Shown here one piece after another: positions 1-64,000 of a stretch of 64,000 nucleotides of DNA (the stretch's first letter is position 1; the number at the start of each line of letters is the position of its first letter). The notes beneath the pieces were generated by a model. It did no database searches and was not told the DNA's origin. It was given only the letters and a program-made list of their open reading frames with translations. The stretch lies in assembly GCF_003205615.1 (NCBI RefSeq), contig NZ_PYBV01000005.1, positions 179,452 through 243,451 of the forward strand, given 5' to 3'. The stretch is from Micromonospora arborensis (lineage in GTDB: Bacteria; Actinomycetota; Actinomycetes; Mycobacteriales; Micromonosporaceae). Both the position numbers and the translations under genes were made by a program.

Positions 1-1462
1 CGGGGGCCCGAACGGCTGCGGTCCGATAGTGGCCGAGCGATTCCATCAGGAACCGCCGCGTGTAGGCGAGGTGTGCCAGTGCCCGGGCCAGTCGGTGCGG
101 CAGCTCACCCGGGCCGTCGGGGGCGACGGCGAGGGCAGCTCGCAGATCGTCGGCGACACCGTCGAACTCTTCGTACCACTCGTCGCCGTCCAGCCTCGTC
201 TCCAGCTCCGAGGCGACCTCCGTCGCCCAACGCAGGTGCCGGTCCTGGACCTCCGGCCGCTCACCCGACACGTCAAGCTGCTCGACGGCGAACGCGCGCA
301 CCGTCTGCAGCATTCGCCACCGGGCCGCTCCACCCCAGCGGTGCACGCTGACCAGGCTCTTGTCCGCCAGCCTGCCGAGCACGTCGGCAACCACACCGCG
401 GGTGCTCCCGGCCGGGCTCACCCCGGCGGCGGCGGTGAGGTCGAACGCCCCGGCGAAGACGGCGAGCCGCCGGAACAGCGCCCTTTCCTCGTCATCGAGC
501 AGGTCGTGGCTCCAGCCGATGACCGCGCGCAGCGAGTGGTGCCGCTCGTCCACACCCCTGCCGCCGGCCACCAGCCGTAGCTGGTCGTCGAGCGCGGCCA
601 GCAACCCGTCCTCGCCCAGGGTGGCACTGCGGGCGGCGGCCAACTCGATCGCCAGCGGCATGCCGTCCAGTCGCGCGCACAGCTTGGCGACCACCACGGG
701 GTCCGCACCGAACCCGGGGTTCGCGGCGGTGGCGCGGTCGACGAAGAGCCGCTCGGCGTCGGACTCCAGCGGCAGCGGACCCAGCGGTACGGCACGCTCA
801 CCTCGTACGCCGAGGCGTTCCCTGCTGGTGGCGAGGATGTGGGTGCCCGGGCAGGCGGCCAGCACACGCTCCGCGAACGGTGCCACCACGTCGATCACAT
901 GCTCGCAGTTGTCCAGCACCAGCAGCGATCGGCTCTCTCCGAGTCGCTCCACCACCGCGTCCTCCAGCGACTGCTGGGGGCGCTCGCTGACGCCGAGCGC
1001 ACTGGCCACCGCCTGTGCGACGTACCCGTCACGCGCCGCGACGAGGTCGACGAACGCCCCGCCGGCGGGAAAGGAGGGTCCGGCCGCCCCGGCGATCTGG
1101 CCGGCCAGGCGGGTCTTCCCCATCCCGCCTGGTCCCACCACGGTCACGAGTCGGACGCCGCGCAGCGTCTCCATCAGGTGCTCGCGTTCCGCGCTCCTGC
1201 CGACGAACGTGGTGAGCGCCGATGGAATCCCGGCCAGACGCCCCGGTACCGGCGCCCCCGCCTGCACCTGTACGGCGAGTTCGCCGAGCGCCCTCCGGTC
1301 GGCCACGCCGTACTTGCGCAGCAGTGAGGAGACGTGGTTCTCCACGGTCCGCACGGAGATGTGCAGCCGGCCGGCGATGTCGGCGTTGGACAGGCGCGCG
1401 CCGAGCATGACGAGCACCTCGATTTCCCGCTTCGACGCTCCGGCGGGATGGGTGACGTCCAT
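1..1462 (-). CDS. LuxR-HTH / NB-ARC ATPase regulator (3' end beyond window)
   Basis: This is a probable signal-responsive transcription factor that couples nucleotide binding to DNA binding. The frame stays open from the ATG at 1462 to the left edge, giving 487 codons without the C-terminus. Residues 8-58 form a LuxR/GerE helix-turn-helix (SNADIAGRLHISVRTVENHV). A Walker A motif GPGGMGKT lies at 110-117 and a Walker B-like SLLVLDNCEH follows, as in COG3903-type ATPases, and the visible remainder looks helical. The HTH is at the N-terminus, whereas classical LAL regulators carry it at the C-terminus. The next gene is divergent. The ligand and target genes cannot be read from sequence. Confidence 0.85.
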   Translation of the reverse strand, partial: MDVTHPAGASKREIEVLVMLGARLSNADIAGRLHISVRTVENHVSSLLRKYGVADRRALGELAVQVQAGAPVPGRLAGIPSALTTFVGRSAEREHLMETLRGVRLVTVVGPGGMGKTRLAGQIAGAAGPSFPAGGAFVDLVAARDGYVAQAVASALGVSERPQQSLEDAVVERLGESRSLLVLDNCEHVIDVVAPFAERVLAACPGTHILATSRERLGVRGERAVPLGPLPLESDAERLFVDRATAANPGFGADPVVVAKLCARLDGMPLAIELAAARSATLGEDGLLAALDDQLRLVAGGRGVDERHHSLRAVIGWSHDLLDDEERALFRRLAVFAGAFDLTAAAGVSPAGSTRGVVADVLGRLADKSLVSVHRWGGAARWRMLQTVRAFAVEQLDVSGERPEVQDRHLRWATEVASELETRLDGDEWYEEFDGVADDLRAALAVAPDGPGELPHRLARALAHLAYTRRFLMESLGHYRTAAVRAP

Positions 1463-1596
1463 CGCGCCATCATGCCCGACGCTCGATCACTGGTGCGTAG
1501 TCCAATGAGTGGTGGATTGCGTGGCCGCCACCGATGCCCGTCGTACCCGGCGTGTCGCAGGCTCTAGCTGAGCTACCGAGACCATTGGGAGACACC

Positions 1597-2193
1597 ATGG
1601 GGCGCATCGTTCTGTCCATCTTCACCAGCGCCGACGGGGTCGTCGGCGACCCGCAGCGGTTCACCTTCCAGTTCGTCAGCGAGGACTCGATGCGGACCGG
1701 GCTGGCGCAACTGCGGGCCGCCGACGCGCTGCTGCTGGGCCGGGTCACCTATGAGGGGTTCGCCGCGTCCTGGCCGACCATGACCGACGAGGCCGGCTTC
1801 GCCGACAAGATGAACACCATGCCCAAGTACGTCGTCTCGACGACGCTGGACCGGGGCGAGTGGAACAACACCACCGTCATCAGCGAGAACGTCGCCGAGG
1901 CGATCGCCAAGCTGAAGGCCGAGGTGGACGGAGACATCCTGGTCTACGGCAGCGTCGCGCTGGTCAGGTGGCTGCTGCGCAACGAACTCGTCGACGAACT
2001 GCGTCTGGTCACCTACCCCGTCGTGATGGGCGGTGGCGTGCGCCTCTTTGCGGAGTCGAACGAGCCGGCAGTCCTCCGACTGGTCGACGCACAGGCGTTC
2101 GACTCGGGCGTGGTCGTGCTGACCTACGCCCCCACCAGGGACAAGCTCGTCGGGTGGGGGCAGGAGCCCGAGGCCCCGGGCGGTGAAGACTGA
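1597..2193 (+). CDS. RibD C-terminal/dihydrofolate reductase-like protein
   Basis: This 198-residue protein belongs to the RibD-C/DHFR-like fold (COG0262 type), of which only a few members have a known substrate; an NADPH-dependent reductase role is likely but not proven. It begins MGRIVLSIFTSADGVVGDP, the typical first strand, followed by LLLGRVTYEGF and near the end VYGSVALVRWLL and YPVVMGGGVRLF. The ATG at 1597 has GGGAG about 7 bases upstream and fits the family N-terminus, so an upstream extension in frame is unlikely. A second member of the family is at 39326. The gene is divergent from the LuxR-type regulator. Confidence 0.9.
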   Translation: MGRIVLSIFTSADGVVGDPQRFTFQFVSEDSMRTGLAQLRAADALLLGRVTYEGFAASWPTMTDEAGFADKMNTMPKYVVSTTLDRGEWNNTTVISENVAEAIAKLKAEVDGDILVYGSVALVRWLLRNELVDELRLVTYPVVMGGGVRLFAESNEPAVLRLVDAQAFDSGVVVLTYAPTRDKLVGWGQEPEAPGGED

Positions 2194-2274
2194 GGCGGGG
2201 TGGCGCTCGACCCTCGCCTACGACACGATCTGCAGGCCCGTGCTCTCCAGTGAACAGTGATGAAGGAGAAGACC

Positions 2275-2619
2275 GTGAACGACGATGTCACCCAGTACAT
2301 CAACAAGACGCAGCCGTGGCAGATCGACGTCTGCGAGAAGCTACGGGCGATGATCGGACAAACCGTCCCAGGTGTCGAGGAACAGTTTCAGTACGGCAAG
2401 CCGCACTACGTCAAGAACGGCAACTACGCGGCGGTCATCGCGGTAGCCAAGTCCAAGATCTCATTCATGGTCTTCAACGCGAAGGACATCCCTGAGGTCA
2501 AGGGATTCCTGCGGGCAATGGGCAACGGCGAACGCAAGACCGTCGACATCACCGAGGGGCAGGACGTCGACTACGACGCACTCGCCGGCATCCTCGCGAA
2601 GACCTCTGCCGCGCTGTAG
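2275..2619 (+). CDS. DUF1801 domain protein
   Basis: This 114-residue cytoplasmic protein has the DUF1801 (YdhG-like) pattern: an N-terminal helix VCEKLRAMIGQTVPGVEEQ, then QYGKPHYVKNG and AVAKSKISFMVFNAKD, and a C-terminal helix. The family's biochemical function is not established. The GTG at 2275 is preferred because AAGGAG (2263-2268) lies six bases ahead; the in-frame GTG/ATG at 2257/2260 would place that ribosome site inside the gene. It follows the RibD-like gene by 81 bp on the same strand and may share its transcript. Confidence 0.85.
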   Translation: MNDDVTQYINKTQPWQIDVCEKLRAMIGQTVPGVEEQFQYGKPHYVKNGNYAAVIAVAKSKISFMVFNAKDIPEVKGFLRAMGNGERKTVDITEGQDVDYDALAGILAKTSAAL

Positions 2620-2734
2620 CCGCCAGCGGGTCTGCCGTGGCCGGGTCTGATCGGTCTGATCCGCGTCAGCCGGGGTCGGTGCCCACGAAGTCTGACCCGT
2701 CCGCGCTCGTGGCCGCCGCCCGGCAGGCCGACGT

Positions 2735-3628
2735 TCAGTCTGTGGCCGTCAGCCGGCCGGTCTCGTCGCCCTGGGCGTCAAGGAGCACCAGGACCTCACC
2801 GCCGAGGCCGGCCCGTCTGGCCGTCGTGAGCCACTGGCCGACCGGCACGCTGTCCGTGCAGAACGCCAGCGTGACCCCTCTCGCAGTGGCGAGCAGGGCA
2901 CCGCCGGCACCGCTGATCCACCGACCGCTCTCGCCGTTGCACCCGTCGGAACCGCGCCACTCACCGTCTGCGGTGAACTCCACGTACGCCGCCTTGTGCC
3001 CGCTGAGGGGCACCCAGCGACCCACCAGCCGGCCTTGATCCGTGGGAACAAGCGTCACCGGTAGTGCGACAGCGGGTGCCAGGGCTCGCCGAGCCTCATC
3101 GGTAACCAGCGGTGGTGCCAGCACCGAGTCGGCCAGGTTCGGCTCGGGGGTCGGTGTCGCCCCGGGAACCAGCCGGGCAACCGGTTGCCTCCCCTCGTCC
3201 AACAGGACGGGTAGCCCCTTGCCGTCGAACTGGTACGCCGTCACACGCCGCAGCCACCCGGGCGTCTCCTGACTGGCCTTTTCGCAGCCAGGGATGCCTT
3301 CGACGGCGTCAGTGGAAGCCTGCCAGATGTCGGCGAGAAAGGCACCTTCGCTGTTGGCCCGCCAGGTCCCGCCCAGGGTGCCGCAGCGGGTGCCGACCAG
3401 GTGCAGCTCGCCACCTGCGAGGTGCAGGATCTTGCCCGCGCCGGGGTCGGCAACGTCAACGAGCGTCCAAGCCCCGATCAGCGACTCCGGCGCCAACGGC
3501 ACCACGACACCCGCGGTGCCCGACAGCGGCGGCCGTGGAGCCACGGGCTCCGAGTTGCCCTGCCGACCGCATCCGCTGAGCAGCAGACTCAGCACGGCCA
3601 ACGTCGCCAGGCGGCCCTGACCAGCCAT
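2735..3628 (-). CDS. Secreted lipoprotein with two META/HslJ-like domains
   Basis: This is a 297-residue predicted lipoprotein. The ATG at 3628 has AAGGAG seven bases upstream, followed by a signal peptide ending in the lipobox LLSGC, so the mature protein should be lipid-anchored outside the membrane. It has two similar beta-rich units: LIGAWTLVDVADPG..LGGTWRANSEG, and LVGRWVPLSGHKAAYVEFTADGEW..GSDGCNGESGRW. The second matches the META/HslJ pattern (TADGEWRGSDGCN). An open frame runs upstream to 3679, but the signal peptide and ribosome site fix the start at 3628. The role is unknown; META proteins are often linked to envelope stress. Confidence 0.75.
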   Translation of the reverse strand: MAGQGRLATLAVLSLLLSGCGRQGNSEPVAPRPPLSGTAGVVVPLAPESLIGAWTLVDVADPGAGKILHLAGGELHLVGTRCGTLGGTWRANSEGAFLADIWQASTDAVEGIPGCEKASQETPGWLRRVTAYQFDGKGLPVLLDEGRQPVARLVPGATPTPEPNLADSVLAPPLVTDEARRALAPAVALPVTLVPTDQGRLVGRWVPLSGHKAAYVEFTADGEWRGSDGCNGESGRWISGAGGALLATARGVTLAFCTDSVPVGQWLTTARRAGLGGEVLVLLDAQGDETGRLTATD

Positions 3629-3841
3629 CTCGGTTCTCCTTCCCGGTCTCCCGGCACCCCCGGCGGGGCCGTACGGCACACGCGGTGGGTGCCTGCACCT
3701 GCTCCTCCCAACGGCTCGTCGGGGCGTCGGATGCGCCGGCGAGTTCGTGGGACCGCCACTCCGTCACCTACCCAACGCGGCGGGAGCCTGGACGGGGGAC
3801 GAGCCGGAAGTCGTCCGAAGTCGAACACCAGCCGTTCACGC

Positions 3842-4471
3842 TCAGGTCTCGCTGGTGATCGGCTGCCGGAGGATGGTGCGCCGCCTGTCGGGTGCGACCT
3901 TCCGAAAGTCGCTGAGATAGATCTCGTGGTGGGTGCCGGCCATGCGGAGGCGGTGTCCGGGGATGAACTCCTCATGCAGTCGTGCGAGCACGTCGGCCTC
4001 CTCGTCGAAGGAACCGACGTGCAGCGTCTGCACGCAGCGCCCCTCGGTCAGCGTCTGGAGGCGGACGTCGTCCAGGCGCGCTGGTCGGTGCTTCGCCCCG
4101 GCCTGCTCGACGGCGGCGGCGAACATGGTCTGGTCGATCCAGACCGGAACCATGAGCATCAGCGTCCAGTCCCACTGGGACTTGTCCCGGTCGGTGGTGA
4201 AGGAGGCCATGTCCTCGGCCCACCACAGGCCCTCCAACGGCGGGACGACGTAGTCCCGCATGAGGGTGCGCTTGCTGGCGAACTTCAGCTTGTACGCCAC
4301 GGGGTAGAGCGTCTCGATCGCCTCGGTGAAGGCGGGCGAGGTATTCGGATCGCCGTGGCCGTCGACCATGAGGTACTGCAGATCGGGTACGTCGACCATC
4401 CGGAACTGGCCCCGATGCGCTTGATAGGCGTCGAGAGTTATCTTGAAGTCGATCTTCTCGTCGCCGGTCAC
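3842..4471 (-). CDS. GyrI-like small-molecule-binding domain protein
   Basis: This 209-residue cytoplasmic protein has the GyrI-like/SOUL-type ligand-binding pattern: FRMVDVPDLQYLMVDGHGDP near the start, AYKLKFAS, YVVPPLEGLWW, and HEEFIPGHRLRMAGTHHEIYLSDFRK at the end. Free-standing members are thought to bind or hydrolyse small toxic molecules, but the ligand here is unknown. The GTG start at 4471 overlaps the stop of the upstream glycosyltransferase gene as GTGA, indicating translational coupling. No DNA-binding domain is present. Confidence 0.8.
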   Translation of the reverse strand: MTGDEKIDFKITLDAYQAHRGQFRMVDVPDLQYLMVDGHGDPNTSPAFTEAIETLYPVAYKLKFASKRTLMRDYVVPPLEGLWWAEDMASFTTDRDKSQWDWTLMLMVPVWIDQTMFAAAVEQAGAKHRPARLDDVRLQTLTEGRCVQTLHVGSFDEEADVLARLHEEFIPGHRLRMAGTHHEIYLSDFRKVAPDRRRTILRQPITSET

Positions 4472-5583
4472 GAGGTCTCCGGCCGCCGGGCGCCGGGGGG
4501 ACGCCGGGGTGGGTCCTCCCGGGTTGGCACCGCCTGCTGGCCCCGCTCGGTCGACCGTGCCCCGGGCCGGGTCGGCATCCGTGGCGCCTCGCCGGTCTCC
4601 GTGGCCAGGTGCTCGGTCTCCTGCACCAGATAGTGCGGTCGGCGCTTGGTCTCGTAATAGATCCGGCCGATGTACTCCCCGATCACTCCCAGGATCGTCA
4701 TCTGGATGCCGCCGAGCCCGATGACGCTGACGATGATGGTGGTGTAGCCGGGGACGTCGATGCCCTTCTCGACGGCGTCCGCGACGACCCAGATCATGTA
4801 GGCCAACGCGATGAGGGTGAGGAACAGGCCGCCGTAGATCGCCAGGCGCAGCGGCCGGTTGTTGAACGACAGCAGGCCGTCGAACGCGTAGTTGAAGAGC
4901 TTGCTGAAACTCCACCGGCTCTGCCCCGACTGCCGGGTCTCGTTGTGATGGGCCACCACCACCGTCCGGAAGCCGATCCAGGAGAACAGCCCCTTGGAGA
5001 AACGGTTGTATTCCGGCATCGCCAGGATCGCGTCCACCGCGAGCCGGGACAGCAACCGGAAGTCACCCGCCCCGTCCAGCAGGCGCACATCGATCCACCA
5101 GTTGATCACGCGGTAGAAGGACCGCGAAGCGACCATTCGCACGAACCGGTCACCGCGCCGGTCCCGGCGGGCGATCACCTGGTCGAAGCCCTGCTGGTAC
5201 AGCGCCACCATCTGGGGCAGCATCCGCGGTGGGTGCTGCAGGTCGGCGTCCATGATGACGACCGCGTCGCCGGTGGCCCGCTGCAGACCGGCGAGCATCG
5301 CCGCCTCCTTGCCGAAGTTTCGGCTCAGCGAGGTGTAGCAGACAGCGGGGTCGGCGGCGGCGAGCCGGCGCAGCGCCGCGAGGGTGCCGTCCTCGCTGCC
5401 GTCGTCGACGTACACCACCTCGACGTCCACGTCGGGCAGGTCGGCGAGCGCGGCGCTCACGGTCTCGTGCAACCGCTCCACCGACGCTTCCTCGTTGAAG
5501 CACGGCACCACGACGGACAGTCGCACCCTCGTCACCCGGCCCGGCCCGTGGCCGGGCACCTGCCGCCGGCACGCCCGGCGCAC
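4468..5583 (-). CDS. GT2 polyprenyl-phosphate glycosyltransferase (GtrB/DPM1-like)
   Basis: This 371-residue membrane-associated glycosyltransferase probably transfers a sugar from a nucleotide donor to polyprenyl phosphate. Evidence: the start of the GT-A fold LSVVVPCFNEE, EVVYVDDGSEDGT, VIMDADLQHPP (the DXD-like metal site), the RQSGQSRWSF..LFNYAFDGL segment typical of GtrB/ArnC-type enzymes, and two C-terminal membrane helices (LAIYGGLFLTLIALAYMIW and TTIIVSVIGLGGIQMTILGVI). The tail is Pro/Arg-rich. The start is uncertain: GTG at 5583 gives the longest form, GTG at 5535 or 5526 sits closer to the conserved core, and none has a strong ribosome site. It lies 6 bp after a polytopic membrane protein gene, the typical partner. 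Confidence 0.88.
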   Translation of the reverse strand: MRRACRRQVPGHGPGRVTRVRLSVVVPCFNEEASVERLHETVSAALADLPDVDVEVVYVDDGSEDGTLAALRRLAAADPAVCYTSLSRNFGKEAAMLAGLQRATGDAVVIMDADLQHPPRMLPQMVALYQQGFDQVIARRDRRGDRFVRMVASRSFYRVINWWIDVRLLDGAGDFRLLSRLAVDAILAMPEYNRFSKGLFSWIGFRTVVVAHHNETRQSGQSRWSFSKLFNYAFDGLLSFNNRPLRLAIYGGLFLTLIALAYMIWVVADAVEKGIDVPGYTTIIVSVIGLGGIQMTILGVIGEYIGRIYYETKRRPHYLVQETEHLATETGEAPRMPTRPGARSTERGQQAVPTREDPPRRPPGARRPETS

Positions 5584-5589
5584 CCCTGG

Positions 5590-7374
5590 TCAGAGGCGGT
5601 AGAGCAGCGTGCCATCGAGATCCTCCCGGGTGATGCCCAGTCCGTCGATGGAACGGGCCTCGATACCCTCCCACGGCGTGCCCCCGGCACGGCTCGGCAC
5701 GACCATCACCGACCGCACGCCGATGCCCCGCAGGTATGCCACGCTGCCCTGGTCAGGGAACGATGCCACGGCCGTCCGGGTCTGCGCCTGGCTGACCGGC
5801 TCGAAACCGGCCAGCCCGTTGGTCACCCGTGGGAACCCGTCGGTCGACCACAACATGTACGTCAGGTCGCCCACACCGCCGGCGGGCAGCACCAGCAGCG
5901 GCTCCTGCGCCGCCCGCATCGCGGCCGGGGCCTGCGGCACGGTCGGGTGGGGTGTCCGGTTGACGCCCTCCAGAGTCACCATGGTCAGCGGCACCAGCAG
6001 GACCAGCGGCATGACGAACCGCGTCCAGCGGCGGGTCGAGGGCTGGCCCGACGACTCGGCCAGCGCCGTCACCGCTCCGGCGGCGAGCACCGCCAGCAGC
6101 AGGCTGGTCCAGTGCATCATCCGGCCCGGTGTGCGCAACGCGTCCCAGCCCGGCAGGTGCAGCGACAGAGTCAGATAGCCCGGATCCCCGTCACCGCCGA
6201 GGGTGGCGCCCAAGCCCAGCAGCACCGTGCCGAGCACGCCCAGCCCCAGCGCCACCTGGTGCCGAAGCCGGAACACCGAGAAGAACAGCCCCGCGGCAGC
6301 CAGCCCGATCAGCGTCATCCCCGGCAGCAGCGCCATCTCCGGGGGCCAGGACAACTGTTCGCGTGCGGCCGCGTGCGGCTCACCCCACAACCACGAGTCC
6401 GCCGGCGCGGTGACGAACCCGATCAGCGGAGGCGAGAACATCTTCGTCCAGTCCAGCGTCCGCTCGGCCTGCGGGTTGAGGTCGACGACGCGCAGGTAGA
6501 CCAGGCCGAGCAACAGCGTCACCGCGCCGAACACGGCCCCACCGGCCAGATCCGCGAGCAGCAGCCGCCGGCCGAACGGCGGGCGTTCCCGCTTGCGCCA
6601 CCAGGACCAGCCGTAGCAGCCGGCCGCCACCAGCACCGCGGCCAGCAGGAAATACACCAGCGGCAGGCCGATGCCGAAGCCGAGGGTGATCTGCCAGGCG
6701 GCGACAAGCCACCCGGCCAACGCCCAGCCGGGCCGTCGTCGCTCCGGCCGGTACCCGTGGCGCAACGACCAGCCGTGACCACGGGCCAGCATCGCCAGGG
6801 ACAACGCGATTCCCGCGCTGGACAGGATGTTCAGGTGACCGGAGTGCGCCAACCGCCACGGCGCGTACGCCCACGCGACCCCCGCGACGGCCCCGCCCCA
6901 CCGGTTCGCCCCGAGTTGCCGGGCCAGCGCGTACGCCCCGAGGGACGCCAGCGCGTGCAGCAACACGTACAGCACGTTGTATCGGATTATGGCGGCCTCG
7001 ACGCCGGAGCCGAGCATCCCGATCGGGGCGTACCCGAGCAGGGTGTCGCTGTAGGCGTACGTGTACTTCTCGGGGTAGAACGTGTTCGAGTGCCAGAGGT
7101 CGAGCGGATTGCTGAGAAGCGCGTGCCCAGACCAGGCGACCTGCCACGCCTGCAACGTGGGGTCGCCGAGGTCGCCGGGGATCGTGCTCGCCGGATGCCG
7201 AAGCGTCGGCCAGGTCAGCACCACCGCCAGCAGCAGGCTCGCCAGTGCCGCCAACGTCCATTCGTGCCGGGCCCAGCGCCACCGGCCCCGCCCGCCCGGA
7301 GTCGGGTCGTCGGAGGTCTGTTCGGGGCTCGCGTTTTCGGCATCCTGCCGGGCGACGGTGGAGCGGGTATTCAC
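5590..7374 (-). CDS. Polytopic membrane protein, GT-C/YfhO-like glycosyltransferase
   Basis: This 594-residue protein has about 11-12 hydrophobic segments and a large extracytoplasmic C-terminal part. The first loop after helix 1 reads TWPTLRHPASTIPGDLGDP, similar to GT-C fold enzymes that use lipid-linked sugars and carry acidic residues in that loop. The GTG at 7374 is chosen because GGAGAGG lies nine bases upstream; the frame remains open to 7602. The GT2 gene begins 6 bp downstream, so one protein may make the polyprenyl-sugar that the other uses to modify a cell-surface polymer. The acceptor is unknown, and the exact GT-C family cannot be set by eye. Confidence 0.75.
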   Translation of the reverse strand: MNTRSTVARQDAENASPEQTSDDPTPGGRGRWRWARHEWTLAALASLLLAVVLTWPTLRHPASTIPGDLGDPTLQAWQVAWSGHALLSNPLDLWHSNTFYPEKYTYAYSDTLLGYAPIGMLGSGVEAAIIRYNVLYVLLHALASLGAYALARQLGANRWGGAVAGVAWAYAPWRLAHSGHLNILSSAGIALSLAMLARGHGWSLRHGYRPERRRPGWALAGWLVAAWQITLGFGIGLPLVYFLLAAVLVAAGCYGWSWWRKRERPPFGRRLLLADLAGGAVFGAVTLLLGLVYLRVVDLNPQAERTLDWTKMFSPPLIGFVTAPADSWLWGEPHAAAREQLSWPPEMALLPGMTLIGLAAAGLFFSVFRLRHQVALGLGVLGTVLLGLGATLGGDGDPGYLTLSLHLPGWDALRTPGRMMHWTSLLLAVLAAGAVTALAESSGQPSTRRWTRFVMPLVLLVPLTMVTLEGVNRTPHPTVPQAPAAMRAAQEPLLVLPAGGVGDLTYMLWSTDGFPRVTNGLAGFEPVSQAQTRTAVASFPDQGSVAYLRGIGVRSVMVVPSRAGGTPWEGIEARSIDGLGITREDLDGTLLYRL

Positions 7375-7567
7375 GGAATAGATCCTCTCCGATGACCTGC
7401 ACCTTGTCCACCGGTTGTCCGAACGGTGGATCCTCGCGCCGACCGTTCCGATGATGTCGGAGCGCCCTCCGCGGAACGAGGGATCTCCTGCCCCAGCAAC
7501 GGCCGAGTGACTGTCCGGGTGACAACTGGTACGAGCAGCGGCGCGCAACCACCGTCGCTGGAGGCGG

Positions 7568-8023
7568 TCACTGCTGGAACACCAGGACCCAGTCGGCGAC
7601 ACAGGCGGGTCTGGTCTCGCCCTCGATCTCCACCCGCATCTGCACGACGACCCGGCACCCGCCGGCCATTCGGCGGGCCTCCAAAAGGGTCGCCGCGCCG
7701 CGCACCCGTGCGCCGGCCGGAACCGGAGCGCGGAGGCGCACCTTGTTCAGCCCGGCGTTGATGACCAGGCCGACGCCGTCGACCTCGACCAGTTCGGACA
7801 GGAAGGTGGCGCAGAGCGAGAGCGTGAGCATGCCGTGCGCGATTGTCGTCTGGAACGGGCTCTCCGCTGCCGCCCGCTCCTCGTCGACGTGTATCCACTG
7901 GTGGTCGCCGGTCGCCTCGGCGAACGTGTTGATCCGGGCCTGGTCGACGAGGTGCCATCCGGTCGTGCCGAGTGGTTGGCCGGCCCGTTGGAGCAGAGCG
8001 TCGATGTTGTCGTATCGGGTCAT
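7568..8023 (-). CDS. MaoC family dehydratase
   Basis: This 151-residue hot-dog-fold enzyme resembles NodN/MaoC (R)-specific enoyl hydratases. The catalytic Asp and His appear in FAEATGDHQWIHVDEERA, followed by TIAHGMLTLSL, the hallmark helix. Length matches single-domain MaoC proteins. The ATG at 8023 has AAGGTGG five bases ahead. It stands alone, without fatty-acid genes next to it, so the substrate acyl thioester is not evident. Confidence 0.9.
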   Translation of the reverse strand: MTRYDNIDALLQRAGQPLGTTGWHLVDQARINTFAEATGDHQWIHVDEERAAAESPFQTTIAHGMLTLSLCATFLSELVEVDGVGLVINAGLNKVRLRAPVPAGARVRGAATLLEARRMAGGCRVVVQMRVEIEGETRPACVADWVLVFQQ

Positions 8024-8106
8024 GCTGTCCACCTTTCCGGCAACGGCTGCCTGCCGTGACCCCGCCGCGGCACCCAGGCTTCGACAGTGGTGTCGCGGCG
8101 CCGCGG

Positions 8107-8805
8107 TCAGCTGACCGGCCCCGATGCCTCGTCTTCCCGGGAGAGGCGGCCACCCTTCCAGGTCACCGTGGTCAGCCGGGCACCGAGCAGCTTCCGCGCC
8201 CTGGCGACCTGACGCGCGTTCGCGTTGACCAACACCGCCTGCCCGGCGGCGGCAAGGACGGGCAGATCCGACAGTGAGTCGCTGTAGGCCACCCGCCAGG
8301 GCGGCGTCACACCCTGGGCGGCGAGCTGCACCACCTTGGTCGCCCCGTAGTTGTGCACGAGCAGCTTCGGCCCGTGGATGTGCGAGGCCACGAGTTCGAC
8401 CTCGGCGAGGCCGATCGCGTCGAGCACCGCGCGCGCCAGGGTGTGTTCGCAGCCGGTGACCACGACGACCCGGTCGCCCGCGTCGAGGTGGGTGCGGATC
8501 ATCTGCAGGCCGGGTGCAATGATCCGCTCGGGCTCGGCACCGAGGTCCGCTCCGAAACGCCCAAGTTCCGCCCGCAGCCGGTCCGCGCTGCGGCCCCGCA
8601 GGCCGATTCGGCTCATCCACCACGCCGCCCGCGGGCGGTAGGCGGGAATGGCGACCATGGGTGCGAGGAGGACAGCCAGGATGACGGCAACCGGCAATCG
8701 GGCACCCGCGAAAACAATGCGTCGCAGGAAAAGCCCGAACGCATCCCCGCGCAACAGTACGCCGTCGAAATCGAAGATGACGGTGGCGGCGGACGGTGCC
8801 CGCAT
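8107..8805 (-). CDS. HAD-superfamily (subclass IB) phosphatase
   Basis: This 232-residue HAD hydrolase has motif I VIFDFDGVLL (nucleophile and acid/base Asp), motif II VVVVTGCE, a Lys in ATKVVQL and motif IV YSDSLSDLPVL. Between motifs I and II a hydrophobic helix (LPVAVILAVLLAPMVAI) may associate with the membrane, as in other PSP/HAD-IB proteins. The ATG at 8805 has GGGAG 11 bases upstream; the open frame extends further but without family residues. The substrate is unknown; phosphoserine or a phospholipid head group are possibilities. The neighbour at 8905 is divergent. Confidence 0.85.
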   Translation of the reverse strand: MRAPSAATVIFDFDGVLLRGDAFGLFLRRIVFAGARLPVAVILAVLLAPMVAIPAYRPRAAWWMSRIGLRGRSADRLRAELGRFGADLGAEPERIIAPGLQMIRTHLDAGDRVVVVTGCEHTLARAVLDAIGLAEVELVASHIHGPKLLVHNYGATKVVQLAAQGVTPPWRVAYSDSLSDLPVLAAAGQAVLVNANARQVARARKLLGARLTTVTWKGGRLSREDEASGPVS

Positions 8806-8904
8806 TGGTCTATCGGCTCCCGCGCCACAGGTGATTCGACACGCGTCGATTGTACGGGTCGGGTTACGACAAGCGGTGGCCCGCGCAAGCAGGGGAGCGA
8901 GCGT

Positions 8905-9603
8905 GTGGATGGCTACCGGCTTGTTACCGGACCCGATGATGCCGACTTCTGCGCCCGTATCAGCGGCCTTCTCGACCACACGACGGTCGGAAACCGAGAT
9001 GACGCGTGTCGCCCACTGGTGGACGGTGTAGTGGTGGCAACCGCGGATGACCTGAGCGACGACGAGAACTGGGCGGGCGGGTTCTACGAGGTCATTCTCG
9101 TCCTCGGCGCGACCGACGACGCCAGACTCGACCGAGCCGTGCGGTCTCTGTGGCGAGCCGCCGGTGTCCGCGAGTGCCGCGTAGGGCCGGAACTGGTCGA
9201 CGTCGAGCCTGGTGCGGCCGCGTTTCAGGTGGGTGGGCACCTGCGCGGGACGCTGACCCTGCCGTCCGGCGGCCGGGTGGTCTGCGGTGGCTTCTCCTCC
9301 CGGTACGAGGGAATCGACAGCCTCGAGCTCTACCTACCGCTCGGTGCGCTGGCCCGGCTCGACGAGCGGATCGGCGGGTACCCCTTCGATGAACGGAGCG
9401 GGGTCGAATCACTGACCTGGCGTGCCCCGCTCGATCGGTGGCTCGCCGACGTGGCCGTCGCCGTGCACGCCGACGTGCCCATCCAACGTGCCGTCATCGG
9501 CTTCGAGGTCGACGAGGACGCGGACATCACCGCCGACGAGAGGTATGCCGCCGTCCTGCTGCCCGGTCTCGACGGCATGGACTACCGGCCAGCAACCGCG
9601 TGA
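8905..9603 (+). CDS. Conserved-looking protein of unknown function
   Basis: I do not recognise this 232-residue protein. It is acidic, lacks signal peptide and membrane segments, and appears alpha/beta with many Asp/Glu residues (TADDLSDDENWAGGFYEV, GFEVDEDADITADERY). A pair of beta-strand segments reads ILVLGATDDARLDRAVRSLW and GRVVCGGFSSRYEGIDSLEL. The GTG at 8905 is chosen because AGGGGAG lies seven bases upstream; longer in-frame starts run through the HAD gene and are shadows. It is convergent with the protease-like gene at 9715. Codon use matches its neighbours. Confidence 0.7.
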   Translation: MDGYRLVTGPDDADFCARISGLLDHTTVGNRDDACRPLVDGVVVATADDLSDDENWAGGFYEVILVLGATDDARLDRAVRSLWRAAGVRECRVGPELVDVEPGAAAFQVGGHLRGTLTLPSGGRVVCGGFSSRYEGIDSLELYLPLGALARLDERIGGYPFDERSGVESLTWRAPLDRWLADVAVAVHADVPIQRAVIGFEVDEDADITADERYAAVLLPGLDGMDYRPATA

Positions 9604-9714
9604 CCGTCTGACGAGGCCGTGCAGCGGTGCCGACGGCCACCGCCGCGACAACGCGGGCCGCGACGGCTCTGACACGGTGACGCCCACGCCGGTGCGCGCG
9701 GGCGGCACCGACCG

Positions 9715-11454
9715 TCATGCGACCGGGATGGCCTGTAGGGAAGTCACACCGATGGTGGTGACATTCTCCGTTGGGCCTGATGTCACCGCCGTGCGGGTGC
9801 CACCGTTGACTCGCCACACCTGGGGCGAGGCGCCCGACCGGACGAGCGTGCCGTCCTGTGGCTTGCTAAGGAGACCGAGGGCCCACCTGGTGGGGACCCC
9901 GATGCTCGGCACGGTGCCGTAACCGGCCTCACGGAGTTCCTCCGGAGTGGGGAACCACATCGCGGCGCCCCCCGCAACGACGGCGACGCCGCCGGTCTCG
10001 TTCCTGATGAGGGTGCCGTTCTGCGGTATACCGGGTAGAGATACAGCCCAGGCGGTCGGAACGCCGATACTGGGCGTCGTGCCGTACCCCGCGTTACGGA
10101 ATTCGTCCTGGTTGGCGAACCAGACCGCCGCGCCGCCGGCGATCACGGCGACGCCGCCAGTCTCGTTCCGGATGAGCGTGCCGCTCTGCGGCATGCTGGG
10201 CAGAGAGGCGGCCCAACTGGTGGAGACCGGAACAACCGGCGTGGTGGCATAACCCGCTGCGGCGAGCTCCTGCGGGCTGGCAAACCAGATGGCCGCGCCG
10301 CCAGCGAGGACCGCGACGCCACCCGTCTCGTTCCGGATGAGGGACCCGCTGAGCAGGGTCCCGCTCGACCAGACCGGCGCCAGGTCGCTGTTGCGGTAGA
10401 GGACCAGGTTGCCGTCGTTCTGCAACCGCAGCGTCGACGGTCCGTTGCCGAAGGTGCCGGTACTCCAGACTGCGCTGCCGTCGGCACCGTAGAGCACCAC
10501 GTTGCCGTCCGACTGGTTGGCCAGGCGTGCCCCGTTGGTGGTGCGGGTAGCCCAGATGGGGAGGCCACCCACGTACAGCACGAGGTTGCCGTCCGCCTGG
10601 AGTAGGAGCGAGAAGTGGTCGTTCGCGGAAGCCAGAGAGCGTGACCTCGAGCAGTTCCAGCACTCGCCACTCGGCATGGAGGACTGCGTCTCCGCAATCC
10701 TCTGGCGGACCCAGTAGCCGATGTCGTCCAGGCGAGTCTCGGTTGCGCCCTGCCGCGTCTCGGTTTCGCCGAGACACCCGTTCTGCCACGACAGGTGATT
10801 GAGGGCGACGAGTTCGACGCGTCCCGCGACCTCCCGTAGAGCCGGGCCGCCGGCATCGCCCTTGCACGGGCTGCTCTGGCCGGGCGCCTGTCCCTGAATG
10901 CCCAGTGTGCTGGCACCGACACTGGTCACCTCGAACGCCGCGACGTGCGCGCGATCCGGCAGCCATTCGGTGGCGGTGCGACCGTAGCCGCCGACGTGCA
11001 GCACGTCGCCCACGGCGGGAGCGGTGGACCCGATCGTCACCGGCGTGATGGTGGTGATCGGGGCCGACAATCTCGCCAGCACCAGATTCCGGTCCGGGTG
11101 CGGCACGAGTTCCATCACCGTGAGCACACGGCCCGTGTTGGTGGTGAGGTCCGTGCGGCCGATGGTGGCGGTGGTCGGCGCTGCGGGCGGACCTGCGGTG
11201 ATCGGCTGGCCGTTCACCGCGAAACAGCTACTCGCGCTGGCCACCCACCGCGGCGAGATCAGCGCGCCGGTGCAGGCGCGACCGGAGGGTCCCCCACCGC
11301 CGACGTCAATCTTGGCGAGGTACGGGTACGCGCCGTCGGCGACCGCACCACCTCCCCCGACCGCGCCGGCCGGTACGGCGGCCAGCAAGCTTGTAAGGGT
11401 CACCACCGTGAGCGTGGCCAACCACTTGCCGGCCGGTTTTCGTGCCTGGGACAT
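9715..11454 (-). CDS. Secreted trypsin-like pseudoprotease with B-lectin domain
   Basis: This 579-residue secreted protein has a signal peptide at residues 1-31, a chymotrypsin-fold domain at about 33-255, a bulb-type lectin domain at 275-366 and three tandem 55-residue repeats at 370-534 with a partial fourth. The protease domain has lost all three catalytic residues: the AAHC position reads ASSC (Ser76), the Asp position is Asn123 (RNLVLARL) and the GDSGGP position is GDAGGP (Ala201). The lectin domain shows three QxDxNxVxY mannose-binding motifs (QADGNLVLY, QSDGNVVLY, QNDGNLVLY). It is therefore more likely a binding protein than an enzyme. ATG at 11454 has AGGAG eight bases upstream. Its ligand is unknown. 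Confidence 0.88.
   Translation of the reverse strand: MSQARKPAGKWLATLTVVTLTSLLAAVPAGAVGGGGAVADGAYPYLAKIDVGGGGPSGRACTGALISPRWVASASSCFAVNGQPITAGPPAAPTTATIGRTDLTTNTGRVLTVMELVPHPDRNLVLARLSAPITTITPVTIGSTAPAVGDVLHVGGYGRTATEWLPDRAHVAAFEVTSVGASTLGIQGQAPGQSSPCKGDAGGPALREVAGRVELVALNHLSWQNGCLGETETRQGATETRLDDIGYWVRQRIAETQSSMPSGECWNCSRSRSLASANDHFSLLLQADGNLVLYVGGLPIWATRTTNGARLANQSDGNVVLYGADGSAVWSTGTFGNGPSTLRLQNDGNLVLYRNSDLAPVWSSGTLLSGSLIRNETGGVAVLAGGAAIWFASPQELAAAGYATTPVVPVSTSWAASLPSMPQSGTLIRNETGGVAVIAGGAAVWFANQDEFRNAGYGTTPSIGVPTAWAVSLPGIPQNGTLIRNETGGVAVVAGGAAMWFPTPEELREAGYGTVPSIGVPTRWALGLLSKPQDGTLVRSGASPQVWRVNGGTRTAVTSGPTENVTTIGVTSLQAIPVA
9853..10347 (-). repeat. Three tandem 165 bp coding repeats
   Basis: Three in-frame 55-residue units lie at 10183-10347, 10018-10182 and 9853-10017, within the pseudoprotease gene. 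Each begins GTLIRNETGGVAV.AGGAA (GSLIRNE.. in the first) and continues WF....EL..AGYGT.P..VPT.WA..LP..PQ. A degenerate fourth unit follows (GTLVRSGASPQVWRV). The last two are most alike, suggesting recent duplication. Confidence 0.9.
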
Positions 11455-11853
11455 TTAGTTCGCTCCTATGCCTACGGACTCGCCTCGTGACTGTCACACT
11501 GCAGCTAGGCCTCCCCAGAACACGACCAGACGCCGGGTGGGCAGGCAGGTGTCTTGGGCTTCGGTAGGGAGTTCGGGGAGGTTGCGCGGCCACGTTCAGC
11601 AGTGCATTCGATCGCAGAGTGTAAATCAGGATGATCGTTTGCGATGGCCCCGGTCTGTCGGGGGCAGCAGGACCGCACGGGCCTCTGAGCCGCCGTTTTC
11701 TCCTGCGGGGACCCAGCAGTGCGGAAGACTGGCACCGTCAGCGGCGGTTCGCGTTCGATCTCGGTGCTACGACGATCGGATCGCGCGCCTCTCGGGCCAT
11801 GGCTGACGGCGGAGCCAGCGCGCTCGCGGGCGGGCTGACAAGGAGTGGCGAGG
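11455..11853. other. Intergenic region between divergent genes
   Basis: This 399 bp stretch separates the pseudoprotease and the desaturase and should hold both promoters. I see no convincing coding frame, repeat or strong hairpin in it. The ribosome site of the pseudoprotease (AGGAG, minus strand) is just upstream of its ATG, and AAGGAG for the desaturase is at 11840-11845. Confidence 0.5.
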
Positions 11854-12891
11854 GTGAGCAATACCGATCTTGGCGCCCGCAGTGACCGGGGCAGTGAATA
11901 CGCCGACCTGTCCCGACTGGTCCGGGGCGCGGGTCTGCTCGACCGACGACCTCGTTACTACGCGGTGCGAGTGACGCTGGTGCTGGCGTGCCTCGTGGTC
12001 GTGGGCGTGGTTTTCGTTCGACTTGGGCCGTCGTGGTGGCAGACGGCCACCGCCGCTGCGCTCGCGGTGCTCCTCGCCCAACTGGCGTTTCTTGGTCACG
12101 ACGCGGGACATCGACAGATCTTCCGCACCCGCCGGGCGAACGACGTGGTCGGCCTGGTCTGTGGAAACCTGCTGACCGGGATCAGTTACGGCTGGTGGGT
12201 CGACAAGCACAACCGCCACCACGCGCACCCGAACACCGAAGGCCGGGACCCCGACATCCTGGTGGTTCCGCTGTCCTTCACCCCGGGCCAGGCGGCGACG
12301 CAGCGTGGCCTGCGGGCGCTGTTCGTCCGGCACCAGGCGGCGCTGTTCTTCCCCCTGCTGCTGGTGGAGGGTCTGCATCTGCATGCCGCCAGCGTCCGGG
12401 CGATCGTCATCCGCGGCGGACTCCGGCACCGAGCAACGGAGGCGGGTCTGCTCGTCCTGCACCTCGCCGGCTACCTCGCGGCCGTCTTCGTGGTCCTGAG
12501 CGTTCCACAGGCGATCGTGTTCATCCTGGTCAACCAGGCCATCTTCGGCCTCTACCTGGGCAGCTCCTTCGCCCCGAACCACAAGGGGATGCCCATCCTG
12601 ACCGAGGCCGACGACCTCGACTACCTACGCCGACAGGTTCTCACCTCCCGCAACGTGCGTGGCGGGCGGCTCGTCGACGCGCTGCTCGGTGGGCTCAACT
12701 ATCAGATTGAGCACCACCTCTTCCCCAGCATGCCCCGGCCGAACCTGCGCGACGCCCAACCGTTGGTCCGCCAGTTCTGCGCCGACCACGGCATCGCCTA
12801 CCACGAAACCACCCTGACCCAGTCCTGGGCGCAGGGCCTGGCACACCTGCGGGCGGTCGGGACCGGATCGACCCGACCGGGTGACGGCTGA
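11854..12891 (+). CDS. Membrane fatty acid desaturase
   Basis: This 345-residue integral membrane di-iron desaturase should introduce a double bond into acyl chains. It has all three histidine boxes: HDAGH, HNRHHAHPN and QIEHHLFP, with hydrophobic hairpins between them (VTLVLACLVVVGVVFV; TAAALAVLLAQLAFLG; LAGYLAAVFVVLSV). No cytochrome b5 domain is present. The GTG at 11854 is preferred because AAGGAG (11840-11845) sits eight bases upstream; the GTG at 11845 overlaps that site. It may share a transcript with the MerR-type gene 123 bp downstream. Regiospecificity cannot be told from sequence. Confidence 0.93.
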   Translation: MSNTDLGARSDRGSEYADLSRLVRGAGLLDRRPRYYAVRVTLVLACLVVVGVVFVRLGPSWWQTATAAALAVLLAQLAFLGHDAGHRQIFRTRRANDVVGLVCGNLLTGISYGWWVDKHNRHHAHPNTEGRDPDILVVPLSFTPGQAATQRGLRALFVRHQAALFFPLLLVEGLHLHAASVRAIVIRGGLRHRATEAGLLVLHLAGYLAAVFVVLSVPQAIVFILVNQAIFGLYLGSSFAPNHKGMPILTEADDLDYLRRQVLTSRNVRGGRLVDALLGGLNYQIEHHLFPSMPRPNLRDAQPLVRQFCADHGIAYHETTLTQSWAQGLAHLRAVGTGSTRPGDG

Positions 12892-13014
12892 TCGTGGGAC
12901 CGCCGACCGGCTGGCCATCGCCAGGGGGTGGCTGGCCCGGGTGAACAAGTAGTCGCCCCCTCAACGCTATGGTTGGGCCGGCCGTTGAGACTTTCGAGCG
13001 GTATTGGCAGGGCT

Positions 13015-13725
13015 GTGGGGCGAGACCTTCAAGACCGTGGACGGCTCAGGCCGGTCGACCTGGCGCGAGCGCACGGTCTGTCGACACAGGCGGTCAGGAA
13101 CTACGAAGAGGTTGGCATCCTGCCGGCCGCTGAGCGCACCGCGCACGGCTATCGCACCTACACACCGCTGCACGCGCAGGCACTGCACGCGTTCCTCGCG
13201 CTCGTGCCCGGACACGGGCATCGGACGGCCACGGCGATCATGCAGGCGGTCAACCGGGACGCGACCGAGGACGCGCTCCAACTCATCGACGAAAGTCACG
13301 CACAGCTCGTCGACGACCGCCGCACCCTCGAGGCCGTCGAAGCCGCTCTTGGTGAGCTGGAGCCCGCGCCGCCGGAGCGAAGGGACATGTTCGTCGGTCC
13401 ACTGTCGAGGAGGCTCGGTGTTCGCCCGGCCACGCTGCGCAAATGGGAGCGAGCTGGGGTGATTCAGCCGCACCGTGACCCGCGGACGGGCTACCGCGTC
13501 TACAGCGCGGCCGATGTGCGCGACGCCCTGCTGGCGCACCAGCTCAGGCGAGGCGGTTACCTACTGGAGCAGATCGCCCCGCTGATCGCCCAGGTCCGGT
13601 CGGCCGGCGGCATCGCGCCGATCGAGTCCATGCTGCGCGACTGGCGTGCCCGCCTCTCGGCCAGGAGTCGCGCCATGCTCAGCGGCGCCGGGGCGCTCGA
13701 CGCCTACCTTCGTCGTGGAGCGTGA
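13015..13725 (+). CDS. TioE-type MerR regulator with two HTH domains
   Basis: This 236-residue regulator has two MerR-like winged helix units: LRPVDLARAHGLSTQAVRNYEEVG at the N-terminus and LSRRLGVRPATLRKWERAGV in the middle, the latter followed by HRDPRTGYRVYSAADVRDA. This double-HTH layout is that of the TioE family found in Micromonospora. The start is uncertain; the GTG at 13015 lies directly before the first HTH with a weak AGGG two bases ahead, and the frame extends to 12928. No effector-binding cysteines are visible. Targets are unknown; autoregulation or control of the upstream desaturase are possible. Confidence 0.82.
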   Translation: MGRDLQDRGRLRPVDLARAHGLSTQAVRNYEEVGILPAAERTAHGYRTYTPLHAQALHAFLALVPGHGHRTATAIMQAVNRDATEDALQLIDESHAQLVDDRRTLEAVEAALGELEPAPPERRDMFVGPLSRRLGVRPATLRKWERAGVIQPHRDPRTGYRVYSAADVRDALLAHQLRRGGYLLEQIAPLIAQVRSAGGIAPIESMLRDWRARLSARSRAMLSGAGALDAYLRRGA

Positions 13726-13780
13726 CGGCCAAGTCGTCGACCGTTCGTCTCAGGGCTTGTGGAGTGCCTGCTCGGCGCCG

Positions 13781-13793
13781 TACATCGGATGTA
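13781..13793. promoter_or_regulatory. Palindromic operator candidate, distal copy
   Basis: TACATCGGATGTA is a perfect 13 bp inverted repeat with a single central base. Its ACATC-N-GATGT core recurs 175 bp closer to the GH95 start, suggesting a dimeric regulator, perhaps GntR-like. The regulator is not encoded nearby. Confidence 0.5.
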
Positions 13794-13967
13794 TGGGTGT
13801 CTGGAGCGGCGAGCGCCGACCCGTCTGCGGTGTTCGGCCGTGGCGGGTCGGGTGGGTCCACCGCTGACTTGCTGCTGATTCGCCCGGTCACCAGGGTCGG
13901 TAGGACAACTTCCACGTATCGATCGATCATTGCCTATTCTGTGGCTCCGGAGTAACCTTCCCGAAAC

Positions 13968-13978
13968 ACATCAGATGT
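13968..13978. promoter_or_regulatory. Palindromic operator candidate, proximal copy
   Basis: ACATCAGATGT is a perfect inverted repeat with a single central base, 131 bp upstream of the GH95 start codon. It shares the core ACATC-N-GATGT with the distal copy. Confidence 0.5.
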
Positions 13979-14109
13979 CTGACTGTCTCAGGGCCCAGCG
14001 CCGGCCTGCGCAGCAAGGCCCCCCGGTTGGCCATCGAGCGGATCCCCAGGTCGGGTTTCGTTGTTGTCACGCTTCGGGGTGGCCGGATCGGTCACCGTTT
14101 GGAGGATCG

Positions 14110-17109
14110 ATGTCAGACCTGACCCGACGGCAAGCCCTCAAGGTCGGCGCAGCCGGCGCGGGCGGTGCTCTCCTGCCACTGCCGTGGACCGCCGTGGCCC
14201 GAGCAGACTCGGTGGCGCCGCCGCAGGTGCTGGCCGCCGGGGACCTCGCGCTCTGGTACGACGAGGCAGCCGGCACCGACTGGCTACGAGCCCTGCCGAT
14301 TGGCAACGGCCGGCTCGGTGCCATGGTCTTCGGCAATGTCGACACGGAACGACTCCAGCTCAACGAGGACACCGTCTGGGCGGGCGGTCCGCACGATCCC
14401 AGCAACCCCAGAGGCGCGGGAGCGCTGGCGGAGATCCGGCGGCTGGTCAACGCGAACCAGTGGACCCAGGCCCAGGATCTGATCAACCAGACCATGATGG
14501 GCAACCCCGGCGGCCAGCTGGCCTACCAGACCGTCGGCAACCTCCGGCTCGCCTTCGGCTCCGCCAGCGGAGCGTCTCAGTACAACCGGACGCTCGACCT
14601 CACCACCGCCACGGCCACGACGACGTACGTGCTGAACGGCGTTCGACACCAGCGTGAGGTGTTCGCCAGCGCACCGGACCAGGTCATCGCGATCCGGCTG
14701 ACCGCCGACCGGAGCGGGTCGATCAGCTTCACCGCCACCTTCGACAGCCCGCAGCGCACCACGGTGTCCAGCCCGGACGGCACCACGATCGGCCTCGACG
14801 GCGTCTCCGGAAACATGGAGGGCGTCACCGGCGCGGTCCGCTTCCTCGCCCTGGCCAATGCGACAGTCAGCGGCGGCAGTGTGTCCAGCTCCGGCGGCAC
14901 CCTGCGGGTGACGAACGCCACCAGCGTGACCCTGCTGATCTCCATCGGCTCGAGCTACGTCAACTACCGTAACGTCGGCGGCGACTACCAGGGCATCGCC
15001 CGTCAGCGTCTCTCCGCCGCGCGGGCCAGCAGCTACGACCAACTGCGCAGCCGGCACGTGGCCGACTACCAGGCGTTGTTCGGCCGGGTCAGCCTCGACC
15101 TGGGCCGCACCTCCGCCGCCGACCAGACGACCGATGTCCGGATCGCCCAGCACAACAGCGTCAACGACCCGCAGTTCTCGGCGCTGCTGTTCCAGTTCGG
15201 GCGGTACCTGCTGATCTCGTCCTCGCGGCCCGGCACGCAGCCGGCCAACCTCCAGGGCATCTGGAACGACTCGCTGGCCCCCTCCTGGGACTCGAAGTAC
15301 ACGATCAACGCCAACCTGCCGATGAACTACTGGCCGGCCAACACCACAAACCTGGCCGAGTGCCACAACCCGGTCTTCGACCTGGTCAGAGACCTTGCCG
15401 TCACCGGAACGCGGACCGCCCAGGTGCAGTACGGCGCCGCCAGTGGCTGGGTCACCCACCACAACACCGACGCGTGGCGGGCCACCGCGGTGGTGGACGG
15501 CGCGTTCTGGGGCATGTGGCAGACCGGCGGCGCGTGGCTGTCCACGTTGATCTGGGACCACTACCTGTTCAACGGTGACATCGAGTTCCTGCGGACGAAC
15601 TACCCGGCCATGAAGGGCGCCGCGCAGTTCTTCCTCAACACCCTGGTGACCGAACCGACCCTCGGTTACCTGGTGACCAACCCGTCGAATTCGCCGGAGC
15701 TCAGCCACCACGCGAACGCCAGCGTGTGCGCCGGCCCCACGATGGACAACCAGATCCTGCGGGACCTGTTCGACGCCTGCGCCCGGGCGAGCGAGATCCT
15801 CGACGTGGACAGCACCTTCCGGGCCCAGGTTCGCGCCACCCGGGATCGCCTCCCACCCATGAAGATCGGCTCGCGCGGCAACATCATGGAGTGGCTCTAC
15901 GACTGGGTGGAGACCGAGCCCAACCACCGGCACATCTCGCACCTGTACGGCCTGGCCCCCAGCAACCAGATCACCAAGCGCGGCACCCCACAGCTGTTCG
16001 AGGCGGCCCGCCGGACCCTGGCACTGCGCGGCGACGACGGCACGGGCTGGTCACTGGCCTGGAAAATCAACTTCTGGGCTCGGATGGAGGAGGGCAAGCG
16101 GGCCCACGACCTGATCCGCTACCTCGCCACCACCGCACGGCTCGCGCCCAACATGTTCGACCTGCACCCGCCGTTCCAGATCGACGGCAACTTCGGCGCC
16201 ACCGCCGGCATCGCCGAGATGCTGTTGCAGAGCCACGCCGGTGAGCTGCACATCCTTCCCGCGCTGCCGCCGGCCTGGCCGAGTGGGCGGGTGACCGGCC
16301 TGCGGGGTCGGGGTGGACACACGGTCGGCATCACGTGGGCGAGCGGTCAGGCCACCGAGGTGCTCATCCGACCGGACCGCGCCGGCACCGTCCGCCTGCG
16401 CTCGCGGATCCTGACCGGCACCGTCACGGTGGTCGACACCGCCGACGGTACGGCCGCCCGGACGACCCGGATCGAATCCGACCTGATCGAGGTCACCGTG
16501 CAGGCCGGGCGCACCTACCGGGTCACCAGCACAGGTGTCGCCCTACCCACGTTGGAGCAGAGCTTCAGCAACGTCGGCATCACCAGCGACAGCAACACCA
16601 ACGTCGGAAACTTCGACGGCGGCGGGGCGTCGCTCTCCGCGCAGGCCCTGGCGGCGGCCGGCGCGAGCCCAGGCGGCACGGTGAGCCGCAACGGAGTCAA
16701 CTTCCGCTGGCCCAACGTCAGTTCCGGGGCCGCCGACAACGCCATCGCCTCCGGGCAGTCGATCAGCGTGACCGGCACGGGCAGGACCCTCGGCTTCCTC
16801 CTGACCGGCACCTACGGCGCTCCGTCGGGCACCGGAACGGTGGTCTACGCCGACGGCACCCGCCAGACGTTCACGCTGAGCACGCCCGACTGGTACGGCG
16901 GACCGAGCTCCGCCGGGACGGCCGCCATCGTCTCCGCGTACCAGAACCGGCCCAACAACCAGCGGCAGAACACCGCCGCCTGCGTCTACTACGTGGGTGT
17001 CGCGTTGCAGAGCAAGGCGGTCGCCTCGGTCGTGCTGCCCAACATCAGCGCCCGGCCGGCAACAAACGTGTCGACCATGCACATCTTCGCCATCGCCATC
17101 GGGGGCTGA
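14110..17109 (+). CDS. GH95 alpha-L-fucosidase, Tat-exported
   Basis: This 999-residue secreted glycoside hydrolase probably removes terminal alpha-L-fucose (or alpha-L-galactose) by inversion. A Tat signal TRRQALKVGAAGAGGALLPL is followed by the GH95 N-terminal beta domain (WLRALPIGNGRLGAMVFG..LQLNEDTVWAGGPHD), the (alpha/alpha)6 barrel with NLQGIWNDSLAPSWDSKYT, NYWPANTTNLAECH and SPELSHHANASVCAGPTMDNQ, and DGNFGATAGIAEMLLQSH. Residues from about 830 on form an extra C-terminal beta-sandwich (SFSNVGITSDSNTNVGNFDG..), likely a carbohydrate- or surface-binding module. ATG at 14110 has GGAGG four bases upstream and sets up the Tat signal; the open frame reaches back to 13930. Confidence 0.93.
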   Translation: MSDLTRRQALKVGAAGAGGALLPLPWTAVARADSVAPPQVLAAGDLALWYDEAAGTDWLRALPIGNGRLGAMVFGNVDTERLQLNEDTVWAGGPHDPSNPRGAGALAEIRRLVNANQWTQAQDLINQTMMGNPGGQLAYQTVGNLRLAFGSASGASQYNRTLDLTTATATTTYVLNGVRHQREVFASAPDQVIAIRLTADRSGSISFTATFDSPQRTTVSSPDGTTIGLDGVSGNMEGVTGAVRFLALANATVSGGSVSSSGGTLRVTNATSVTLLISIGSSYVNYRNVGGDYQGIARQRLSAARASSYDQLRSRHVADYQALFGRVSLDLGRTSAADQTTDVRIAQHNSVNDPQFSALLFQFGRYLLISSSRPGTQPANLQGIWNDSLAPSWDSKYTINANLPMNYWPANTTNLAECHNPVFDLVRDLAVTGTRTAQVQYGAASGWVTHHNTDAWRATAVVDGAFWGMWQTGGAWLSTLIWDHYLFNGDIEFLRTNYPAMKGAAQFFLNTLVTEPTLGYLVTNPSNSPELSHHANASVCAGPTMDNQILRDLFDACARASEILDVDSTFRAQVRATRDRLPPMKIGSRGNIMEWLYDWVETEPNHRHISHLYGLAPSNQITKRGTPQLFEAARRTLALRGDDGTGWSLAWKINFWARMEEGKRAHDLIRYLATTARLAPNMFDLHPPFQIDGNFGATAGIAEMLLQSHAGELHILPALPPAWPSGRVTGLRGRGGHTVGITWASGQATEVLIRPDRAGTVRLRSRILTGTVTVVDTADGTAARTTRIESDLIEVTVQAGRTYRVTSTGVALPTLEQSFSNVGITSDSNTNVGNFDGGGASLSAQALAAAGASPGGTVSRNGVNFRWPNVSSGAADNAIASGQSISVTGTGRTLGFLLTGTYGAPSGTGTVVYADGTRQTFTLSTPDWYGGPSSAGTAAIVSAYQNRPNNQRQNTAACVYYVGVALQSKAVASVVLPNISARPATNVSTMHIFAIAIGG

Positions 17110-17134
17110 CGGCAGCGGATCCCGCTCGGGGGAG

Positions 17135-17175
17135 CGCGACCGGGCCCGTCCCAACCGGGGACGGGCCCGGTCGCG
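17135..17175 (+). terminator. Rho-independent-like terminator after GH95
   Basis: A perfect 18 bp stem (17135-17152 paired with 17158-17175) with a five-base loop lies 26 bp after the GH95 stop. It is GC-rich and followed by GCTTTCGTT rather than a long U tract, usual for actinobacteria. It may serve both converging genes. Confidence 0.8.
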
Positions 17176-17266
17176 GCTTTCGTTGGTGCTGTGGCGGTAC
17201 ACGGCATCCGGCGCGGGCCGACGCGGCGGTATTGCTGGCGGCGACGACTCGTTCGGGTGTGCCGGC

Positions 17267-18220
17267 TCAGGCTGATGTTGGGTCGGCAATGATGCGCGCG
17301 AGGGTGCGTCGGCCCATCCGACTCATGGTGGCGTTGGTCTGGTGGTAGTACCAAACCACCCCCATTGCCTGCTGGAAGGCCCACGCTTTGCCACGCTCCC
17401 ATTCGAGATCGTCGCAGCCGAGTTGCTGCCGAAATGCCTGACGTGGCTCGCGTTCCAGCAGGTGCCAGGCGCTGACGAGATCAAGGGCAGGGTCGGCAGG
17501 CCCCAGCCCGCCCACGTCGAGAACCCCGGCCAGCCGCCCACCGGAGACGAGGACGTTTCCCGGAATGAGATCACCATGGTTCATCCTGTCCGGGGCCTCG
17601 CCCCGCGGCAGTTCCCTCATGACCTCCCAGATCCGGCGGAGCAGCGGGACGTCCAGCAGCGCCTCGCTGCGCCCGAAGCAGGTTTCCATCCACCCGTCGT
17701 GCGCTGGTAGCTCGCCACCGCGACCCTCGCCGGTGAACGTGCGTCCCCGTGTGTCGATGGCTCGCACGCCACTGACGAAATCGGCCAGATCGTGCGCGAA
17801 CGCGACGGAGTCGCCTGGGTCCTTGTCGGTGGCTACGACACCGGGTACCCACGTCTGTACCGACCACGGAAGCGGGTAGCCGGCGCCGGGTTCACCGAGG
17901 GCGACCGGCTCGGGGGTGGGAAATCGCGTACGACCCATCAGTTCCCGGGCCGCTTCCGCCTCGCGTTCCAGCCAGCCCTGCGCCGCGTCGACCTCGAGAG
18001 GCTGAAGGGGGAACCGGGCCGTGAACCGTTCCCCGATACGGAAGATGGCATTGACCGTTCCCTGCGAAGCGACGCGCCTGAGAGGCAGGCTCCGCCACTC
18101 GGGGAACTGCGCGTCCACCAGCTCACGCACCGCGTTGAGTGAGACTGTGAGCTGGCCATCGTGCATCGGCACATCCGGCGACAGGGATGGGCGGCGGGTA
18201 GAGGCTGGCACGACAATCAT
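17267..18220 (-). CDS. APH/choline-kinase-like phosphotransferase
   Basis: This 317-residue cytoplasmic protein has the aminoglycoside phosphotransferase fold. The Brenner motif appears as MNHGDLIPGNVLV, with Asp and Asn for catalysis and Mg binding, followed by GVLDVGGLGPADPALDL, the second metal Asp. The N-lobe has VASQGTVNAIFRIGERFTARFP. Members phosphorylate antibiotics, sugars or amino alcohols; no feature here identifies the substrate, so a resistance role is not established. Several starts are possible: ATG 18220, GTG 18211 (AAGG eight to nine bases ahead) or ATG 18166. Confidence 0.85.
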   Translation of the reverse strand: MIVVPASTRRPSLSPDVPMHDGQLTVSLNAVRELVDAQFPEWRSLPLRRVASQGTVNAIFRIGERFTARFPLQPLEVDAAQGWLEREAEAARELMGRTRFPTPEPVALGEPGAGYPLPWSVQTWVPGVVATDKDPGDSVAFAHDLADFVSGVRAIDTRGRTFTGEGRGGELPAHDGWMETCFGRSEALLDVPLLRRIWEVMRELPRGEAPDRMNHGDLIPGNVLVSGGRLAGVLDVGGLGPADPALDLVSAWHLLEREPRQAFRQQLGCDDLEWERGKAWAFQQAMGVVWYYHQTNATMSRMGRRTLARIIADPTSA

Positions 18221-18226
18221 CCTTGG

Positions 18227-18598
18227 TCAGGTGTGCTGGGCGGCGACTGTGGTTCGAGGGTGGCCGGTGGCAGGGCTTGACGCCAGGTGGCGAGCAAGAG
18301 CGATCGCGGCGAGGAGCGCCAGGACCGCGGGTGCGGCGCTCGCGGCGAGCAGCCCCAGCCCGGTGAGGCCGAGCAGGGTGACGATCAGCGGGCGGTGCGG
18401 GAGCCGGTCGCCGAGCGGCACCAACAGGAAGATCCCGGCGGCATAGCCGAACTGCACCGCGGTCACCACCAGGGCGGCCGAGTCGGCGCCGACGTGCAGG
18501 CTGGCGGCGACCAGCGGGCTGGTCGTCTGGGGGAAGTAGATGTTTCCGACGGCGACCCCGCAGGTGAGGGCGAGGAGCACCAGCAGCCTGCGACTCAT
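18227..18598 (-). pseudogene. Truncated MFS transporter (N-terminal fragment)
   Basis: This 123-residue frame matches only the first three to four helices of a 12-helix MFS drug/sugar transporter: NIYFPQTTSPLVAASLHVG, then VVTAVQFGYAAGIFLLVPLGDRLPHRPLIVTLLGL, and LLAASAAPAVLALLAAIALA. The motif-A-like loop (GDRLPHRP) is present, but helices 5-12 are missing and the last 20 residues are not transporter-like. It stops 6 bp before the APH start, so a deletion probably joined the two. A functional small membrane protein is unlikely. Confidence 0.8.
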
Positions 18599-18631
18599 GT
18601 GCGAACCGCCTGTGCGAAAGCGTCGATCACG

Positions 18632-19414
18632 TCAGTCCACCGGCCCGCCGGCGACGTAGATGACCTGGCCGGAGACGAACCCGGCTTCGGGGCTGACCAG
18701 GTACGACGCGGTGTGCGCGATGTCCTCGGGCTGGCCGACCCGGCGCACCGGGATGGTCTGCGCCACGATCCGCTGGTGCTCCTCGAAGCTGCGGCCCCGC
18801 CGCTGGGCCCCGACCCTGGTCATGTCACTGACCACGAAGCCTGGCCCGATGGCGTTCGCCGTCACGCCGTGCTGCCCGAGTCGCAGCGCGAGCGATTTGG
18901 TGAAGCCGATCAGACCGGCCTTCGCGGCGGCGTAGTCAACGCGGCCGGAATCGCCGAGCGCGGAAATGCTCGACATGTTGACGATTCGTCCCCAGTTGGC
19001 CGCCATCATGTAGGGGGTCACGGCCCGGGTGAGGAAGAACGCTCCGCGCAGGCTGACCCCGGTGACCGCGTCCCACTGCTGGGTGCTCGTCTCCTCGACG
19101 CCGGCGTTGGGGCCGCCGATGCCGGCGTTGTTGATCAGCACCGTCGGTGATCCCAGCTCGGCCGCGATCCGAGCGACAGCGGCGGTCACGGCCGACTCGT
19201 CGCTGACGTCGGCGGCGAACGCCGCCGCTGTTCCGCCGTCGCGGGTGATGGCAGCCACGGTGCCGGCGCAGTCTTCCTCGACCAGGTCGACCACGGCGAC
19301 CGCGAGGCCATCGCGCGCCAAACGCCTGGCCACCCCGGCGCCGATGCCGCGTGCCGCGCCCGTGACGATCGCCGTGCGCCGAATGGCCTGGTCTGTCATG
19401 TTGATCTGTGTCAT
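18632..19414 (-). CDS. SDR family NAD(P)-dependent oxidoreductase (FabG-like)
   Basis: This 260-residue classical short-chain dehydrogenase has the cofactor motif TGAARGIG, a DVSDE segment, NNAG and the active site Ser in VNMSSISALG with YAAAK (catalytic Tyr and Lys). The C-terminus VSGQVIYVAGG is typical. The Asp/Leu at the end of strand 2 (VVDLVEED) suggests NAD preference. Starts at ATG 19414 or 19399 are both possible; neither has a strong ribosome site. It is divergent from the DUF5937/ArsR regulator, which may control it, and it is upstream of the MFS fragment on the same strand. The substrate is unknown. Confidence 0.9.
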   Translation of the reverse strand: MTQINMTDQAIRRTAIVTGAARGIGAGVARRLARDGLAVAVVDLVEEDCAGTVAAITRDGGTAAAFAADVSDESAVTAAVARIAAELGSPTVLINNAGIGGPNAGVEETSTQQWDAVTGVSLRGAFFLTRAVTPYMMAANWGRIVNMSSISALGDSGRVDYAAAKAGLIGFTKSLALRLGQHGVTANAIGPGFVVSDMTRVGAQRRGRSFEEHQRIVAQTIPVRRVGQPEDIAHTASYLVSPEAGFVSGQVIYVAGGPVD

Positions 19415-19434
19415 GCCGGAGAGTCCACGGCACC

Positions 19435-19471
19435 TTGGCGGTGCTCGCCAAGCGATGTAGCGTGCAGCTTA
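19435..19471 (+). promoter_or_regulatory. Candidate leaderless promoter of the ArsR-type gene
   Basis: TTGGCG (19435-19440) and TAGCGT (19458-19463) are separated by 17 bases, and the ATG at 19472 falls where transcription would start. No Shine-Dalgarno sequence is present, consistent with a leaderless mRNA. The boxes also lie in the control region of the divergent SDR gene. Confidence 0.45.
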
Positions 19472-20461
19472 ATGATCAGCTTCATGCTCGGCGTCGAAGA
19501 CCTCGCGGACACCCGCTTCGCGATCTCGCCGATCCACGAGGCCGTGCTCAGCCTGCGAGTGTTACGCGAGCCTGGCCTGTACGCGCTGCACCTGCCCTGG
19601 CGCAGGTCGGTTCTCGGCAGACTCGACGCGCTCGGTGCCGACCTGTTGATGTCCCTGGTCGGGCCAGACCGCTGCGTTCCGGACTTCCTCACGCCCCGAC
19701 CGGCGACCTTCGCCGCGACCTTCGAGGACGAACTGGCCGCCGTACGCCGGACACCTCCGGACGTCGTACGCCGCGACGTGCTGGCCCTGTACCCACGTGG
19801 CGGGCTACCGGCCGTCGTTCAGGAAGTCACCGCGAGCGAGGATGAGCCGGTGCTCGCACTCCGCGACGCCATCTGCGACCGCCTGCACCGCTATTGGCAA
19901 GCAGCGATCAAGCCGACGTGGCCGCAGATGCGACTCGTTCTGGAGGCGGACACGACCTACCGCGCCCGACAACTGGCCGTAGGAGGCGCACGCCTGCTCT
20001 TCGCCGACATGCACCCGAATCTGCGCTGGCAGGACGGCGTCCTGCACATCGACAAGATGATCGGCAGGCACCACGTCGCGGCAGCCGGCCGAGGACTGCT
20101 GCTGGTGCCATCCATCTTCTCCCACCGGCCCGCCCCGCCAGTCAGCCCGGACGAGCCACCGATGCTGGCGTACCCCTGCCGTGGAGTAGCAACGCTCTGG
20201 GCGCCGACACCGACCGCCGACGCGACCGCCGTCACATCGCTCCTCGGCGCGCCCAGAGCGCGACTGCTCCAGCTCCTTGCCGAACCGCTACCGACCGTGG
20301 AAATGGCCCGCCGGCTCACCGTCACACCCAGCGCCGTGTCACAACACCTACAGGTCCTCCACGCGACAGGCCTGATCACTCGCGCCCGCGACGGACGGCA
20401 CGTGCTGTACCGGCGCAGCCCTCTTGGCGACCAGGTGGTCGGCCAGTCGGCGGAGCAGTGA
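19472..20461 (+). CDS. DUF5937/ArsR-type transcriptional regulator
   Basis: This 329-residue regulator combines an N-terminal DUF5937-like region (DTRFAISPIHEAVLSLRVLR) with a C-terminal winged helix of ArsR type (RARLLQLLAEPLPTVEMARR.. then SAVSQHLQVLHATGLITRARDG). No metal-binding cysteine pair like ELCVC is seen, so metal sensing is doubtful. Such proteins are common single-copy regulators in Streptomyces and Micromonospora and are often divergent from transporters or enzymes. Here it faces the SDR gene. A repeat element follows its stop. Confidence 0.87.
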   Translation: MISFMLGVEDLADTRFAISPIHEAVLSLRVLREPGLYALHLPWRRSVLGRLDALGADLLMSLVGPDRCVPDFLTPRPATFAATFEDELAAVRRTPPDVVRRDVLALYPRGGLPAVVQEVTASEDEPVLALRDAICDRLHRYWQAAIKPTWPQMRLVLEADTTYRARQLAVGGARLLFADMHPNLRWQDGVLHIDKMIGRHHVAAAGRGLLLVPSIFSHRPAPPVSPDEPPMLAYPCRGVATLWAPTPTADATAVTSLLGAPRARLLQLLAEPLPTVEMARRLTVTPSAVSQHLQVLHATGLITRARDGRHVLYRRSPLGDQVVGQSAEQ

Positions 20462-20488
20462 TCCCAGTGGACCGAGACGCTGCCCCTC

Positions 20489-20631
20489 GGTGACTGTCGG
20501 TCACCTCCATGGGCGAGGATGCGGTAGTGAGCGGTATACCTCAGAGTCATATTCATACCTCTGAGGCATACCGCTCAACAGCACATCGACATGGCGGGCA
20601 GCCAAAGTGGATGGCGAGCGCCTTTCGCTGC
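20489..20631 (+). repeat. Palindromic repeat element, copy A
   Basis: This element of about 140 bp has an 18 bp inverted repeat (20529-20546 with 20559-20576, one mismatch) around a 12-base centre. It is flanked by GTGACTGTCGGTCAC (itself an inverted repeat) on the left and by ACATGGCGGGCAGCCAAAG plus a short hairpin near GGCGAGCGCC on the right. Nearly the same sequence occurs at 59311-59450 and, inverted, at 61727-61869. It sits between convergent genes. Confidence 0.9.
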
Positions 20632-20666
20632 GACCCCAGCCCCGTCTTGAGTCAGGACTCACTGAT

Positions 20667-23600
20667 CTAGCGGATGCGCTCCCCTCGGCTCTCGATCCGG
20701 TAGTAGTCGAAGGCGACGTCGAGGTCGGTGCCGGTGCCCGCCCGGTTGAAGGCCGCCAGCCCGGCCTTCGTCGGCTCGGCGGTCAACGTCGTGGAGCCGA
20801 TGTAGCGGTAGACGCTTCCGTCGCTGGAGTAGTAGGCGCGGTAACTGTTTCCGACCTTGGTCAGTCGAAGCCAGATGGCGCCGTCGGCCCCGACGATCCG
20901 CTGGGCGTCCGCGCCGGTGATCTCCAGCGTCGATGCCGCGCCGTTCTGTTCGCGCAGGAGGACGATCCGGACCTTGTAGGCGGCGGTCGCGTTGCCCATC
21001 TCCCAGGCGAGCTTCACATAGTTGTCGTCGTCGGCGTAGGCGAGCACACCGCCCTGTTCGTTGTTGTTGGCGAGTGGGCGGGAGAAGACGACCCTGGACT
21101 CGGCCGTCCAATCGCCGTCGACATCCTGCAGAGCCAGGTTCCGGGCGGTGTTGGTGTTGCCCTGCAGGTCACCCTGCTGCGCGGTGATGACCAGCGATCC
21201 GTCGGCCAGACGCCGCCTGCTTTCGTCCGGCCGTACCCACTGCCACTGGGAGCCGAGTTGGGCCGAGCCGAACTCGTCGCTGCCGGTGATCGTGGTGTTC
21301 AGGTCCACCGTGTAGACCGACGATGCCGCACCGTTCGTGACGGTGACCCGCGCCTGCCCGGTGGCGCTGGTCGCCTGCTCGACGGCGACCGAGGCAGCGG
21401 GGTCGGCGGCGCTGGCGGTGACCGTCGGCACGGTCGTGGTGCCGGCCGGCGCGAGGGCGTTGTAGCGCAGCACCGTCGGCGAGAAGGACGCCAGGCGCTT
21501 GCCGTCGACGCGCAGGGCCGTCAGCGTCGTGTCGGGCACCAGGTTGAAGACGTAGTTCTTCACGAGCGGCCCGAAGAAGCTCTCCGTCGTCACCTTGACG
21601 ACCGCCTGTCCGGGCACGCCGGACGCTTGGGAGAGGATCTCGTAGCGCGCCTTCCGGTCGGCGGTCTTCACCTTCGTGATGGTCGGCGAGGCCCCGGCCG
21701 GCACCGGGATGGTGTACGAGTTGTCCGACAGGTTGAAGCCGCCGAACTCCTTCCCGTTCACGACGATCTTCGCCGAGAGCGGCGCGTCGTCGACCGGGAT
21801 GTCGCGTCCGCTGAACTCCTTCCAGTAGTTCACCGAGGTGTCCCGCCAGTCGGCGGCGTCCGTCTCGTGCACGGCCAGCTTGGCGCGTACCTCGGCGAAC
21901 CGTCGGGCGTCGATGTCGGGCTGCAGCGCGTCCCAGGTCTCCCGCATCCAGGTCACGTACTGGACGCCCATCTGGTAGCGGTAGACCAGCTCGTCCCAGA
22001 AGGTCCGGCCGCTGTCCATCCGATGGCCCCACGGCACATGGTGGAACCACATCAGCAGGTTCTCCGGGACCGAGTCGATGTCCCCGTAGCGCTGCTGGAG
22101 TCGGGGGAAGTACTGGGCGGCCAGGTTGCTGCCGGTGGGGGAGCGGTCGAAGCCCAGGCCGACGGTGTCGGCCTGGTTGTAGTAGACCGGGCTCCAGTCG
22201 TCGCGCCCTGCCCAGTCGGCCGGGTCGGGGCGGTAGTGCGCGCCCTCGGCGAACTGGTGACCGATGCCCAGCGGGGTCTGGTAGCTGACCAGGGCCTCCC
22301 ACGAGCCCATCATCATCTTCCGGATGGTGTCGACGACACGCCTGTCGTTGCCCCAGGTCATCCGGATCCAGTCGGTGGCGATCTCGTCCGCGTCGAGCTC
22401 CCAGTCCCAGGCCTGCCGGCCGAAGGCGAAGAGGTTCGCCTGGGCGAAGTGGTGCCCGGTCAGGTTGTCGGCGTTGCCGAGGTTGGCGACACCGACGATG
22501 GCGGTGTCCGCGTGGTGCTGGGCGCTCCCGTCGACGATGTTGCCGACCAGGCGCTTCTTCAGCAACTTGCCGTTCTTGTCGGTCGCGTACGTGTCGGTCT
22601 TGAGGATCTCCTCGTACATCGGGCCGAGGTAGCTCAGCATCCAGTTCTGGCCCGTGTACTCCTGCGTGATCTGGAGTTCCAGGGCCTGGTTGGTGTTCTC
22701 CATCCGGCCGAACATCGGGTGGATGGGCTCCCGGGCCTGGAAGTCCAGCGGCCCGTTCTTCGTCTGCAGGAACACGTTGTCCGCGAAGCGTCCCCTGGTG
22801 CCGTCCGGCTGGACCTCGTCGTCGATCGGCCCGAACTCCAGGTAGGCCCGCTTGAGGCGATCGTTGTCGACCTCGGCGTTGTAGACGAACGTCCGCCAGT
22901 GCACGGTCATCCCGAGCGGCGCGACGGCGGCGCCGATGGCGTTGGCGCCGTCGCCGTGGTCGTACCCGAAGTCCTGTGGCCCGGGCTGACCCTCCGAGTT
23001 GGCCTTCACGGTGAAGCCCATGAAGTCCGGGATCGCGGTCTTGATCAGCTGGGCCCTGCGGTTCCACCAACCCCGGAAGTCGGTGCCGTACGGGTCGAGT
23101 TGGCTGTTGGTCAACGTGTCCGGCGCGAATCGGCTGTCCGTCGGCGCGGTGTAGCGGATCGACAGACCCAGCTTGATGCCGTACGGACGCAGGGCGTCGG
23201 CGAGGGCGGCCTCCTGCGCGATGCGGGCGCTCGTCAGGTACGCGTTGTCGGCGTTGACGTTGTTGATGGTGATGCCGTTGATGCCGAGCGACGCCAACGC
23301 GCGTGCCACGACGATGTAGCGGTCGAGGATGACGGGCAGATTCTTACCGGCGCTCGCTCCGGTGGCGGCGAAGTTGAAGATCGCCCCGTTCTCCCCGTTC
23401 AACCCGCCCAGTCCGGAGGCGTTGTTGCCGGCGTAGAGGCGCTCGGTCTCCCAGTTGTTCAACAACCGATGCTTGATCTTCGGTGTCTCCGAGATGCGGA
23501 GGTGGTCGATGGGCTTCTGCGTCTGCAGCAGCCGCAGGAAGGCGTAGGTCCCGTAGAGCGCGCCGAGGTCGCTGTTGCCGGCGATGACGGTGAACCTGTC

Positions 23601-24122
23601 CTGGCCGCGGGACACGGAGCGTACGAGGTAACCCTCGTCGCCGACCTGGGCCAGCTCGCGGGTCGAGACGGCGTGGCGCACCAGCGGTGAGCTTGCCGGC
23701 GTCCCCACCACGACCGAGCCGTCCGGGATCCTGTCGCCGTTCACCGCCGTTACCGGCGTCGCCTGGCCGAGGAGCCCACCCAGGCCGCGTACCAACTCGT
23801 CACGGGCGGCTCCGAGGGTTGTCTCGGCCAGCTTCTCGGTGGAGCCGGGTGCCATGGCGAGGTCTGCCGTGTGCCGGTGGACCTTGTCGGCGTCGGCGTT
23901 CTCGACCACGATCGCCGTGGCCGTCCGACGGTAGTCGCGCAGCAGCTTCGCGTCGCTGACCGGCACGTACCGCAGCCACAGGTCTGAGCCGCTGTAGTCG
24001 TCCGGCGACTGGGCCGCGGCGACGGGTGTGGTGGCGACCGTCAGGGTGGCCGCGACCATGGTGAGCGCCGTGCCCAGCACGATGAGACTTCGCCGCAGCC
24101 GGGGCACCGAACCTCGGTTCAT
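20667..24122 (-). CDS. GH67 alpha-glucuronidase, secreted, multi-domain
   Basis: This 1151-residue secreted enzyme should release (4-O-methyl)-D-glucuronic acid from the end of xylo-oligosaccharides (EC 3.2.1.139). After a signal peptide (residues 1-37), the GH67 core shows SETPKIKHRLLNNW, SLGINGITINNVNAD, FTVKANSEGQPGP with general acid Glu377, KNGPLDFQAREP with Asp460 and LELQITQEYTGQ with Glu488 as the base pair. A cadherin-like segment and a concanavalin-like/DUF1349-type module (from about 940, GSDEFGSAQLGSQWQW) follow, making it longer than the usual 700-850. ATG at 24122 has GGAGGAGAAGG upstream. A LacI-type operator lies 109 bp upstream. Confidence 0.93.
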   Translation of the reverse strand: MNRGSVPRLRRSLIVLGTALTMVAATLTVATTPVAAAQSPDDYSGSDLWLRYVPVSDAKLLRDYRRTATAIVVENADADKVHRHTADLAMAPGSTEKLAETTLGAARDELVRGLGGLLGQATPVTAVNGDRIPDGSVVVGTPASSPLVRHAVSTRELAQVGDEGYLVRSVSRGQDRFTVIAGNSDLGALYGTYAFLRLLQTQKPIDHLRISETPKIKHRLLNNWETERLYAGNNASGLGGLNGENGAIFNFAATGASAGKNLPVILDRYIVVARALASLGINGITINNVNADNAYLTSARIAQEAALADALRPYGIKLGLSIRYTAPTDSRFAPDTLTNSQLDPYGTDFRGWWNRRAQLIKTAIPDFMGFTVKANSEGQPGPQDFGYDHGDGANAIGAAVAPLGMTVHWRTFVYNAEVDNDRLKRAYLEFGPIDDEVQPDGTRGRFADNVFLQTKNGPLDFQAREPIHPMFGRMENTNQALELQITQEYTGQNWMLSYLGPMYEEILKTDTYATDKNGKLLKKRLVGNIVDGSAQHHADTAIVGVANLGNADNLTGHHFAQANLFAFGRQAWDWELDADEIATDWIRMTWGNDRRVVDTIRKMMMGSWEALVSYQTPLGIGHQFAEGAHYRPDPADWAGRDDWSPVYYNQADTVGLGFDRSPTGSNLAAQYFPRLQQRYGDIDSVPENLLMWFHHVPWGHRMDSGRTFWDELVYRYQMGVQYVTWMRETWDALQPDIDARRFAEVRAKLAVHETDAADWRDTSVNYWKEFSGRDIPVDDAPLSAKIVVNGKEFGGFNLSDNSYTIPVPAGASPTITKVKTADRKARYEILSQASGVPGQAVVKVTTESFFGPLVKNYVFNLVPDTTLTALRVDGKRLASFSPTVLRYNALAPAGTTTVPTVTASAADPAASVAVEQATSATGQARVTVTNGAASSVYTVDLNTTITGSDEFGSAQLGSQWQWVRPDESRRRLADGSLVITAQQGDLQGNTNTARNLALQDVDGDWTAESRVVFSRPLANNNEQGGVLAYADDDNYVKLAWEMGNATAAYKVRIVLLREQNGAASTLEITGADAQRIVGADGAIWLRLTKVGNSYRAYYSSDGSVYRYIGSTTLTAEPTKAGLAAFNRAGTGTDLDVAFDYYRIESRGERIR

Positions 24123-24230
24123 TGCCTTCTCCTCCTTCGTCCGCTCGAGACGTCGATCGACCGTCTCGCGAACGCAGTGACGTAGATGGATGGGCGGGTG
24201 CGCCGATCCTGTCCGGCGCCGCCCGGCCCC

Positions 24231-24244
24231 GGCAACGAGTTGTC
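24231..24244. promoter_or_regulatory. LacI-type operator upstream of GH67
   Basis: GGCAACGAGTTGTC is an imperfect 14 bp palindrome about 109 bp upstream of the GH67 start. It differs at three positions from the perfect site GGCAACCCGTTGCC at 25465-25478, so the adjacent LacI-family protein may bind both. Confidence 0.5.
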
Positions 24245-24269
24245 GTTTCTTGTCGCGGGCCTCCCGACC

Positions 24270-25352
24270 TCACGGCAGGGGCGCCGCCGGCTGGGTCGCG
24301 GGCCGCTGCCGTACCCATGGGGGGCGGACCCGACCCGGGCTCAGGTTGCGCGCGGCCGTCGAGTGGCGGACCACGAGGCGTACCGGCAGGACCATCGGCC
24401 GGCCGGTGTGCCCCGGGGCTCCCTCGATCATCGTGAGCAGGTGCCGGGCCGCGGCCGAGCCCGCCGCGTAGAACGGTGCCGCGACAGTGGTCAGCCCGGG
24501 CGTGACGAGGTCGGCGGCGAGGATGTTGTCGAAGCCCACGATGCTGACGTCGCCCGGAACGTCGACGCCCCTGCGGGTGAGGCCACGGATGAGGCCGATC
24601 GCCATCTGGTCGTTGAAGGCGAGGACCGCCGTTGCCGGACGAGCGGACAACTCCTCGGCGGCTCGCTCGCCGCCCTCGATGGTCGGGCTGTACGGGCCGA
24701 TCTGGCGCACCTTGATCTCCAGCTCCATGCCCGCTTCGAGCAGCGACCGCCAGCGGATGCCGTTCGGCCAGGACGCCTCCGGCCCCGCGACGTACGTGAT
24801 GTGGTCGTGCCCCAGCTCACCGAGGTGCTCGGCGGCCCGCCGGGTCCCACGGGGGTTGTCCGTCACGACGCAGGGCACGTCCGCGATGGCGCGGTTGAGG
24901 ACCACCACCGGCCGCTGCTTGGCGAACATCCGGATGGCCGAGTCGGACATCCGGCTGCTGGCCAGCACGATGCCGTCGACTGTCGACATCGTGCGTTCGA
25001 TCGCCGCCCGTTCCACCCGGTCGGACTCCTGGGCGTCGATCAGCACGGTGGTGTATCCGTCGCCGATCGCCGTCTCCTGCGCACCGCGAACGATCTCGGC
25101 GTACACCGGGTTGGTGATGTCGGCGATGACCAGCGCGATCATGTGTGTGCGGGCCGTGGTCAGGGCGCGAGCGAGGGGGTTGGTCCGGTAGCCCAGCCGC
25201 TCGGCGACCTGCCGGATCCGCTCGGCGGTCTCGGAGTTGACGCGGCTCGGTCGGGAGAAGGCGCGGGACACCGTGGACGGTGAGACGGCGGCTTCGAGCG
25301 CGACGTCGTAGATCGTGACCCTCTTGTCGGGCGGCCTGGTGTGGTCGGGCAT
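24270..25352 (-). CDS. LacI family transcriptional regulator
   Basis: This 360-residue repressor has an N-terminal LacI HTH (VTIYDVALEAAVSPSTVSRAFSRP..) with hinge helix NPLARALTTARTHMIALVIADITNPVY, and a periplasmic-binding-protein-like sugar domain (GIVLASSRMSD, VAGPEASWPNGIRW, AVLAFNDQMAIGLIRGL, VSIVGFDNILAADLVTPGLTTV). ATG at 25352 has AGGAG seven bases upstream. It lies between the GH67 gene (same strand, downstream) and a divergent ABC operon and probably represses both in response to an oligosaccharide or uronate. Confidence 0.93.
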   Translation of the reverse strand: MPDHTRPPDKRVTIYDVALEAAVSPSTVSRAFSRPSRVNSETAERIRQVAERLGYRTNPLARALTTARTHMIALVIADITNPVYAEIVRGAQETAIGDGYTTVLIDAQESDRVERAAIERTMSTVDGIVLASSRMSDSAIRMFAKQRPVVVLNRAIADVPCVVTDNPRGTRRAAEHLGELGHDHITYVAGPEASWPNGIRWRSLLEAGMELEIKVRQIGPYSPTIEGGERAAEELSARPATAVLAFNDQMAIGLIRGLTRRGVDVPGDVSIVGFDNILAADLVTPGLTTVAAPFYAAGSAAARHLLTMIEGAPGHTGRPMVLPVRLVVRHSTAARNLSPGRVRPPWVRQRPATQPAAPLP

Positions 25353-25464
25353 CTTGATGCTCCTCCCGGCTACGCGCCGTGATCATGGTAAGTCGCCGGT
25401 GAGCACCCGGCAATGCCCGCGCAACATTCCGCCGGCTCGGACACATTCGCGCGAGGCAATACAT

Positions 25465-25478
25465 GGCAACCCGTTGCC
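25465..25478. promoter_or_regulatory. Perfect LacI-type operator between regulator and ABC operon
   Basis: GGCAACCCGTTGCC is a perfect 14 bp inverted repeat in the intergenic region between the divergent lacI-type gene and the ABC operon, 116 bp from the transporter start. Related sites are found upstream of GH67 and of the FGGY kinase. Confidence 0.6.
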
Positions 25479-25593
25479 GTGACGCCGCGCCGGCTGTCTC
25501 AATGCTTCACGGACGGCGCAGGTAGGGCGACCCCGCCTGGGCGCAGCGTGGACCTACCTGGCCGGCCCGGGTAGTCGATGAAGGGAACGACTC

Positions 25594-26814
25594 ATGGGTA
25601 TGACGCGGCGCGGCGCTCTCATGGTCACGGCATCGTCGCTCTTCGCGGGCGCCGTCGGGTGTGGGGCGCCGGACAGCCCCGGCAAGTCCTCGGGCGACAC
25701 CACGGGCGAGGTGCCGGAGCGGCCCGGTAAGGCCGTCACGCTCAACGTTCTCGACGTTGCCGGCAACCTGCAACTGACACAGGGGATGATCGACGAGTTC
25801 GTCTCCAAGAACTCCGGGGTGATCTCCCGGGTGACCTATTCGAAGGCGCCGGCACCCGAGCTGGCCGGCAAGATCAAGGCTCAGCAGGGCGCGGACCGGG
25901 TGGACATCGGTCTCGTGCTGACCGGCGTCGACGGTCTGGCCGCGGGGATCGAGCAGGGCCTCTGGATCGACGTGTTGCCGAAGTTCCAGGACCGCCTCAG
26001 CGGCATGGGGAACTACCTGCAACCGGCCGCCGCGATGCAGCAACTCGCCGGCAACGCCGGCGTCACGGTCACCTACTACCCGTCCGGTCCGCTGCTCGAA
26101 TACCTGCCGTCCCGGCTGCCGACGCCGCCGACCAGCGCGGAAGCCCTGCTCGCCTGGGCCAAGGGCAACCCCAAGAAGTTTCAGTACGCCCGGCCGGCCA
26201 ACTCCGGCCCCGGCCGGACGTTCCTGATGGGCCTGCCCTACATCCTGGGCGACACGAACCCCAAGGATCCGACGGCGGGGTGGGACAAGACGTGGGCCTT
26301 CCTCAAGGAGCTGGGCCAGTACGTCGACTACTACCCGTCCGGCACCACCGAGACGATGAAGAACCTCGCCAACGGCACCGCTCACCTGATCGTCAGCACG
26401 ACCGGCTGGGACATCAACCCCCGAGTGCTGGGCACCGTGCCCAAGGAGGCCAGGATCGCCACGATCGACGGTTTCCACTGGGTCACCGACGCGCACTACG
26501 CCGTGCTGCCCAAGGGCATCTCGACCGACACGCAGGCCGCGGTGCTCGCCCTGCTCGCGTTCATGCTCACTCCCGAGCAGCAGGCGAAGGCGTACGACGA
26601 GGGCTACTTCTACCCGGGGCCGGCGGTGAAGGACGTCGGGCTGTCGTCGGCGCCACAGAAGAGCCAGGACGCGATCCGGGAGTTCGGCCGTTCCGAGTAC
26701 GACGCGCTGATCGCCGGAAACCCGACCGAGGTCCCGCTCGACGCGAAGAGCCTCGTGGCGGCGTTCAACCGGTGGGACCGCGAGATCGGCGGCGGGAAGG
26801 TCAAGCAGGGATGA
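25594..26814 (+). CDS. ABC transporter solute-binding lipoprotein
   Basis: This 406-residue extracellular binding protein has the signal peptide MGMTRRGALMVTASSLFAGA with lipobox AVGC (Cys23) and twin arginines, so Tat or Sec export is possible. The mature domain is a family 1/PotD-like fold (VTLNVLDVAGNLQLTQGMIDE.., WAFLKELGQYVDYYPSGTTET, VTDAHYAVLPKGIS). AAGGGA precedes the ATG. The stop overlaps the next ATG (ATGA at 26811-26814). The ligand is inferred to be a uronate or oligosaccharide from its neighbours; polyamine-type fold similarity alone would not predict that. Confidence 0.9.
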   Translation: MGMTRRGALMVTASSLFAGAVGCGAPDSPGKSSGDTTGEVPERPGKAVTLNVLDVAGNLQLTQGMIDEFVSKNSGVISRVTYSKAPAPELAGKIKAQQGADRVDIGLVLTGVDGLAAGIEQGLWIDVLPKFQDRLSGMGNYLQPAAAMQQLAGNAGVTVTYYPSGPLLEYLPSRLPTPPTSAEALLAWAKGNPKKFQYARPANSGPGRTFLMGLPYILGDTNPKDPTAGWDKTWAFLKELGQYVDYYPSGTTETMKNLANGTAHLIVSTTGWDINPRVLGTVPKEARIATIDGFHWVTDAHYAVLPKGISTDTQAAVLALLAFMLTPEQQAKAYDEGYFYPGPAVKDVGLSSAPQKSQDAIREFGRSEYDALIAGNPTEVPLDAKSLVAAFNRWDREIGGGKVKQG

Positions 26815-27923
26815 GCGCCTTCTCCCAGCTGCGGTTGGACGGTGTGTCCCGTCGGTTCGGCGGCCAGGACGCGCTCACCGAGCTGGACCTGACGATCGAG
26901 ACGGGCGAGTTCATCGCCCTGCTCGGCCCGTCCGGCTGCGGCAAGTCGACCGCGTTGAACTGCCTGGCGGGGCTCCTGCCGCTGACCCAGGGGAGCATCT
27001 GGCAGGACGAGCGCCGGATCGACACGCTGCCACCGGAGCGCCGCGGCTTCGGCATGGTGTTCCAGAGCTACGCCCTCTTCCCCCACCTGACGGTCCGGGC
27101 GAACATCGCCTTCGGCCTGCGCATGCGGCGGCTGCCGAAGGAGGAGACGCGTCGGCGTACCGAGGAGGCGGTGCGGCTGGTGCGCCTCGAGGACCACGTC
27201 GACAAGCTGCCCGGCCAGCTCTCGGGTGGTCAGCAGCAACGGGTCGCCATCGCCCGCGCCGTCGTGTTCGAGCCGTCGCTCGTGCTGATGGACGAGCCGT
27301 TGAGCAACCTCGACGCCAAACTGCGTCTGGAGATGCGTACCGAGATCCGTCGGCTGCACCAGTCGTTGGGGCTCACCACCGTCTACGTCACCCACGACCA
27401 GGAGGAGGCGCTCTCCCTGGCCGACCGGCTGGTCGTGCTGCGGGAGGGGCGGGTGCAGCAGATCGGGTCGCCGCGTGAGTTGCACACCCGGCCGGCGAAC
27501 TGGCACGTCGCCGACTTCATGGGCTACCGCAACCTGTGGCGGGGGCGGGTGGAGCAGGTGGACGGCACCCGGGCCGCGGTCGAGTCGTCCGGCCACCGGC
27601 TGCTCGGCGAGGCCATCGGGGACCTCCCCGCCCGGTCGGACGTGATGGTCGCGGTACGCCCCGAGGACATCCGCGTCGACGGCCCCGGCGAGACCCCGAA
27701 CGCGATGTCGGCGACCATCGAGGTGGTGGAGTATCAGGGCCGCGAGTTGGCGGCCGAGGCGCGTACCGACAGCGGTCAGCTCGTGCACCTGCGTACCGAG
27801 CAGCGGGTCGCGCCGGGCGACCAGGTGAAGCTCTCCATGGATCCGCAGCGGCTTCTCGTCTATCCCGCCGGCGCGACGCGGGAGACCGACCGCCTCGTGG
27901 ACGCCTCGGGGGCGGTGCGGTGA
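26811..27923 (+). CDS. ABC transporter ATP-binding protein (PotA/UgpC-like)
   Basis: This 370-residue cytoplasmic ATPase energises the importer. It has Walker A GPSGCGKST, Q-loop VFQSYALFPHLT, signature [14 protein letters not shown], Walker B LVLMDEPLSNLDA and H-loop VYVTHD. A C-terminal TOBE region (from about residue 240) is typical of importers with regulatory domains. The ATG overlaps the binding-protein stop, and its own stop overlaps the next GTG (GTGA), so the genes are translationally coupled. Confidence 0.95.
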   Translation: MSAFSQLRLDGVSRRFGGQDALTELDLTIETGEFIALLGPSGCGKSTALNCLAGLLPLTQGSIWQDERRIDTLPPERRGFGMVFQSYALFPHLTVRANIAFGLRMRRLPKEETRRRTEEAVRLVRLEDHVDKLPGQLSGGQQQRVAIARAVVFEPSLVLMDEPLSNLDAKLRLEMRTEIRRLHQSLGLTTVYVTHDQEEALSLADRLVVLREGRVQQIGSPRELHTRPANWHVADFMGYRNLWRGRVEQVDGTRAAVESSGHRLLGEAIGDLPARSDVMVAVRPEDIRVDGPGETPNAMSATIEVVEYQGRELAAEARTDSGQLVHLRTEQRVAPGDQVKLSMDPQRLLVYPAGATRETDRLVDASGAVR

Positions 27924-28819
27924 GCGGCTCCGGGCCCGGCAGACCGTTGGCGCACTGGCAGCACCGTCTCGCCGAGCGGGGCATCGATCGTCAGCTCTGG
28001 TTGCTGGTGCCAGCCCTGGTCTTCGTCATCGCCCTGTTCCTCTACCCGTTCTTCTACGGTCTGACGCTCTCGTTCCAGCCGACCGACGGCGGGCCGCTGA
28101 GCGACTACGCCCGGTTCTTCTCCGACTCCTACGAGCGGGGCACGATCTGGATCACGCTGCGGATCGCGTTGCCCGCCGCGTTGCTGAACGTCCTCGCCGC
28201 CGTGCCGATCGCCTACCGGATGCGCGGCCGGTTCCGGGGCAAGCGGCTGGTCACCACACTGCTGGTCGTCCCGATCACGCTCGGCACGGTCCTCACCGCC
28301 CAGGGGCTGCTGAACTTCCTCGGCCCGACCGGCTGGTTCAACCGGATCCTGCTCGCGGGGAACCTCGTCGACGAGCCGGTGCGGCTGACCCACAACTACT
28401 GGGGCGTGTTCTTCTCACTGGTGATCACCGGTTTCCCGTTCGCGTTCCTGCTGGTGCTCTCCTACCTCTCCGGGATCGACCCGACCCTGGAACGGGCGGC
28501 CGCGACGCTGGGAGCGGACTGGCGTCGCCGGTTCACCATGATCACCCTCCCGCTGCTGATGCCGGGCCTGGCCACGACCTTCTGCCTGACGTTCGTGCTG
28601 GCGTTCAGCGTGTTCCCGTCGGCCGTCCTGGTCGGCAATCCGGCCGGTGAGACGCGGGTCATCTCGCTCGCCGCCTACCAGGCGGCCTACGAGCAGTACG
28701 ACTACCCGTACGCGTCGGCGATCGCGATGATCATGGGGTTCGTCGAGCTGGTCATCATCGCGCTGGTCCTGGCCGCGCGCAGCCGTTTCTACACAGGCTC
28801 CACCGGAGGCAAGGGCTGA
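27920..28819 (+). CDS. ABC transporter permease 1 (PotB-like)
   Basis: This 299-residue inner-membrane subunit has six predicted helices, starting with LWLLVPALVFVIALFLYPFFYG. The EAA-like loop interacting with the ATPase reads ERAAATLGADWRRRFTMITLPLLMPGL. The GTG start overlaps the ATPase stop, and its stop overlaps the next ATG as TGATG. Confidence 0.93.
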   Translation: MSGSGPGRPLAHWQHRLAERGIDRQLWLLVPALVFVIALFLYPFFYGLTLSFQPTDGGPLSDYARFFSDSYERGTIWITLRIALPAALLNVLAAVPIAYRMRGRFRGKRLVTTLLVVPITLGTVLTAQGLLNFLGPTGWFNRILLAGNLVDEPVRLTHNYWGVFFSLVITGFPFAFLLVLSYLSGIDPTLERAAATLGADWRRRFTMITLPLLMPGLATTFCLTFVLAFSVFPSAVLVGNPAGETRVISLAAYQAAYEQYDYPYASAIAMIMGFVELVIIALVLAARSRFYTGSTGGKG

Positions 28820-29706
28820 TGGCAACGATCACCCGGGCGCGACCATCGCCGCCCCCCGCCACCACCGACCGACGGCCGCGCATCACCGCGCGCCCGGCCG
28901 CCTGGGTCGTGTGGGGCGTCGTCATCTTCTTCTTCCTCAACCTGCTGGGCGTCGTGGCGTCCGTGCTGGTCAGCTCGTTCGGCCAGCGCTGGTTCGACAC
29001 CTGGTTGCCCGACGGCTACACCACCAGTTGGTACGGCCGGGCCTGGGACGAGTTCGCGCTTCTGCAGGTCATCGTCGTGACCCTGGAAGTCTCCGTACTC
29101 GTCGTGGGAGTCTCGCTGCTGATCGGTGTGCCGGCGGCCTACGTCCTCGCGCGACGGTCGTTCCCCGGCAAGCGGCTGATCTTCCTCGTGTTCCTGCTGC
29201 CCATCCTCATGCCACCGATCACGTACGGCATCCCGCTGGCGACCGTCCTCTACAAGTTCGGCCTGGCGGGGAACATGTCCGGGGTCGTGCTCGCCAATCT
29301 CGTACCATCGGTGCCCTTCGTCATTCTCACCATGACCCCCTTCATCGAGCAGATCGACCCGCGGATCGAGAGCGCCGCGCGGATGTGCGGCGCGGGACTG
29401 CGGACGGTGTTCCTCCGGGTCCTCACGCCGCTGCTCGTGCCCGGCATCCTCGCATCCGCGATCCTCGTCCTCGTGCGGACCGTCGGCATGTTCGAGCTGA
29501 CCTTCCTGACCGCGGGACCGGACTCACAGACCCTCGTGGTGGCGCTCTACTACTCGATGTCCGCGTCCGGGATCAGGGCGCAGCAGTCGGTCGACGCGAT
29601 GGCGGTCATCTACACCTCGATGATGCTCGTCCTGCTCGTCGTCGCACTGCGCTACGTCAACCCGACCCAGCTCGTGGCCCAGGTCAAGGAGGATCCCGAG
29701 CACTGA
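28819..29706 (+). CDS. ABC transporter permease 2 (PotC-like)
   Basis: This 295-residue permease has six predicted helices after a Pro/Arg-rich N-terminus. The EAA-like loop reads IESAARMCGAGLRTVFLRVLTPLLVPGI. It is the last gene of the four-gene importer operon and converges with the FGGY kinase gene 27 bp away. Confidence 0.93.
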   Translation: MATITRARPSPPPATTDRRPRITARPAAWVVWGVVIFFFLNLLGVVASVLVSSFGQRWFDTWLPDGYTTSWYGRAWDEFALLQVIVVTLEVSVLVVGVSLLIGVPAAYVLARRSFPGKRLIFLVFLLPILMPPITYGIPLATVLYKFGLAGNMSGVVLANLVPSVPFVILTMTPFIEQIDPRIESAARMCGAGLRTVFLRVLTPLLVPGILASAILVLVRTVGMFELTFLTAGPDSQTLVVALYYSMSASGIRAQQSVDAMAVIYTSMMLVLLVVALRYVNPTQLVAQVKEDPEH

Positions 29707-29733
29707 GGCCCGGCGGCGCGCAGGCCCCTGCGG

Positions 29734-31317
29734 TCAACCGCCGACGGTGTCCCGTGGCGTCGTGCTGGCCCGCCAGTCGACGCCCGGACCGGCGGTGACC
29801 TCGTCGAGGATCTCGCCCAGGCGGCCCACGACCGTGACGAGGGTGGGCAGCTTCGCGCGCAGGCCACGGTAGGCCGTGGCGAGGCTCTCATCGACCGTGA
29901 TCGGCTCGCTGTGGGCCCCCTCGGGGTCGAGCAGGGCGACCGCCTCCTTGAGATCGGAGGCGAGGCCGATCGCGAAGAGCCCGAGCGCGGCCGCACCGAG
30001 GGCGGCGTCCTCGGCCTCGCCCGCGACCTGGGCTGGACAATCCAGGACCGCGGCCATCACCTCGCGCCACAACGGCGCACGGAAGGCGCCGCCGGTCAGC
30101 CGTACGCCGCTGATCGGCGTCAGCTCGGCCAGACGGTCCCGGACACCGCCGAGTTGCAGGCAGACGCCCTCGACGGCGGCCCGCACCAGGTGGCCACGGG
30201 TGTGCTCGCTCCGCAATCCCAGATACGCGCCGGGTGGGCCGGACACACCGGCCGGTGCCCGGTCGGCCAGCAGATACGGCAGCATCACGAGGCCGTCGCT
30301 TCCCGGAGGAATCCGCTCGGCGAGGCGCAGGAGCGCGGGTACGAAACGGCCGTCCCCGGACGCCGGGTGCAGGTCGGGGGCGAGGGCGTGTCCGGCCCAC
30401 CGTACGACGTTGCCGCCGTTGCTGACCGATCCGCCGACCACCCAGGCGTCCTCGGTCAGCGCGGCGCAGAAGAGGGACTCGGCCGGGTCCACGAGGGGAG
30501 CGGCGACGACCGTACGCAGCGCCCCGGTAGCCCCGAGCGTCAGGCCACCGACGGTGCTGTCGATCGCGGCGGCGCCCAGGCTGCCCGACGGGCTGTCTCC
30601 CGCGCCCACGACGACGGGTGTACCGGACGGCAGGCCGACGGCCCGTCCGGCCGCCGCCGACAACGGCAGCGACGCCGTCGTGGGCAGGACGGGGGGCAGT
30701 TGGCTCTCGGACACACCGACGAGGTTGAGCACGGCCGGGCTATAGACCCGACGGTGGACGTCGAACATCCCGGTGCCGGACGCCGAGGACAGCTCGGTCA
30801 CCAGCCTTCCGGTGAGCCGGTGGAGCACGTAGTCCTTGAGGCCGATCCACCACCGCGTCGTCGTGCAGAGATGGGGCTCGTGGCGGGCGAACCACATGAG
30901 CTTGCAGAGCGGGCTCATCGGGTGCACGGGCGTCCCCGTCAACCGGTGCAGCTCCCGGCTCTGGCCGGAAGTCCACAGGTCGCGGGCTGCCTCCGACGAC
31001 CGTGAGTCCAACGAGGTCAGCAGCGGCGTCGTCGGCGTCAGCGCCGAGTCCAGCCCGATCAGGCCGTACATGGCGGAACTCAGCGCGAGCGCGACCACCT
31101 CCGGCCCGGCGGTGTCGGCGACACAGGCGGCGATGGCCTCCAGCGTGGCCGCCACGAGCACATCCGGATCCTGTACCTGCCAGCCGGGCACCGGCTGAAG
31201 CATCGGGTACGTCCGCGTCGCGACGTGCCGCACGGTGCCGTCCAGGGCGAAAGCAGCCGCCCGGACAGCCGTGGTGCCCACGTCGACTCCGAGAATGACA
31301 CGACGCCCTGGCCCCAT
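29734..31317 (-). CDS. FGGY family carbohydrate kinase, gluconokinase-like
   Basis: This 527-residue cytoplasmic kinase phosphorylates a sugar acid or sugar. Its N-terminal ATPase fold reads VILGVDVGTTAVRAAAF, and SSAMYGLIGLD and TPLLTSLDSRSSEAA resemble FGGY gluconate kinases. Later motifs include VVVGAGDSPSGSLGAAAI, TLGATGALRT, LRSEHTRGHLVRAAVEGVC and VRLTGGAFRAPLWREVMAAV. ATG at 31317 is chosen; the frame continues to TTG 31353 with ATG 31338 inside, but a probable operator occupies 31349-31362. It may phosphorylate gluconate or a uronate-derived acid released by GH67. Confidence 0.85.
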   Translation of the reverse strand: MGPGRRVILGVDVGTTAVRAAAFALDGTVRHVATRTYPMLQPVPGWQVQDPDVLVAATLEAIAACVADTAGPEVVALALSSAMYGLIGLDSALTPTTPLLTSLDSRSSEAARDLWTSGQSRELHRLTGTPVHPMSPLCKLMWFARHEPHLCTTTRWWIGLKDYVLHRLTGRLVTELSSASGTGMFDVHRRVYSPAVLNLVGVSESQLPPVLPTTASLPLSAAAGRAVGLPSGTPVVVGAGDSPSGSLGAAAIDSTVGGLTLGATGALRTVVAAPLVDPAESLFCAALTEDAWVVGGSVSNGGNVVRWAGHALAPDLHPASGDGRFVPALLRLAERIPPGSDGLVMLPYLLADRAPAGVSGPPGAYLGLRSEHTRGHLVRAAVEGVCLQLGGVRDRLAELTPISGVRLTGGAFRAPLWREVMAAVLDCPAQVAGEAEDAALGAAALGLFAIGLASDLKEAVALLDPEGAHSEPITVDESLATAYRGLRAKLPTLVTVVGRLGEILDEVTAGPGVDWRASTTPRDTVGG

Positions 31318-31348
31318 GCGCACATGGTCAGGCGGCATTCCGCACACC

Positions 31349-31362
31349 GGCAAGCGGTTGCG
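31349..31362. promoter_or_regulatory. Degenerate LacI-type operator upstream of FGGY kinase
   Basis: GGCAAGCGGTTGCG keeps the GGCAA-N4-TTGC core of the 25465 operator and differs at three of 14 positions. It lies 32 bp upstream of the kinase ATG, a position suitable for repression. Confidence 0.4.
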
Positions 31363-31416
31363 CGCAGTTGTCGTCGCGGCCGTCCGGCGTCTCTCGTCAC
31401 CGTCCGTCCGGCACCC

Positions 31417-32130
31417 TCAGACCAGGAAACTCTCTCGCATCCGCGCACCCAGATTGATCCCAGCCACGACCCGAGGGCCGGCCGGGTCGTGCACGGCGGT
31501 GGTGTTGTTGCGGCGCATCAGCTCACGGACCGCGGGTGGCAGCCGCGGCGGGTCGTCGACGGCCGCGAGGACCTGCCCGGCGCTCGTGATCAGTTGATCG
31601 GCCAGAGTGGCGGCGTCGGTGTCCACCCGCACCCGGCCGTACTCCCAGCCGGCGGTGGTGAGATCGAGCACCTCGAACACGCGGGTCAGCAGCGGGTTCG
31701 GGTCGGTCACCCGGTCGAGCCGGTGCGCCCGGCTGCCGACCACCGCGACGGCGGCAGCCACCTGCGCGTACGGGTGGAAGCCGGACGGCAACGCGAACAG
31801 CGGCCACCGCAGGGCCGGACCGGCCTCCTTCCACAGCGGCCGGTAGTTGCGGCGGTGCACCAGGAGCCGCCGGCCCGTCCGGCGGAGAATCTCCTGCGCC
31901 TGGGCCTGCAAGTCCAGGTGGGCCTCATCGGCGACCTGACCCACGACACGGGCCGCCACCACCAGGCCGTCGTCGCTGTCCAGGGTCGCGGTCAGCGTCT
32001 GGACCTGCTCGGTGAACCGGATCTGCGCATGGGCGCCGTACCGCTGCTGGACGTCGCGCAGCAGTGCCTGCTGTCGTTCCGGATCGAGCTGGACCCGCCT
32101 ACCGCCCAGCAACCGCCGGAGCCAGCGCAT
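31417..32130 (-). CDS. Uncharacterised cytoplasmic protein
   Basis: I do not recognise this 237-residue protein. It starts at ATG 32130, with GAGG four bases upstream, and begins with MRWLRRLLGGRRVQLDPE. It has an alpha/beta character with amphipathic segments (ALLRDVQQRYGAHAQIRF, LQAQAQEILRRTGRRLLV), and no signal peptide or membrane helix. The longer open frame to 32259 lacks a good ribosome site. It follows the two-component genes on the same strand, 106 bp downstream, and might share their transcript. Confidence 0.6.
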   Translation of the reverse strand: MRWLRRLLGGRRVQLDPERQQALLRDVQQRYGAHAQIRFTEQVQTLTATLDSDDGLVVAARVVGQVADEAHLDLQAQAQEILRRTGRRLLVHRRNYRPLWKEAGPALRWPLFALPSGFHPYAQVAAAVAVVGSRAHRLDRVTDPNPLLTRVFEVLDLTTAGWEYGRVRVDTDAATLADQLITSAGQVLAAVDDPPRLPPAVRELMRRNNTTAVHDPAGPRVVAGINLGARMRESFLV

Positions 32131-32236
32131 GTCGCCTCGTTTCAGCAGAGCCGTCGTGGACGGCGGCAATGTTAGTGCGTCAGACCTCCGCCGTGTGCCG
32201 ACGGGGGGTCCGGCGACCAACGGACCTCGCTGACGG

Positions 32237-32899
32237 TCACCGGCGGCGCGGAGTGACAAGTCCCGACTCGTACGCCCACACGACCAACTGGGCGCGGTCG
32301 CGGCAGTGCAGCTTCATCATCGCGCGGTTCACGTGTGTCTTGGCGGTCAACGGACTGATCACCATGCGCGCGGCGATCTCGTCGTTACTCAGCCCCCTCC
32401 CGACCAACTCGACGATCTCCTGCTCGCGCGTGGTCAGCACGTCGCGTCCGGCCGCCGGGTCGGCCGGCGGTGGGCCGGACACGAACTCGCTGATGAGCGT
32501 ACGCGTGACGGTCGGCGCGAGCAGCGCGTCGCCGCGGGCCACGACGGCGATGGCCTGCAACAGGTCGGCGGGGTCGGCGTCCTTGAGGAGGAACCCGCTG
32601 GCGCCCGCGCGGAGAGCGGCGAAGACGTAGGAGTCGAGCCCGTAGTTGGTGAGGATGAGCACGTGGGTCGCGGCGAGGCCGGGATCGGCGGCGATGCGCC
32701 TCGTGGCTTCGATGCCGTCGAGCCCCGGCATCTGCACGTCCATGAGCACCACGTCCGGGCGCAGACGTCGCGACAGCTCGACGGCCGAGCTGCCGTCGGT
32801 GGCCTCGCCGACGACCTCCAGGTCGTCCTCGGCGTCGAGCAGAGCCCGGAATCCGGCGCGCATCAACGCCTGGTCGTCGGCGAGCAGGACCCGGATCAT
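32237..32899 (-). CDS. NarL/LuxR family response regulator
   Basis: This 220-residue cytoplasmic regulator has a receiver domain (MIRVLLADDQ; phospho-acceptor Asp54 in VVLMDVQMP; LTN and K in FLLKDAD) and a C-terminal LuxR HTH (LTTREQEIVELVGRGLSNDEIAARMVIS..). It lies 76 bp after the sensor kinase gene and forms its cognate partner. The regulon is unknown; the divergent 34250 operon is a candidate. Confidence 0.95.
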   Translation of the reverse strand: MIRVLLADDQALMRAGFRALLDAEDDLEVVGEATDGSSAVELSRRLRPDVVLMDVQMPGLDGIEATRRIAADPGLAATHVLILTNYGLDSYVFAALRAGASGFLLKDADPADLLQAIAVVARGDALLAPTVTRTLISEFVSGPPPADPAAGRDVLTTREQEIVELVGRGLSNDEIAARMVISPLTAKTHVNRAMMKLHCRDRAQLVVWAYESGLVTPRRR

Positions 32900-32975
32900 G
32901 CCGGCTCCCCCCTCCGGGCGGAGCCGCCACGATCCGCGGGCGACTGAGCTCGTCGGACCTCGCGCAGGCGATCGG

Positions 32976-34106
32976 TCATGCCGGGTCGTCCAGCGGGAAG
33001 GTGGCTCGTACCGTGAACCCGTGGTCGGCGTGCGCGGCGGCCCGCAACGTGCCGCCCAGTCCGGTCACCCGTTCCCGCATGCCGCGCAGGCCCACACCGG
33101 GTGTCATCGGCCGGGCCGGTGACGCCTGACCGTCGTCGGTGACCGAGACGGTGAGCTGGGCCGGGGCGTACTCGACGTGGATGTGCGCGGTGGCCAGGCC
33201 CGCGTGGCGGGCCACGTTGGTCAGCGCCTCCTGGACGACGCGATACCCGGCCTCGTCGACCTCGGCGCGCAGGTCCCGGGGCGGACCGCTGACGGTCAGG
33301 TGCACCGGCACCCCGGCCGCCCGGGTCCGTTCGGCGAGCTCGTCCACCCGGGCCAGGCCGACGCGGTCTTCGTCGGCGGGGGAGCGCAGGACGTCGAGCG
33401 TCGTGCGCAGCTCCCGCATCGCGGCACTGCTGGCCTCCTGGATCGCCAGCAGCGTGGCAGACGGCTCCTCGCCGTGTTTGCGCGCCAGGTGCACGGCGAT
33501 CCCGGCCTGCACCTTGATCACGGAGATGCTGTGGGTCAGGGAGTCGTGCAGGTCACGGGCGATGCGCAGGCGCTCCTCCCCGGCGCGACGCAACGCCATC
33601 TCCTCGCGGGTGCGTTCGGCCTCGAGCGCCCGCTGCTCGACCTGTTCCAGGTAGGCGCGGTGCTGGCGCGCGACCAGCCCGGCGACGTTGGCCGCCAGGA
33701 ACCAGCCCAGCAGCAGGGCCGTCCGCTCGACGATCAGTTGGCCGGGCTGGTCGGCCGGCGCCACCGAGACGTCCCGGGCCAGGAACCCGCCGAGGAAGAC
33801 GAGGCTGGCCACGGCGGCGGCCGACCGGTGCCCCCGCCAGGCGGCGACGTAGACCGCGCCGAGGACGGGGAAGGCGGCGGACACCCCGGGGTGAACCCGG
33901 ACGTGGAGCGCCAGCATGGCGGCGGTCACCACGCTCAGCGCCAGCACCGGGTACCGCCGGCACACCGCCGCGGCCACCACCATGGCGAGGACCAGGGCCA
34001 CGTCGACCGCCCCGACCTGGGCGGCGTCCGGCGCGATGGCGGCGTTGCCGAGCAGGAGGGCGCCGAGGGTGAGGCCGCTGAGGGCGTACGGCAGGTCGCG
34101 ACGCAT
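32976..34106 (-). CDS. Sensor histidine kinase, HisKA_3 type
   Basis: This 376-residue membrane kinase has about five N-terminal helices (LTLGALLLGNAAI, VALVLAMVVAAAV, LALSVVTAAML etc.), a short coiled coil, a HisKA_3 domain with the phospho-acceptor His187 in IARDLHDSLTHSISVIKVQ and a HATPase_c domain (VVQEALTNVARHA, GVGLRGMRERV). ATG at 34106 precedes the first helix; the open frame to 34256 overlaps the divergent gene. It should phosphorylate the neighbouring regulator. The signal is unknown. Confidence 0.93.
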   Translation of the reverse strand: MRRDLPYALSGLTLGALLLGNAAIAPDAAQVGAVDVALVLAMVVAAAVCRRYPVLALSVVTAAMLALHVRVHPGVSAAFPVLGAVYVAAWRGHRSAAAVASLVFLGGFLARDVSVAPADQPGQLIVERTALLLGWFLAANVAGLVARQHRAYLEQVEQRALEAERTREEMALRRAGEERLRIARDLHDSLTHSISVIKVQAGIAVHLARKHGEEPSATLLAIQEASSAAMRELRTTLDVLRSPADEDRVGLARVDELAERTRAAGVPVHLTVSGPPRDLRAEVDEAGYRVVQEALTNVARHAGLATAHIHVEYAPAQLTVSVTDDGQASPARPMTPGVGLRGMRERVTGLGGTLRAAAHADHGFTVRATFPLDDPA

Positions 34107-34249
34107 GGTCGAACTGTAGAACGGGCCGTCAGCAGGCAGCATCCACCGGCCGCGGTAGGAGGGCGTACCGCGGACGCGGTATCGGCTGCCGCCCAAGTGC
34201 CTGCGGCGGCACGACGTATTCCCGGTTCGTCGAGACCAGCATCGAGCCC

Positions 34250-35239
34250 ATGACATACCGCTTCTTCACCCCCGCGAGAGCGTCGACCGCGACCGGTCTG
34301 ACCGCGGCGGTCTACCGCCAACTGTCGGACGACTTCCTCGGGCCGCTACCCACCTTCCAGGCGCTCTCGGCCGTACCGGAGGTGCTGGCCGCGACCTGGG
34401 CGCTGATGCGGGAGGCACTGCTCGCCGGTGACGCCTCCCGGGTCGACCGCGAACTCGTCGCGGCGGCGGTGTCCCGGGTCAACCGCTGTCAGTTCTGCGT
34501 CGACGCCCACGTGCTGCTGCTGCACGCGTTGGGCGAACCGAAGCTGGCCGAGGTCGTCGCCCGGGGCGGGACACCACCCGAACCGAGGCACGCCGAGCTC
34601 GTCGGCTGGGCGCAGGCCAGCCGCAGCCCCGTAGCCGCCGACTGGGCCAGCCCGTACCGCCCCGAGGTCACCGGCACACTGCTCGCCTTCCACTTCATCA
34701 ACCGGATCGTGTCGGCGCTGCTCGATCCCGATCTGCTCCCCGGCGGCCTGCAACGGTCCCCGCTGGTGCGGTTGGTGGGCGGCCGGCTCTACGCCAAGAC
34801 GGCCCGGGAGTCGAAGGAACCCGGCCGAAGCCTCCCGCTCCTGCCTGCCGGCACGACCGCGCCGCCCGGATGGGCGGGGGACAGCCCGGTCGGCGTCGCG
34901 TACGCGTCGTTGCGGGACGTCGCCGCGCAGGGCGGGGAGCTCCTGGGCGAGGTGGCGCGCCAGACCGTCACCGCCACCGTGAGCTGGGAGGACGGGCGGT
35001 TCCCCGCCAGGCCCGCGGACTGGGCCGTCGACCTGGTCCGGGACGTGCCCGGCCGGGATCGCGTCGGAACGCGCATCGCGCTGCTGGCGGCGTTCGCACC
35101 GAGCGCGGTCAGCGTGGGCGACGTGGCTCTGTGGCGGCTCTCCCATCCGGCCGACGCCGACCTCGTACGGCTGGTCGCCTACGGGGCGATCACGGCCACC
35201 GAGCATGTCGCCCGAGCCCTGGCTCCGGCCCACTTCTAG
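34250..35239 (+). CDS. AhpD/CMD-like protein with CxxC motif
   Basis: This 329-residue protein contains a carboxymuconolactone decarboxylase/AhpD-type core: VDRELVAAAVSRVNRCQFCVDAHVLLLHALG with the redox CxxC and following His. It is nearly twice the length of AhpD, with a C-terminal half of unclear origin that may be a second degenerate CMD repeat (DRVGTRIALLAAFAPSAVSVGDV). Peroxidase or disulfide-reductase activity is likely for the family but not shown here. It starts a three-gene operon with a DUF6220 protein and a multicopper oxidase. Confidence 0.8.
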   Translation: MTYRFFTPARASTATGLTAAVYRQLSDDFLGPLPTFQALSAVPEVLAATWALMREALLAGDASRVDRELVAAAVSRVNRCQFCVDAHVLLLHALGEPKLAEVVARGGTPPEPRHAELVGWAQASRSPVAADWASPYRPEVTGTLLAFHFINRIVSALLDPDLLPGGLQRSPLVRLVGGRLYAKTARESKEPGRSLPLLPAGTTAPPGWAGDSPVGVAYASLRDVAAQGGELLGEVARQTVTATVSWEDGRFPARPADWAVDLVRDVPGRDRVGTRIALLAAFAPSAVSVGDVALWRLSHPADADLVRLVAYGAITATEHVARALAPAHF

Positions 35240-35248
35240 GAGGTCACC

Positions 35249-35701
35249 ATGCGCAAGGCATTCGTCATCATCAGCGTTCTGCTGCTCGTCGCGTTCTCCC
35301 TGCAGTTCGTCCTCGCCGCGGTGGGCGCGTTCACGAGGCCCGCGGGCGACGACTCGTACGCCCTGCACAGCGTCAACGGCATGGCGGTCATCCCGGTCCT
35401 CACCCTGCTCACGATTCTGTTCGCCGCGCTGGCGAAGGCTCCGGGCCGGCTCATCGGACTGACGGTGCTGCCGGTCGGCCTCGTCGTGGTGCAGGCGCTC
35501 ACCGCGATGCTCGCCAACGGGTCCACCGACGCCGCCGGCGTCAGCACCCCGCTCGGCCTGACCATCGCCGCGCTGCACGCGGTCAACGGAATCATCGCGG
35601 TGCACGTCGTCGTCGGCATCCTCCGGGCGGCACGCGAGCTGGCTCGGCAGGTGCCGGCTGGCGCTGCCCCGCTGAACGTCCGTGAAGGGGAGCCGGTATG
35701 A
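35249..35701 (+). CDS. DUF6220-like four-helix membrane protein
   Basis: This 150-residue protein has four membrane helices (FVIISVLLLVAFSLQFVLAA, VIPVLTLLTILFAAL, LIGLTVLPVGLVVVQAL, IIAVHVVVGILRA) and two similar short motifs, LHSVNGMAV and LHAVNGIIA, with one His each. This is the DUF6220 pattern; the function is unknown. AGGAGG precedes the ATG. Its stop overlaps the multicopper oxidase start (ATGA), so the two are translationally coupled and may act together in the membrane, perhaps with bound heme or copper. Confidence 0.78.
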   Translation: MRKAFVIISVLLLVAFSLQFVLAAVGAFTRPAGDDSYALHSVNGMAVIPVLTLLTILFAALAKAPGRLIGLTVLPVGLVVVQALTAMLANGSTDAAGVSTPLGLTIAALHAVNGIIAVHVVVGILRAARELARQVPAGAAPLNVREGEPV

Positions 35702-37437
35702 CGACGGGCTCGCTGCTCGCGGCCGACCTGGTGATCGCGGTCCTCGCGGCCGGTGGATGGCTGGGCGGCGGTGCGGCGTCGGCCGCCCGGCGCCGCCCGC
35801 TCGCACGGGGACTGGCGGCCTTCGCGCTGCTCGCCACGCTGGCCCGCGCGATCACGATCACCGCGCTCGCCCGCGCCGGCTGGTGGTTCGCGGCGGAGAA
35901 GGTCCTCATCGCCGCCCCACTGTCGCTCGCGGCGGTGGCCGTCGCCGGGCCGCGGTTGCTGCGGGCCGCCGGTGACATCCGGTCCGTCGCGGTCCCGCTC
36001 CTCTTCGCCGGGTACGCCACGAGCGGCGCCCTGCTCGTGACGGTCCTGCACGGCTATCCGGCGTCGGCGGGAGCGGGGCTGCTCACGGTCGCCGGGGTCG
36101 TCGCGGCGACGGCGGTCTCGTGGCGTGCCCTCGGTGCGCGTCCGTCCCGGACGGTGTCCCGGGCGACCCTCGTGGTGGCGGTCGCGGCGCTGGTCACCGG
36201 AACCGGGCTGACCGTCGCCCCGGACGGCGTGCCCGACGTACCCCATGATCATGGGTATCGGGATGCGCGGACCGTCGGCGAACCCACCAGGCGGTTCACC
36301 CTGACGGCCGGGACCGCCACGGTGCGGGTGGGTGGCCGTGACGTCGCGGCGTGGGCGTTCGACGCGCAGGTACCCGGACCGGAGTTGACCGCCACCGTCG
36401 GCGACGTCGTGGAGGTGACGCTGCGCAACCGGGATATCGGGCGAGGCGTCACGCTGCACTGGCACGGGTACGACGTGCCGAACAGTCAGGACGGGGTGCC
36501 CGGCGTGACGCAGGCGGCGGTGCTGCCCGGACAGGAATTCGTCTACCGGTTCCGCGCCGATCAGGCCGGTACGTACTGGTACCACACGCATTCGGTCTCC
36601 GACGTCGGCGTGCGGATGGGCCTCTACGGTGTGCTGGTGGTCCGTCCGGGGCCGATGACCGGCCTCGACGTCACGGTGCCGGTGCACACCCTGGGCGGCC
36701 GGCCGCTGCCCGCGCCGAGAACGGAGCGGGTCGAGGCGGGCACCCCCGTGCGGCTACGGCTGATCAACACCGACAGCACGACGCACCGCTACGCCCTGGC
36801 CGGGACCGCGTTCCGGGTCGCCGCGATCGACGGCTTCGACCTGCGGGGCCCGACGTCGCTCGTGGACACCGCCGTGCTGATCCCGGCGGGGGGCCGCTAC
36901 GACCTGGTGTTCAACGCGCCCGCCACGCCGGTGGCGTTGTTCGTGGACGGACGGGTGGTGTATTCGACCGGAGAGGTGTCGACCGCGACGACCACCTGGC
37001 CGGTGCTGGACCCGCTCCACTACGGCGTCGCCTCCCCGGCACCGTGGTCCCGGATCGACAGGAAGTTCACCCTCGTTCTCGACCGGGGCCTCGACCTGCA
37101 CGAACTGCTTCCGCGCTACGCCCACACCGTCAACGGCGCGGCCGACCCGGACATCCCGCCGCAGGTCGTACGCCTCGGTGACATCGTCAGGTTCACGATC
37201 GTCAACCGAGCTCAGGTCGTACACCCGTGGCATCTGCACGGCCAGCACGTCCTGGTGCTGTCGCGCGACGGGAAGCCGGCGTCCGGAAGTCCGCTGTGGC
37301 TGGACTCGTTCGACGTCCGACCGGGTGAGGTGTGGGAGGTGGCGTTCCGGGCCGACAACCCGGGAATGTGGGCCAACCATTGTCACAATCTGGGGCACGC
37401 GGACGCCGGAATGACACTGCACCTGATGGTCTCTTGA
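35698..37437 (+). CDS. Membrane-anchored multicopper oxidase
   Basis: This 579-residue protein joins an N-terminal membrane region of about six helices (residues 7-172) to an extracytoplasmic cupredoxin-type multicopper oxidase. Copper motifs are HWHG (254-257), WYHTH (294-298), HPWHLHGQH (509-517) and HCHNLGHADAGM (561-572), so both T1 and T2/T3 sites are complete. This differs from soluble secreted laccases. It overlaps the DUF6220 gene. The oxidised substrate, perhaps Cu(I), Fe(II) or a phenol, is not evident, and the organism has a second, two-domain laccase at 50044. Confidence 0.9.
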   Translation: MTTGSLLAADLVIAVLAAGGWLGGGAASAARRRPLARGLAAFALLATLARAITITALARAGWWFAAEKVLIAAPLSLAAVAVAGPRLLRAAGDIRSVAVPLLFAGYATSGALLVTVLHGYPASAGAGLLTVAGVVAATAVSWRALGARPSRTVSRATLVVAVAALVTGTGLTVAPDGVPDVPHDHGYRDARTVGEPTRRFTLTAGTATVRVGGRDVAAWAFDAQVPGPELTATVGDVVEVTLRNRDIGRGVTLHWHGYDVPNSQDGVPGVTQAAVLPGQEFVYRFRADQAGTYWYHTHSVSDVGVRMGLYGVLVVRPGPMTGLDVTVPVHTLGGRPLPAPRTERVEAGTPVRLRLINTDSTTHRYALAGTAFRVAAIDGFDLRGPTSLVDTAVLIPAGGRYDLVFNAPATPVALFVDGRVVYSTGEVSTATTTWPVLDPLHYGVASPAPWSRIDRKFTLVLDRGLDLHELLPRYAHTVNGAADPDIPPQVVRLGDIVRFTIVNRAQVVHPWHLHGQHVLVLSRDGKPASGSPLWLDSFDVRPGEVWEVAFRADNPGMWANHCHNLGHADAGMTLHLMVS

Positions 37438-37442
37438 GGGTG

Positions 37443-37456
37443 TGGGAGCGCTCCCG
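37443..37456. promoter_or_regulatory. CebR-like operator upstream of GH62
   Basis: TGGGAGCGCTCCCG matches the known actinobacterial CebR consensus TGGGAGCGCTCCCA in 13 of 14 positions. It lies 97 bp upstream of the GH62 start and only 6 bp after the multicopper oxidase stop. A cello-oligosaccharide-responsive LacI regulator encoded elsewhere would be expected to bind it. Confidence 0.75.
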
Positions 37457-37552
37457 TAACATATCTGTCGCGGCCTGTTAACGCTCACAAAAGCACCCGC
37501 ACCAACGACCACCACCAATGTGTAGGCCGCCGTCCCGTCAGGAGGATGTTGT

Positions 37553-38980
37553 ATGAACAGATCCAGAGCTGCCAATGTTGGTCTGGTGTCGGCCGGTGTC
37601 GCTCTACTGGTGTCGTCGACGGTTGTCGCGGCGTTGCCGGCTGGTGCCGCCGCCGAGGGCTGCTCGGTGAACTATGCCGTGTCGTCGCAGTGGCAGGGCG
37701 GCTTCGGCGCCAACGTGTCGATCACGAACCTGGGTGATCCGTTGAGCAGTTGGACGTTGACCTGGTCGTACGGCGCCGGGCAGACGGTCACACAGGCGTG
37801 GAACACGACGCTGACCCAGAGCGGTGCGTCGGTGACGGCGAGGAACGTGAGCTACAACGGTTCGGTCCCGACCAACGGCGCGGTGTCGTTCGGGTTCAAC
37901 GGGTCGTGGACGGGCAGCAACCCGGCGCCGACGAGCTTCGCCCTGAACGGTGTCACGTGCACCGGCGGAACGACGCCGACGACACCGCCGCCGACGACCG
38001 CACCGCCGACGACCGCACCGCCGACGACGCCGCCTCCGACGACCCCACCTCCGACCACGCCGCCGCCGAACACGTGCAACCTTCCATCGACGTACCGCTG
38101 GTCGTCGACCGGCCAGTTGGCGACGCCGAGGTCGGGCTGGGTGTCGCTGAAGGACTTCACCGTCGCCCCCTACAACGGCCGGCAGTTGGTCTACGCGACG
38201 ACGCACGACACCGGGACCAGGTGGGGCTCGATGAACTTCAGCCTCTTCACGAACTACTCGGAAATGGCGTCGGCCAGTCAGAACGCGATGAACTCCGCGA
38301 CCGTCGCGCCGTCCCTGTTCTACTTCGCGCCGAAGAACATCTGGGTGTTGGCGTACCAGTGGGGTGGGCCGGCGTTCTCCTACCGGACGTCGACTGATCC
38401 GACCAATCCGAATGGCTGGTCGGCGGCGCAGACGCTGTTCACCGGAAGCATCACGGGTTCGGGGACCGGGCCGATCGACCAGGCGGTCATCGGTGACGGC
38501 ACGAACATGTACCTGTTCTTCGCCGGGGACAACGGCAAGATCTACCGGGCCAGCATGCCGATCGGGAACTTCCCGGGCAACTTCGGCTCCAACTACACGA
38601 CCATCATGAGCGACTCGACGAACAACCTGTTCGAAGCCGTTCAGGTCTACAAGCTCCAGGGCCAGACCCGGTACCTCATGATCGTCGAGGCGATCGGCTC
38701 GCAGGGCCGCTACTTCCGCTCCTTCACGGCCACCAGCCTGGGCGGCACGTGGACGCCGCAGGCCGCCAGCGAGAGCAACCCGTTCGCCGGCAAGGCCAAC
38801 AGCGGCGCCACCTGGACCAACGACATCAGCCACGGTGAGCTGTTGCGCACCAACGCCGACCAGACCATGACCATCGACCCCTGCAACCTGCAACTGCTCT
38901 ACCAGGGCCGTTCCTCCAGTTCCGGCGGCGACTACGGCCTCCTGCCGTACCGGCCGGGTCTGCTGACCCTGCAGCGCTGA
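37553..38980 (+). CDS. GH62 alpha-L-arabinofuranosidase with CBM2
   Basis: This 475-residue secreted enzyme removes arabinofuranosyl side chains from (arabino)xylan. It has a signal peptide (1-33), a CBM2 domain (about 36-137, with surface Trp in QWQGGF and SSWTLTW), a Pro/Thr linker of repeated PPTT units (140-172) and a GH62 five-bladed propeller. Catalytic residues are likely Asp201 (SLKDFTV), Asp309 (GPIDQAVI) and Glu361 ([10 protein letters not shown]). AGGAGG lies nine bases before the ATG. A CebR-like box precedes it. It probably acts with the GH11 xylanase and GH67 enzyme in this window. Confidence 0.95.
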
Positions 38981-38985
38981 ACGCA

Positions 38986-39018
38986 CGGGCGGGCTCGGCA
39001 TCGTGCCGAGCCCGCCCG
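38986..39018 (+). terminator. Rho-independent-like terminator after GH62
   Basis: A perfect 15 bp GC-rich stem (38986-39000 with 39004-39018) and a three-base loop TCG begin 5 bp after the GH62 stop codon. Confidence 0.8.
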
Positions 39019-39121
39019 AGCCGCGGTCTGTCCCGGCACCGGCGTGTCCGGGCTGCCTCCGCCTGGAGTTGATTGACCGGTGGGCCCTGGCGGCTGGCCT
39101 GCCTGGCCATGCCTGTCTCGG

Positions 39122-39171
39122 TGAGCCATATACCTCTGAGTCATAGCTATGACCCAGAGGTATATGGCTCA
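39122..39171. repeat. Near-perfect 50 bp palindrome related to the repeat family
   Basis: The two 25-base arms, 39122-39146 and 39147-39171, are reverse complements with a single mismatch and no loop. The core TATACCTCTGAGTCATA closely matches the arms of the long repeats at 20.5, 59.3 and 61.8 kb (TATACCTCAGAGTCATA), but the flanks differ. Confidence 0.85.
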
Positions 39172-39325
39172 TCGGCACGTGTCCGGTCGGACGGGACATG
39201 CCCATGCTCTCGCGGGGCACGGATGCGAAACGCCGACATTCTCTTCGGGACGGACTGTGGCTGGAGAGTTTGGGATGATGCGCCGGTCTACCCAGCGAAA
39301 CCATCTGACCCGAAGGGATCCTGCG

Positions 39326-39940
39326 ATGGCAAAGGTCATCTCCACGCTGTTCATCTCGGCCGACGGCGTGGCCGAGATCGACCCGGACTGGCACTTCCCG
39401 TACTTCGACGAGAACATGGGCCGCGCCGTCACCGAGGACTACGACGCCGCTGACGTGCTTCTGATCGGCCGCGAGACCTACGACAGCTTCGCCGGCGCCT
39501 GGCCCGACCGGGAGGCCGCCGGAGGGGAGGACGCCGGGTTCGCCAAGCAGCTCGGGGACGTGCGCAAGGTCGTCGTCTCGCGGCAGTCGCTGGAGTTTGC
39601 CTGGCGCAACTCGGAGCTGATCACGGGTGATCTCCTCGGTGCCGTCACCGCCCTCAAGGCTGACGCCGGCGTCCGGGGCATCCTCATCCCCGGGTCGATC
39701 TCGGTGGTGCAGCAGCTGCTCGCCGCGGGGCTGGTCGACGAGTTGCGCCTGCTGGTGCACCCGGTCGCGGCGCGCAAGGGCCGCCGGCTGTTCGACGAGG
39801 GTGACACGGCCTACCACCTGCGCGTGCTGGCGACCGAGGCGTTTCCGACGGGCGTGCTCCGGGTGATCTACGCGCCGGGTGAGGCACCCGGAAAGGCCGG
39901 TTACGACGACGTCAAGGACCAGGTGCCGGCCGGCAACTAG
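39326..39940 (+). CDS. RibD C-terminal/dihydrofolate reductase-like protein
   Basis: This 204-residue protein is a second RibD-C/DHFR-like member (compare 1597). It begins MAKVISTLFISADGVAEID, followed by LLIGRETYDSF, VVVSRQSLEF, GSISVVQQLL and HPVAARKGRRLFD. AAGGG lies eight bases upstream of the ATG; in-frame codons to 39149 run through the palindrome and are not coding. It probably uses NADPH; the substrate is unknown. Confidence 0.9.
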   Translation: MAKVISTLFISADGVAEIDPDWHFPYFDENMGRAVTEDYDAADVLLIGRETYDSFAGAWPDREAAGGEDAGFAKQLGDVRKVVVSRQSLEFAWRNSELITGDLLGAVTALKADAGVRGILIPGSISVVQQLLAAGLVDELRLLVHPVAARKGRRLFDEGDTAYHLRVLATEAFPTGVLRVIYAPGEAPGKAGYDDVKDQVPAGN

Positions 39941-40078
39941 CCGCCGTTGGTCTGCGCACCACCGCTTTATCCCACACCTCGGAACAGAATTTAGTGAGTC
40001 TCATCGATATTGACGTCCGGCGTCGGCAGCGGCAGGATCTCGGCACCACCACCACCGTGATCCCCTCTGGGAGGCGTC

Positions 40079-40972
40079 ATGACCCGTCCCCGCCTGCCCC
40101 GTCTGCGGGCCGCCAGCCGGTTGGCCGCACTCGCTGTGGCCACCGCCGGCGTGCTGCTCACCGTCGCCACGCCCGCCAGCGCCGCTGTGCCCACCGGTCG
40201 ATACGTCGCGCTGGGCGACTCGTACGCCGCCGGTCCGCTGATCCCCACCCAGGTCGACCTGAACTGCCTACGGTCCAACCGCAACTACCCATCGCTGGTG
40301 GCCGCGTCCGCCGGCTCGTCGTCGTTCGCCGACGTGAGCTGTTCCGGCGCGACCACGGACGACATCCTCTACGGCGGCAGCGGCCAGTTGGGCGTCACGG
40401 TGCCACCACAGCTCAGCGCGGTCACGTCGAACACCGCGCTGGTGACGGTGCAGATCGGCGGCAACGACATCGGCTTCTCCGGCATCATCGGCGACTGCGC
40501 TGAGGCGAGCCTCAGCAGCCCGCTCGGTTCGCCGTGCAAGAACCGGTACACCGCCGGAGGCGTCGACCAGTTGCAGGCGAGGATCGTCGCCGCCACGCCG
40601 AAGGTGACCGCCGTGCTGCAGGCGGTCCGTCAGGCCGCGCCGGGCGCGCGGGTGGTGGTACTGGGGTACCCGGCGATCCTTCCGGACACCGGGTACGGCT
40701 GCTGGCCCGTCGTGCCGATCGCCTACCAGGACGTGCCGTACCTGCGCGGCATCGAGAAGTCACTCAACGCGATGCTGGCCAGCACCGCGAGCGCCAACGG
40801 CGCCACCTACGCCGACGTCTACACCCCGTCGATCGGCCGCGACGCCTGCAAGAGCAGCGGCACCCGCTGGGTCGAGGGACTGGTGCCACAGAACTCGGCC
40901 GCTCCCTTCCACCCGAACGCCCGCGGCGAGCAGGGCATGGCATCCGCCCTGCTCACCAGACTGAACAGCTGA
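40079..40972 (+). CDS. Secreted SGNH/GDSL hydrolase
   Basis: This 297-residue secreted lipase/esterase-type protein has a signal peptide (1-36, ending TPASA), block I GDSYAAG with the catalytic Ser, block III IGGNDIGF and block V HPNARGEQ with the catalytic His. Conserved Cys pairs suggest disulfides as in Streptomyces SGNH lipases. GGGAGG lies four bases before the ATG. It appears to be monocistronic. The natural ester substrate is unknown. Confidence 0.92.
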   Translation: MTRPRLPRLRAASRLAALAVATAGVLLTVATPASAAVPTGRYVALGDSYAAGPLIPTQVDLNCLRSNRNYPSLVAASAGSSSFADVSCSGATTDDILYGGSGQLGVTVPPQLSAVTSNTALVTVQIGGNDIGFSGIIGDCAEASLSSPLGSPCKNRYTAGGVDQLQARIVAATPKVTAVLQAVRQAAPGARVVVLGYPAILPDTGYGCWPVVPIAYQDVPYLRGIEKSLNAMLASTASANGATYADVYTPSIGRDACKSSGTRWVEGLVPQNSAAPFHPNARGEQGMASALLTRLNS

Positions 40973-41084
40973 CCGAGCCGCGATCGGTCGAGCCGGGCCC
41001 GTCGAGCAGCGGCGGGGCCGGCCGCCGGTGGCTCGTCGCCTGTGCGGTGCTTGAGATCGGCGAGTCCGGGGTACCGGAAGCTTT

Positions 41085-42530
41085 ATGACGAGCGTGGGGC
41101 AAGTCATCGGAAACCGTTACCGCCTGGTCGAGAGCATCGCCAGCGGCGGGATGGGTGATGTGTGGCGGGCGGTTGACGAGACCCTGGACCGCTGCGTGGC
41201 TGTCAAGATGCTGCAGGCCCGGCTGGTCAGCGACGCCGGCTTCTCCGAGCGGTTCCGCCGCGAGGCGCGCGCGATGGCGGCCCTGCGTCACCCGGGTGTC
41301 GCCCAGGTCTACGACTACGGTGAGGTGTCCCGCTCCGGCGAGCCGGTCCTCGCCTACATCGTCATGGAGTGTGTGCAGGGCCAACCCTTGTCGGAGCGGA
41401 TCGCCGAGGTCGGCCGGCTGGACGTGGCCGAGACGATGTCGATCGCCGCGCAGACCGCTCGCGCCCTGCAGGCCGCCCATGACGCCGGCGTCGTCCACCG
41501 GGACGTCAAACCCAACAATCTGATCATCGAGCCCGACGGGCACGTCGTACTCGTTGATTTCGGGGTTGCCGTGACCCAGGAGGCGGCGAGCCTGACCGGG
41601 ACGAACCAGGTCGTCGGCACCGCCCTCTACATGGCACCGGAGCAGGTCTCGAAGAACGAGACCGCACCGGCGATCGACATCTACGCGCTGGGTGCCGTCG
41701 TCTACCACTGCCTCGCCGGTCGACCCCCGCACCAGGGCGAGAACGCTCTCGCGGTGGCGTTACGGCATCTCGAAGAGGAGCCGCCGCCGCTGCCCGAGGA
41801 CGTCCCGGCGGCGGTACGGCGGTTGGTCGCCACCGCGATGGCCAAGGATCCCGCCCACCGCTTCCCGACGGCGGAGGCCATGGCCGCCGCCGCGCAGGCA
41901 CTCGCGGACCCGTCCGACCAGGCCACCGAGGCGATCTCGATCGGGGTACGAACCGAGCGCATCGCTGGCCGGCGGTCGGCGCTCGGTGGTGCGGTGGGTC
42001 GGGCGGCCGGCCCTGGACCCAAGGCGCTCGCGGTGCTTCTCGGATCGTTGGCCGCCGCGGCTGCCGTCCTGGTGCTCGCCGACCCCATCGGGATGATGCC
42101 GGGCCCGTCCGGGCGACCCACGGTGCCTCCGACGGTGCCTCCCGGGGTGCCGCCTGCGGTGTCGCCTTCGGTGCCGGCAAAGGGTGACCCTGGCCCGGGC
42201 GCCGGTGGCGGCGAACCGGCCACGCAGGGTCCTGCGGGCATGCCGGTGCGAGCGTCCGGATCCCCGACCCCGACGCCAACGCTTCCACCGAGCGCAGGAC
42301 CGACAGGTCAGGCCACGCCGTCGGGGGAGAGCAGCGCGGAGCCCGCCCCCAGCACCTCGGGGAGCGCCCCCTCGACACCGACGGAAGCTCCGACGGGCGG
42401 ATCGACGCCGAGCGCGGAGCCGACGGAGGAACCAGCGGCCGACCCGACCGAGGAGCCGACCGAGGATCCGACCGAGGAACCGGCGGCGGAGGAGTCGACA
42501 GCCGGGGGGACCGGGGCGCCGCAGGTCTAG
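41085..42530 (+). CDS. Transmembrane Ser/Thr protein kinase (PknB-like)
   Basis: This 481-residue eukaryote-like kinase has a cytoplasmic kinase domain (11-275) with glycine loop IASGGMGDVW, Lys41 (VAVKML), HRDVKPNN (Asp140) and DFGVA (Asp158), then TGTNQVVGTALYMAPEQ. A single helix (about 308-330) leads to an extracellular tail of about 150 residues rich in Pro, Thr, Ser and Glu, ending in EEPTEDPTEEPAAEES-like repeats. There is no PASTA domain, so cell-wall muropeptide sensing as in PknB is not supported. ATG at 41085 is near GGAAG. Confidence 0.93.
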   Translation: MTSVGQVIGNRYRLVESIASGGMGDVWRAVDETLDRCVAVKMLQARLVSDAGFSERFRREARAMAALRHPGVAQVYDYGEVSRSGEPVLAYIVMECVQGQPLSERIAEVGRLDVAETMSIAAQTARALQAAHDAGVVHRDVKPNNLIIEPDGHVVLVDFGVAVTQEAASLTGTNQVVGTALYMAPEQVSKNETAPAIDIYALGAVVYHCLAGRPPHQGENALAVALRHLEEEPPPLPEDVPAAVRRLVATAMAKDPAHRFPTAEAMAAAAQALADPSDQATEAISIGVRTERIAGRRSALGGAVGRAAGPGPKALAVLLGSLAAAAAVLVLADPIGMMPGPSGRPTVPPTVPPGVPPAVSPSVPAKGDPGPGAGGGEPATQGPAGMPVRASGSPTPTPTLPPSAGPTGQATPSGESSAEPAPSTSGSAPSTPTEAPTGGSTPSAEPTEEPAADPTEEPTEDPTEEPAAEESTAGGTGAPQV

Positions 42531-42636
42531 GTCTAGCAGCGGAGGCCAGGTTCACGCCACTGGCCGGCACCGCGTCGACCGTCCGGCCCTTTCCTGAATG
42601 CCGAGGTCGACTGCTCGGAACGTCTCGCAGAACCCG

Positions 42637-42670
42637 GTCTGGCGTGGCGGCCGAAGCCGCCACGCCAGAC
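42637..42670. terminator. Bidirectional terminator between kinase and xylanase
   Basis: A perfect 15 bp stem (42637-42651 with 42656-42670) closed by a CGAA tetraloop sits between two convergent genes, 26 bp beyond the GH11 stop and 106 bp beyond the kinase stop. Confidence 0.8.
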
Positions 42671-42696
42671 GTGTCGTGTCCGGAGCTGGTCGGGGG

Positions 42697-46980
<4,284 letters not shown>

Positions 46981-46990
46981 CGGTTCCGCT

Positions 46991-47034
46991 CGACGAGCCC
47001 CGGTCAATCCACCGCGATTGATCGGGGCTCGTCG
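46991..47034 (+). terminator. Terminator after katG
   Basis: A 19 bp stem with one mismatch (46991-47009 with 47016-47034) and a six-base loop begins 10 bp after the katG stop codon. Confidence 0.8.
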
Positions 47035-47159
47035 CCGTGCGTGGTTGTTCACGGAGTGTCGGGTTTGCCGACGGTGATGCTGCTCGCACTGGGCGCAACG
47101 ACCCGCTGGGGTCTGGGGTGCGGCTCGTTGATCAGGTACCGTCGCCTGTCACAAAGCCT

Positions 47160-47188
47160 TTGCACTACTGGCTTCCTGCGACTAGGAA
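47160..47188 (+). promoter_or_regulatory. Promoter candidate for amino acid ABC operon
   Basis: TTGCAC (47160-47165) and TAGGAA (47183-47188) are separated by 17 bases and end 22 bp upstream of the GTG start at 47211. The -10 box is weak. Confidence 0.35.
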
Positions 47189-47210
47189 GTCGAACCGGAG
47201 GGACACAGCC

Positions 47211-48029
47211 GTGAGGTTCCAAAGCGCCGTCCGCCAGGCCGGTCTCGTCGTGGCGGTCGCCGCCCTCGCGGTGACCGCGGGATGTGCCAAGAAGGACGAC
47301 AGCGAGGTCCAGGCGAGCGGGGTCAAGCTGGTCCAGGCGGGCAAGCTGACGGTCTGCACCCACCTGCCGTACCCGCCGTTCCAGTCCAAGGACACCAGCG
47401 GCAAGGTCACCGGCTTCGACGTCGAGATCATGGACCTGGTGGCCAAGGACCTGGGCGTCGAGCAGACGATCATCGACACCCCGTTCGAGGGGATTAAGTC
47501 CGGCCAGGACCTGAACACCGGCAAGTGCGACGCGGCAGCCGCCGGCATGACGATCACCGAGGAACGGCAGAAGGTGATGAACTTCTCCGACCCGTACTTC
47601 GACGCCACGCAGGCGATGCTGGTCAAGGCCGGTAAGCCCTACAAGTCGCTCGACGACCTCAAGGGCAAGAAGGTGGGCGTGCAGGCGGCCACCACGGGTC
47701 GTGACTACGCCAAGAAGTTCGAGAAGGAGAAGGGCCTGCAGATCGTCGAGTTCGAGGATCTCGCCGCCGAGCAGCAGGCTCTCGCCAACGGCCAGGTCGA
47801 GGCCGCCATCAACGACCTGCCGGTCTGGACCGAGTACCTCAAGTCGAACCCGGGAGGGTTCCAGGTGTCCGCCGAGTTCGACACCGGCGAGCAGTACGGC
47901 TTCTCGGTCAAGAAGGACGGCAACCCGGAACTGCTCAAGAAGATCAACGAGGCGCTGGCCAAGGCCAAGCAGGACGGCACGTACAACACGATCTACGAGA
48001 AGTGGATCGGCAAGCGGCCGAGCGCGTGA
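47211..48029 (+). CDS. Polar amino acid ABC transporter solute-binding lipoprotein
   Basis: This 272-residue family 3 binding protein has a signal peptide with lipobox VTAGC (Cys25), then KLTVCTHLPYPPFQSKDTSGKVTGFDVEIM, the ligand pocket FEGIKSGQDLNTGKCDAAAAGMTIT and FSDPYFDA, typical of glutamine/cystine/polar amino acid receptors. GTG at 47211 has GGAGGG eight bases upstream. The permease and ATPase genes follow. The exact amino acid cannot be assigned. Confidence 0.94.
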   Translation: MRFQSAVRQAGLVVAVAALAVTAGCAKKDDSEVQASGVKLVQAGKLTVCTHLPYPPFQSKDTSGKVTGFDVEIMDLVAKDLGVEQTIIDTPFEGIKSGQDLNTGKCDAAAAGMTITEERQKVMNFSDPYFDATQAMLVKAGKPYKSLDDLKGKKVGVQAATTGRDYAKKFEKEKGLQIVEFEDLAAEQQALANGQVEAAINDLPVWTEYLKSNPGGFQVSAEFDTGEQYGFSVKKDGNPELLKKINEALAKAKQDGTYNTIYEKWIGKRPSA

Positions 48030-48044
48030 TCGAGGCTCACAACT

Positions 48045-48071
48045 GGAGGGCGCGCGTCTCGCGCGCCCTCC
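48045..48071 (+). terminator. Intra-operon hairpin (possible attenuator)
   Basis: A perfect 12 bp stem (48045-48056 with 48060-48071) with a TCT loop lies between the binding-protein and permease genes. Such hairpins often stabilise the upstream message or partly stop transcription, giving more binding protein than permease. Confidence 0.7.
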
Positions 48072-48105
48072 TCGTCGGTAATCTCCGGGAAGGCAACGAG
48101 CGAAC

Positions 48106-48900
48106 GTGAAGCTGCGACGCCGCCAGCGGGAGCGGTTGTCCCTCGGGCTCCAGTACCTGGTCTTCATCGCCATCATCGCCGCTGTGCTGTTCGCCGCGGA
48201 CTGGGACAGGCTGAAGGACGCGTTCTTCCGCGTCGACATCATCAAGTCGATGTTCCCGACGATCATCACCGTCGCGCTGCGCAACACCATCCTCTACACG
48301 CTGGGTGCGTTCGCCTTCGGCCTCGTGTTCGGCACCATCCTCGCGTTGATGAAGCTGTCCCGGGTGGCGCCGTACCGCTGGGTGGCGACGGCGTACATCG
48401 AGCTGTTCCGGGGTCTGCCCGCGCTGCTGGTGCTGTTCCTCGTCGGGTACGGCATTCCCATCGCCTTCCCGGAGCGGGAGATTCCCGGCGGCGTGTTCGG
48501 TTCGATCGCGATCGGTCTCGGGTTGACTGCCGCCGCCTACATGGCGGAGACCATCCGGGCCGGCATCCAGGCCGTCCCCAAGGGGCAGATGGAGGCGGCG
48601 CGCACCCTCGGCATGTCGCACTTCACCGCGATGCGCACGATCGTCATCCCGCAGGCGTTCCGGATCGTGATCCCGCCGCTGACGAACGAGTTGATCCTGC
48701 TGACCAAGGACTCGTCGCTGGCCTACGTGCTGGGCGTGACGGCGCAGACCATCGAGATCACCAAGTTCGGCCGGGACATGCTGAACGACCGGGTGAACGC
48801 CACGCCGCTGCTGGTGGCCGGCCTCGCCTACCTGATCATCACCCTGCCCCTGTCCCAGGTGGTACGACGCCTCGAACTCCGCTACGCCAAGGCTCGGTGA
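48106..48900 (+). CDS. Polar amino acid ABC transporter permease
   Basis: This 264-residue HisM/GlnP-type permease has about five helices and the conserved [20 protein letters not shown] plus the EAA loop [30 protein letters not shown]. The GTG at 48106 begins [14 protein letters not shown]. Its stop overlaps the ATPase start (GTGA at 48897-48900). Confidence 0.94.
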
Positions 48901-49745
48901 CCCGCATGACGACCACCCCATCCCGCCCTGCCGTCGAGATCCGCGATCTGCACAAGTCCTTCGGCTCGCTCAAGGTGCTCAAGGGCATCGACTTCGAGGT
49001 CGGCCAGGGCGAGGTGGTCTGCGTCATCGGCCCGTCCGGCTCCGGTAAGTCGACGTTGCTGCGCTGCGTCGACCTGCTGGAGGAGCCCACGGCCGGCAAG
49101 ATCTGGGTCAACGGGGTCGAGATGACCGACCCGGACGTCGAGATCGACGCCGCGCGCCGTGGCATCGGCATGGTCTTCCAGTCGTTCAACCTGTTTCCGC
49201 ACCTGACCGTCCTGAACAACCTCACCATCGCGCAGCGTCGGGTGCTGCGGCGCAGTCGTGCCGAGGCCGAGCGCGTCGCGCGGGTCAACCTGGAGCGCGT
49301 CGGGCTGACCGACAAGGCCGACGCGTTCCCGGCGCAACTCTCCGGTGGGCAGCAGCAGCGTGCGGCGATCGCCCGGTCACTGTCGATGGAGCCGAAGCTG
49401 ATGCTCTTCGACGAGCCGACCTCCGCGCTCGACCCGGAACTGGTCGGTGACGTGCTCACCGTCATGCGCAAGCTGGCCGAGGACGGCATGACGATGATGG
49501 TGGTGACCCACGAGATGGCGTTCGCCCGCGACGTCGCCGACCGGGTCGTGTTCATGGATGGCGGCGTGGTGGTCGAGCAGGGGTCGCCGCAGGAGGTGCT
49601 CGGCGCGCCGAAGCACGAACGGACCCGCGCGTTCCTGTCCCGGGTCCTCGACCCGACCCATGTCGCGCAGCTCGGTCAGCCCGACCAGTCGCCCGAGCCG
49701 CCGCAGGCCACCGGCCTGCCGGCCGACGACCGCCACAACCTCTGA
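48897..49745 (+). CDS. Polar amino acid ABC transporter ATP-binding protein
   Basis: This 282-residue GlnQ-type ATPase has Walker [11 protein letters not shown]-loop [12 protein letters not shown], signature [14 protein letters not shown], Walker [14 protein letters not shown] and H-loop [10 protein letters not shown] Pro/Gln-rich tail of about 35 residues follows the domain. The overlapping GTG (48897) or the ATG three codons later can serve as the start. Confidence 0.95.
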
Positions 49746-49760
49746 CCAACTGATTCCGTA

Positions 49761-49794
49761 CGTCGGGCCGCCTCAGCGATGAGGCGGCCCGACG
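49761..49794 (+). terminator. Terminator after amino acid ABC operon
   Basis: A perfect 15 bp stem (49761-49775 with 49780-49794) with a GCGA loop begins 15 bp after the ATPase stop and is followed by TCGTTCTG. Confidence 0.85.
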
Positions 49795-49884
49795 TCGTTC
49801 TGCCGGCCTGCGTGTCAGGTTCATGTCAATCGAAAGACGTCGTGATGTCAAGGTAATCTTCTTGCAATCAGACCTGGACTTTCG

Positions 49885-49918
49885 TCGATGGATTACATAA
49901 GTTGCTGTCATCCATCGA
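49885..49918. promoter_or_regulatory. Inverted repeat upstream of laccase operon
   Basis: TCGATGGAT (49885-49893) and ATCCATCGA (49910-49918) form a perfect 9 bp inverted repeat 16 bases apart, about 125 bp upstream of the laccase start. Just before it, TGTCA recurs at about 10-25 base steps. Either may be a regulator site or the inverted repeat may be a transcript hairpin; the region is noticeably more A/T-rich than its surroundings. Confidence 0.45.
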
Positions 49919-50043
49919 AAGTTCTGAGTCTTCCGAGCAGAGTCCGCGACGAGCCTCACCTCAGTCGTGCTGCCGCCGCCTGTGCTCGGCGGTCGACGCA
50001 CCCTGCCCTCGTCGCGTCTTCGCCCGGTTGGGAACGGAGACCC

Positions 50044-51048
50044 ATGGACGATCACGCTGGTGGCTCCCACCGCCACCTGTCCCGCAGATCCCTGATCGCC
50101 ACCGGGGCGCTCGCCGCCGGGGCGCTGGGCGCGTCCGCCCCGACGATCGGCGCCGCGTTCGGCGGCAGCCCCGCACAGGCCGCCGCTGGCGTCACGAAGA
50201 AGGTCACCATCTACGCCGAGCAGTTGCCCGACGGCCTGTTCGGCTACGGTCTGGCACCCGGCCAGGCGACCGTGCCGGGGCCGATCCTGGAGATCTACGA
50301 GGGTGACACCCTGGAGATCACCCTGGTCAACACCACCAGCCAGAGGCTGTCCATCCATCCGCACGGGGTGGACTACAGCACCGAGTCGGACGGCAGCCCG
50401 TTGAACGCCTCGTTCAACAATCCCGGTGAGACGCGGACGTACGTCTGGCGCACGCGGGAGATGTTCGCCGCGGCCGGCCGGCGGTTCATGCCGGGCAGCG
50501 CCGGCTACTGGCACTACCACGATCACGCCATGGGCACCGACCACGGCACCGCCGGGGTGGCGAAGGGCCTCTACGGGGCGCTGATCGTCCGGCGGCGCGG
50601 CGACATCCTGCCGGAGAAGCAGTTCACCGTCGTGTTCCACGACATGACGATCAACAACCGGATGGCGCCGGCGACCCCGATGTTCGAGGCGAACCTGGGC
50701 CAGCGCGTGGAGTGGATCGCCATCGGGCACGGCAACCTGTTCCACACCTTCCACCTGCACGCGCACCGCTGGGCGGACAACCGCACCGGAATGCTGGAGG
50801 GGCTGAGCGACCCGAGTCTGGTGATCGACAACAAGGACCTCAACCCGGGCAGCTCGTTCGGGTTCCAGGTGCTGGCCGGGGAGGGCGTCGGGCCCGGCGC
50901 GTGGATGTACCACTGCCACGTGCAGAACCACTCCGACGGCGGCATGTCGGGGATCTTCCTGGTGCGCAACGCCGACGGCAGCATGCCGCCGGGCGCCGAG
51001 GAGGCGATCCACCGGTTCCAGGGCCACACCCACACGCACGGAAGCTGA
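50044..51048 (+). CDS. Two-domain laccase-type multicopper oxidase, Tat-exported
   Basis: This 334-residue oxidase resembles the Streptomyces small laccases that work as trimers. The Tat signal SRRSLIATGALAAGALGASA (13-32) precedes the first cupredoxin domain with HPHG (105-108) and WHYHDH (156-161), and the second with HTFHLH (234-239) and HCHVQNHSDGGM (290-301), completing T1, T2 and T3 copper sites. ATG at 50044 has GGAG upstream. It is the first gene of a four-gene secreted operon; the next start is 23 bp after its stop. Confidence 0.94.
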   Translation: MDDHAGGSHRHLSRRSLIATGALAAGALGASAPTIGAAFGGSPAQAAAGVTKKVTIYAEQLPDGLFGYGLAPGQATVPGPILEIYEGDTLEITLVNTTSQRLSIHPHGVDYSTESDGSPLNASFNNPGETRTYVWRTREMFAAAGRRFMPGSAGYWHYHDHAMGTDHGTAGVAKGLYGALIVRRRGDILPEKQFTVVFHDMTINNRMAPATPMFEANLGQRVEWIAIGHGNLFHTFHLHAHRWADNRTGMLEGLSDPSLVIDNKDLNPGSSFGFQVLAGEGVGPGAWMYHCHVQNHSDGGMSGIFLVRNADGSMPPGAEEAIHRFQGHTHTHGS

Positions 51049-51071
51049 CCGAACCGAAAGTGGGGACGGGG

Positions 51072-54000
51072 ATGACCAGAAAATCACGACGAACCCTCGC
51101 CGCGATAGCGGCCTTCGCGGCGCTGATCCCGGCAACGACGGCAGCAGCCGCGCCGAGCACGGCAGCCGCACCACGAACGGCAGCCGCCGCGCAGCCGCAG
51201 AAGACCGCGGTCCTGGTGTTTCACGGGCCGGTGGCCGAGCAGCAGGACCCGGTTTCTCGCGCGGTGGACACCATCAAGCAGCTTGGTGCCGCTCATGACA
51301 TCGATGTCACAGCCACCACGGACCCGGCTGTCTTCACCACGGCCGGGCTGTCGGCGTACCGCAGCGTGGTCTTTCTCTCCGCGACGGGCGCCGCGCTCAA
51401 CCGCGACCAGGAGTCGGCGCTGCAGAGCTACATGAAGGCCGGCGGCGGTTTCGTCGGCATCGCCGACGCCGCCCGCGCCCAGGTCGATTCGGCCTGGTTC
51501 ACCGGCCTGATCGGCACCCGCCCGGCGGGCGCGATCCCGGTGGCCGAGCCGGTGGCCGCGGTGACCGCCAGCGGCGAGAACCCGCCGACCGAGTCCAAGG
51601 AGAAGCTGTCCGACGGCGACGCCAACACCAAGTGGCTGGTCCGCACCCCGACCGCGTGGGTGGCCTACCAACTGGCCGCGCCCAAGCGGATCACCGGGTA
51701 CGCGCTGACGTCGGCCAACGACTTCGTCGGGCGGGACCCGAAGGACTGGACCCTGCAGGGCTCCAGCGACGGCCAGAGCTGGTCCGATCTGGACCGGCGC
51801 ACCAACCAGACCTTCGCGGAGCGGTTCCAGACCCGCCGCTTCGACATCGCCACGCCGCAGGAGTTCACCCGCTACCGGCTGAACATCACCGCCAACAGCG
51901 GTGAGCCGCTGATCCAGCTCGCCGACCTGCGCCTGTTCACCGGCGCGGCCACCGCGCCGCCGCCGACCCCCGTGAACCGGGCGGTGGTCGACATCCTGGA
52001 CCGCAAACACCCGGCGACCGCGTCGCTGCCCCTGACGATCACCCGGTCCGACCGCTGGGACAACTGGGACCCGAACCCGATCGGCACGGTGCACACGCTC
52101 GCCCAGGTCGAGGAGCGGCACTACAACCCGGGGGCGGCCGCGAACGGCGCGTTCCACCCGGTGTCCTGGTGCCGGGACTACGACGGCGGCCGGTCGTTCT
52201 ACACCGGCATGGGCCACACCGAGGGCAGCTACGGCGAGGAGGCGTTCCGCGCGCACCTGACCGGCGCTCTCAACTGGACCACCGGCCGCGTTCGCGGCGA
52301 CTGCCAGGCCACGATCGCCGCGAACTACAAGGTGGAGCGGCTCACCGCGGCAAACCAGACCGGGCAGTTGGACCAGATCGGCGAGCCGCACGGCCTCACC
52401 ATCGCGCCGGACGGCACGGTCTTCTACGTCGGCAAGGCGGCCTGCCCGAGCGGCCCGATCGCCGACTGGAACGACCCGAACGTCGGCCTGGGCTGCGGCA
52501 CCATCCACTCCTGGGACCCGCGGACCAAGCAGGTCAAACTGCTCACCACCCTGGAGGTGATGGGCAACCGGGGCAGCGGCTCCGAACTGGTGAAGAACGA
52601 GGAGGGCCTGCTCGGCATCGTGCCCGACCCCGCGTTCGCCGAGAACGGGTGGCTCTACGTCTACTGGATGCCACACGAGTCGGTCGACCGGGTGCAGCGG
52701 GTCGGGCAACGCACCATCTCGCGGTTCACCTACGACCGCCAGGCGCAGACCATCGACCAGGCCACCCGCAAGGACCTGCTGCAGTTCCCGGTGCAGATCC
52801 ACAGCTGCTGCCACGCCGGTGGCGGCATGGCGTTCGACGCCAAGGGCAACCTCTACGTCGGCTCCGGCGACAACAACTCCTCCGAGGGGTCGCAGGGCTA
52901 CTCCGGCAACAACTGGACCCAGGAGTACCAGGGGATCTCGTTCCAGGACGCCCGCCGCACGTCGGGCAACACCAACGACCTCGCCGGAAAGATCATCCGG
53001 ATCCACCCGGAGGCGGACGGCACGTACACCATCCCGGAGGGCAACCTTTTCCCGCCGGGCACCGAGAAGACCCGGCCGGAGATCTACGTGATGGGCGTAC
53101 GCAACATCGCCCGCCTGCAGATCGACCCGGTGCACCAGTGGCTGACCGCCGGCTGGGTCGGCCCGGACGCCGCATCGCCCAGCCCCACCCTGGGTCCGGC
53201 CAAGTACGAGACCGCCACCATCATCACCTCGGCCGGCAACCAGGGCTGGCCGTACTGCATGGGCAACCGGCAGCCGTACCGGGATCGCAGCAGCACCGAC
53301 GCGACGGTGCTCACCGGTTGGTACGACTGCGACAACCTGAAGAACACCTCGCCTCGCAACACCGGCCTGGTGGACATCCCCGCGGCCCGGGACAACATGA
53401 TCTGGTATTCGCCGGACGGCGGCGGCCCGGTGTTCCCCAAGCGGACCGACGGCAGCGGCCTCCCGACGTACGTCGCGGCCGACGCCACCTACACGCAGCC
53501 GTACCTGCGCGGCGGCGGGCAGGCCATCATGTCCGGCCCGACGTACCACCGCGAACTCGTCGACACGAACAGTGGCGTGGCCTGGCCGGAGCACTGGGAC
53601 GGCAAGTGGTTCATCGGCGACCAGTCGAACGCCAACAACCGGGTGGCGGTCACCGTCGACCCGGCCGGAGTGCCGCAGGCCGCCCCACCGGTGTACGCCG
53701 AGTCGCTGCGGGCCATCATCCCCGGCGGCAACGGTGACACCCGGCTGCAGAGCTGGATGGACGCCAAGTTCGGCCCGGACGGCGCGCTCTACCTGCTCGA
53801 CTACGGCGGCGGGTTCTTCAGCCTGCACGACAACCAGAAGCTGATCCGGGTCACCTACACCGGTGGTGCTCCCACCCCGGCGCCGGCCGCGACCTCGGTC
53901 GCCGTGCAGAACAAGCCGTTGACCATCGCCTTCAACGGTTCCCGCTCCGGCGGCGTCAGCCACCGGTGGGAGTTCGGCGACGGCGCCACGTCGACCGAGG

Positions 54001-55016
54001 CGAACCCCCGGCACACGTACGCCAAGGTTGGCACCTACTCGGCGAAGCTGACCGTCACGTACGCCGACGGTGAGACCGCGACGGTGCAGAGCACGGTCAC
54101 GGTGGGCTGCGCGGTGCCGGACAGCCGGCAGAACGTGTGGCTCGGGGACACCGACACCGGGGTGCCCAGTCGTACGGTCGGGCAGGGCTGCACCATCAAC
54201 GACCTGATCGACGACGAGAGCACCTGGGCCGACCACAACGGATTCGTCCGGCACGTGAGCACGGTGACCCGTGCGTTGCAGGACGACGGCCTGCTCAATG
54301 CCCGCGAATCCGGCACGCTGACCCGCCTGGCCGCCGCGTCCGAGGTCGGCCGGGACGGGCACACCGGGTACGAGCCCCTCTACGACGGCACCCCGGAGTC
54401 GCTGCTCGGCTGGCAGCAGGCGCCGACGGGATCGTTCAGCATCCAGCCGGACGGGGCGCTGCGCTCCAGCGGTGGCATGGGCATGCTCTGGCACACCAAG
54501 GAGTTCGGTGACTTCTCGGTGAAGCTGCAGTTCAAGGACATCGCGCCAGGCACGAATCGGGCCAACACCGGCGTCTTCACCCGCTTCCCGGACCCGCGGA
54601 TCCCGCTGGAGCAGCGGCCCGAGGGCAGCTGCGGCACCGTCGGATCGGCCCGTACGTCGCAAGCCTGGGTGGCGATCTTCTGCGGACACGAGATCCAGAT
54701 CTACGACGGCGAGACCGGTGAGCCGCAGAAGACCGGTTCGGTCTACAACTTCGACTCCGTGCCGCTCGCCCAGGCCGGTGTGACTCCGAAGAACCAGTGG
54801 AACGACTACGAGATCCGGGTCGTCGGGCAGCACTACACGATGATCCGCAACGGTGTGGTGATCAACGAGTTCGACAACACGCCGGGCAAGCAGTCGTCCC
54901 GGGCCGGCGACCCGCCGACCGACCTGCGGCAGTTCCTCCGCGGCTTCATCGGCCTGCAGAACCACGGTGACAACGACCTGACCGAGTTCCGCAACGTCCG
55001 CGTGCGGGAACTCTAG
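51072..55016 (+). CDS. Secreted giant: ThuA / discoidin / PQQ dehydrogenase / PKD / DUF1080
   Basis: This 1314-residue secreted protein begins with a signal peptide (about 1-27), then a ThuA-like domain (TAVLVFHGPVAE..) interrupted after residue 155 by an F5/8 type C module (SKEKLSDGDANTKWLV.., residues about 160-295) and continuing (VVDILDRKHPATASL.., WCRDYDGGRSFYTGMGH). A PQQ-dependent sugar dehydrogenase-like propeller follows (about 400-930: GEPHGLTIAPDG, GLLGIVPDP, CHAGGGMAFDAKGNLYVGSGDN), then PKD (WEFGDGATSTEANPRHTY), the 81-residue GCTINDLID module (1013-1093) and a DUF1080 domain (about 1100-1314) typical of 3-keto-disaccharide hydrolases. It probably acts on extracellular carbohydrate; the substrate is unknown. 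ATG at 51072. Confidence 0.9.
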   Translation: MTRKSRRTLAAIAAFAALIPATTAAAAPSTAAAPRTAAAAQPQKTAVLVFHGPVAEQQDPVSRAVDTIKQLGAAHDIDVTATTDPAVFTTAGLSAYRSVVFLSATGAALNRDQESALQSYMKAGGGFVGIADAARAQVDSAWFTGLIGTRPAGAIPVAEPVAAVTASGENPPTESKEKLSDGDANTKWLVRTPTAWVAYQLAAPKRITGYALTSANDFVGRDPKDWTLQGSSDGQSWSDLDRRTNQTFAERFQTRRFDIATPQEFTRYRLNITANSGEPLIQLADLRLFTGAATAPPPTPVNRAVVDILDRKHPATASLPLTITRSDRWDNWDPNPIGTVHTLAQVEERHYNPGAAANGAFHPVSWCRDYDGGRSFYTGMGHTEGSYGEEAFRAHLTGALNWTTGRVRGDCQATIAANYKVERLTAANQTGQLDQIGEPHGLTIAPDGTVFYVGKAACPSGPIADWNDPNVGLGCGTIHSWDPRTKQVKLLTTLEVMGNRGSGSELVKNEEGLLGIVPDPAFAENGWLYVYWMPHESVDRVQRVGQRTISRFTYDRQAQTIDQATRKDLLQFPVQIHSCCHAGGGMAFDAKGNLYVGSGDNNSSEGSQGYSGNNWTQEYQGISFQDARRTSGNTNDLAGKIIRIHPEADGTYTIPEGNLFPPGTEKTRPEIYVMGVRNIARLQIDPVHQWLTAGWVGPDAASPSPTLGPAKYETATIITSAGNQGWPYCMGNRQPYRDRSSTDATVLTGWYDCDNLKNTSPRNTGLVDIPAARDNMIWYSPDGGGPVFPKRTDGSGLPTYVAADATYTQPYLRGGGQAIMSGPTYHRELVDTNSGVAWPEHWDGKWFIGDQSNANNRVAVTVDPAGVPQAAPPVYAESLRAIIPGGNGDTRLQSWMDAKFGPDGALYLLDYGGGFFSLHDNQKLIRVTYTGGAPTPAPAATSVAVQNKPLTIAFNGSRSGGVSHRWEFGDGATSTEANPRHTYAKVGTYSAKLTVTYADGETATVQSTVTVGCAVPDSRQNVWLGDTDTGVPSRTVGQGCTINDLIDDESTWADHNGFVRHVSTVTRALQDDGLLNARESGTLTRLAAASEVGRDGHTGYEPLYDGTPESLLGWQQAPTGSFSIQPDGALRSSGGMGMLWHTKEFGDFSVKLQFKDIAPGTNRANTGVFTRFPDPRIPLEQRPEGSCGTVGSARTSQAWVAIFCGHEIQIYDGETGEPQKTGSVYNFDSVPLAQAGVTPKNQWNDYEIRVVGQHYTMIRNGVVINEFDNTPGKQSSRAGDPPTDLRQFLRGFIGLQNHGDNDLTEFRNVRVREL

Positions 55017-55024
55017 GAGTGACG

Positions 55025-56554
55025 ATGACCCGACGACTGACGGCCGCGCTGGCGGCGCTCCTGCTCACGGTGATCCCGTGGACCGCGACGCCCGCCTCCG
55101 CCGCCCCGCGCGTCGCCGCCGACCAGGTGTTGACCTGGACCGCCGACGACAACATCACCCGCTACAAGTCCGCACCCACCTCGGCGGTGGCCGGTGCCAC
55201 CACCATCATCTGGGAGAACAGCGCGGCCACCGGCAACACCACCGGGATGCCGCACACGCTGACCTTCGACACCTCCACCGAGGGTTACAACCACGACGTC
55301 ACGCTCAACATCCTGGCCAGCCCGTTCGACGCCAACGACGGCCGCCACCAGGCGACCGTCAACCTGACCCCGGGCCGGTACCGCTACTTCTGCTCGATCC
55401 CCGGCCACAGTCAGATGGTCGGCGAGCTGGTGGTCACCGAGGGCGGAGGTGGCGGCGACACCACACCGCCGACGGTCGCCGGCACCGTGGCCGGTGAGCG
55501 CGACCAGGACGGCAACTACCTCGGTGCGGCCACGGTGACCGTCACGGCCACCGACGCCGACTCCGGCGTGGACACCGTCGAGTACCAGGTCGACGACACC
55601 AGCTTCCAGCCGTACACCCAGCCGGTGCAGGTGACCGCGATCGGCGACCACTCGGTGCAGTTCCGGGCCACCGACCAGGCCGGTAACACCAGTGCCGTCG
55701 GCTCGGTGTCGTTCCGGATCGTCGAGCCGGGGGAGGAGGACACCACCGCTCCGGTGGCGACGGCGACCCTGGCCGGCGACCGTGACGGCGACGGCAACTA
55801 CATCGGTACGGTCACCGCCACGCTGGCCGCCACCGATACCGGGTCCGGCGTCGCCACCATCGAGTACTCGTTGGACGGGGCCGCCTTCACCGCGTACACG
55901 AACCCGATCGTCGTGACCGCGGCCGGGATGCACATGCTGCACTACCGGGCGACCGACGTCGCCGGGAACACGTCGGCCGAGCAGATGGAACACTTCACCG
56001 TCGTTCCGCCGGCGGCCGAGGACACCACGCCACCCGCGGTGTCCGCGACGGTCACCGGCGAGCGCGACAGCGCCGGCGCGTACGTCGGCGGTGCGACCGT
56101 CACCGTCACCGCGACCGACGACGACTCGGGTGTGGCGTCGGTCGAGTACGCGGTCGACGGTGGTGGCTGGACCGCGTACGCCGGCCCGGTCTCCGTCCGG
56201 ACCGTCGGCGCGCACACCCTGCGGTACCGGGCGACCGACACCGCGGGCAACGCCTCCACCGAGCAGTCGACGACGTTCACGGTGGTGGCCGACGGCACCG
56301 ACGGCTGCGCCGACTCGGACACCCGGGCCACGGTGATCATCGACGGCGACGACACCGGGGTGGCCAACGTCGACACCGGCGACGGCTGCACCATCAACGA
56401 TCTGATCGACGAACACGCCGACTACCCCGGCCACGCCGATTTCGTCCGGCACGTCGAGGCGGTCACCGCCGCGCTCGTGACCGACGGCACGCTCAACCGG
56501 CGGCAGCAGGGCACCATCGTCCGGGCCGCGGCCCGATCGGACGTCGGCGCATGA
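55025..56554 (+). CDS. Secreted blue-copper protein with three Ig-like repeats
   Basis: This 509-residue secreted protein has a signal peptide (1-27), a plastocyanin-like cupredoxin with type-1 ligands His77 (MPHTLTF), Cys123, His128 and Met131 (YFCSIPGHSQM), three beta-sandwich repeats of about 93 residues each beginning DTTPP or DTTAP and containing DSGV..VEY and HxLxYRATDxAGNxS, and the C-terminal GCTINDLID module shared with the previous protein. It could carry electrons between the dehydrogenase and the laccase; this is inference. ATG 55025 has AGGAG five bases upstream, while GTG 55019 overlaps that site. Confidence 0.9.
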   Translation: MTRRLTAALAALLLTVIPWTATPASAAPRVAADQVLTWTADDNITRYKSAPTSAVAGATTIIWENSAATGNTTGMPHTLTFDTSTEGYNHDVTLNILASPFDANDGRHQATVNLTPGRYRYFCSIPGHSQMVGELVVTEGGGGGDTTPPTVAGTVAGERDQDGNYLGAATVTVTATDADSGVDTVEYQVDDTSFQPYTQPVQVTAIGDHSVQFRATDQAGNTSAVGSVSFRIVEPGEEDTTAPVATATLAGDRDGDGNYIGTVTATLAATDTGSGVATIEYSLDGAAFTAYTNPIVVTAAGMHMLHYRATDVAGNTSAEQMEHFTVVPPAAEDTTPPAVSATVTGERDSAGAYVGGATVTVTATDDDSGVASVEYAVDGGGWTAYAGPVSVRTVGAHTLRYRATDTAGNASTEQSTTFTVVADGTDGCADSDTRATVIIDGDDTGVANVDTGDGCTINDLIDEHADYPGHADFVRHVEAVTAALVTDGTLNRRQQGTIVRAAARSDVGA

Positions 56555-56586
56555 GTCCTCGAATCTCATCGACAGGGAGTACAACG

Positions 56587-57564
56587 ATGCCCGGACGTAC
56601 CGTCGTCAAGCTCGCCACCGTGAGCGCCTTCGTCGCCGCCTCGGTGTTGGCGGTGGCGCCCACCGCACACGCCGACCTGGTCACCCACTGCATCGGCACC
56701 GGCGGTGCCGTGACCGTGCCCAACGACCTGCTGGTGCCGGCCGGCCAGTCGTGCGCGCTGACCGGCACCACGATCACCGGCAACGTCACCGTCGCGGCCG
56801 GCGGCAACCTGGTGGTTGCCGGTGGCCGGGTCAGCGGCGAGATCCGCGTTGCCGCGGACGGCTACCTCGACGCCACCGAGACGACCATCGACGGCCAGGT
56901 GGTGCTGGCCGCCGGCGGCTACGGAGTCTTCCTCAAAGACGCCCGCAGCGGCAACGTGACCGTGCGGCCGAAGGGCTCCGCGACCATCGACAGCTTCCTG
57001 TTCGTGGAGGAGTCGACGATCGTCGGGACGGTCAACGCGGGCGCCGGTGAGGTGCGGCTCGACCGTGGCACCCAGGTGGAACGCAACGTCAGCAGCACCG
57101 GCACCTACTACACCGACGTGCACGACTCCTTCGTCGACGGCACGCTGTCGGTGCTGAACAGCGCCACCGGCAGTGTGGTGTGCGGCAGCGCGGTCCGTGG
57201 CCAGGCCACCTTCGCCGGCAACCTGGGTGGTGTGCAGCTCGGCCCGAACGGCACCCTCGACAGTTGCGCCTCCGGCGGCTACTGGGGCCGGGACGTCAGC
57301 ATCACCAGCACCACCGGTGGCGTCAGCGTCGACGACAACATCATCGACGGCCAGCTGACCGTGACGTCCAACGACCCGGCCGCCCAGGTGGCCGCGAACA
57401 ACCGGATCCGCGGCGGCGTGACCGGTGACCAGGCCGCCGCGACCACCAACCGGGCCGCCCGGACGGCCGCCCCGGACCGGGAGGACGCCGGCGACCAGCG
57501 GGCCGAGACCCGTCGTACCTCGGCGGTGCAGGAGGCCACCGCGGCCGGCGACGCCCGGCTCTAG
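56587..57564 (+). CDS. Secreted beta-helix-like repeat protein
   Basis: This 325-residue protein has a signal peptide (MPGRTVVKLATVSAFVAASVLAV.., cleaved near AHADL) and then repeats of roughly 20 residues built on a G-x-V-x-V pattern (TITGNVTVAAGGNLVVAGG, VSGEIRVAADGYLDATET, TIDGQVVLAAGGYGVFLKD), suggesting a right-handed parallel beta-helix or bactofilin-like stack. The tail is rich in charged residues and Ala. ATG at 56587 has GGGAG seven bases ahead; the ATG at 56551 overlaps the preceding stop but lacks a ribosome site. Function unknown; a structural or surface-binding role is plausible. Confidence 0.8.
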   Translation: MPGRTVVKLATVSAFVAASVLAVAPTAHADLVTHCIGTGGAVTVPNDLLVPAGQSCALTGTTITGNVTVAAGGNLVVAGGRVSGEIRVAADGYLDATETTIDGQVVLAAGGYGVFLKDARSGNVTVRPKGSATIDSFLFVEESTIVGTVNAGAGEVRLDRGTQVERNVSSTGTYYTDVHDSFVDGTLSVLNSATGSVVCGSAVRGQATFAGNLGGVQLGPNGTLDSCASGGYWGRDVSITSTTGGVSVDDNIIDGQLTVTSNDPAAQVAANNRIRGGVTGDQAAATTNRAARTAAPDREDAGDQRAETRRTSAVQEATAAGDARL

Positions 57565-57575
57565 CTGCTCGACGC

Positions 57576-57623
57576 GACGGCGGCCGGCCACCCCGGATCG
57601 AGGGGTGACCGGCCGCCGCCGTC
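57576..57623 (+). terminator. Terminator after secreted redox operon
   Basis: A long GC-rich imperfect hairpin starts 11 bp after the last operon gene: GACGGCGGCCGG.. (from 57576) pairs with ..CCGGCCGCCGCCGTC (to 57623), with a few unpaired bases in the right arm and a seven-base loop. Confidence 0.7.
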
Positions 57624-57644
57624 GTACCGCGTCGCGGCCCGTGC

Positions 57645-57681
57645 TTGCGTGTCGGTGCCGGCGTCGGCAGAATCCCCGGTC
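57645..57681 (+). promoter_or_regulatory. Leaderless promoter candidate of the 57682 gene
   Basis: TTGCGT (57645-57650) and CAGAAT (57668-57673) are 17 bases apart and lie 8 bases ahead of the GTG at 57682. With no Shine-Dalgarno nearby, this suggests a leaderless mRNA and fixes the start of the unknown gene. Confidence 0.5.
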
Positions 57682-58314
57682 GTGACGGAAGATCACGAGC
57701 CGGAGCACGGCGAAGACGAGACGGTCATCGAGAACTACGTCGCCGAGTGCCCCATCGACGCGGAGCTGGCCGATCAGCTGATCGGTCTGGCCGACCTGCC
57801 GTGGAACGATCCGGACGCCACCAGCCGGGCGATGCGCGCTCTCGGCTGGACCGCCGACGCGGCGCCGACCGACGAAACTCGCTTCGTCACCGTGGCCGGT
57901 CACGCCATCTACGGCGACTACTGCCTCTACATGCCCTTCGTCCACTACTACACGGTGGGTGGAGAGCTGTGGCCGGATGACTTCTGGGGCTCGCAGCCCG
58001 GCTGGTCGAGCCAGCCGGACGCCGGTCGCCAGGACTTCGAGGCGTGCGTCGACGCCGCGATCGAACGGCTCACCGAACGGCTCGGCCCCCCGGAGTGGGA
58101 CGTCCGGACCGAAGGCAGGAACATCTCCATCGGCGGCTACTCCTGGCGGTACGCCGCCTGGCGGCGGGCCAGCAACATCCTTGTCGTCGGCCCGACCCTG
58201 GACGGCTACTCCTATTCCCAGGACGAGGAGGCCGTCGTCTACATCGGTCAGTTCGCCGAGGACCGGCCGTTCCCGGACGCCGCCGACTTCCGCAGCCTCA
58301 TGCGTACGGGTTGA
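57682..58314 (+). CDS. Uncharacterised cytoplasmic protein
   Basis: I do not recognise this 210-residue acidic protein. Notable segments are ENYVAECPIDAELADQLIG, DATSRAMRALGWTAD, FVTVAGHAIYGDYCLYMPFV and RNISIGGYSWRYAAWRRASN. There is no signal peptide or membrane helix. GTG at 57682 is preferred because of the leaderless promoter; GTG 57649 lies within the -35 box. The gene stands alone between two terminators. Confidence 0.65.
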   Translation: MTEDHEPEHGEDETVIENYVAECPIDAELADQLIGLADLPWNDPDATSRAMRALGWTADAAPTDETRFVTVAGHAIYGDYCLYMPFVHYYTVGGELWPDDFWGSQPGWSSQPDAGRQDFEACVDAAIERLTERLGPPEWDVRTEGRNISIGGYSWRYAAWRRASNILVVGPTLDGYSYSQDEEAVVYIGQFAEDRPFPDAADFRSLMRTG

Positions 58315-58359
58315 TCGTCGACCCCGGGGCCGATACACGACGACCCCGGGTTGACGATC
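58313..58359 (+). terminator. Terminator after the 57682 gene
   Basis: GATCGTCGACCCCGGGG, starting at the stop codon, pairs with CCCCGGGTTGACGATC ending at 58359, with a few mismatches and a loop of about 10 bases. It may also serve the convergent gene remnant. Confidence 0.6.
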
Positions 58360-58362
58360 ACG

Positions 58363-58590
58363 CTAGAAGTTGCCTGCCGAGTTGCACTTGACGCCCTGGT
58401 CGAGGCAGTTGCGCACCCGTGCGGCGAGCGCCTCGTCCTTCCACGCGTTGAAGAAGTCGGCGTGCATGGAGAACGAGGTGCCGGACGCGAGGGTGATGCC
58501 GTCCGTGTTCGCGCTCAACGGGTACGAGATCACGAACGACACCGAGGAGACCGGCACCGGGTGGCTCGTCGGGCACGCGCCGACGCCCTC
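58363..58590 (-). pseudogene. DUF1996 C-terminal remnant
   Basis: About 75 codons ending at 58363 match the C-terminus of secreted DUF1996 proteins: CPTSHPVPVSSVSFVISYP, SGTSFSMHADFFNAWKDEAL and VRNCLDQGVKCNSAGNF. No signal peptide or upstream DUF1996 sequence exists; beyond 58590 the frame continues into unrelated sequence at the 5' end of the GNAT gene. A 5' deletion of a larger gene is likely. Confidence 0.7.
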
Positions 58591-58683
58591 GTGTCCTAGA
58601 TGAGCAAGCCCTGACCGGGGGGTGCAGCTTCCCAACCCGATAATCCATCGCGCCCGTGGGTGCCTGAGTGCTACGAAGGGAAA

Positions 58684-59217
58684 GTGCCTGACCTTGATGC
58701 CACGTCCCTGGAGACTCCGCGGTTGTTGTTGCGCCGCTGGCACAGCGATGATCTGGACGGGTTCGCCGCAGTCAACGCGCAGCCCGAGGTGATGCGTTAC
58801 ATCCACGACGGCCGCACCCTGGACCGGGCCGGGACCGCGGAGCGTCTAGCCACCTACCAGCGGCACTGGGACGAACAGGGCTTCGGCCTGTACGCGGTGC
58901 AGATCAAGGAGACCGGCGAGCTGGCCGGTTTCACCGGACTGGCGGTGCCGACCTTCCTGCCGGAGATCATGCCGGCGGTGGAGATCGGCTGGCGGCTCGG
59001 CCGCGCGTACTGGGGCCGGGGCCTGGCCACCGAGGCTGCCCAGGCCGTTGTCGCCCACACTCGTGCCGAGCTCGCCCTGCGGCGGCTGGTCAGCATCCAC
59101 GTCGTCGGCAACGAGGCGTCCGCGCGGGTGATGGTCAAGCTGGGCATGTCGCTGGAGCGCGAAACCGTGCAGCCGGACACCGGCCGCCGGGTCCGGGTCT
59201 ACGCGATGGACCTGTAG
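58684..59217 (+). CDS. GNAT N-acetyltransferase (RimJ/RimL-like)
   Basis: This 177-residue enzyme uses acetyl-CoA. It begins with LETPRLLLRRW, then AVEIGWRLGRAYWGRGLATEAAQAVVAHT with the Q/RxxGxG/A-type motif, and ends with IHVVGNEASARVMVKLGMSLER. Length is normal. The start is uncertain: GTG 58684 has AAGGG three bases ahead; GTG 58660 has none. The acceptor, a protein N-terminus or small amine, is unknown. A gene remnant and repeat copy B follow. Confidence 0.9.
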   Translation: MPDLDATSLETPRLLLRRWHSDDLDGFAAVNAQPEVMRYIHDGRTLDRAGTAERLATYQRHWDEQGFGLYAVQIKETGELAGFTGLAVPTFLPEIMPAVEIGWRLGRAYWGRGLATEAAQAVVAHTRAELALRRLVSIHVVGNEASARVMVKLGMSLERETVQPDTGRRVRVYAMDL

Positions 59218-59218
59218 A

Positions 59219-59314
59219 CAGATCTTCGCGGCCAGGCCCGAGGCCGCCGACACGAAGGGCGGCAAGAAGGGGGCGTTCAGCACGAAGGCCAGCCAGAAAG
59301 GCGGCCGGCGGTGA
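59219..59314 (+). pseudogene. Possible 3' remnant of an unknown gene
   Basis: This frame reads into a stop at 59312-59314 with a lysine- and glycine-rich tail, ADTKGGKKGAFSTKASQKGG, unlike shadow frames of this genome, which are Arg/Pro/Ala-rich. It begins directly after the GNAT stop in a different frame and ends at the left edge of repeat copy B. The parent gene is not recognised. Confidence 0.35.
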
Positions 59315-59450
59315 CCGTCGGTCACCTCGATGGCGGCGGATGCGGTGGTGAGCGCTATACCTCAGAGTCATTTTCATACCTCTGAGGTATACCGCTCAAC
59401 AGCACATCAACATGGCGGGCAGCCAAAGCGGATGGCGAGGGCCCTTCGCA
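59311..59450 (+). repeat. Palindromic repeat element, copy B
   Basis: Same element as copy A: GTGACCGTCGGTCAC on the left, an 18 bp inverted repeat (59350-59367 with 59380-59397) around a 12-base centre, then ACATGGCGGGCAGCCAAAG. It sits between convergent GNAT and MFS genes. Confidence 0.9.
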
Positions 59451-59461
59451 GACCGGTGAGG

Positions 59462-60904
59462 TCAGTGGGCGTGCGGCAGCCCGCTCAACTCCGGCTTGCC
59501 GGGCGGGACCAGGGCCGGAACGAGGATGGCTGCCACAGTGGCGACGATGGCCGTCGCGGTGTAGGCGTCGGTGAATCCGTCGATGGAGGGCGCACTGGTG
59601 AGCCCGGCCGCGGCGAGGGTGGAGGCCGTCGCGACGCCGATGGCGCCGCCCAGTTCGTGGAAGGTGTTGAGCACGCCCGAGGCGAGACCCTCCTCTCCGT
59701 GGTCGACGTGTGCCAACGCGGACGTGGCGGCGGTGACGAAAACGGGGCCGACTCCGGCCGCGGCGATGACGATCCCGGGCAGCAGCCCGGTGTAGACCGT
59801 GCCGTCGGCAGAGAGTTGCGTGAGCAGTCCCGTGCCCACTGCGACCAGCGCGAGGCCGATGGCGGCGACGGCCCGCGTGCCGATGCTGGCGACCAGGCGG
59901 CTGGCCAGGTGCGCCCCAACCCCGGTGGCCAGTGCGGCGGGCAGGAACAGCAGTCCGGTCTCCATCGCGCTGAGGTGGCGTAGATGCTGCAGGTACAGCG
60001 AGCCGAGGAAGAACACTGAGATCAGCAGCCCAGATCCGATGAGCATCAGGAACGCGCCCGCGACCACGGGTCGGCGGGTCAGCATCCCTACGTGCATCAG
60101 CGGGTTACGGACTGTCCGTTCGATGACGACGAACACCGCGTACAGCAGGGCTGCGGCAGCCAGCGGTACCAGGGTTGCGGCGCTGCCCCAGCCGGCGTCG
60201 CCCGCGGTGACCAGCCCGTAGATGAGCGAGCCGGTGGCGGCGGTGACGGCCAGCGCTCCGAGGATGTCGATGCGCTGCTTGCCGCGGTGCGCTCGTAGGG
60301 TGGCGGGGACGGTCGCCGGGAGGAACGCCAGCACGGTGGCGCCGATCGGCACGTTGACGAAGAAGGCCCATCGCCAGCCGGGACCGGCGGTGAGGACGCC
60401 GCCTGCCAGTACCCCGGCGGCGAAACCGATGCCGCCGAGCCCCGCCCACACGCCGAGCGCCTTGTTGCGCTCGCGGCCATGGAAGGTGGCGGTGACAGTC
60501 GACAGCGCCGCGGGGGACAGCAGAGCCGCCCCGATGCCCTGTGCGATGCGTCCGCCGATCAGCAGCGTCTCGTTCTGGGCAAAACCGGTGCCGAGCGAGG
60601 CGATGGTGAAGACCGTCAGCCCGATGAGCATCATCCGGCGGGCTCCGAAGAGATCGGCGAGCCGTCCGCCGAGCAGCATCAGCCCGCCGAAGAACAGTGT
60701 GTAGCTGGTGATTGCCCAGGTGAGCGCGGTGCGCTCCAGTCGCAGGTCAGCGCCGATCTCGGGGAGGGCGACGTTTACCACGGTCACGTCGAGGATCAAC
60801 ATGAACTGGGCCACGCTGATCAGCGCGAGCGCCGCCCAGCGGCGCGGATGTGCCGAGGCCTCGGTCGTCGGTGGGCTGTGCAGCGCAGGTGAGGGATGAG
60901 GCAT
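59462..60904 (-). CDS. DHA2 family MFS efflux transporter (14 helices)
   Basis: This 480-residue EmrB/QacA-type proton-driven exporter starts with RRWAALALISVAQFMLILDVTVVNVALPEIG, motif A GGRLADLFGARRMM, and motif C in GWRWAFFVNVPIG. About 14 helices are visible. It is divergent from a TetR gene with twin operator-like sites between them, the usual arrangement for drug-responsive pumps. The substrate is unknown. Confidence 0.93.
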   Translation of the reverse strand: MPHPSPALHSPPTTEASAHPRRWAALALISVAQFMLILDVTVVNVALPEIGADLRLERTALTWAITSYTLFFGGLMLLGGRLADLFGARRMMLIGLTVFTIASLGTGFAQNETLLIGGRIAQGIGAALLSPAALSTVTATFHGRERNKALGVWAGLGGIGFAAGVLAGGVLTAGPGWRWAFFVNVPIGATVLAFLPATVPATLRAHRGKQRIDILGALAVTAATGSLIYGLVTAGDAGWGSAATLVPLAAAALLYAVFVVIERTVRNPLMHVGMLTRRPVVAGAFLMLIGSGLLISVFFLGSLYLQHLRHLSAMETGLLFLPAALATGVGAHLASRLVASIGTRAVAAIGLALVAVGTGLLTQLSADGTVYTGLLPGIVIAAAGVGPVFVTAATSALAHVDHGEEGLASGVLNTFHELGGAIGVATASTLAAAGLTSAPSIDGFTDAYTATAIVATVAAILVPALVPPGKPELSGLPHAH

Positions 60905-60971
60905 CGGGCTTTCCGTTCCTGGTGATTGGAGGGGCGCGGCGGCGATCGCGGTGCCCGACCAGGCATAAGTC

Positions 60972-61030
60972 GTACAGGTGTGTTCGCTTTAAGGTACCCC
61001 ACGGGGTGAGAAGTTGAACAGGGGTGTTCG
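60972..61030. promoter_or_regulatory. Twin TetR operator candidates
   Basis: GTACAGGTGTGTTCG (60972-60986) and GAACAGGGGTGTTCG (61016-61030) are near-identical direct copies, 44 bp apart; the second has the inverted repeat GAACA-N4-TGTTC. They lie between the divergent mfs and tetR genes, and the second overlaps the tetR promoter. Confidence 0.65.
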
Positions 61031-61048
61031 ACTAATTATGATCTGGCC
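61014..61048 (+). promoter_or_regulatory. Leaderless promoter candidate of tetR
   Basis: TTGAAC (61014-61019) and TATGAT (61037-61042) are 17 bases apart and the ATG at 61049 is six bases beyond. It overlaps an operator, implying autorepression. Confidence 0.55.
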
Positions 61049-61651
61049 ATGGCGCGCACCAGAGACCACGGAGGCCGAGGGGCCGGGACACCCAAGAGGG
61101 CCGACGCGGAACGCAACATCGCCGCGATCATCACCGCCGCCACCGAGTGTTTCGCGCGTGACCCGGACGCCAGCATGACCACCATCGCCAAGGCCGCCGG
61201 TCTGGGCCGGGTCACTCTTTACGCGCATTTCCCGTCCAGGGAGCAACTACTGCGGACGGTGCTCGCCGAGACGATCGCCGAGAGCGCCGGCATCATCGAG
61301 GCCGCTTCACCTGATACTGGGCCGCCCGCCGAGGTGTTCGCCCAGCTGATCCGGTCCTGCTGGCCACTGCTCAGCAGGTTCGGCAGCCTGCACGCCGCCG
61401 TGCAGCGTGCCCTGCCCGCCGACGAAGTGCGCCGCCGCCACGATCAGCCATTGGCCCATGTCGAGCGGCTCGTCGCCCGGGGCCAGGCGGAGGGCGCCTT
61501 CCGCACGGACCTGCCGGTCGAGTGGCTGGTCACCACCGTCTACACACTGCTGCACGCGGCCGCCGACGAGGTCGCCGCCGGGCGGCTGGCCGCAGAGTCC
61601 GTCGGCGAGATCCTCGAAAAGACCCTACTGGCCACGCTCAGGCCCGCGTAG
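61049..61651 (+). CDS. TetR family transcriptional repressor
   Basis: This 200-residue regulator has a TetR N-terminal HTH (AIITAATECFARDPDASMTTIAKAAGLGRVTLYAHFPSRE.. in order) and an alpha-helical ligand domain. It most likely represses itself and the divergent MFS gene until a pump substrate binds. ATG 61049 fits the domain start and the leaderless promoter. Repeat copy C lies 75 bp after the stop. Confidence 0.93.
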   Translation: MARTRDHGGRGAGTPKRADAERNIAAIITAATECFARDPDASMTTIAKAAGLGRVTLYAHFPSREQLLRTVLAETIAESAGIIEAASPDTGPPAEVFAQLIRSCWPLLSRFGSLHAAVQRALPADEVRRRHDQPLAHVERLVARGQAEGAFRTDLPVEWLVTTVYTLLHAAADEVAAGRLAAESVGEILEKTLLATLRPA

Positions 61652-62049
61652 GAGCACGGTCAGTCGCCGGTCCCAGCGCGAGCGTCGACCGTTACCGCCC
61701 ACTAGCTCAAGACGGGGCTGCGGGCGCAGCGAAGGGCGCTCGCCATGCGCTTCGGCTGCGTGCCATGAGGGTGTGCTGTTGAGCGGTATACCTCAGAGGT
61801 ATGAATATGACTCTGAGGTATACCGCTCACTACCGCATCCGCCCTGCCGGAGGTGACCGACGGTCACCGCTGGCCGCCGGCTGCGCCCACAGCCCGAGCC
61901 GGGGTTAGGACTGTCTCGTCTAGGGGCGTGGCGATCTCATCCGCCTTCGACGGTGGGGCCGGTGGGTGTCGGCCGGCGCTCTGTGACTCGCGCCTTGAGC
62001 TGCAGCCGCCCTGCCCGGTTTTCTACCTGGGCACGCCCCGACCTACGTC
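61652..62049. other. Intergenic region containing repeat copy C
   Basis: This 398 bp gap holds repeat copy C. The remaining parts, 61652-61726 and 61870-62049, show no recognisable gene; the latter lies where the missing 5' part of the SRPBCC-type gene would be expected. Confidence 0.5.
61727..61869 (-). repeat. Palindromic repeat element, copy C (inverted)
   Basis: Reverse complement of the element in copies A and B: inverted repeat 61781-61798 with 61811-61828 (perfect 18 bp), the GGTGACCGACGGTCACC flank on the right at about 61851-61867 and a weaker ATGGC/GCCGAAGC-type flank on the left. It lies downstream of the tetR gene. Confidence 0.9.
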
Positions 62050-62334
62050 GTGGTGCGGCAGCGGATCACGGTGTGGGAGCCACCGAGCCGACTGGCGTTT
62101 CACATGGAGTCGACGGACCTCCATTTCCACCGTTGCGTCGACCACCTCGGAGACCTATTTGAGTTGGCGCCGATGGACGGCGGCACGCGGGTCATCCGGA
62201 CCACGACAGTGACGGTCCGAGGGTACCGTCGCGTCGCGTTGGAGCCGCCGCTCTGGGGTGGGCTGAAGTCGGTGCACCGCTTCGTGTTCCGCAACTGGCA
62301 GAAGATGGCGTTGTCGCCGCCGGCAGCCGTCTGA
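62050..62334 (+). pseudogene. Truncated SRPBCC/polyketide cyclase-like gene
   Basis: The 94-codon frame encodes the C-terminal half of an SRPBCC-type protein: VRQRITVWEPPSRLAFHMES, FELAPMDGGTRVIRTTTVTV and a final helix HRFVFRNWQKMA. Complete members are about 145-160 residues and begin with strand and helix segments missing here; the frame is blocked by TGA at 61996. It is best regarded as 5'-truncated. Confidence 0.65.
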
Positions 62335-62365
62335 GGCTCTGCCGCCGAGGGGGAGTGGTCGGCCC

Positions 62366-63463
62366 TCAGATCGGGGCGAGCTCCGGGATGCCGTAGTGCT
62401 GGTCCAGGACCTGCATGGCGGCGCCCGCCGCGATGACGTCGGCACCCAGACTGGACAGGGTCACCTTCGTGGTGAGCCAGGCCGTGCGTCGCACGTCCGC
62501 CTGAACGGCCTCGGCGACTGCCGCGAGATAGGCCTCCGGGTGCCGGAGGAGATCCGCGCCCGCCAGCACCACGTGGGCGAGGTCGAGGGTCTGCAGCAGG
62601 TTGACGACGCCCACTGCCACGACCCGTGCGGCGCGTGCGACGTCTCCGGCCTCGGCGGCGTGGTTGTGCACGATCTCCAGACAACCGTGGCGACCGCAGA
62701 CGCAGCGGGGCCCGTTCAGGTCGACGACCGTGTGGCCGAATTCTCCCGCGTTGGTGTGCGCGCCCCGGTGGGCTGTGCCGCCCAGCCAGAAGCCGCCGCC
62801 GATGCCGGACTCGATCATGATGAGAGCCGCGTCGCCGAACGTCGCGCCGTGCCGCCAGGCCTCGGCCGTGATCCCGGCGGTGACGTCCTTGTCGAGGTGC
62901 ACGGGCAGGCCCAGGTGTTTCTCGGCGATCTCACGCAACGGCACGTCGTGCCAGTGGCGCAGCCCGTGGGCGCCGCGGACCAGGCCGTGGGCGTGGTCCA
63001 GCGGGCCGATCATGCCGATGCCCACGCCGGTGAGTTGGCCGCCTCCGAGGTCGTTGACGCCGGTCATCGCCTTGATGCCGGATGCCAGGGCGTCGAGAAG
63101 TTGCGGTGGGGTGAAGTCGCGGGGTAGCGGGCTGACCGCCGAATGGTGCACGGTGCCGGCGAGATCGACCAGGACCAGCCGCAGCGTGCGCCGGGCGACG
63201 TGGGCGCCGATCGCGTACCGGCTGTGGGGGACGAGTTCGTAGACGACCGCGGGTTTGCCGACGCCGGGGCGGCGGACGCCGGTGGGACGGATCAGGCCGT
63301 CGACGGTCAGGCGGGCGATGACCTTCGAAACGGCCTGCGGCGTCAGACCGGTGGCCTGGACCACGGTCGACCGCTCGAACGTTCCGACGGTACGCCCCAC
63401 CGCCATGACCAGCGCTTGGTTGTAGCCGCGTAGGAAGGTGACGTCCGCAGTGATGCGAGTCAT
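62366..63463 (-). CDS. ROK family transcriptional repressor
   Basis: This 365-residue protein has an N-terminal winged helix (VVQATGLTPQAVSKVIARLTVDGLI) fused to an ROK sugar-binding/kinase-like domain with GVGIGMIGPLDHAHGLV, GEFGHTVVDLNGP and the zinc motif CVCGRHGCLE. The ATP-binding loop is degenerate (LVLVDLAGTVHH), as in repressors such as NagC/XylR. ATG at 63463 with GGTGAG close by. It is divergent from an MFS gene, with a palindrome between, so it may control that transporter. The inducer is probably a sugar. Confidence 0.92.
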   Translation of the reverse strand: MTRITADVTFLRGYNQALVMAVGRTVGTFERSTVVQATGLTPQAVSKVIARLTVDGLIRPTGVRRPGVGKPAVVYELVPHSRYAIGAHVARRTLRLVLVDLAGTVHHSAVSPLPRDFTPPQLLDALASGIKAMTGVNDLGGGQLTGVGIGMIGPLDHAHGLVRGAHGLRHWHDVPLREIAEKHLGLPVHLDKDVTAGITAEAWRHGATFGDAALIMIESGIGGGFWLGGTAHRGAHTNAGEFGHTVVDLNGPRCVCGRHGCLEIVHNHAAEAGDVARAARVVAVGVVNLLQTLDLAHVVLAGADLLRHPEAYLAAVAEAVQADVRRTAWLTTKVTLSSLGADVIAAGAAMQVLDQHYGIPELAPI

Positions 63464-63479
63464 CTCACCACCCTATTAC

Positions 63480-63492
63480 GCAACGCTGTTGC
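63480..63492. promoter_or_regulatory. Palindrome between ROK and MFS genes
   Basis: GCAACGCTGTTGC is a perfect 5+3+5 inverted repeat within the 41 bp gap between two divergent genes. It is a candidate operator for the ROK protein that would control both. Confidence 0.5.
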
Positions 63493-63504
63493 TAAATTCT
63501 CTCG

Positions 63505-64000
63505 GTGATCGAGTTGAGCAGAGGTCGACGGACGGCGGCGCTGGTCGCACTGGCACTGGGTGGCGTCGCGATCGGCCTGACCGAGTTCGTGGCGATGGGG
63601 CTGCTGCCCGACATCGCGCGCGATCTGCTCTCCCAGGAGTACGCCCGGTCGTCGTCGGGCGCGGTCGCCCACGCCGGCTGGATGATCACCGCGTACGCGC
63701 TCGGCGTGGTCGTGGGCGCGCCCCTGATCGCCGCGCTGAGTGCGCGCCTGCCCCGCAAGAAGCTCGTCCTCGGGCTGCTCGTGCTCTTCGCCGCTGGCAC
63801 CGTCGCGTCCGCGATCGCCCCCACCTTCGACCTGGTGCTGGTGGCTCGGTTCGCGGCGGCGCTGCCGCACGGCGCGTACTTCGGAGCGGCCGGCCTGCTC
63901 GCGGCAACGCTGATGGGCCCCGGTAACGAGGCCCGCGGTTTCGCCATCGTGCTCAGCGGCCTGACCGTGAGCAACGTGGTCGGCGTACCCCTCATCACGC
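63505..64000 (+). CDS. MFS transporter, DHA1 family (3' end beyond window)
   Basis: 165 codons are visible. The first helix reads LVALALGGVAIGLTEFVAMGLLPDI, followed by GWMITAYALGVVVGAPLIAAL, LPRKKLVLGLLVLFAAGTV and ARFAAALPHGAYFGAAGLLA, typical of AraJ/CmlA-like exporters of drugs or sugars. GTG at 63505 is the likely start; TAAATT six bases upstream may be a -10 box of a leaderless message. It is divergent from the ROK regulator. Confidence 0.9.
   Translation, partial: MIELSRGRRTAALVALALGGVAIGLTEFVAMGLLPDIARDLLSQEYARSSSGAVAHAGWMITAYALGVVVGAPLIAALSARLPRKKLVLGLLVLFAAGTVASAIAPTFDLVLVARFAAALPHGAYFGAAGLLAATLMGPGNEARGFAIVLSGLTVSNVVGVPLIT

Follow-up and report, generated by a model that had tools for sequence, protein, structure and literature searches.

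A conserved gene set of Actinomycetes joins a two-domain laccase to a secreted cupredoxin and a sugar-dehydrogenase-like protein

In Micromonospora arborensis, the gene of a small two-domain laccase stands in a tight unit with those of a blue-copper cupredoxin and a large multidomain protein (the ThuA/GSDH protein), and the same three genes are found together, in several arrangements, in other Actinomycetes. This conserved co-occurrence of a laccase, a cupredoxin and an enzyme of sugar-oxidising type suggests a natural partner and a job for the laccase. We propose, with a probability of about one half, that the products work as one extracellular copper-dependent unit, in which electrons would pass from a secreted glycoside-oxidising enzyme to the cupredoxin, then to the laccase and finally to O2.

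The cluster comprises four consecutive open reading frames on the forward strand, separated by 23, 8 and 32 bp, within the window (the whole stretch of 64,000 nucleotides that was analysed; Table 1). The first-pass annotation had described these genes as a secreted redox operon closed by a terminator. Reading frames, strand and spacing were all confirmed, as was, by Pfam, the domain content given for the first three genes. The terminator was borne out in part: a very stable GC-rich hairpin lies just 3' of position 57564 (-53 kcal/mol for the whole stretch, z = -3.6), but it has no U-run and a consensus scan for terminators did not flag it. The fourth, putatively beta-helix-like protein has no match in Pfam or NCBIfam.

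Table 1. Features of the cluster, numbered from the first letter of the window
Feature	Position	Strand	Basis and details
Laccase	50044..51048	+	334 aa; two-domain (SLAC-type); Pfam Cu-oxidase_2/3; twin-arginine motif by eye
Large protein: ThuA, discoidin, GSDH propeller, PKD, module, DUF1080; secreted	51072..55016	+	1314 aa; Pfam
ThuA domain	51210..52280	+	Pfam; approximate bounds
Discoidin (F5/8C) insert splitting ThuA	about 51561-51893	+	Pfam
GSDH-type propeller (residues 415-935)	52314..53876	+	AlphaFold2 model, Foldseek, VIA
HSCCH motif (vicinal Cys579-Cys580 next to His581)	52800..52814	+	Alignment to sGDH
PKD domain	53877..54104	+	Pfam
Shared ~82-aa module, copy in large protein (residues 1013-1095)	54108..54356	+	Sequence comparison
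DUF1080 / 3-keto-disaccharide hydrolase domain (PF06439)	54369..55007	+	111.8 bits vs cut-off 26.8
Blue-copper cupredoxin with three OmpL47-type Ig repeats and shared module	55025..56554	+	509 aa; Pfam/NCBIfam
Shared ~82-aa module, C-terminal copy in cupredoxin (residues 428-509)	56306..56551	+	Sequence comparison; predicted fold
Beta-helix-like (by eye) secreted protein	56587..57564	+	325 aa; no Pfam/NCBIfam match
GC-rich inner hairpin, putative transcript end	57578..57618	+	Folding energy; no T-run

The laccase shows the twin-arginine motif SRRSL near its N-terminus and the Pfam domains Cu-oxidase_3 and Cu-oxidase_2, and it aligns over nearly its full length with small laccases of the PDB (3t9w, 442 bits, residues 45-320; 3cg8, 373 bits, residues 11-320). 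Twelve presumed copper ligands (His, Cys and Met residues) are the same in all 78 sequences; their roles, namely a type-1 copper in the C-terminal domain and eight histidines of the trinuclear cluster, are those that we assume from SLAC structures. The two cupredoxin domains, the alignment and the ligands together place the protein, as judged from its sequence, among the type-B two-domain (SLAC-like) laccases. A full-length alignment of 747 bits links the S. hyderabadensis laccase (L158) to 3CG8, which we take to be SLAC, the Streptomyces coelicolor small laccase, and the S. hyderabadensis gene adjoins the same ThuA/GSDH gene and a cupredoxin-DUF1080 gene. SLAC, the product of SCO6712, is treated as an isolated phenol oxidase in passages of the literature (PMC3918160), whereas the clusters described here add cupredoxin and sugar-enzyme partners to a laccase of the same family and ligand positions.

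Its copper-protein neighbour matches the plastocyanin-type Copper-bind family (PF00127, 23.5 bits against a cut-off of 21.2), and the type-1 ligands His77, Cys123, His128 and Met131 are invariant in 74 of 74 sequences, features by which it is assigned to the plastocyanin/azurin type. Other lineages have the cupredoxin and a DUF1080 domain joined in one protein, and outside the phylum ThuA/GSDH proteins may instead carry cytochrome c. A module of about 82 residues with two cysteines, absent from the first-pass annotation, is present in both the large protein and the cupredoxin. Its predicted fold has a pLDDT of 94.6; comparison with Pfam gave nothing above the cut-off for the first member (best E 0.0022 among 76 members), and comparison with PDB folds nothing convincing (Foldseek best E 1.5, VIA best Z 4.4).

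The three core genes occur together in 37 of 101 genomes of the family. An ortholog of the large protein was counted in 38 of these genomes among the matches listed (six candidates scored per genome; G005 counted from pieces on two contigs, G089 cut by a contig), the cupredoxin in 37, all within those 38, and the laccase in 38, that is, the same 37 plus one weak match of 35%. Among 296 genomes of the class, with differing thresholds (1e-40 for the laccase, 1e-15 for the cupredoxin and 1e-130 for the large protein, two candidates scored per genome), the respective counts were 42, 41 and 41, with all three genes in 40 genomes and none in 254, and each of the three is found in the same nine of 114 genera. 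The counts in both sets reject chance clustering (hypergeometric P 3e-25 to 1e-49, in a calculation that ignores descent). The genes are also linked: both partners flank 36 of the 38 family orthologs (the window plus 35 loci, orthologs among the matches listed) and are present at 74 of 80 named loci. At four of the remaining loci (L107, L114, L128 and L145) the region of the missing partner is cut by a contig end, L104 has no cupredoxin and no contig end that would explain it, and L132 encodes the enzyme without either partner, although 4.9 kb of sequence precedes it and 10 kb follows. The copper proteins also stand by themselves: genomes G187 and G240 of genus g64 have a second locus, laccase-laccase-cupredoxin, that lacks the enzyme, and on one Streptomyces plasmid neither partner lies within about 9 kb of the laccase. 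There is little support for the cluster having its home in viruses or plasmids, as no relative of the large enzyme was confirmed in viral contigs and plasmid records gave the laccase in two cases, one of them with the full cluster.

Co-inheritance of this kind might also reflect a common substrate. The laccase would then oxidise the phenolics of lignin, either by itself or through the cupredoxin as a mediator, and the attached carbohydrate would be the target of the ThuA/GSDH/DUF1080 protein, with no electron transfer between the two enzymes. A laccase-negative S. ipomoeae solubilises less straw lignin and shows poorer growth and sporulation on straw, its growth in liquid medium being not significantly different (as given in part of PMC5675413), and Amycolatopsis sLac is described, in a section of PMC8559727, as modifying lignin, both of which speak for such a parallel attack on plant material. 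We nevertheless regard it as somewhat unlikely. A plain phenol oxidase would need no secreted type-1 copper protein, and the presence of one in 41 of 42 laccase genomes is therefore evidence against that role; moreover, the physiological roles of two-domain oxidases are still termed poorly understood in parts of a 2026 paper (PMC13151041).

The proposed electron donor of the chain is the propeller of the large protein. Its AlphaFold2 model (pLDDT 85.6) finds sGDH among its best matches with Foldseek (E 3e-17) and gives VIA Z scores of 33.9 to 2ism, 31.2 to 3das and 27.5 to 1c9u; the predicted fold is thus a GSDH-type six-bladed propeller. The Hedgehog-interacting protein (HHIP) is also among the structural matches. 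With sGDH (1C9U), Adh (3DAS) and Asd (2G8S), PQQ enzymes of CAZy family AA12, the propeller has in common the fold, the catalytic His/Asp, the Arg-Asn pair and the Ca-site Gly-Pro: the residues aligned with sGDH His144, Asp163, Arg228, Asn229, Gly247 and Pro248 are conserved in all 63 sequences, where we take His144/Asp163 and Arg228/Asn229 to be catalytic and Gly247-Pro248 to belong to the Ca-site. It differs from sGDH and the aldose sugar dehydrogenases in sharing one chain with ThuA, discoidin, PKD and DUF1080 domains, in the vicinal Cys pair before the His (Cys, Cys and His of the HSCCH motif kept in 63/63, with His581 aligned to His144) and in lacking the R-x-R motif. This motif, Arg406 and Arg408 of sGDH, presumably binds the carboxylates of PQQ. 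In the sequence alignment no Arg or Lys stands at either position in any of the 63 sequences, and five have one at the neighbouring position 893. The motif is kept in 3das, 3a9g, 2ism, 2g8s and sGDH when these are aligned with a canonical GSDH of the same genome (the sGDH piece scoring only -0.4 bits), and in three of the canonical GSDHs of that genome, the fourth (L165) being without it. The earlier description of a PQQ-dehydrogenase-like domain thus stands for the catalytic and Ca-site residues but not for the equivalents of Arg406 and Arg408, and because R-x-R is absent from the alignment we do not class the propeller as a PQQ enzyme. PqqC was found in two of 47 host genomes searched, out of 78 known here to have the large gene; for PqqE no match over the cut-off appeared in the M. 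arborensis genome, and control genomes gave none over the cut-off either. PQQ as the propeller cofactor is unproven.

These observations also bear on a non-redox role, in which the propeller binds or hydrolyses a sugar and the cupredoxin and laccase form a separate oxidising module with another donor. The missing basic residues, the scarcity of PqqC, the loci with laccases and cupredoxin alone and the match to HHIP, which has the same fold and is not, to our knowledge, a dehydrogenase, would all fit such a role. We consider it unlikely, however, given the full retention of the His, Asp, Arg, Asn and Ca-site Gly-Pro residues and the occurrence of the enzyme in 41 of 42 laccase genomes.

A link to carbohydrate, proposed in the first-pass annotation, was corroborated by the DUF1080 domain, by CBM6 and other binding modules in two paralogs of the same genome and by a LacI regulator among the cluster neighbours; in some lineages the cluster includes a secreted sugar-isomerase-like protein. 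The discoidin insert of the ThuA domain is missing from L077. By its PF06439 score the C-terminal domain of the large protein is a member of the DUF1080 family, currently named 3-keto-disaccharide hydrolase, with 3imm as the nearest PDB chain (E 1.5e-8) and a putative hydrolase activity. DUF1080 proteins are presented, in the portions of PMC9007349 that concern them, as known or proposed 3-ketoglycoside hydrolases, and BT2157 and CCNA_01705, the latter with LacABC of Caulobacter, are the nearest such systems; a DUF1080 domain working jointly with an extracytoplasmic sugar dehydrogenase is described there, as we propose here. The Caulobacter LacABC dehydrogenase is membrane-bound, whereas here a dehydrogenase-like propeller and DUF1080 share one chain and have copper proteins as neighbours.

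The cupredoxin and laccase might instead serve copper handling or defence, binding copper or oxidising Cu(I) or toxic phenols and regulated by CsoR, with the sugar enzyme as a bystander, and SCO6710 has been linked to CsoR (in part of PMC6414726). This is very unlikely in our view, since no copper transporter or chaperone was seen among 16 annotated neighbours or nine proteins scanned, and the enzyme matches the copper proteins in conservation.

The core genes show five arrangements across the named loci. Groups A and B have 77% in common in the propeller and 46% in the laccase, and the laccases of group B make up a clade of their own; apparently the laccase was exchanged while the enzyme stayed, or it may have evolved faster in group B. 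The identity matrices of the three genes, a partly useful measure, correlate with r of 0.32 to 0.50 overall and 0.41 to 0.60 without group B. That the genes are simply inherited together by descent, or clustered by chance, is hardly credible when the set stays together through these arrangements and an apparent exchange and its genes share the same genera, even if genomes within one genus are non-independent samples. Conservation of all four genes across Actinobacteria, raised with the original annotation, held across Actinomycetes for the laccase, the cupredoxin and the ThuA/GSDH protein but not for the beta-helix-like gene, which is rejected as a core member: of the 80 named loci 22 have it, in two cases on the opposite strand (44-46%), it is seen among family loci only at L040-L051, and it is an accessory, lineage-specific gene.

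In the chain that we favour, the ThuA/GSDH protein would bind a carbohydrate and its propeller would oxidise a glycosidic sugar; the product, probably a 3-keto-glycoside, would be cleaved by the DUF1080 domain of the same protein. The secreted cupredoxin would receive the electrons at its type-1 copper and hand them on to the two-domain laccase for the reduction of O2 to water. We infer the direction of this flow, the oxidation at C3 and the substrate, and the cofactor may be external PQQ or something else. More tentatively, SLAC-type laccases might in nature serve as the terminal oxidases in a secreted respiratory chain based on copper. In it a propeller of a new subfamily, which would have a vicinal-disulfide site and whose cofactor would either not be classical PQQ or be bound in another way, would make 3-keto-glycosides in extracellular polysaccharide and a dedicated cupredoxin would carry the electrons.

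No paper joining the laccase, cupredoxin and ThuA/GSDH genes was found in the open-access literature searched. Two-domain small laccases have been widely studied and find wide use, and the near-complete genomic link gives them a testable candidate role and electron donor. Should the proposed chain operate, O2 would drive the extracellular oxidation and cleavage of glycosides, which might be of use in biomass conversion and biosensors.

The four plus-strand genes lie in the window as the first-pass annotation had placed them, separated by intergenic gaps of 23, 8 and 32 bp. That annotation took them for a four-gene secreted copper/PQQ redox operon closed by a terminator. The laccase, the large ThuA/GSDH/DUF1080 protein and the cupredoxin protein do form a strongly conserved unit, but the beta-helix-like gene falls outside it, and the strong hairpin that follows the last gene lacks a U-run. 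An amino-acid-type ABC transporter is found upstream, with an ATPase closest to GlnQ, yet scoring under the cut-off of the GlnQ model; downstream there is a 221-aa open reading frame with no Pfam or NCBIfam match. Among the nearest named relatives, M. trifolii, M. alfalfae and M. noduli share 91–92% identity with the large protein over the best segment.

Features of the window and arrangements of the three core genes
Feature	Strand	Window position	Loci
Two-domain laccase	+	50044-51048	
Large protein (1314 aa)	+	51072-55016	
Shared module, large protein (~82 residues)		54108-54356	
Cupredoxin protein	+	55025-56554	
Shared module, cupredoxin protein (~82 residues)		56306-56551	
Beta-helix-like protein	+	56587-57564	
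Downstream reading frame		57649-58314	
Laccase-large-cupredoxin, one strand			48/74
Laccase divergent from large-cupredoxin			12/74
Cupredoxin-laccase-large, isomerase gene present or absent			8/74
Cupredoxin divergent from laccase-large			4/74
Large-cupredoxin-isomerase-laccase			2/74

The three genes are distributed together. A full-length-type ortholog of the large protein is present in 38 of 101 family genomes, counting one in pieces (G005, an assembly 69% complete) and one cut by a contig end (G089). The cupredoxin domain was found in 37 and the laccase in 38 of the 101; all 37 genomes with the cupredoxin also have both other genes, and the one additional genome in the laccase count enters through a weak 35% match. 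Among the 296 genomes of the class set, the laccase occurs in 42 and the cupredoxin and the large gene in 41 each, with all three in 40, two of three in 2 and none in 254, and each gene is confined to the same 9 of 114 genera. In this set, G116 lacks the large gene and has its cupredoxin at a contig end, while the cupredoxin of G164 falls under the threshold, a match at 42% being recovered by tblastn. Hypergeometric P values for co-occurrence range from 3e-25 to 1e-49, relatedness among the genomes not being removed. In the searched assemblies, one in-frame TGA is seen in the large gene of G272 and one in the laccase of G092, possibly reflecting pseudogenes or sequencing errors.

Of the 38 family orthologs, 36 (that of the window and those of 35 fetched loci) are flanked by both partners. 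As for the remaining two, G008 carries all three gene types at a second locus (L077), and in G005 the piece ends on a 4.6-kb contig. Within the DNA examined, both partners are near the large gene in 74 of 80 named loci; 58 of these 74, representing ten families, were used for the tree. Five arrangements are found; in the commonest, the beta-helix-like gene comes next in 20 of the 48 loci, and a distant copy lies upstream on the opposite strand in 2. Between groups A and B, two sets of core-trio loci, identity is 77% for the propeller and 46% for the laccase, and the group B laccases form a separate clade, so that the laccase was apparently exchanged in group B while the gene set persisted. A cupredoxin-DUF1080 fusion occurs in group B and in Streptomyces with SLAC-type laccases. 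In some lineages (L106, L112-L115, L134, L142, L148, L060, L077) a xylose-isomerase-like TIM-barrel protein is part of the cluster, with a twin-arginine-like N-terminus, judged by eye, in L060 and L077.

The evidence on the PQQ assignment is mixed. The propeller is predicted to adopt the GSDH fold, and the counterparts of His144, Asp163, Arg228, Asn229, Gly247 and Pro248 of soluble glucose dehydrogenase (sGDH) are identical in 63 of 63 aligned sequences, but those of Arg406 and Arg408 are arginine in none: the former is Ser in 46, Asn in 6, Gln in 5, Asp in 2, Ala in 2, Thr in 1 and Gly in 1, the latter Met in all 63, with Arg or Lys one residue earlier in 5. Five PQQ-type GSDH structures keep the R-x-R motif, as do three canonical GSDH proteins encoded in this genome; a further GSDH of the genome (L165) lacks it. 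Cys579 and Cys580 immediately precede the counterpart of His144 in 63/63 and probably form a vicinal disulfide, since the other ten of the 12 cysteines make five plausible pairs. Cys-Cys-His recurs in five of six own-genome GSDH paralogs of this kind (not L168) and is absent from the three canonical proteins. A search of the genome for PqqE gave no score over the cut-off, and PqqC was found in 2 of 47 hosts searched. The propeller may thus use imported PQQ in an altered binding mode, or a different cofactor, and the protein should rather be labelled PQQ-dehydrogenase-like.

In the large protein, a discoidin insert splits the ThuA domain, which is followed by the propeller, a PKD domain, a module of 82 residues and DUF1080. 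The cupredoxin protein joins a plastocyanin-type domain to three OmpL47-type repeats and carries the module as well. This module, also present in relatives of both proteins, has two nearly or fully invariant cysteines and a confidently predicted structure (pLDDT 94.6), with no convincing match among Pfam families or solved structures (best E 1.5 by Foldseek, best Z 4.4 by VIA); it is possibly a docking or surface-binding domain. The laccase is two-domain and SLAC-like (closest PDB relative 3t9w, 442 bits; 3cg8, 373 bits). In S. hyderabadensis (L158), the laccase matches PDB 3CG8, the S. coelicolor enzyme, over its full length (747 bits), and its gene is oriented divergently to a ThuA/GSDH gene, with cupredoxin-DUF1080 coming after the latter. 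A S. fungicidicus plasmid has the same order, annotated as 'family 16 glycoside hydrolase' (the cupredoxin-DUF1080 protein), 'ThuA domain-containing protein', 'multicopper oxidase' and LacI regulator. Gene numbering places SCO6710 two from the SLAC gene SCO6712, and it is thus likely the cupredoxin-DUF1080 gene. In excerpts of one report (PMC6414726), SCO6710 is termed a glycosyl hydrolase and is supposedly under repression by CsoR, a copper regulator; its halving in cultures from copper-loaded spores, described there as well, fits poorly with simple derepression by copper.

In the simplest chain, electrons would pass from a sugar to the propeller, from there to the cupredoxin, and on through the laccase to oxygen. 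Two observations count against this: a laccase mutant has a lignin defect, according to excerpts of PMC5675413, and some loci lack the enzyme. A second locus type carries two laccases and a cupredoxin (L182 and L183, in G187 and G240; L185, in G116), and no ThuA/GSDH gene was found in about 20 kb at L182 and L183. On a plasmid of Streptomyces sp. NBC_00316 (L189), a laccase has a LacI regulator and ABC genes for sugar in its vicinity, with neither cupredoxin nor enzyme gene within about 9 kb. Six more ThuA/GSDH-like places are seen in the M. arborensis genome (L002-L007, L078, L079); no laccase or cupredoxin domain was found near L078 and L079, the two examined with their flanks. The proposed sugar-to-oxygen chain is likely but unproven.

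As to the substrate, excerpts of PMC9007349 link DUF1080 proteins to 3-ketoglycoside hydrolysis and place the domain also in an endo-xanthanase/lichenase. Two paralogs in the genome contain CBM6, accompanied in one by GH43_C2 and FIMAH and in the other by discoidin domains, and the laccase-laccase-cupredoxin locus L182 (genus g64) adjoins genes for a GH3 hydrolase, a ROK regulator and a solute-binding protein. All together, these features point to an extracellular carbohydrate.
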